DNA of 26,009 nt from a virus, in IMG/VR virus record IMGVR_UViG_3300042507_004468, positions 1 to 26,009 of that record. One strand, 5' to 3'. Below the pieces are notes generated by a model. That model saw nothing but the letters and a program-made list of their open reading frames with translations. It had not been told where the DNA came from and did no database searches. The stretch's first letter is position 1, and each line of letters starts with the position of its first letter. Both the position numbers and the translations under genes were made by a program. Positions 1 through 26,009 of this stretch are shown here, piece after piece.

Positions 1-1
1 T

Positions 2-418
2 ATGATAACACATATAGGATTGCTACACGAATTAAACTACTTTAGAGAAAAAGACTATTGTGATACACTTATCACTGGAACAGTAGAACATGAAGACGAC
101 TCTTTATTATTCACGGCAACTAGAGAACTAAAAGAAGAGGGTGGGTTTATTATCCCTGAAGACGGTTCTGATAGATGGTTATTTTTAGGACCTATCTATC
201 TTTACAAAAATAGCGATCAAATTGTTCCTGTTTTTGCTGTTGATGTCACAGGATTAGAACAACAAGAACATGAAGGAGATGGTACCGAAAAAGAAAGACT
301 ATCAAAATTGGAAATGGTTGAAGTAAGTAACGGTTTAGCCTGTGATGAAGGCTTAGTCCTTGCTGCCTTTTTAAGACTATTTAATTATATGTACGCTAAA
401 TCAATGAACCATGTATAA
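2..418 (+). CDS. Nudix hydrolase (5' end uncertain)
   Basis: Probable Nudix-family pyrophosphohydrolase, which would cleave nucleoside diphosphates linked to another moiety, such as damaged dNTPs, NDP-sugars or NADH-like compounds. The Nudix box core RELKEEGGF (around residues 42-50) fits the REUxEExGU consensus exactly. It is preceded at about the right distance by a glycine (GTVEHEDD) and by acidic residues where the first Glu of the box is expected. The substrate cannot be read from the sequence. An ATG lies at base 2, but only one base of upstream sequence is visible. Nudix folds usually have an extra strand or two before the box, so this ATG may be internal and the gene partial. The next gene starts 8 bases before this stop, so the two are probably co-translated. 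Phages commonly carry Nudix enzymes for nucleotide-pool control. Confidence 0.75.
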   Translation: MITHIGLLHELNYFREKDYCDTLITGTVEHEDDSLLFTATRELKEEGGFIIPEDGSDRWLFLGPIYLYKNSDQIVPVFAVDVTGLEQQEHEGDGTEKERLSKLEMVEVSNGLACDEGLVLAAFLRLFNYMYAKSMNHV

Positions 419-764
419 TCATAGACAAAGACGAGATATGGAAAAGAAACTTGGTCTTCTTGACGAGTTTCAAAGAATGACAGAAGCTGAAAAAAACGCT
501 GTTCGTAAAAGAAAAATTGAAGCAGGTAAACAAATTCACTTAAAGAACGTTCAAGAACTAGAGAATCAAAAAATACAATCTGCTGCTGATACTTATGCTA
601 GACAAATTCAAGGGTTTATGGATTCTGGAAAAACTTATGAAGAAGCGGAAGCTATCTTAAAAAAGAATTCAGAAGTTAGTCAAAAACGCGCGGAAGACTT
701 AGCACGCAGACGAGAAAAGCAATTACAAAAAATTGCTGAGAAAAAAACCAAATCGTCAAAGTGA
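411..764 (+). CDS. Small highly charged helical protein, function unknown
   Basis: A 117-residue protein that I do not recognise. It is very rich in Lys, Glu, Arg and Gln, has almost no aromatic residues, and reads as nearly continuous amphipathic helix, probably coiled coil. The stretch from about residue 22 to 75 and the last 30 residues are the most coiled-coil-like. The C-terminus is basic (EKKTKSSK). No signal peptide or membrane segment is visible. The start ATG overlaps the end of the Nudix gene by 8 bases, and the stop TGA overlaps the GTG start of the next gene, so it sits inside a translationally coupled trio. It could be a nucleic-acid-binding or structural accessory protein, but nothing in the sequence decides this. 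Confidence 0.65.
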   Translation: MYNHRQRRDMEKKLGLLDEFQRMTEAEKNAVRKRKIEAGKQIHLKNVQELENQKIQSAADTYARQIQGFMDSGKTYEEAEAILKKNSEVSQKRAEDLARRREKQLQKIAEKKTKSSK

Positions 765-1225
765 ATCTTTATCTAACATTTGAAGATAAGAGTAAAATTA
801 AGAAGTGCTTTCTCAATTTACGTAAGTACCTCATAATTAACATTGATGAAATCATAGACAAGTTTGGATTCAGTGAAGATAATCTAGATGACTGTCATGC
901 ATTTATCATCAATGAAGAAATTCTTAGACTTGTAAAAGACGGAAGCTCTGGAAGAAAACTGTTATCTATTGTTTATAGTAACCCAAGAATGAATGATGAC
1001 ATTATACGTTCTATGATTCATCACGCAGAAACTCTTAAGAATATAGAAAAAGTCGTATTCTTAGTAGAAAAAGGTAAGCAAGAAGAATACTATGAATTAT
1101 TTGAAGAAGTTTTGTTTTTTCCCACTCTTAAGAAAGTTCATATAATAGAATGTCAACCGCTTCCAGTAATTTGGTTGGACAGACAAGAAGAATTTGAAAA
1201 TCTGAATCTGAAAAAATCAAACTAA
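761..1225 (+). CDS. Hypothetical protein, GTG start
   Basis: A 154-residue protein of unrecognised family. It has alternating hydrophobic strands and amphipathic helices (KVVFLVEKG, KKVHIIECQPLP) and looks like a compact globular alpha/beta protein. No catalytic motif stands out. The stretch DGSSGRK near residue 60 is glycine/serine-rich but lacks the GKT/S of a P-loop. The start is GTG in the overlap GTGA with the preceding stop. The next in-frame ATG (MNDDII) would remove about half the protein, so the GTG start is preferred. Its stop codon overlaps the stop of the convergent minus-strand gene, leaving no room for a separate terminator between them. Confidence 0.65.
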   Translation: MNLYLTFEDKSKIKKCFLNLRKYLIINIDEIIDKFGFSEDNLDDCHAFIINEEILRLVKDGSSGRKLLSIVYSNPRMNDDIIRSMIHHAETLKNIEKVVFLVEKGKQEEYYELFEEVLFFPTLKKVHIIECQPLPVIWLDRQEEFENLNLKKSN

Positions 1226-1416
1226 TCTTCTTCCTTATCTTCTTGATCCATTAACTTTTCAATTCGCTTAACGGAATCTAACATAGATAAACTAGGATTT
1301 CGTTTTCTACCTTTTGACATTTTAGTCAATCTAGGTTTAGTTGTAAAGGGTGAAGCGTCTTGTGGTGTTCTTAAAGGTAAAAAGTCTTTGGAAAATTTAG
1401 CACTTTTCCTTTTCAT
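1222..1416 (-). CDS. Small basic protein, last gene of the minus-strand operon
   Basis: A 64-residue protein. The N-terminal two thirds are strongly basic (MKRKSAKFSKDF, KPRLTKMSKGRKRNP) and the last 15 residues are acidic (MDQEDKEED). I do not recognise a family. The start ATG lies two bases after the stop of the 1419-1715 gene, so the two are almost certainly co-translated. The stop overlaps the convergent gene's stop. The basic composition and its place behind two putative head-targeted proteins would suit a DNA-associated or head-internal protein, but that is inference from context only. Its short length makes the call less certain than for its neighbours, although the operon spacing supports it. 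Confidence 0.55.
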   Translation of the reverse strand: MKRKSAKFSKDFLPLRTPQDASPFTTKPRLTKMSKGRKRNPSLSMLDSVKRIEKLMDQEDKEED

Positions 1417-1418
1417 AT

Positions 1419-1715
1419 TTACTTTTTAATATCTGTAAGCATTCCACCTGTAGCCATATCTCCTTTTATCTGCGGTGCAATAGATTTCTTTGAAACTTTA
1501 TTTGTAGAATAGTAATTTGCTATAGCTTCCATGTTATGGTCAGCAATAGTAATCTTGTCTTGAACCCACGCTTCCATATCTTCTTCATCACTTAACATAT
1601 CCATGAACTTTTGTGCATTGGAAATAATGTCTTTCAGTTTTTGCTTATACATTTTTCCTTCTGCTTCTTCATTTGTTTTATTAACAAAATCTTCGTATGT
1701 TTTTACAGCCTTCAT
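1419..1715 (-). CDS. Small phage protein with degenerate capsid-targeting-like N-terminus
   Basis: A 98-residue, mostly helical, charged protein. Its N-terminus MKAVKTYEDFVNK parallels MKHIKTFESFVSE of the upstream gene and the T4 capsid-targeting peptide (MKTYQEFIAE in T4 internal proteins). The acidic residue expected before the T4 gp21-type cleavage point is absent here. The middle contains DMEAWVQDKITIADHN. I recall AWVQ-K-T-A segments in small structural or core proteins of other T4-like phages, but that is memory, not a search result. It is the second gene of a three-gene minus-strand operon, 15 bases after the acidic protein's stop and 2 bases before the basic protein's start. It is probably a minor virion or prohead protein, with moderate uncertainty. 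Confidence 0.65.
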   Translation of the reverse strand: MKAVKTYEDFVNKTNEEAEGKMYKQKLKDIISNAQKFMDMLSDEEDMEAWVQDKITIADHNMEAIANYYSTNKVSKKSIAPQIKGDMATGGMLTDIKK

Positions 1716-1730
1716 CTTAGTTTATTATTT

Positions 1731-1970
1731 TTAGATAGGGAAATCATCGTCATCTTCGCTATCACCTACTTCGTCACCTGATACAGCGTCGTCTTCATCA
1801 TCGTCGTCATCGTCATCAGCAATATCTGCGGCATCTGTAGCAATTTCATCATCCTCGTCTCTAATCTCTTCAGCCTTTTTACGAGAAGCTATTTTCACAA
1901 GATCTTTTTCAGTGTCTGTCTCAAGAGTATTCTCCGAAACAAAACTTTCAAATGTTTTTATATGTTTCAT
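1731..1970 (-). CDS. Acidic prohead-core-like protein with capsid-targeting-like N-terminus
   Basis: A 79-residue protein in two parts. The N-terminus MKHIKTFESFVSEN closely resembles the capsid-targeting sequence of T4 internal head proteins, which is cut by the gp21 prohead protease after a hydrophobic-x-Glu; FVSE before Asn would be the equivalent site. From about residue 38 it becomes extremely acidic, including an uninterrupted run of eleven Asp/Glu residues. In T4, the prohead core protein gp67 is also about 80 residues with a D/E-rich tail. I infer a scaffold or core component or an ejected internal protein. It is not proven homologous to gp67, and no capsid or protease gene lies in this window. 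It is the first gene of the minus-strand operon and has a candidate late promoter 15 bases upstream of its ATG. Confidence 0.7.
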   Translation of the reverse strand: MKHIKTFESFVSENTLETDTEKDLVKIASRKKAEEIRDEDDEIATDAADIADDDDDDDEDDAVSGDEVGDSEDDDDFPI

Positions 1971-1985
1971 GGTAAAATATGTTTA

Positions 1986-1995
1986 AGTATATATT
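1986..1995 (-). promoter_or_regulatory. Candidate T4-type late promoter, minus strand
   Basis: On the minus strand the sequence reads AATATATACT and matches 8 of 10 bases of the T4 late promoter element TATAAATACT. It ends 15 bases before the ATG of the acidic head protein. A nearly identical block (GATATATACT followed by A-rich sequence) lies upstream of the S1-domain gene. In T4 such elements are read by the gp55 late sigma factor. Use here is inferred from similarity and position only. Confidence 0.4.
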
Positions 1996-2021
1996 CACAG
2001 ATCATATTAGAAAAGAGTTTG

Positions 2022-2031
2022 GATATATAGA
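2022..2031 (+). promoter_or_regulatory. Candidate late-type promoter, plus strand
   Basis: The sequence GATATATAGA, which shares GATATATA with the site at 10412, ends 15 bases before the ATG of the first baseplate gene. The distance matches that of the opposing minus-strand site. It fits the T4 late consensus less well because it lacks the terminal CT. Confidence 0.3.
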
Positions 2032-2046
2032 AAAAATAGTAGAAAC

Positions 2047-4353
2047 ATGTCAACAGGTGCAACAAAAAATAATAAGAAGAAATCTAACAGCAATGTTAAT
2101 GTAGCACCTCAGTCACAAACTCCACCTACTAGCCCTCCTTATGTAATAGAAATTGTAGGAGCCGCGGGTAACGGAACAAACATCAACTATTTAACTTCCC
2201 CCAGTCCGCCAGACCCAACTCCGTCATCAGGCACCGGTGGAACCACTGGAGGTGGTGGTTTTGCATCAGGTACTGGTGCATCTGTTCCATCCGGAGCAAC
2301 GGTAGAAAGTGGTGGGGTGACTGCTTCATCCAATAGCGTTATTAAAACACCCGCTTTTTTACCTTATAGTGAATTAGACATTCGTCAATCTTATGCTACT
2401 TCACAAGTTTGGCCACAAGCAGCAGCTCCCGCTAATGAAACTAATCCGCAACAGCAAACTAATAACAACGGAACTCCTCCCGCACAAACACCTAATGCGA
2501 ACGAGATTCCTTTAGACCCTCGTTTAATTTATGTAGTAGACCCAGATGGGGGTAGCGTAATCTATAGTTACACAAGTAATATGTCAATACAGGCTGCTCT
2601 TGTTGATGGTTTTATCGTAAATAAAGATGGCCAGTCTGAAACTGCATCAAACCCAAAAGTTACTGTTGATGATGTAAAGCAATACACTGAATTTTACGGT
2701 GTACCTTCGCTCATGAACTATAATGCTTACATTAACTTACAAGGAGCTGGGGGTAAATTTGGAAATAAGTATCTAATAGACAGAGAAAATCAACCAAAGT
2801 GGTATGATATCACAGCACAAGGTAATAAAGCAGGCGTGGGTGGCGAAGCTATATCTTCAATGGGGGAATTAAAAGTTGCTGATTTAGTTGATTGGTCAAA
2901 TCAACCAGAGAATGTCAAGTTTCCTTATCGATATCAAGATTTTGTTTTTCTAAAATGGTGGAAGAAAATTCCGCTAAATTATATGATTACGCTTAGAAGG
3001 TACACCTTTCCCGTACTGGACTCTGTTGGTTCTGCTGAAGAAGAAAAAGGCGAAATTAAAAAGGCAAATCTTACCCCAGCGGCTACTGCTATTACTTTTT
3101 TAGGAGATGATACAGGAAATAAGATATCTTCTATACTAGGACCAATTGAAGCAAGCTTAAAATGGAAAGATATTAAAGCCGCTGTTTGGGAAGTAAGTTT
3201 TAGCGGTTCACCTGCATCTGCTGACTCTCCTTTTCCTGGACTTGCTAAAGCACTTGGATTTTTAGCATCTGGCCCCGCGGGTGCTAAACCGCAAGCAGGT
3301 GGACCGCCACCAGATCCCTACAATAATGGTCCTTATTCTAACAAGATACTTGGGCCTATAAACGTTATTGAATCCACAAAAGCTCGTGATAGGGGATTAG
3401 AATTTAAGCATAGCATTTCTTTAGTATTTGAATATAGTGCACGTTCTATTGGTGGTATAAACTCTAAAGCCGCCATGCTTGATATATTAGGAAACTTAAT
3501 GATTCTAACATATAATGAAGCAGCATTCTGGGGTGGTATGAACCGTCATATGCCACAAGGTGCTGGGGGTAACCTGGATCCATTCTTAGGCGGACCTGCT
3601 GGTAGAAAAGCTTGGTTAAGAGGTCAACCTGATGAGTTCTTTAAGGCTGTAAGCGATCAATTTTCGAAAGCTCTTGAAAACGTTGGTGATGCTTTTGCTA
3701 AGTTTTTAGATAATCCTATGGAAGGTCTTAAATCATTAGCGTCTGGTGCCGCATCTTCTTATATGAAACTAAAAACTTCAGGCGGACAAGGGTTTATGCA
3801 AGGTATGCACTCACTCTTAACAGGAAACCCTGTGGGTGAATGGCATGTAACCGTAGGGAATCCATTAAACCCTATGATGATGATAGGTAATTTAATTTGT
3901 ACCAACATTAAAATAGAATTTAATGATGAATTAGGCCCTGATGATTTTCCTACTGAACTTAAAGCCACTATTACATTAGATCACGGAATGCCAAGAGATA
4001 GAGCTGGTATAGAATCAATGTTTAATAAAGGGCGTGGTCGATTATATTCATTACCTAAAGGCTATGAAGAAAGCTTTTCTGCTGTTAGTCAATCAGCTAT
4101 TGATACTTCACTCGGTCCTGATAGAGGTATTACACCTTGGGCTTCACCCAGTGAAATTCAAGCCGCTCGTAATGGTACGCAAAACGGTGGTGGTAGCAGA
4201 GGATATAACGGCGGAAGAAAGAACCCTCTTCTCGGGGATCCGCAAGTTATTGACAACATCTTTGGATACTTTAAGCAATCTACTGTTCCAAAAGTTCGCT
4301 CAACCACAAACATGGTATACAGTCATGGTGTCAAATACTTACCTGCTAAATAA
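2047..4353 (+). CDS. Baseplate/tail-tube-associated structural protein
   Basis: A 768-residue virion protein, first gene of the baseplate cluster. Residues 1 to about 155 are low complexity (Asn, Pro, Gly, Thr, Ser, Gln) with a Lys/Asn-rich start and a proline-rich segment ending PPTSPPYVIEIV. Around residues 305-325 the segment KIPLNYMITLRRYTFP resembles a motif I recall from structural proteins of T4-like phages. Around 603-668 comes GNPLNPMMMIGNLI, followed by a beta-rich segment ending MPRDRAGIESMFNKGRGRLY, which reads like a tube/hub connector domain. A Gly/Pro-rich insert lies near residues 400-430. The position before the LysM-like and hub genes suggests a central hub-to-tube component (T4 gp48/gp54 role), but homology to a named T4 protein cannot be asserted. 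The C-terminus ends close before the next gene, in the same operon. Confidence 0.75.
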   Translation: MSTGATKNNKKKSNSNVNVAPQSQTPPTSPPYVIEIVGAAGNGTNINYLTSPSPPDPTPSSGTGGTTGGGGFASGTGASVPSGATVESGGVTASSNSVIKTPAFLPYSELDIRQSYATSQVWPQAAAPANETNPQQQTNNNGTPPAQTPNANEIPLDPRLIYVVDPDGGSVIYSYTSNMSIQAALVDGFIVNKDGQSETASNPKVTVDDVKQYTEFYGVPSLMNYNAYINLQGAGGKFGNKYLIDRENQPKWYDITAQGNKAGVGGEAISSMGELKVADLVDWSNQPENVKFPYRYQDFVFLKWWKKIPLNYMITLRRYTFPVLDSVGSAEEEKGEIKKANLTPAATAITFLGDDTGNKISSILGPIEASLKWKDIKAAVWEVSFSGSPASADSPFPGLAKALGFLASGPAGAKPQAGGPPPDPYNNGPYSNKILGPINVIESTKARDRGLEFKHSISLVFEYSARSIGGINSKAAMLDILGNLMILTYNEAAFWGGMNRHMPQGAGGNLDPFLGGPAGRKAWLRGQPDEFFKAVSDQFSKALENVGDAFAKFLDNPMEGLKSLASGAASSYMKLKTSGGQGFMQGMHSLLTGNPVGEWHVTVGNPLNPMMMIGNLICTNIKIEFNDELGPDDFPTELKATITLDHGMPRDRAGIESMFNKGRGRLYSLPKGYEESFSAVSQSAIDTSLGPDRGITPWASPSEIQAARNGTQNGGGSRGYNGGRKNPLLGDPQVIDNIFGYFKQSTVPKVRSTTNMVYSHGVKYLPAK

Positions 4354-4362
4354 TTTATTAGT

Positions 4363-4977
4363 ATGATTGAATTTATTGCTACACAAGATACCAAACCTTT
4401 AATTAAAGACAAGTATGGTATTGAGATTTATGATTTTCTAGAGGCTGATATATCCGTAATAGATGATAAGCAACCCCCTACGGGAATTGACTATTATTTG
4501 GTTACAAAAGATACACAAATGCGTATTGACTTGATAACAAAAGCTATGTATGGTTATATTGATCCTATTGAAAAAGTGTTAAAGTTTAACGAAATATGTA
4601 ATCCCTTAGCTATTGACGAAAATGATATATTGATTGTATATGACCTTTATAGCTTAACTCGTAACATACGCGATACTTCACAGTCTGCAAAAAACAAAAT
4701 GGATGTTAGAAAGCAATATCTAGCTCCGGAAAAAGATTCTCGTATAGATCCTAAATTACAAGCTTTTGATAAAAGAAATAAAGGTAAGAAACCTGTAGAC
4801 ACTTCTTTATCTCTTCCTCCTAATTATGCTGATTTTGGTGATAAAGAAATTGAGATAAGAAATGGTAAAATCTATTTTGGGCCTAACGTTTCAAAAACTC
4901 AAAAAACTACAGAAGATCCACTATCTAAAAGTGAGTTTATTGCTCGTTTAGTTAAAAACCGCTTAAATAATCGATAA
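4363..4977 (+). CDS. LysM-like baseplate wedge protein (gp53-like)
   Basis: A 204-residue protein with a LysM-like module at about residues 52-94 (MRIDLITKAMYGYIDPIEKVLKFN through NPLAIDENDILIVY). The pattern is a D/I-rich helix, a Tyr-Gly, an N-x-x-x-NP turn and a closing hydrophobic strand. T4 baseplate wedge protein gp53 and the P2 gpX family carry this fold in contractile baseplates, where it mediates protein contacts rather than peptidoglycan binding. The C-terminal half is a charged, probably flexible arm with a conserved-looking end (SKSEFIARLVKNRL). The gene starts 9 bases after the previous stop, and its stop overlaps the next start (TAATG). The family placement rests on motif reading, so T4 gp53 orthology is probable rather than certain. 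Confidence 0.7.
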   Translation: MIEFIATQDTKPLIKDKYGIEIYDFLEADISVIDDKQPPTGIDYYLVTKDTQMRIDLITKAMYGYIDPIEKVLKFNEICNPLAIDENDILIVYDLYSLTRNIRDTSQSAKNKMDVRKQYLAPEKDSRIDPKLQAFDKRNKGKKPVDTSLSLPPNYADFGDKEIEIRNGKIYFGPNVSKTQKTTEDPLSKSEFIARLVKNRLNNR

Positions 4978-6491
4978 TGCCACAAAACGAAAAAAGTATA
5001 ATTAGGTCTTTACTAAAACCATCTATAGAACTTGATGATATTATTGTTGATGACCTATTTGAAGGTTCTTCTCCTAATCTTGATGCAAGAGTAGGTGGAA
5101 AAACTGGAAGACAGATACACAAAGACTTAGGAACTGATTACCCTTTGCTAACAATTAACAATTATGTTTTTAAGATGGAGGAGATCTTGGAGTTTAGGTT
5201 AATTGCTGAAGGGTTTATTCCTACAATATATCTTAAAGTTGCTTTAACAAATAGCGGAGTTTTTAAGTCTCAGTCTTTTCCTAAAGACGGTGATATACTT
5301 TCTATTTTTATTCGTGCAAAAAACGATGCATTCAAACCTATAAGAAATGACTACTTGTTAACAACGGTTAACGCCGGCAAAGGTGGTGCTGAAGGATTAG
5401 GTTCAACTATAGAATTTAGAGGGGAGCTTTTTATTCCCAGGTTTAGAGATGAAGTGGTTAAGGGTTACACTGGTACTTCTTTTGAAGTCATGAAGAAAAT
5501 ATGTACAGAAATTGGCTTAGGATTTGCTACAAATGAAACCAGCACCAGTGACAGCATGAATTGGATATGCGCAGGTGATTCTTTATACAATTTTGTTAAT
5601 CATATTGCTGAAAGAACCTGGAAAGATGAAAAAAGTTTTTTCAAAATCTACATTGATGTTTACTACCACTTAAATTTCATTAATGTAAATAATCAAGTTG
5701 ACGGGGACGGAACGCTGGAAGCAGCCATCCTTGATACTACTATTATGAAAAACTTTAATTCCGATAATGATGTAGAGAAAAATTCACAAGTACAAACCAA
5801 GAAACTATTAACAGATATGGATAGCCTTAGCGGAACTAATATGTTCATAAGGCAATATGAAGTTAAAAATAACTCTGCTTCTATTGTTAGCAGTTATGGG
5901 TATAAAAGTTTTGCGCAGTTTTTTGACCAAAGCAGTTTGCAGATATGGGACATTTTTGTTGATCCTATTGTGTCAGATGGTGCCGCTGAAGATAAGATAT
6001 TGCTAAAAGGGCGCCCTTATCCTAAAGGCCCTGATGGCAAATCATTAGAGACTTATTGGAAAACCATGAATAAGCGATTTTGGTTAGGTATTCAAATGAA
6101 AGACGTCCATGATAAATATGTTTATTCTAAACTTTGGAACGAAAGAAACAATGAAGAGCTAAATAAAATGTATCTTAAAGCAGACGTGGAAAGATGGAAC
6201 CCTAACATATATCGTGGTGAAAGAATACCTCTAATCTTGATAACACAATCCGATACTCTTAAAAGGTTTGCTGATGCTACACCAGGAGAGTCAAGAATTC
6301 CTGGAGGCGAATATCCTGCGGTAGCTGATCAACTTTACAGTGGGTATTATATGGTTGATGGCTTAGAAATAGTTTATGAAATAACACAAGACTCGACTGA
6401 TTACGAAAACCCACCCGATGGTCCAACTACAACCCTTTATGAAGTATTTCGTCTAACTCGTAGGGAATGGCCTGTTCCAGCAACCGGATAA
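4977..6491 (+). CDS. Baseplate central hub protein (gp27/gpD-like)
   Basis: A 504-residue protein of the tail hub family (T4 gp27, P2 gpD, VgrG N-terminal part), which forms the trimeric hub that holds the spike and caps the tube. Evidence: beta-rich domain with FKMEEILEFRLIAEGF and IPTIYLKVAL (residues 65-90); GDILSIFIRAKND (105-117); then GTSFEVMKKICTEIGLGF (166-183) leading into MNWICAGDSLYNFVNHIAER (194-213) and SFFKIYIDVYYHLNFIN (220-236). That progression is typical of phage hub proteins. A C-terminal beta domain includes RGERIPLILI. T4 gp27 is 391 residues, so this version is larger. It begins in a TAATG overlap with the wedge gene. The gene order, followed shortly by the spike gene, supports the assignment. 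Confidence 0.85.
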   Translation: MPQNEKSIIRSLLKPSIELDDIIVDDLFEGSSPNLDARVGGKTGRQIHKDLGTDYPLLTINNYVFKMEEILEFRLIAEGFIPTIYLKVALTNSGVFKSQSFPKDGDILSIFIRAKNDAFKPIRNDYLLTTVNAGKGGAEGLGSTIEFRGELFIPRFRDEVVKGYTGTSFEVMKKICTEIGLGFATNETSTSDSMNWICAGDSLYNFVNHIAERTWKDEKSFFKIYIDVYYHLNFINVNNQVDGDGTLEAAILDTTIMKNFNSDNDVEKNSQVQTKKLLTDMDSLSGTNMFIRQYEVKNNSASIVSSYGYKSFAQFFDQSSLQIWDIFVDPIVSDGAAEDKILLKGRPYPKGPDGKSLETYWKTMNKRFWLGIQMKDVHDKYVYSKLWNERNNEELNKMYLKADVERWNPNIYRGERIPLILITQSDTLKRFADATPGESRIPGGEYPAVADQLYSGYYMVDGLEIVYEITQDSTDYENPPDGPTTTLYEVFRLTRREWPVPATG

Positions 6492-6496
6492 ATAAT
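6487..6496 (+). promoter_or_regulatory. Weak late-promoter-like element
   Basis: The sequence GATAAATAAT overlaps the hub stop codon and matches 8 of 10 bases of the T4 late element TATAAATACT. It lies only 8 bases before the next ATG. A similar AAATAATTTA string precedes the start at 4363. In such AT-rich DNA this may be chance. Confidence 0.2.
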
Positions 6497-6504
6497 TTAA
6501 TCAC

Positions 6505-8613
6505 ATGAATTACACTGACAGTATAACAAAGAATTTTCTAACAGGCAGAGGGCAATTTGGTAGTAGAATTACCGATGAGCTTACGGCTTTATCGCGTTGG
6601 ACTAATTATGATGATCCAATTTACATGGGGTTTTTCTTTAAGTTTAACCCTAATACTATTTTTGACCCAAATAACCAAGATCTCGATTACTTACCACAAG
6701 GTTTGTTTTTAGGTGCTAAAGATTACAAATATCGTGACCAAGGAAATGGCGCAACTAATCAGTCAAACGATCATCCAGATAGCGCTGTTAATTATTTAGC
6801 AAGAAGAGGAGAATACTATCGATCTAATATGATTAGGGAGTTTAGGGACGGTATGATTGAAATATCCGAAAACACTCCGTGGGTATTTGAAAAAGTATCA
6901 GGTCTTGGTGATTTATGGAAAGCTGATCCTAAAGTTAACTGGAGAACTAAGGATAAGAAAATTACATTTGAGTGTAATGAAAATATAGGTATGAAGTTAA
7001 CATACCTAATAGACTTATATCGCAAAGCTTCTTTTGACTATGAATATATGAGACATACCTTGCCTGATACGCAAAGGTATTTTTCTATGGATTTGTATGT
7101 TATGGAAATTCGCACTATAAATAATGCTGGTGCATTATGGAATCCAGGATTTATATGTTTTAGATTGGAGTTCTGCGAGTTTGATGTATTCACTGAATCG
7201 CCTGCTTATTTAGATAACCTCTCTACATATGCTGGGGAGGGTGCTAAAGTTAAGTTTACTATTAAAGTTGGAAAAGTTAAAGAGTTTAACCGCTATAACG
7301 TAATGGGAGCTCTCTTATCCGATACATCTTCTGTTTATTCACGAGGTAAGACCAATGCACAAAATAGTTTTACGCAAGATACAACTGTTAAAGACGCAAC
7401 AGGTACCAACTTAGCCAATCCTATAAGTACATATACCGCAATAACAAATACTGACTATTCATTCGGATATAATCAAAAGCAACAAAACAGTGGTTTAGGG
7501 TATAATAGTAATCAGCCGGGTGTAATAGATCCTGACTTTCCACTTAATTGGTCTGCGCAAACTCCACCTGTTGAACGACCTGCTGATTTAGGACCTTTGG
7601 CAACAGCTGCGCTTTCTTATGCACAAGATGCAATTGAAAATGTTGCAAATCGTGCTTTACTTGGAAACGTTTACGGTTTAAGTTTAGCAACTTTAGGAGG
7701 ACAGCTGCAAGGTATTCTTAATAATCCTATTGCTGCTGTTCAAGGAATAGTTTCTAATTTTACAGCCAATCAGCAACAAACCGATGCAATTCTAAATAAT
7801 GTACAGCTATCTGGGCCTGACATACAACTTATTTCTAATGCAATAGGTGCTATACAAAATTTACCACCTAGTATTAACTTGGAAAACATTACCGTTGCTG
7901 ATTTATTGAATGATTCACCCGCAGCATCACAACTGTTACAGGGTACACCAGCAACACAACCTCTACAAGCACCCAACATTGTACCTGCTGCTCTTGGAAA
8001 AGAAACATTAGAATCTACTCCACAAACCTCAGGTAATTTAGGAAAAGAAACTTTAACAGGTCCTAATATACTAGGATCTACATTAGGTAAAATACTGTTT
8101 GAAACATCTACATCAAACGTAGGATCGCCCGGGAAGGTTACATTATCGGCTCCATCATCTTCTATTCAAGGAGGGCCTGAAAAGCAAGAGCTCACAGGAA
8201 AAGGGTCTATTGAAGGAACGCAAGAAAAAGTTATTTTAGAATCCCCTAAAATACCAGCTGGTGGCTTAGGTAAAGAAGATTTATCAGCGCCGCCAGCTTC
8301 ATCTTTAGGTAACACTTCGGTTAATTTAGAAGCACCACCAGTTGGAGGTGAAAGCGGCGGTAAAGTTGATTTATTATCTAATGGCGCAACTCTAGAAGGC
8401 GACAAACAAAGTCAAGATTTGGAAGGACCGCTAAAAGGGCGATTAGATGCAAGTAAAGTTAAATTGGAAGCGCCTGAAATAAAGAAGACTTCGCCTGGCT
8501 CGGAGAATTTATCTGGCGCAAACGTAAAGTTGCAGCAAGATGATTTAGGAAACAGTAATTTAGAATCTCCACCAACGAAAGACGGTGAATTAGGAAACGT
8601 TAATCTTGAATAA
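6505..8613 (+). CDS. Tail-tube-like baseplate protein with C-terminal 15-residue repeats
   Basis: A 702-residue protein in three parts. Residues 1 to about 270 form a structured beta domain: FFFKFNPN (43-50), MIREFRDGMIEISENTPWVFEKVSGLGDLW (109-138), IGMKLTYLIDLYRKASFDYEYMRHTLP (161-187) and FSMDLYVMEIR (193-203). This layout is one I associate with tail-tube or tube-initiator-like proteins of contractile phages. Residues about 270-495 are a Gln/Asn/Ala-rich linker. Residues 497-702 are an array of about 14 degenerate repeats of roughly 15 residues with consensus (L/P)GKxxLxxP, listed separately. The gene sits between hub and spike genes, so the product is expected at the centre of the baseplate or at the tube start. 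The role of the repeat tail is unknown. Confidence 0.75.
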   Translation: MNYTDSITKNFLTGRGQFGSRITDELTALSRWTNYDDPIYMGFFFKFNPNTIFDPNNQDLDYLPQGLFLGAKDYKYRDQGNGATNQSNDHPDSAVNYLARRGEYYRSNMIREFRDGMIEISENTPWVFEKVSGLGDLWKADPKVNWRTKDKKITFECNENIGMKLTYLIDLYRKASFDYEYMRHTLPDTQRYFSMDLYVMEIRTINNAGALWNPGFICFRLEFCEFDVFTESPAYLDNLSTYAGEGAKVKFTIKVGKVKEFNRYNVMGALLSDTSSVYSRGKTNAQNSFTQDTTVKDATGTNLANPISTYTAITNTDYSFGYNQKQQNSGLGYNSNQPGVIDPDFPLNWSAQTPPVERPADLGPLATAALSYAQDAIENVANRALLGNVYGLSLATLGGQLQGILNNPIAAVQGIVSNFTANQQQTDAILNNVQLSGPDIQLISNAIGAIQNLPPSINLENITVADLLNDSPAASQLLQGTPATQPLQAPNIVPAALGKETLESTPQTSGNLGKETLTGPNILGSTLGKILFETSTSNVGSPGKVTLSAPSSSIQGGPEKQELTGKGSIEGTQEKVILESPKIPAGGLGKEDLSAPPASSLGNTSVNLEAPPVGGESGGKVDLLSNGATLEGDKQSQDLEGPLKGRLDASKVKLEAPEIKKTSPGSENLSGANVKLQQDDLGNSNLESPPTKDGELGNVNLE
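7993..8610 (+). repeat. Coding tandem repeat array, about 14 units of ~15 residues
   Basis: The last 206 residues of the tube-like protein are built from degenerate repeats beginning LGKETLESTPQTSGN, LGKETLTGPNILGST, LGKILFETSTSNVGS, PGKVTLSAPSSSIQG and so on, ending LGNVNLE at the C-terminus. The first five units are exactly 15 residues; later ones vary from 13 to 17. The fixed features are a small-residue turn (LGK, PGK, LGN), a hydrophobic at position 6, an acidic or small residue next, and often a Pro. DNA identity between units is low, so the array is old and maintained at protein level. Unit boundaries were assigned by eye. Confidence 0.8.
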
Positions 8614-8615
8614 GA

Positions 8616-9392
8616 ATGGCAAGTAATCTAAACCCGGATACTTTAGAAAATAGTCTATTTATAGGAAAAGTAGTTGATAATGATGATCCTGAGAGGGAAG
8701 GGCGTTGTCGTGTAATGGTATATGGACTATTTGAAATAGAAAATCCTGTTTTTGGTCCTGATAACAAACCTACAGGGCAAACGATAAAATCAGAAGTCCC
8801 TGTTGAAACCATACCTTGGGCGCAACCAGGAGGAAGAAAGTTTTTTGCCGGGGGTGATGATGGAGGATTTGGAGACATCAGCATTCCAAAGATTGGCACT
8901 TTTGTACAAGTTAAATTTATTGAAGGCGACATATATGCACCGGAATACTATAACATACAAAATTTTAACAGTACCGCTCAAGCTGAAATAGCTAACAGTT
9001 ATCTAAACAGTCATATTTGGGGTTATGATGTAGATGAACAAGTCAAATTGTTTTATACTCCGTCAAAAGGTATGACAATCTTTCATAAAGATTCACAGAT
9101 CATTATTAACCCGGATTCTTCAATAACTATTGAGCATGCAGGCGGTGATAGCATCATAGAATTAGTAGGATCTACTATTAACATAGTGGCAACCAGTGAT
9201 GTAAATATCACAGCACCTAAAGCTGTTGTAGATGCTAATTCTATAGAACTTGGCGCGGGTGCATTTGAAGCTGTCATAAAAGGCACTTCTTTTCGAGACT
9301 TTTTTAATCTGCATACACACCCTGCTCCTAATACTCCGCCATCTGTTCAAATGCCATCGGCTTTATTAAGTAAAACAACAAAGACAAAATAA
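8616..9392 (+). CDS. Baseplate spike, OB-fold and beta-helix tip, no lysozyme (gp5/gpV-like)
   Basis: A 258-residue membrane-piercing spike. An N-terminal OB-fold at about residues 10-120 reads IGKVVDNDDPEREGRCRVMVYGL, then IPWAQPGG, then a Gly-rich loop, GTFVQVKFIEGD and APEYY, the usual course of gp5/gpV/VgrG OB domains. It is followed by a triple-stranded beta-helix stretch (about 150-235) with alternating strand repeats such as SQIIINPDSSITIEHAGG, INIVATSDVNITAP and VDANSIELGAG. Near the end, a HTHPAPNTPPSVQM segment is typical of phage spike tips. T4 gp5 carries a lysozyme domain between these parts; none is present here, so cell-wall digestion must be supplied elsewhere. It begins 2 bases after the preceding stop and ends in a TAATG overlap with the next gene. 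Confidence 0.88.
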   Translation: MASNLNPDTLENSLFIGKVVDNDDPEREGRCRVMVYGLFEIENPVFGPDNKPTGQTIKSEVPVETIPWAQPGGRKFFAGGDDGGFGDISIPKIGTFVQVKFIEGDIYAPEYYNIQNFNSTAQAEIANSYLNSHIWGYDVDEQVKLFYTPSKGMTIFHKDSQIIINPDSSITIEHAGGDSIIELVGSTINIVATSDVNITAPKAVVDANSIELGAGAFEAVIKGTSFRDFFNLHTHPAPNTPPSVQMPSALLSKTTKTK

Positions 9393-10411
9393 TGGAAAAA
9401 GATTACTTATTTGTAAAAAGAATTGGTGGTACTGTTTTTTATAGGTTAAAGGGTAGCGAAGAATCTATACAGTCAGAAGAAAATACTGATGACTTAAAAC
9501 AGTTTTTAATTGATAATGTAGAAGGTTATACCACGCCGTACCCTCCAGGGCCTCCTTTGCCACCTACCTCAAATCCTTATGTATTTGAAATCGTAACGGT
9601 TGAAGACAGAATTGAGGCAAAGATTACATACAAAGATCAACTATTAACAACCCAAACTTACTCAACAGATTTTACATATTCATTTGAAGGTGAGTCTTAT
9701 ACTGGAGAAGAAGCTGTATCAAAAGAACTTGAAATTCTTTCTACAACTGCGGGCTTTTTTGTAGACTCCCAAGCTTTTCCTGCTTACACACCTCCGCCTG
9801 AAGAAAACCTTGAAGATGCGATTAAAGCAAAAATTGAAGAGCTACAAAAACTAGGAGATGCTTTATTAGACGCAGCTGCAAATCTTTTACCAACTGAAGA
9901 TGACGTTATTGAGCTACTTGCACAAAAAGAACCAAGTATTGCTAAAGTTATTAAACTTATTCGTCAAGAACAAAAAGAGAACGAAGAGGCTGGAATGAGT
10001 AAAGAAGAAGCAAAAGAAAAAGCTGACGAAGAAATAAAGAAAATGCTTGAAAACTATAAAAAAGCATTAAAAGATTTTGTTAAAGCTGAGCTAAAGAAAA
10101 TGAAAGATAACATTACCGTTTTTGCTAAAGCTGTAAAAGCAATACCAGAGGATGTTGCCAATGCAATAGCAGCGATTGCTTTGCCTCCAGCTATTGGCGC
10201 GCCGCCTGTTGCTCCTAATCCTGCATATGCACTTCTATTGGTAAAACAAGTTAAAAATGCTTTAGGAGTTACTTTATCATCTGCTGTTGTAGCATTTGGT
10301 GTTGTTATGGCAAGTTCGCTTTTATTAAAAATAGAACTGCCTGAGCCGCTTGTTACTACATACACAGTTTTATTAACTCTTTCTACTGTGATAAATTCTC
10401 TACCGGTGTAA
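9392..10411 (+). CDS. Coiled-coil protein with hydrophobic C-terminus, behind the spike
   Basis: A 339-residue protein of unrecognised family. Parts: a small N-terminal domain (1-45); a proline-rich linker (PYPPGPPLPPTS, 49-60) leading to NPYVFEIVTVEDRIEAKITY, a beta hairpin-like domain to about 130; a long Glu/Lys/Ala-rich helix, probably coiled coil (138-250); then hydrophobic segments at about 254-270, 292-313 and 320-339. The last two are long enough to span a membrane. No N-terminal signal peptide is seen. The linker and PYVxEIV resemble the N-terminus of the protein at 2047. The ATG overlaps the spike stop, so the two are translationally coupled. It may be a virion protein that acts at the host membrane, but this is inferred only from position and hydrophobicity. 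The stop is followed at once by a candidate promoter. Confidence 0.7.
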   Translation: MEKDYLFVKRIGGTVFYRLKGSEESIQSEENTDDLKQFLIDNVEGYTTPYPPGPPLPPTSNPYVFEIVTVEDRIEAKITYKDQLLTTQTYSTDFTYSFEGESYTGEEAVSKELEILSTTAGFFVDSQAFPAYTPPPEENLEDAIKAKIEELQKLGDALLDAAANLLPTEDDVIELLAQKEPSIAKVIKLIRQEQKENEEAGMSKEEAKEKADEEIKKMLENYKKALKDFVKAELKKMKDNITVFAKAVKAIPEDVANAIAAIALPPAIGAPPVAPNPAYALLLVKQVKNALGVTLSSAVVAFGVVMASSLLLKIELPEPLVTTYTVLLTLSTVINSLPV

Positions 10412-10421
10412 GATATATACT
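10412..10421 (+). promoter_or_regulatory. Candidate T4-type late promoter before the S1 gene
   Basis: GATATATACT starts on the base after the preceding stop and lies 13 bases before the S1 gene's ATG. It matches 8 of 10 bases of the T4 late element TATAAATACT and repeats the ATATATACT core found on the minus strand at 1986-1995. The leader that follows is A-rich with no Shine-Dalgarno sequence. Together these suggest a new transcription unit starting here. Confidence 0.4.
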
Positions 10422-10434
10422 AAAATCAAAAAAT

Positions 10435-11646
10435 ATGTTAAATCAAAAAACAAAAATTACTGAAGAGTTTGATTGGCAAACTCTGGAAAATAGATCTAAA
10501 AAGGGTCTAAAGAAACCTAATCCAGCTATTCTGGAGAAGTATGGCGTACACATCTATAATCACGAGCCTTATGCTCTTGAGTATTATGAAATGGTCTTTT
10601 TAGGACAAGACTTTCATGATAAAGAACCCAGAATTGGGGAGTCTCGTAGGATTACAGGTGTTCTTTCGGTATCAAACCGCGAGATTGTTGTAAGCCTATC
10701 AGGGTTTCTTGATGCTGTGTTAGATCCTAAAGGAGAGAAGTTATTTTGCTCAACCATTGACACTACACCTGAAGGTTTAGTTGAATGGTTAAAAACAGAA
10801 GAAGGTGTTAATGCTTTCTTGTCACAAAACTTTCATGTTGTGATAGAAGCTACATCTCCCTTTGTTAAAGCTTCTATTTCTAAGGGACAAAGAGAAAAAA
10901 TGAAAGAAGAGTTCTTTGCACAAATTAAGAAACCTTCTAGCGCATATTACGGAAAAATTATCGAAAAGAACGGTGGTGGCTTTATGATTAATGTTTCAGG
11001 TGTAAACGGTTTCTTACCTGGATCTCTTGCTGCAACTAACATCGTTAGAGATTTTGATTCTATGATAGGTAAAGAAATTCCAGTAGTCGTTGAGGATTAC
11101 TTGAAAGACAGTGATACTTTTGTGTTTTCTTACAAGAAATATGTAAGTATGATTTTACCTACTAAGATTGATGAATTAGACATGGACAAAAAATATAGCG
11201 GAACTGTTACAGGAGTTGCTAAATATGGTGTCTTTGTAGAATTTGATGACATATTCACGGGACTTATTCATACTAGCAAAATGACACCTGAATGTAAAGA
11301 TAGATTTACAAAGTCGCAAATTAAAGCTGGTGAAGCTATAGATTTTTGGATAAAAGAAATTACAACCGATAAGAAAATAATTCTTACTGATGAAGATCCT
11401 TCTGTTCGAAGAGCAGAGATTGAAGAGTTTAAAGAAAAAAATCTAGGAACTATAAAAGGTGGCGAAGTTATATCAGTTCAACCATTTGGAACACTAGTAA
11501 AACTACAAAAGGACATTGTTGGTTTAATATCACAAAAGGAAATTAAAACCAAGAAAAAGAATTTTAGTATAGGGCAGACGGTTATGGTATCAATTGATCG
11601 TGTTCACAATGATAAGATATTCTTGTCTCTACCTGCTGAAAGCTAA
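10435..11646 (+). CDS. Ribosomal protein S1-like protein with three S1 domains
   Basis: A 403-residue RNA-binding protein. Three S1/OB-fold repeats are visible: about residues 169-236 (YYGKIIEKNGGGFMINVSG, then NGFLPGSLA), 250-320 (KYSGTVTGVAKYGVFVEFDD, then FTGLIHTSKM) and 337-400 (LGTIKGGEVISVQPFGTLVKL, then VGLISQKEI and KIFLSLP). The N-terminal 160 residues may hold a fourth, degenerate OB domain (GVLSVSNREIVVSLSGFLDAVL). In bacteria, S1 on the 30S subunit binds AU-rich leaders and matters most where Shine-Dalgarno pairing is weak. The genes here lack Shine-Dalgarno sequences, so the protein might favour phage mRNAs; that is inference. It could also act in RNA stability or replication. 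It is much shorter than a six-domain bacterial S1. It lies inside a baseplate cluster behind its own candidate promoter. Confidence 0.85.
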   Translation: MLNQKTKITEEFDWQTLENRSKKGLKKPNPAILEKYGVHIYNHEPYALEYYEMVFLGQDFHDKEPRIGESRRITGVLSVSNREIVVSLSGFLDAVLDPKGEKLFCSTIDTTPEGLVEWLKTEEGVNAFLSQNFHVVIEATSPFVKASISKGQREKMKEEFFAQIKKPSSAYYGKIIEKNGGGFMINVSGVNGFLPGSLAATNIVRDFDSMIGKEIPVVVEDYLKDSDTFVFSYKKYVSMILPTKIDELDMDKKYSGTVTGVAKYGVFVEFDDIFTGLIHTSKMTPECKDRFTKSQIKAGEAIDFWIKEITTDKKIILTDEDPSVRRAEIEEFKEKNLGTIKGGEVISVQPFGTLVKLQKDIVGLISQKEIKTKKKNFSIGQTVMVSIDRVHNDKIFLSLPAES

Positions 11647-11662
11647 AAACATCAATACGTAA

Positions 11663-13078
11663 ATGAAAGTTAAAAAGAATTACACGAAAACGGAAATTCT
11701 TGAAGGGGTCCGCATAGGTTTCGAATTTGAGTTCTATAGTTCATTAGATACATACGCAACCGCTAAAGACATAGCTAAATTTACTAAGAAACGTGTTGTT
11801 GTTCCGGTAGCAATTAGTGAATTGGGTGCAGAAAAGCCATTATATCATTCCCCTGTAAATCCTTCAGCAGACGTTTTTAAGTTAGAGCCTGACTACTCAG
11901 GAGGAAACAAGATGTGTGAACTTGTCACAGGTCCTATGAAATACTCCGAAGCGCGTAACATTTTGATAAAAGTTTTTGAATGGATATCTTCAAAAGGATA
12001 TACTAATGAAAGATGTTCTATTCACGTTAACATGAGTCTTGACGGTGACGTGATACCTACTAAGTTTACCATTCAAAATATAAACATACCTAAGTTTATA
12101 CTTAGCTTTGATGAAAAGCGTATTTTTGACGCGTTTCCTAAAAGAAAAGACAGTGTTTACGCTAGAAGTATTAAACAAATACGCCCAAACCAAGTTCGCT
12201 TTTATTCTCCTTCTCTTGAAGAATTTAGCCGAGCCACATTAAACTTACCAGCTGATGAAAAGTACTATGGAGTAAATTTCTTAAAAGCTGAAAAAGGTTA
12301 TTTAGAGTATCGCTATTTAGGAGGTGCTGACTATGAAAAGAGCTCTAAGAAAATACTTGATATTATAGAATACTTTGCTTTACATCTATATGATACGCTA
12401 AACTTTGAAGGTTTTACCGACAAAGAAAAACGCGACTTTAGAAAAATGATGGATCTTGACAATGAAATTTACGAAGGATTCGTTAAGTATGAGCTCTTTA
12501 AGAAAAAGTTTCCTGATATTGCTGTTAGTGTAGATATGAATGATGATCCACAAGTATTGGAATCTATGTGGGGAAATGTTAGAGAGAAACTGTTTGATCT
12601 TATCATAACAGGTAAGATGAAAAAAGGCGAGTTTAACTATGATACAGAAATTGGTCGTTATCAGTTAAAAAATACCAAGTTATCTAACTGCAGGGTTTGT
12701 GACATGGAGTTTATATCTTGTAAGATTGAAGGTATTATTGACAGATCTTGGTTTTTTGATTGCACTATTAAAAATTCTAGACTTTTAGATTGCTATGTTA
12801 TGAAAGGCAATACTATTGATTTTTCAAAGGTTGCTGAATGTGAATTACACGTAGGAAACACATTAAAAGATTGCTTTATAGAAAATAAAAGGCAAATCAT
12901 TAATTGTGAAGTTGTGGCGGGTGTTATACGAAATGGTGAAATTGGTAAACTGGCTAAAATTTCTAAAGATACCATGATCGTGCAAAATCAACCTGCTGAA
13001 ACAGGAAATTCCGGTAGCAGTTCTTTTAAAGATCCTGCACAAGAAAAGAAAAACAAAGGAAAAAAAGAAAAAGAGTAA
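11663..13078 (+). CDS. Putative amidoligase (COOH-NH2 ligase) with C-terminal beta-helix-like region
   Basis: A 471-residue protein. Residues about 12-240 match the putative amidoligase family: VRIGFEFEFYSS (16-27), EPDYSGGNKMCELVTGP (75-91), CSIHVNMSLDG (118-128) and GVNFLKAEKGYLEYRYLGGADY (203-224). These correspond to the family's GxEfE, D-S-ELv(S/T)P, H-V and vn-EfR elements. Such enzymes are predicted to be ATP-dependent ligases joining carboxyl and amino groups in peptides or on proteins; the substrate here is unknown. Residues about 327-425 are different: short repeating hydrophobic-polar steps with regularly placed Cys (LKNTKLSNCRVCDMEF, KIEGIIDRSWFFDCTI), like a pentapeptide-repeat or right-handed beta-helix. 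The tail is Lys/Glu-rich. The ATG lies 16 bases after the S1 stop, and the gene ends in a TAATG overlap with the next. Confidence 0.75.
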   Translation: MKVKKNYTKTEILEGVRIGFEFEFYSSLDTYATAKDIAKFTKKRVVVPVAISELGAEKPLYHSPVNPSADVFKLEPDYSGGNKMCELVTGPMKYSEARNILIKVFEWISSKGYTNERCSIHVNMSLDGDVIPTKFTIQNINIPKFILSFDEKRIFDAFPKRKDSVYARSIKQIRPNQVRFYSPSLEEFSRATLNLPADEKYYGVNFLKAEKGYLEYRYLGGADYEKSSKKILDIIEYFALHLYDTLNFEGFTDKEKRDFRKMMDLDNEIYEGFVKYELFKKKFPDIAVSVDMNDDPQVLESMWGNVREKLFDLIITGKMKKGEFNYDTEIGRYQLKNTKLSNCRVCDMEFISCKIEGIIDRSWFFDCTIKNSRLLDCYVMKGNTIDFSKVAECELHVGNTLKDCFIENKRQIINCEVVAGVIRNGEIGKLAKISKDTMIVQNQPAETGNSGSSSFKDPAQEKKNKGKKEKE

Positions 13079-13416
13079 TGAAGCATATTAAAACTTTTGA
13101 AAATTTTCTATCAGAGGCTCACTTGCCTTTTGATATTGAAAAAGAGTTAAGACTTGCAGGCGCTGAATTTATGTTCGACGAAGAACGCACAGAAGAGGAC
13201 GACGACAATCGTTTTGATACAGTGCAGGTGTATGTTTGGGAAGACCGCAGATCTGGAGCGTACTGGGTTGGAAAAGTTGGTGTTGGCGGAGGTTTCTACT
13301 ACCTTGAACTTCAAAAAGACGAAAGCGTGGAATTTTCCGAAAAATACCCAAAAAGCCAAAAGGCTTACTTTGAGCAAGACTGCGTAAACAGTCTCGGATT
13401 TGCTCCTCAACTTTAA
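13078..13416 (+). CDS. Small protein with capsid-targeting-like N-terminus
   Basis: A 112-residue protein starting MKHIKTFENFLSEA. This nearly repeats the start of the acidic protein at 1731-1970 and fits the T4 capsid-targeting sequence, including a gp21-like cleavage site (L-S-E before Ala). The rest is a small globular domain: an acidic loop (EERTEEDDDNRFD), then beta strands VQVYVWEDRR, YWVGKVGVGGGFYYLEL and a C-terminal helix. I do not recognise the fold. If the leader works as in T4, the mature protein of about 98 residues would be packaged inside the head and perhaps injected with the DNA. The DNA looks somewhat richer in G+C than its neighbours and has several long chance ORFs in other frames, which may mean recent acquisition. 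It starts in a TAATG overlap with the amidoligase. Confidence 0.7.
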   Translation: MKHIKTFENFLSEAHLPFDIEKELRLAGAEFMFDEERTEEDDDNRFDTVQVYVWEDRRSGAYWVGKVGVGGGFYYLELQKDESVEFSEKYPKSQKAYFEQDCVNSLGFAPQL

Positions 13417-13424
13417 GAATTGAC

Positions 13425-14156
13425 ATGACTAGAGCAGAACTTATACTTATGATGAACGATGAGATCACTGCAAGTGGTGCTCTACCTTATTCTATTCCGG
13501 AAAGAGAGGCTGAAAGAATCATTAACCAAGCGCTTAATTGGTTTTATGTTAATTACGGTCCTGCTGTTGAAACACAATACTATGTAATTAACAAAGAATG
13601 GTTTACTGATCCAGAGTTTAAGAGAACTCGCAGTATCTTATTACCTGACTGTGTTATCACGGTTTATGAATGTAGAGAAATTTCTGGAGGTGGACGTTTA
13701 GGAACTATTGACCGTGATTTTAGTGATAACCGTTTACTTGCTGCTGAAATCTATTTAGCGCCGTTTGCTTCCGACGATCTTGTACTTAGAACTGCACAAT
13801 ACTCTTATTGGGATCTTACTAAAGCTTTTATCTTAGAGCGTGTTCGTTATGACTATAACCGAAATACGCATCGCTTAAAGATTACCGGGCGTAATCCTAA
13901 AAAGAATCTTTTCATTGAAACTTATGTTAAGATTGAAGAAAACAAACTTTATGATGATTGGTTTTTTCAAAGATGGGTTATTGCACAAGGTAAAATTTCT
14001 CTTGGTAGAATACTTGGAGCATTTCAATTTAACTTACCTGGAGGTATACAAGTAAGCGGTGATTCTTTTCGTGATGAGGGTAAAGAAGAGATAGAACAAA
14101 TTAAAACTAAAATTGACGAGGAAAACTCGCCAGATTGGTTCTACATATTTCATTAA
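13425..14156 (+). CDS. Virion structural protein of the wedge module, exact role unknown
   Basis: A 243-residue protein. It has an N-terminal helical part (PEREAERIINQALNWFYVNYG), a central beta region (SILLPDCVITVYECREI), a Tyr/Arg-rich segment (RVRYDYNRNTHRLKITGRNP) and a C-terminal part with AQGKISLGRILGAFQFNLPGG and a helix ending PDWFYIFH. The pattern resembles conserved structural proteins I have seen beside gp25 and gp6 in T4-like phages, but I cannot attach a T4 gene number. The gene starts 8 bases after the previous stop, with gp25 starting 2 bases after its own stop, so it belongs to the wedge operon. No signal peptide, membrane segment or catalytic motif is visible. Baseplate or neck component is the likely role. 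Confidence 0.65.
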   Translation: MTRAELILMMNDEITASGALPYSIPEREAERIINQALNWFYVNYGPAVETQYYVINKEWFTDPEFKRTRSILLPDCVITVYECREISGGGRLGTIDRDFSDNRLLAAEIYLAPFASDDLVLRTAQYSYWDLTKAFILERVRYDYNRNTHRLKITGRNPKKNLFIETYVKIEENKLYDDWFFQRWVIAQGKISLGRILGAFQFNLPGGIQVSGDSFRDEGKEEIEQIKTKIDEENSPDWFYIFH

Positions 14157-14158
14157 TT

Positions 14159-14521
14159 ATGTTAAAAGAAATCTATTGTAGAAATGCTAATGATCCGTAC
14201 TATGTGTACACGAAGTTAGAAACAAATGAGCCTCTTGAAGCTCTTTTGACAAAACTTCGCATGATTATTTTTACAAACAGAGGTGAAGTTTTAGCTTATC
14301 CTGATTTAGGACTTGATTTGGATATAATGTTATTTGAACTAACATTTAACGCATACCAAATACAAAAAGAGTTTTATGCACAAGTTGCTAAGTTTGTTCC
14401 AGAAGCTCGTAACTATAATATCAATTTAGAAGTTAATTTTGTACCCGGAACTGTAAGAGATATTTGCTATATAGATATATACATAGACGGGACAAAGTAT
14501 TTAGGTGTCGTCGCAAAATAA
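14159..14521 (+). CDS. Baseplate wedge protein gp25-like
   Basis: A 120-residue gp25/gpW-family wedge protein, a core part of contractile injection systems that joins the wedge to the sheath initiation site. The family signature is clear: LEALLTKLRMIIFTNRGEVLAYPDLGLDLDIMLFEL, i.e. a helix, the T-x-x-GE step, a P-x-(L/F)G turn and the LFE helix. The C-terminal strands (LEVNFVPGTVRDICYIDIYI) complete the fold. The ATG at 14159 was chosen over the in-frame ATG at 14135. It follows the previous stop by two bases and gives a family-sized product (T4 gp25 is 132 residues), while the longer form would add eight residues overlapping the upstream gene. The next gene is gp6-like, the same order as in many contractile tails. 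Confidence 0.9.
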   Translation: MLKEIYCRNANDPYYVYTKLETNEPLEALLTKLRMIIFTNRGEVLAYPDLGLDLDIMLFELTFNAYQIQKEFYAQVAKFVPEARNYNINLEVNFVPGTVRDICYIDIYIDGTKYLGVVAK

Positions 14522-14530
14522 GACATCATA

Positions 14531-16228
14531 ATGGCTCTAAACATATTCAAATATAACCGTATAAAGTTTGACCAACTTTACGAAGATGCAAAATCTTATT
14601 TAACGGATAAGTTTTTACAAGTTGGTGATGTATTCTCTCCTGCTTCTGCGTACGGACAACTTTTAGGGGTTATTATAGATTTAGGAAAACTAATCTTTTA
14701 CTATGTTGAAGACAGTATAACCGAGCTAAACATATACACAGCTTCTCGAGATGTTTCTATTCGTAGCCTTGCTCGTATTGCTGGTCATAACCCCACAAGA
14801 GCTATTGCAGCTTCTGGCACTATTCGTTTAACATATAATGGAAATCCTATAGATATGTATGGGAATACTGTTATCATACCTAATTACACTCGTTTGGTAG
14901 ATAATGGTTCTGGTCTTACCTATACTATCACAACAGACACCGAAGAGATTCGAATGAATCTAACAGGCAAAAGTACTCTTGAAGTTAAGGTAACACAAGG
15001 TGTTATAGAAGCGCAACAAGTAACTGGTACTGGTCGAGCTTTACAAGCATACCCTATAAACGTCAAGAAAGGTAATCAAGTTGACAACTTTTTTGTTAAG
15101 GTTTATGTAAATACCGAAGAATGGAAAATATACGATTCTTTGTATGATATGCCTTATGAAGCAAAAGGCGTAGTTGTTAAAACAGGAATTTCTGGCGGAA
15201 TTGACTTATACTTTGGAAACGGTTTCTTTGGTAAAATTCCTGAACTAGGATCAACTATTCGTTGTGAATATCTTACAACATCAGGTAACTCTGGAAATAT
15301 CTTGCTAGGAGAAATTCCCCAGTTTATTTTTACCGATGACTGTTATGATACACAAGGAAATGCTATAAGCGTTAATGATGTAATAGATGTTAGTATATCA
15401 AAGCCTATTATTTTTGGATCTGACCAAGAACCTATAGTATTAACTCGGGTTTTAGCTCCTAAGACAAGTAGATCTTATGTTCTTGCTAATGCTGATTCGT
15501 ATGTTTATTTTTTAGAAAAGTTTAATATCTTTTCAGTCATTGATGCATTCAGCACATTGGATGATAATGATATAACAGATGATAACGTAGTTTATCTTTT
15601 CTTAATACCTGACGTCAATAAAAGAAAACCTACTAATGCTGACTATTTTACAGTACCTGTTGAAGCTTTCTTTTTAAGCGAAGATGAAAAAGAAAAAATA
15701 TACGATTTTATAGAGCAAAGCGGACAAAAGATTTTAACTACTATCATTAAGATACTTGATCCTGTTGTTAAAAGATATGTTCTTAATGTTAATATAACAG
15801 CTTATGAAGGGTTTAGCAAGGATACTATTCGTCAAGAAATTATTTCCAAGTGTAGTGATTACTTTTTAGCCAATCGTAGAAGAGACCGTATTCCCAAGTC
15901 CGATTTAATTTCAATCATCGAGTCTGTGCCTGGAGTAGATTCCGTAAATCTATGGTTTGTTTCACAAGAAAATGAATTCTTTAAAAGCAATCCTGAAAAT
16001 GCCAGTAAACCTGATATTGGCATAGATACTTTTGGCGATGTAATTATAGGAAGAGGAGAATATGCACTTGTTCGTGGAGGCTGGCCCGACAGAACAGGTT
16101 ATTTCTATTATGACGTATCGGATCAAACAAAACCAGGTAGTATAAACATTGCATTTGGTAAAGATACACCGAAATCCCTAAACATGGATATTCATAGAAT
16201 AAATGTAGGAAACATAAAGAACACTTAA
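14531..16228 (+). CDS. Baseplate wedge protein gp6-like (baseplate J family)
   Basis: A 565-residue wedge protein of the T4 gp6 / P2 gpJ type, which forms the ring connecting the wedges around the hub. The N-terminus shows the usual pattern: YLTDKFLQVGDVFSPASAYGQLLGVIIDL (about 22-50), then YYVEDSITELNIYTASRDVSIRSLARIAGHNPTRAIAASG, the helix pair and A-x-x-x-G entry to the first beta domain. Later come GGIDLYFGNGFFGKIPELGSTI (beta barrel core) and SKSDLISIIESVPGVDSVNLWF (around residues 455-485), which is typical of the J/gp6 C-terminal alpha-beta domain. Its length is close to T4 gp6 (660). The gene starts 9 bases after the gp25 stop and ends one base before the next start. Confidence 0.88.
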   Translation: MALNIFKYNRIKFDQLYEDAKSYLTDKFLQVGDVFSPASAYGQLLGVIIDLGKLIFYYVEDSITELNIYTASRDVSIRSLARIAGHNPTRAIAASGTIRLTYNGNPIDMYGNTVIIPNYTRLVDNGSGLTYTITTDTEEIRMNLTGKSTLEVKVTQGVIEAQQVTGTGRALQAYPINVKKGNQVDNFFVKVYVNTEEWKIYDSLYDMPYEAKGVVVKTGISGGIDLYFGNGFFGKIPELGSTIRCEYLTTSGNSGNILLGEIPQFIFTDDCYDTQGNAISVNDVIDVSISKPIIFGSDQEPIVLTRVLAPKTSRSYVLANADSYVYFLEKFNIFSVIDAFSTLDDNDITDDNVVYLFLIPDVNKRKPTNADYFTVPVEAFFLSEDEKEKIYDFIEQSGQKILTTIIKILDPVVKRYVLNVNITAYEGFSKDTIRQEIISKCSDYFLANRRRDRIPKSDLISIIESVPGVDSVNLWFVSQENEFFKSNPENASKPDIGIDTFGDVIIGRGEYALVRGGWPDRTGYFYYDVSDQTKPGSINIAFGKDTPKSLNMDIHRINVGNIKNT

Positions 16229-16229
16229 T

Positions 16230-16502
16230 ATGGCAATAGAACCAAGAAAAGGCAATTACTTAACAAGAAGAAGTTATTATGACGCAATGTATCATCAATT
16301 TGATGACTTAAAAAATACAGGGTTTGACTGGAGAAATAATTCCATTAAAAGATCTGTGTCTTCATACTTATTAAGTGACAGCAAGAGACTATCAATCGTT
16401 GAAAGATATCAAGACTTTATTACCTATATTATGAATTATGCAAGTCAAATTAAAAAGACTTTTAATTATACCGCAGATAAAAACTACAAGTACCTAAACT
16501 AA
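16230..16502 (+). CDS. Small structural-module protein, function unknown
   Basis: A 90-residue protein lying between gp6-like and gp7-like genes. It is rich in Tyr, Asn, Lys and Arg, with a helical centre (SIKRSVSSYLLSDSKRLSIVERYQDFITYIM). There is no recognised domain, signal or membrane segment. The gene begins one base after the gp6-like stop, and its stop overlaps the next ATG (TAATG), so it is translated with both wedge proteins. A small wedge-accessory role is plausible from its place alone. Confidence 0.7.
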   Translation: MAIEPRKGNYLTRRSYYDAMYHQFDDLKNTGFDWRNNSIKRSVSSYLLSDSKRLSIVERYQDFITYIMNYASQIKKTFNYTADKNYKYLN

Positions 16503-19500
16503 TGATACTAACAAATAGATTTAGGCTTTTTAATAAGAAAGGTTATAGTCTTAGCGCAGATTACACCAATCCTATTGTCGTTGAAGTAGTTCAGCCCAGT
16601 GGAGGGACGGGTACAGGCGCAGTGATTAACGCATATACCGATCCTTCAACCGAAATAGTACACGTAGAAATACTATCAGGTGGTGTTGATTATCCTATAG
16701 GATCTTATTTATCTTTCACGGACGTTTTTACTCAACAAGTATTAGACACCGATCCCACTGATATAACTCTTAGTTCTAATGGCACGATCACTTCTTTTAC
16801 TATGCCAGCGGATCCGTTTAACTTTAATTTTACGTATCCTGCTACTTCATTTTTTGTTAACCAATTTTTAGAACCTGTTTCTACCGGTTTAATTGCCAGT
16901 GATCATATCTTTATTATAGAAGAAGTATTTGATGCTAATGGCAAAAAAGGTTATACATATCCTCGTGTTGATGAGTATGGACCGTTTGAAATATCTGAAT
17001 ACGCAGCAAATGGCACAACAGGAAACGTTAAAGTAAAAACTATACCAATCACTGGTAATGTTATACCACAAGAACCCAACAGAATTGTTGGGATATCTCC
17101 TGCAACGATAGCGCTGCTTAATGCTGGACTTTACGTAACAGGAACCGGCATTATTGCTAACACGCAGATAGAAGAAGTCAATACAGCATTTAATTATATA
17201 GTCTTAAGTGCAAACCCTACTATTACTGGTGCTATTTCTATAGAAGCGTATGAGCCACATAATCTTAGGGTTGGTAATACTATTAGAATTTTTGATACGG
17301 TAGGTAGCAATCTACTTGATGGACGTCATACTGTTACTGCTGTTGATTATACACACATTTACTTTGAGTCTAGTTTACAGATCCCTGTTACTTCGGTAAA
17401 TACTTTAAGATATGGAGTTATACCTATATTTCGTGCATATCTTGACCCTACTAGTGATAGCGAATTTTTTCTTTTCTCTGTAACGTATAATGAAGACTAT
17501 CCTACTATTACAAAACAAAAAGACATTTACTTTGAATTAACAGATGCTAGTATAGCTCCTGTACCTGATTTGCTACCCAGCGGAAATGGTATTTTTCAGA
17601 GACAAGTTTTTGAAAGACTTGACCAACAAGCATTACAGTTTAATATAGGTTTACAGTCTGATTATGAAGGGGTATATGCAGCTCAGATAAACATTGATGA
17701 TATAACCTATCCGGAAGTTAAAAAGATATTTTTAGGATTATATGAAGGTGAGACTGTTGCTGAAGATGAAAGATTTGGAAAACTTCTTGAAAACTTCGGC
17801 AGAGAAGTAACCCCTGTTGAAGAACTTATTCTTAGGGACTCTGACGTAAATGAAGATTTACCTGATAACATTCTTCTCAACGCAAAACGTAGAGAAATGT
17901 TGCTTGAAGGTGATAACATATGGCCTTATGTTGGATCTTACCGTGGATTGGTTAACATGGTAAATTGGTTTGGCTATTATGATATTCGAATTAAAGAATA
18001 CTGGCTAAATGTTAATCAAGAAGATGAGTACTTTGGCAAATACCGTCAATTACAGATTCCTTTTCAGCTTAAAGATAAGGGTAAAGACAGCGAAGCTATA
18101 ACTTTATTACCTAGTAAACATTACAAAAAGACAAGCCTTTTTGGTTTATTTTATGATCTTGTTAAAGACGGTGGTACATTTGATGTAAATGGAGTTCCTG
18201 ATACTGTTGATGCATTTGAATATACCAATGAAGAAATTCTTATTAAGCTGTTTGCTCTTAAAAGATATCTTAAAGATAAGTTCTTACCACTAAATGCAAG
18301 AATTGTTGATATTACCGGCGAAGGTGTTTATTATGAAAGGTATTCCGTAAATTCTTGGAACGATCCTGTTAATTACTTACAGGTAGATTTAACTCGTGAT
18401 ATAGACTTTACAGTCAACAAAAGAGAAATACAAGTTGTTGACGCTCGTCCTTATGATCCTACGGCATCTTTACAATCCCCACCTTATTTTGATGTAGTAC
18501 AAAACTATACATATAAGTATAACGTAAATAAAATACTTATCAGCAATCCTGGTGGACCATACTTTGGTGTTATACCCGAAATATCTGTCCCTGGACAAGC
18601 TTTACAACAAGTACGAGCTTATGTAAGAATGCAAGGAGCAGCTTTAGCAGTTATTGCACCTCTTACACCTTCTGGTACAGGATATCAGCCAGGAGACGTA
18701 ATTACGCTGGCTGGCGGTACATATGAGAATCCTATTAGAATTACTGTAAATACAGTTGGACCTAATGGTGAAGTTACAAATTTTGCTATAGATGCTGGTC
18801 CTCATCAAGGTTCTAATTATGCTTCAATGCCTACTTCTGGGTTTTCACAAGCAACAGTTTTTAGAGCAGATCTATCAGGAAATCAATATGTTCCTGCTAA
18901 CGCAAATGGCTTTACATGTCTTTCTACTGATATACCTTTTCAAGCAGAAAGCGTAGTTATATACGATAAAGGTTTAGAGTATAGCAACTTACCAACAGTG
19001 GTATTTACACCCGCGATAGGAGGAATTTCTGCTACTTTAGATTTAACAACATTAGGGGCTACACCTGTAGGATATTACAACAACGGCGCTCCGCTTGAAC
19101 CTTATGTTGATGCACCCGGTATTCCCGTAGGCGCACCTCTTGAACTTTCAACAAGTTTTGATATTACATGGGATGAAGTTCCTTATCGCTGGCAAGATTT
19201 AGGTGGAGCTTCTGACGCTACACTTAGATCAGTGGTTAGTACATTACCCACAGGTTCTGGGCAATTACTTGCTGTTGAGATTCTAAACCCCGGAGATGGC
19301 TATAGATATACACCACAGTTTACAGTGGCAGGTGGTGGAGGATTTGGTGGAAGTGTATCAGGTGAACTGAAAAATGGGAAGTTAAAGATATTGGAATACA
19401 CCGTTTACACCGGAGGTAGCAGTATAGGTACTAATGATATTTTGATTGTTTCCGGTGGTTTTCCTGCAGGTGGTATTAATGCAATATCACCCGGAAGAAT

Positions 19501-22500
19501 AGTTAAAGGTCTAGGAATACCTGATGATGTTGTCACCAGTGTGGTTAATCAACCCTTTTCTGAAATTTACTTAACTAATGCAGACGGATCACCCGTTTCG
19601 TTGCCACTTATACCTATAGGCTCTCCGATTAAAATCTTAATACACCAAGGCGCTTTTGTAACAGCAACAGGCGCTTCTTATACTTCTGCACCAAACGTTG
19701 CTCCTAACGGTGGGCAGGTTGGTAATCTTTATACGTGGGATGAATTGGGTCGTGGTGATTTTTATCAAATGGAATGGAAAGTTACTCTTACAGCTGCTGA
19801 ACAACCTGGGCAACAATTTAATTATGTAAGTGGTATTAAAAAGATTGATGATTTAATCTCGCATAAAGTATTATTGCCTTACACGGGAAAATACACTTTA
19901 GAACTAATTGTTTATGATACTGATAACAATTACATAAACGAGATTAAAAATAATTATGTTACCGCTTTTTTACCCGAGGCAACATATTCTTGGTCTGCAA
20001 GATATATTAGTGATTGTGCTGATACATGGGATGAGTTTTATCAAATACCTATACCAGAGTTTGAGCCTTCTCAAGGTCAGCTCGCCCCTCCACCCGCAGG
20101 TTTGCGATATAACTGGGAAAATGCCAACGGTAGATGGGTTAACCCTATCTTTACCGTTTCTACATGGGATGATTCCCGTATTACATGGGATCATATAGAA
20201 GTAGGAAATCTTTCACCAGTTAATTCTTGGAATTACCCTCCTACCACGCAGGTGGATGTAATACAAGTTTCCGCTCAAGATAATTTAGAAGGTAGTGTTA
20301 TTAGTTACACGGACGCAAACACAACACCTTCTAGTATAAACCCAACAATTATAGTTAGTGGCCAAAGACCATATCCACAAATAGAACCTGTTATTAACCC
20401 CAATGATTGGATCTTTATTCGTAGAGATGGCGTGATTTATCAATTAGAAGTTCTAGCCAGTGATTATTCAGTTCCAGGACAAACGAAAATAGAACTACTT
20501 ACTACACCTTCAGACGCTTTTAGAAATAATCCTACAGCTTGGGAAGTTCTTAGAGAAATTGCCGGTACAGTTGTTCTTGATGGCAATCAAATATATGATC
20601 CAGTAAACAATCCTACGGGTATTGCTATTGGAGAGTATATCATGTTAAGCGGTTTGGATAACATTCCTAAAAGGGATCGTGTAGGTATTACTGCAAAAGA
20701 TGTTTATGGTACAGATCCTAATGCTATCATACTTACAGGTGGAGGAACAGATCCTATTTACTATCCTGGAGGTGAGCTGGGTCAGATATACAAGTTTAGA
20801 GGAATTAACCCTGTTAATGGAAATCTTTTTTGGAATCCTACATCAACTAACAGTACATGGGTTATAGAATCAGCTTATCCTAATGATCCTTACACTGGTG
20901 ACCATTTAGGTAAATTATACATATTAGACGCAACACCTCCTGTTATTGGTTGTCAACCTGCTAACCCTACCGCAGAAATTCGTCCAGGCTTTACTATCAT
21001 ACATCTATATGTGGAGTTAGGTGGAGCAATTATATATGATCAACAGTTTAGGACTATTCATGCATTTCTAGATACAAGTACTACAGGCCACCCTTATGAT
21101 ATCTGGAGTGGTACACCAACAGGATATGCGGGTGTTCATGTGATTGATATTGCTACATTAGATGGCGGATCAATCATATCTCCAGCAAACTTAACCGTAG
21201 ACTTAAATACGTACTTGAATACACAAGCTGGTGCTGGTGCTAACATTTGGTTGGAATATGAATATGAAACGTTTCCAACAAGAACTTATCTAGGACAAAA
21301 CAATGCTGGTAATGCTGAGATATACATGGACTTTAACATGTACCCATCATCGGGATCATTTACAGCAGCTACTCCTTTAGAATTTCCCGCGGATCCTATA
21401 ACTGGTTTGGGGTGGTGGTACGATCACGGAATAGCATCAGGCAATTTTAGCCTCTTTGTAACTAACACGGGAACTTGGAGAAATGGGTTAGGAACTATTA
21501 TTACTGTTAATGATAATCAGTCAGAACTACTTAGAATATCTTCTTCTTTTACAGGAAGCCAATTAAACTTTGACGAAGACTCCGCGGAAACAAAGTTAGG
21601 AACATTGGTTCAGACATGGGAAAATTCCAGAGCATTACTTTGGGACGAAACCTGTTTTCATTCTTTTGATACTCTTGACTATCAACATAGGTTTGCTTGT
21701 AACTTTAGAATTTCTGGTGTTGACCAAAACGGAAGCATACAATTTAATAACGACGTGCCTTTTCTTTTTCAAGGAATTGTTGGAGGTATGTCAAATGCGC
21801 AAAAATGGTCTCAAGCGCTATATGAATTACGTGAAACTGATAACACGGGCTTGTCTCGATATGATTATCAAATAACAAGCCCTTCTACACCTTCTGATGC
21901 TGAATACTTTTTAGGTACTCTCTATACATACGATCCTGCAACCGCTAATCAAATACTAAATGTAGTTAACCCACCCAGTGGCGCGCCTGCAACTGGTGAT
22001 GTTGTTGTAAGTGCTTACACAGAACCCGCGGCAACTATATCATCTTTTGCTGGTACTACAATTACTATGACTAACCCGCTTCCTAAGAAACTACAATTCT
22101 TAGGAGACACTGTTAACGGATCAGTTTATATAAGAAACATTCAAGGTTTAATAGAAGGAAGCATTTATGTAGGGGAAATTCTTACAGGTTTAGGACTACC
22201 TTCTTTTCCAGCCGCTCCTGCAGAAATCTTAGAAATTGTTTCGGTGGGTGGGCACGTTAGACAAATTAAGTTAAATCAACCAGCAACAAGTACATTAACA
22301 CAAGATTCTATATTTGTTGAGTGGGACACAAAAAACAACCCTGTTTCTTTTCAGCTTTTACAACAAAATGGGAGCTTTTATATAGATGCATACGCCAAAA
22401 CACCAAGTGTTGATCAATTAGGTTGGTTATTAGGACAGAATAATGTTTTCTTTTATGATTGGACAAATAATCTAAGTGTACCACTTTGTCATACTTATCC

Positions 22501-23071
22501 TATTCGTAACGTAATACAAAGATTTGGTTTTGGTAATGGGTTAATTGGTGGTTTTGAAAATGGTCTTAATGAGTTCTTGATAAATGAAAGATCTTTACAA
22601 GTTTTTTACTATGAAGGTCTTAATCCTGTAGGTGGTACTCGTGGATGGTATCCTGCACAATCATTACCTCCACAGTATTCTTTTATTGTCAATGACCCAT
22701 TACCACAACCTCCTGCTATTGATAATGTATTAGAAGCGGAAGCACAGTCTAATCGTTTACCTTATGAAAGAGGTATAGGAGGTGCTTTTCGTTGGGAAGA
22801 AACTTATATAGGAATTCAACCTACAAAATTACCATCAGGTTCAAGTGTTTTATTATCTTCTGATGCTAGTACTATAGCTGGTAAAACAAATTTCTTCTGG
22901 GTTCTTAGAGATGAAAATAATGATCAATTGGTTGAACTAGTAGATCCTACCTTTATGTGGACATTTAATCAACCGGGTAAGTTTACCTTATCTCTTGTGA
23001 TTACTGATACTAACGGAAACAAAAAAGAATACAGCAAAAAAGACTTCTTCGAAATTTATGAGACTACGTGA
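16502..23071 (+). CDS. Giant gp7-like baseplate wedge protein with PKD-like domains (2189 residues)
   Basis: The largest gene in the window, about twice the length of T4 gp7 (1032 residues). Residues about 460-501 (KRREMLLEGDNIWPYVGSYRGLVNMVNWFGYYDIRIKEYW) resemble the tail protein I / gp7 module, and 577-625 continue with EEILIKLFALKRYLKDKFLPLNARIVDITGEG. Around these lie many Gly/Pro-rich beta repeats with GTGYQPGD and NPGDGY turns (near 25-75, 700-760 and 920-960). A PKD/Ig-like domain lies at about 1083-1165 (YTGKYTLELIVYDTDNN) and another at the C-terminus, 2100-2189 (QPGKFTLSLVITDTNGNKKEY). A recurring TWD(E/D) motif marks the middle. The enlargement is probably modular additions exposed at the baseplate rim, perhaps for host-surface binding. 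It starts in TAATG with the 90-residue gene and overlaps the next gene by 14 bases. Confidence 0.82.
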   Translation: MILTNRFRLFNKKGYSLSADYTNPIVVEVVQPSGGTGTGAVINAYTDPSTEIVHVEILSGGVDYPIGSYLSFTDVFTQQVLDTDPTDITLSSNGTITSFTMPADPFNFNFTYPATSFFVNQFLEPVSTGLIASDHIFIIEEVFDANGKKGYTYPRVDEYGPFEISEYAANGTTGNVKVKTIPITGNVIPQEPNRIVGISPATIALLNAGLYVTGTGIIANTQIEEVNTAFNYIVLSANPTITGAISIEAYEPHNLRVGNTIRIFDTVGSNLLDGRHTVTAVDYTHIYFESSLQIPVTSVNTLRYGVIPIFRAYLDPTSDSEFFLFSVTYNEDYPTITKQKDIYFELTDASIAPVPDLLPSGNGIFQRQVFERLDQQALQFNIGLQSDYEGVYAAQINIDDITYPEVKKIFLGLYEGETVAEDERFGKLLENFGREVTPVEELILRDSDVNEDLPDNILLNAKRREMLLEGDNIWPYVGSYRGLVNMVNWFGYYDIRIKEYWLNVNQEDEYFGKYRQLQIPFQLKDKGKDSEAITLLPSKHYKKTSLFGLFYDLVKDGGTFDVNGVPDTVDAFEYTNEEILIKLFALKRYLKDKFLPLNARIVDITGEGVYYERYSVNSWNDPVNYLQVDLTRDIDFTVNKREIQVVDARPYDPTASLQSPPYFDVVQNYTYKYNVNKILISNPGGPYFGVIPEISVPGQALQQVRAYVRMQGAALAVIAPLTPSGTGYQPGDVITLAGGTYENPIRITVNTVGPNGEVTNFAIDAGPHQGSNYASMPTSGFSQATVFRADLSGNQYVPANANGFTCLSTDIPFQAESVVIYDKGLEYSNLPTVVFTPAIGGISATLDLTTLGATPVGYYNNGAPLEPYVDAPGIPVGAPLELSTSFDITWDEVPYRWQDLGGASDATLRSVVSTLPTGSGQLLAVEILNPGDGYRYTPQFTVAGGGGFGGSVSGELKNGKLKILEYTVYTGGSSIGTNDILIVSGGFPAGGINAISPGRIVKGLGIPDDVVTSVVNQPFSEIYLTNADGSPVSLPLIPIGSPIKILIHQGAFVTATGASYTSAPNVAPNGGQVGNLYTWDELGRGDFYQMEWKVTLTAAEQPGQQFNYVSGIKKIDDLISHKVLLPYTGKYTLELIVYDTDNNYINEIKNNYVTAFLPEATYSWSARYISDCADTWDEFYQIPIPEFEPSQGQLAPPPAGLRYNWENANGRWVNPIFTVSTWDDSRITWDHIEVGNLSPVNSWNYPPTTQVDVIQVSAQDNLEGSVISYTDANTTPSSINPTIIVSGQRPYPQIEPVINPNDWIFIRRDGVIYQLEVLASDYSVPGQTKIELLTTPSDAFRNNPTAWEVLREIAGTVVLDGNQIYDPVNNPTGIAIGEYIMLSGLDNIPKRDRVGITAKDVYGTDPNAIILTGGGTDPIYYPGGELGQIYKFRGINPVNGNLFWNPTSTNSTWVIESAYPNDPYTGDHLGKLYILDATPPVIGCQPANPTAEIRPGFTIIHLYVELGGAIIYDQQFRTIHAFLDTSTTGHPYDIWSGTPTGYAGVHVIDIATLDGGSIISPANLTVDLNTYLNTQAGAGANIWLEYEYETFPTRTYLGQNNAGNAEIYMDFNMYPSSGSFTAATPLEFPADPITGLGWWYDHGIASGNFSLFVTNTGTWRNGLGTIITVNDNQSELLRISSSFTGSQLNFDEDSAETKLGTLVQTWENSRALLWDETCFHSFDTLDYQHRFACNFRISGVDQNGSIQFNNDVPFLFQGIVGGMSNAQKWSQALYELRETDNTGLSRYDYQITSPSTPSDAEYFLGTLYTYDPATANQILNVVNPPSGAPATGDVVVSAYTEPAATISSFAGTTITMTNPLPKKLQFLGDTVNGSVYIRNIQGLIEGSIYVGEILTGLGLPSFPAAPAEILEIVSVGGHVRQIKLNQPATSTLTQDSIFVEWDTKNNPVSFQLLQQNGSFYIDAYAKTPSVDQLGWLLGQNNVFFYDWTNNLSVPLCHTYPIRNVIQRFGFGNGLIGGFENGLNEFLINERSLQVFYYEGLNPVGGTRGWYPAQSLPPQYSFIVNDPLPQPPAIDNVLEAEAQSNRLPYERGIGGAFRWEETYIGIQPTKLPSGSSVLLSSDASTIAGKTNFFWVLRDENNDQLVELVDPTFMWTFNQPGKFTLSLVITDTNGNKKEYSKKDFFEIYETT

Positions 23072-24968
23072 TAATGCTCCAGGGATCTTTTTTAAGTTTC
23101 AGGATCAAAACTTAAGAACTCCTTCGATTGAAGACGGGAACCCTACTGATAATACAGAGCAAGGAAAAATCTTTACATCAGAAATTGATTCTACATCAGG
23201 TTATTCTATTGATTATGCAGCCACTATAACAGGCTGGAATAATACAAAAAATTCAACAGGCGGAGAGATATCATATCTTATTAGTTTTACATATGATGTA
23301 GATTACCTGCAGGCTATTCCAGTTGTTTTAGATAACCCAGGCCAGTTTGGATCGGACATCATAAAGGAAAATGACATATTTTTAATTTGGTCTCGTAGCG
23401 GTAGCAACGATTATGTTAGAGGATTTGTTTCAAAAATAATAGACATTGTTACTACTCCTTATGCAGGTCCTCCTGCGGGTGTAACTTATGATATAGTTGC
23501 CCAAGTTACCGTAACACAAGGAACACCTAATAGCGTTTTTGCTGATGTGACTAATGGTGATATATTTTTGTGGAAAAGACAACGATTTCAAGATGAAACT
23601 ACTTTTCAAGAAGCTTATCCACCGGTTAACTTAAAAATGACTAAAGATGATAACGGAAATCTTTATGCTTATTGGGATGATATAAATGAAGAAAGCCGCA
23701 GATATAGAATTTACTTTAGAAACCCTACTACTTATCCACCAAGTGGAACTATCTATAACGTTTTAGGAAGTATAGCAAATAGCAATACTTCTTTAAGTGT
23801 ATTTTTAGATGAAACAAACCCTGGTGCTGGGCAACTAACCAGCATAAAGATTAACCAACCGGGTGTAAACATGCATAGCGATCGTTCAGTTGATATTATC
23901 GGAACAGGAACAGGTGCTACTGCTCGAACTAATTTAGACCCTAAAGGATCTTTAACCATTAATGAATATGTGGTCAAAGACGCAACGTCTTTAGGCGCTA
24001 TAAACACAGCTTTTCAGTTAACTCCTTTTGGGCAACCTATTGCAACTTTTACTAATACAACCATCCCACCTGGTCCTTTAGCAAACGGCGTGTATGTTGG
24101 TTGTCCTTCAACTAGCACAGGCGCAGGAATTGGTGCTACGTTTAACATTACGGTAGCAAGTGGTGCAATTACATCAATAACTCTAAATAACCCAGGAACT
24201 CGTTATAGATTAACCAACGTATTAACTATAGCTGGAACAGCTTTCGGTGGAGCTAGTCCTGCTGATGACTTAACAATAACTTTAAATACACTAGTCCCTA
24301 CAAGTTACATCAATGTTGCTTCTACAAGCGCAGGACCGGGTATAGGTGCAACTTTTAACGTTACATATAATTCATTAGGAGTAGGAAATGTTGCTATCAA
24401 TAATCCTGGTTGGGGCTATACTCCTGGCAATCCTATTTATATTGCTAACGCTTTGTTAGGTGGACCGCCGGCTACTGATTATTTGCTATCCGCGGGTAAT
24501 AACGGTCCAACTATTAGAGTTTACTCACAAAACATGAGAGAAGGATATTCTGATTATCCTGTACCTAATGTAAGATCTTATGTAGAAGGTCTACCTGCTG
24601 CTGGAAATACAACGGACTACTATGTAGGTAGTGTTTCACAAATTATGCCAGGAAATAATCGTTACTTATACATCAATGTTTATGATGCTAAGACAGGTTC
24701 ACCGGTGCTCTTTCCTTTAGGATATGTTATGCCTAACACTCTTAAAACACACGATGGCATTGAATTGCTAACAGTAGGGTCAGGATATACTAAGAAAGCA
24801 AGAGCAAATGTTAAAGTAATTCCTAATGATGTAAGGTGGTTTTATGATTCTAGCGTTTTTGGTCCACCGCCTATTTCTAACACATGGCCTTGGTCAGTGT
24901 GTGCAATTTACGATGAGATAAATAAAAAATACACAGAATGGTCAATAGAAGATTACATAAAATTCTAA
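23058..24968 (+). CDS. Baseplate/tail structural protein with glycine-rich beta repeats
   Basis: A 636-residue protein following the gp7-like gene, the place of gp8 in T4. I cannot show homology to gp8 (334 residues). The N-terminal half is beta-rich, with DIFLIWSRSGSNDYVRGFVSKIIDIV and an Ig/fibronectin-like piece (PPVNLKMTKDDNGNLYAYWDDINEESRRYRIYFRNP, about 190-226). Two clear tandem repeats of about 65 residues lie at about 346-481, listed separately, and a diverged third piece lies at about 258-300. The C-terminal 100 residues are again globular (MREGYSDYPVPNVRSYVEG, and DDVRW-like NDVRWFYDSSVFG). The protein is probably an outer wedge component. It overlaps the upstream gene by 14 bases and the downstream HAD gene by 31 bases. 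Confidence 0.75.
   Translation: MRLRDNAPGIFFKFQDQNLRTPSIEDGNPTDNTEQGKIFTSEIDSTSGYSIDYAATITGWNNTKNSTGGEISYLISFTYDVDYLQAIPVVLDNPGQFGSDIIKENDIFLIWSRSGSNDYVRGFVSKIIDIVTTPYAGPPAGVTYDIVAQVTVTQGTPNSVFADVTNGDIFLWKRQRFQDETTFQEAYPPVNLKMTKDDNGNLYAYWDDINEESRRYRIYFRNPTTYPPSGTIYNVLGSIANSNTSLSVFLDETNPGAGQLTSIKINQPGVNMHSDRSVDIIGTGTGATARTNLDPKGSLTINEYVVKDATSLGAINTAFQLTPFGQPIATFTNTTIPPGPLANGVYVGCPSTSTGAGIGATFNITVASGAITSITLNNPGTRYRLTNVLTIAGTAFGGASPADDLTITLNTLVPTSYINVASTSAGPGIGATFNVTYNSLGVGNVAINNPGWGYTPGNPIYIANALLGGPPATDYLLSAGNNGPTIRVYSQNMREGYSDYPVPNVRSYVEGLPAAGNTTDYYVGSVSQIMPGNNRYLYINVYDAKTGSPVLFPLGYVMPNTLKTHDGIELLTVGSGYTKKARANVKVIPNDVRWFYDSSVFGPPPISNTWPWSVCAIYDEINKKYTEWSIEDYIKF
24093..24500 (+). repeat. Two tandem ~65-residue glycine-rich protein repeats
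   Basis: Copy one (24093-24293) and copy two (24306-24500) share ST(S)xGxGIGATFN(I/V)T, then a strand ending (L/I)NNPGxxY, then an xIAxxxxGG block. About four residues separate them. Similar G-A-T-F-N...NPG-GY modules also occur in the gp7-like protein (near 16590-16740 and 18660-18720 on the DNA). They look like small beta-sandwich or beta-prism decorations that phages shuffle between structural proteins. The copies differ considerably in DNA, so the duplication is not recent. Confidence 0.75.
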
Positions 24969-25522
24969 ATGAAGCAGTCATTAAAGGCAGCCAGCCTAAC
25001 AGGCTTATTGTCTTTGACTTGGACGACACGCTAATTATTTCAGCCGCTAAGATTAAAGTATTAAATCCTAAGAATCAAAGAGTTATATTGGAACTAACTC
25101 CTGCTGAGTTTAATCACTATTCGCATGATCCAAAAAATACTCTTTCTTTTGCGGAATTTGAAGATGCAGAAGTTTTAAGAAAAAGCACATTCATAACAGA
25201 AATTGTAGACCAGTTACTCAACTACTATAAAAGTGGAGTTCACGTATCTATTGTAACAGCAAGATCAAGCTCCAAGCTGATTCGCAATTTCTTTTTAGAA
25301 AATGGCATTGATATACACCCAGATTTAGTTATAGCTGTTAATGATCCGCAATACAAATTTACTGGAAGCATTGCAGAAAGAAAAAAACAAGCTATACATA
25401 AACTTGTTGAAGACGGTTACACCGACTTTATTTTCTTTGACGATAATGATGAAAACCTAGCGCTTGCTAAGGAAATTGAAAACGAAAAGGATGTAAGAGT
25501 CCAAACAATCAAAGTAGGATGA
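24938..25522 (+). CDS. HAD-superfamily phosphatase
   Basis: A 194-residue HAD-like hydrolase. Motif I is VFDLDDTL (about 25-32) with the nucleophile Asp and the acid/base Asp two residues on. Motif II is the Thr of SIVTARSS (about 103-110). A conserved Lys candidate lies in AERKKQAIHKL. Motif IV is FFDDND (about 166-171), binding Mg2+. There is little cap domain, so a small or macromolecular phosphate substrate such as a nucleotide or polynucleotide 3'-phosphate is possible. The substrate is not decided by the sequence. The ATG at 24938 overlaps the previous gene by 31 bases; no in-frame ATG closer to motif I exists, so this start is kept. The stop overlaps the PhoH-like start (ATGA). Confidence 0.8.
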   Translation: MVNRRLHKILNEAVIKGSQPNRLIVFDLDDTLIISAAKIKVLNPKNQRVILELTPAEFNHYSHDPKNTLSFAEFEDAEVLRKSTFITEIVDQLLNYYKSGVHVSIVTARSSSKLIRNFFLENGIDIHPDLVIAVNDPQYKFTGSIAERKKQAIHKLVEDGYTDFIFFDDNDENLALAKEIENEKDVRVQTIKVG

Positions 25523-26009
25523 CAAGAAGAAAATCTAAGACCGATGAAGACTTTGAGTTTTTCCCAGGTCAACACACATTGTCTAAACTTAAAATTGCTT
25601 TTAAGTGTAAGACAGAAAACCAAAAGAAACTTGTTCGCTTAATTGCTAACAATCAAATGATTATCTGTGCAGGGCCAGCAGGAACGGGTAAAACTTATGT
25701 TGCTTGTGCAGAAGCTTTAAGGCTTTTATCAACAGGACGGTACAAAAAAATTATTGTAGCAAAAAGTGTTACCGTATTAGAAGGAGAAGAGATAGGATTT
25801 CTAAAAGGAACCCTTAAAGAAAAGATGGATCCTATCATGGTAAGTTTTATGGATAACTTTCATAAGATAATTGGAAAGCCTCTGACTGAAGAATTGGAAC
25901 GTCATGATTTGTTAGAAACTACGCCTTTAGCTTTTATCCGTGGTAGATCAATTGACGATTCAATAATTATTGTTGATGAAGCTCAAAATATCACGCTTAA
26001 GAATATGAG
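25519..26009 (+). CDS. phoH: PhoH-like ATPase, 3' end beyond window
   Basis: The first 163 residues of a PhoH-family P-loop NTPase; the gene runs off the window. The start ATG overlaps the HAD stop (ATGA). The Walker A motif is GPAGTGKT at residues 52-59, and Walker B is IIIVDEAQN at about 149-157. Between them lies AKSVTVLEGEEIGFLKGTLKEKMDP, the PhoH-specific segment, in the variant with GFLKGTLKEKM rather than the GFLPGD usual in bacteria. PhoH-like proteins are common in marine and T4-like phages. Their role is unsettled: an RNA helicase/endonuclease-like activity in some bacterial PhoH-PIN fusions, and phosphate-starvation regulation in bacteria. A preceding basic stretch (MTRRKSK) and a TENQKKLVRLI helix lead into the ATPase domain. 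Confidence 0.92.
   Translation, partial: MTRRKSKTDEDFEFFPGQHTLSKLKIAFKCKTENQKKLVRLIANNQMIICAGPAGTGKTYVACAEALRLLSTGRYKKIIVAKSVTVLEGEEIGFLKGTLKEKMDPIMVSFMDNFHKIIGKPLTEELERHDLLETTPLAFIRGRSIDDSIIIVDEAQNITLKNM

Follow-up and report, generated by a model that had tools for sequence, protein, structure and literature searches.

The window analyzed here, a 26-kb IMG/VR fragment of 26,009 nucleotides, carried three adjacent, co-oriented genes within a T4-type baseplate locus, and these encoded an S1 protein, an amidoligase-type enzyme and a small protein with a T4-type capsid-targeting sequence (CTS) as its N-terminal tag (Table 1). The three ORFs were located as given in a preliminary description of this DNA, and their spacing was also confirmed: the S1 and amidoligase genes were separated by 16 bases, and the amidoligase gene overlapped the small ORF in TAATG. 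An 8-nt gap separated the small ORF from the downstream baseplate gene at 13425. Mismatches to relatives were concentrated at the third codon position in all three ORFs, and thus all three are real coding genes. The baseplate flanks described earlier were observed as well, with a gp5-like spike before the three genes and gp25-like and gp6-like genes after them; gp7 was assigned by position alone.

Table 1. Positions of the genes and sequence features in the 26,009-nt window.
Feature	Position	Strand	Remarks
Second tagged ORF of the window	1731-1970	-	79 aa, very acidic, begins MKHIKTFESFVSEN
Second GATATATA copy	2022-2029		5' of the spike block
gp5-like spike	8616-9392
GATATATA promoter-like motif	10412-10419	+	15 nt 5' of the S1 start
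S1 gene	10435-11646	+	403 aa; phage bS1 homologue, bS1 domains 1-4 in order
Amidoligase_2-type GS-like ligase gene	11663-13078	+	471 aa
Small CTS-tagged protein gene	13078-13416	+	112 aa; tag MKHIKTFENFLSE/A
Capsid-targeting tag, T4-type, coding segment	13078-13116	+	residues 1-13, predicted cleavage after E13
Baseplate genes 3' of the three genes: Ad2-like, gp25-like, gp6-like, 90-aa ORF	13425-16502	+	PHROG matches
gp25-like gene	14135-14521	+	PHROG match
gp6-like gene	14531-16228	+	PHROG match

The motif GATATATA was found 5' of S1 in the window and in all 13 relatives that were compared. In a clade without S1, it was located immediately 5' of the amidoligase gene, and the three genes accordingly look like the opening part of the baseplate-wedge operon. 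Across 11 contigs, 105 of the 168 GATATATA sites were located no more than 40 nt 5' of a same-strand start, compared with about 3.6 expected by position, and GATATATA is a lineage-wide promoter-like motif. The window alone contained three copies against 1.7 expected, a count that is not unusual; one copy was 5' of the spike block, one was 5' of S1, and one was within the gp25-like gene. No copy was found directly 5' of 13425 in the window. With this placement, the three genes and the wedge genes look like one transcription unit, which would be transcribed late. The three genes had earlier been credited with a candidate promoter of their own, and the motif supports this. It marks the start of the baseplate-wedge operon and not of a private cassette. 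A generic scan of the region for sigma-70 promoters found 22, which is at the chance level (17.3 ± 4.6 expected).

The S1-family assignment made earlier was supported by Pfam (S1, E 4.7e-20, three stretches). Alignment of the S1 profile A2 with 30S bS1 chains placed query residues 75-397 on residues 28-345 of 9qqq_V and query residues 74-303 on residues 27-243 of 4q7j_D. The alignment spanned bS1 domains 1-4 and took in the D2 motif FLPGSL, and ordered S1 domains with the D1-D2 ribosome-binding half were present in the window protein. Relatives of this protein were found in Lak phages and in the huge phages LR756500-504 and LR745206. The rpS1 of huge phages has already been reported and linked with rare Shine-Dalgarno sites (Al-Shayeb 2020, PMC7162821), and the S1 protein is a known kind of ribosomal hijacker. 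Phage rpS1 and few Shine-Dalgarno sites are common to both cases, whereas the S1 gene described here was embedded in a baseplate operon behind a conserved promoter-like motif. A Shine-Dalgarno core preceded none of the 17 window genes; in relatives its frequency was 0-9%, about the shuffled level, compared with 55% in T4. Because this absence was also seen in contigs without detected S1, it is not tied to S1, and it fits a lineage-wide or host property more than an S1 effect. The domain alignment suggests that S1 is likely to act on the ribosome. Its D1-D2-like half would attach it to host 30S subunits, where it would favor initiation on the A-rich late mRNAs of the phage, which are without Shine-Dalgarno sites. 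Phage bS21 is expressed with late structural genes and has been proposed to favor late mRNAs (PMC9723584). Like S1 here, it is a translation-initiation protein sited among late structural genes, but it is another ribosomal protein, and its gene lies in the head region and on the other strand. The two best genome matches to S1 (38% and 29%) were both in MAG contigs, L232 and L233, which are labelled Erysipelotrichaceae and Clostridium and encode S1 proteins akin to the phage family. These are possibly phage contigs binned with bacteria, and S1 did not point to a clear host.

The window amidoligase scored 18.3 bits against Amidoligase_2 (PF12224) in Pfam, below the gathering cut-off of 22, and the name GS-like or amidoligase-type therefore rests on the fold and the motifs. 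Eight of the 23 family members matched Amidoligase_2 at E<=0.01. In the AlphaFold (AF2) model, which had a pLDDT of 83, the catalytic part matched glutamine synthetase in Foldseek (E 4e-5) and the C-terminal part matched an MfpA-type pentapeptide-repeat protein (1e-3). The pentapeptide-type β-helix extended over approximately residues 325-440 and was followed by a charged low-complexity tail. Residues E21, E23, E86, E215, and R217 did not vary among 23 homologues with identities as low as 29%. The family matches and the predicted fold uphold the enzyme type that was first suggested. The GS-like catalytic fold and the conserved ExE and ExR residues are common to the window protein and the COOH-NH2 ligases of Amidoligase_2; in contrast to these ligases, the window protein is fused to a pentapeptide-type β-helix and is tied to baseplate loci. 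In close clades, the gene was flanked by the spike block and the Ad2-gp25-gp6 block. It was also near baseplate genes in huge phages and in nearly all relatives overall, and it kept this proximity with or without an adjoining tagged protein. The label “non-structural” given to the cassette was not supported. The amidoligase gene is an ordinary member of the baseplate operon; judged by its genomic context, the amidoligase is a phage tail-locus enzyme and not a cassette passenger. A scan of 84,980 species genomes of bacteria and archaea, made with only two patterns, confirmed no relative. A literature search limited to openly available journal papers found no paper tying an amidoligase to baseplate function. 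The tail-locus placement is a firm starting point for a substrate search.

With a GS-like active site and a β-helix as a docking domain, the amidoligase would most likely act in assembly, by creating an amide bond on a tail or baseplate protein. Both the catalysis and its target are predictions, and action on a virion protein is put forward as a tentative possibility. The enzyme could instead be a structural pseudo-enzyme retained for its β-helix, in keeping with the loss of the histidine of the HxN motif in the S1-less clade and with its nearly constant closeness to structural genes; the invariance of the glutamate and arginine residues named above speaks against this reading, which appears rather doubtful. 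Alternatively, the enzyme could act during entry or lysis, with the cell wall or a host peptide as its target instead of a virion protein. Although the gene adjoins the gp5-like spike block, Pfam found no wall-binding domain, and such a target is unlikely.

The slot that follows the amidoligase and precedes the next baseplate gene was variable. The small protein of the window was found in only five other contigs; the slot held unrelated tagged proteins in L009, L011, and L018, degenerate tags in L002, L003, and L006, and untagged ORFs in L017 and L020, and no ORF was found there in the remaining compared contigs. The part of the small protein after the tag was predicted to form a β-meander plus a helix. 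No fold was assigned to it, with no match at E<=0.001 and a model pLDDT of 67. The N-terminus, MKHIKTFENFLSE/A, fits the T4 CTS, in agreement with the earlier view of a head-targeted protein. In T4, CTS residues 4, 7, 8, and 10 are functional, with residues 4 and 7 directing targeting and residues 8 and 10 directing processing (PMC9026906). The window tag aligned with the T4 CTS MKTYQEFIAE/A (T4 letters from AF158101), and its residues F7, F10, L11, and E13 matched the T4 pattern of aromatic or hydrophobic residues at positions 4, 7, and 8 and E at position 10.

The tag statistics cover the window together with ten related contigs. In this set, the tag opened 36 of the 1224 ORFs (shuffled mean 0.05, maximum 1) and was present at none of the 4922 internal Met positions. 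A matrix built only from these 36 tags was applied to 1580 Met-started stretches of T4 and ranked IPII and IPIII joint first, gp61.1 third, and IPI sixth; T4 Alt, gp67, and gp68 gave no score. With the same matrix, 22 Met positions, some of them nested, were found in 400 kb of a 735-kb phage, and 100 kb of T5 yielded none. At least 120 stretches of IMG/VR contained a DNA pattern for MKHIK.FE.F. Among the matches listed (151 protein matches), residue 13 was E in 107 and residue 11 was I, V, L, or M in 107, and these free positions of the pattern agree with the T4 processing positions.

Co-occurrence with head genes was counted among tagged contigs alone: in 24 tag-bearing contigs of at least 100 kb, chosen for size, a gp23-type capsid gene was present in 18 and an S77 (T4-type) prohead protease in 17. 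LR756500 contained the gp23-type capsid, the S77 prohead protease, and a T4-type portal. An S77 protease does not imply the tag, since Lak-A2 carries the protease and no tag was found by the matrix in 400 kb of it. The window and its closest contigs, all of which are fragments, yielded no prohead protease, and the window fragment also yielded no gp23-type capsid. Taken as sequence comparisons, these results argue that the tag is very probably a working CTS. Many tagged proteins resemble enzymes able to act in the infected cell, as would suit a signal for another destination, such as a phage-made compartment or a membrane, but this is improbable given the agreement of the tag positions with the functional residues of the T4 CTS, the first rank of T4 IPII and IPIII, and the co-occurrence with gp23 and the S77 protease. 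As a T4-type CTS, the first 13 residues would dock the small protein in the prohead core as loadable cargo, and the prohead protease would cleave it after LSE. The mature protein would then enter the head with the DNA and be injected, with a probable function in host takeover or counter-defence.

The arrangement resembles that of T4 IPI, IPII, and IPIII (PMC9026906, PMC3012670), in which variable cargo likewise follows a constant, short N-terminal tag with the same key residues and a protease site after E, and many of the tagged genomes also carry T4-type capsid and protease. It differs in that the tag is extended, usually as MKHIK or MKYIK, and in that the cargoes, read from the sequences of uncultured phages of up to 735 kb, are many more and more enzyme-like. 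In T4 itself, the starts of gp61.1 (AF158101 18966-19130) and of a frame in the uvsW end (AF158101 114210-114440) scored as CTS-like, above IPI, and both are candidates for unrecognised internal proteins.

The 112 tagged proteins fell into 80 clusters by sequence at E 1e-3, a threshold at which remote kin may be split. Their domains included GNAT, cytidylyltransferase, PAP2, GDSL, PNK phosphatase, metallopeptidase-VWA, and 2H phosphoesterase. Three tagged proteins (L200 8009-8554, L150 982-1518, and L183 1897-2439) each carried a pair of HxT-type motifs like those of 2H phosphoesterases. A direct relationship between the tagged 2H proteins and T4 57B/Acb1 was rejected, as phmmer found none and Pfam Acb1 (anti-CBASS) gave a single match in the cargo set (4e-5). 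The presence of the same tag on dozens of unrelated proteins suggests a general route by which proteins could be injected alongside the viral genome. Neither phage rpS1 nor the T4 CTS is new, and what stands out is how broadly a T4-type CTS is used in uncultured giant phages; as far as sequence can tell, this head-loading tag is apparently far more widespread in giant phages than the papers searched describe. No paper on a T4-type CTS in huge phages was found in the literature search of the scope given above. There is a good chance that one short tag serves T4-type giant phages as a general head-loading code for dozens of enzymes and counter-defence candidates, and that the injected set can be read from sequence. 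The cargo would comprise acetyltransferases, cytidylyltransferases, PAP2, GDSL, PNK phosphatase, and metallopeptidase-VWA proteins, together with the 2H phosphoesterases with their weak Acb1 match. Should the tag prove to work as a CTS, the proteins injected by giant phages as infection begins could be listed from a simple N-terminal motif, and the contents of the head, a wet-lab question, would become predictable from sequence. Most of these proteins are without known function, and some may act against host defences.

The three genes had been proposed to form a coherent accessory system, and comparison of gene neighbourhoods did not support this. Five searched fragments carried the amidoligase without S1 on the contig; since these contigs are fragments, S1 may lie outside them. 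In Lak-A2, S1 was present and no amidoligase match was detected. The distance between S1 and the amidoligase was 49-443 kb in four huge phages. In the amidoligase tree, the S1-adjacent rows grouped together (89/82), as did the S1-less rows (100/100) and the huge phages with distant S1 (100/100). The adjacency of S1 and amidoligase thus held mainly in one clade, and the genes were scattered elsewhere, which counts in part against the earlier proposal; their linkage is mainly a clade feature that is broken elsewhere. Neither synteny nor the tree showed co-occurrence and joint movement of the three genes. Although the genes are adjacent, co-oriented, tightly spaced, and behind one promoter motif, and S1 is also 1.3 kb from the amidoligase in LR756500, every gene was found without the others, and the small protein in only five other contigs. 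A single three-gene system, with the small protein or a ribosomal target as the substrate of the amidoligase and S1 in control of translation, is highly improbable and was rejected on synteny. Instead, the stretch probably forms the start of a T4-type giant phage's late baseplate-wedge operon, with three separable modules acting as proposed above.

The gene between the gp5-like spike and S1 (window 9392-10411) ranged from 105 to 1626 aa among relatives, with counterparts in L003, L004, L007, L011, L012, and L037. In L020, an ORF with a GIY-YIG endonuclease-like start (435-1547) was located between the gp5-like gene and the next gene. At the end of the baseplate block, the window encoded a polynucleotide-kinase-like protein (24938-25522; phrog_415, 1.6e-12).
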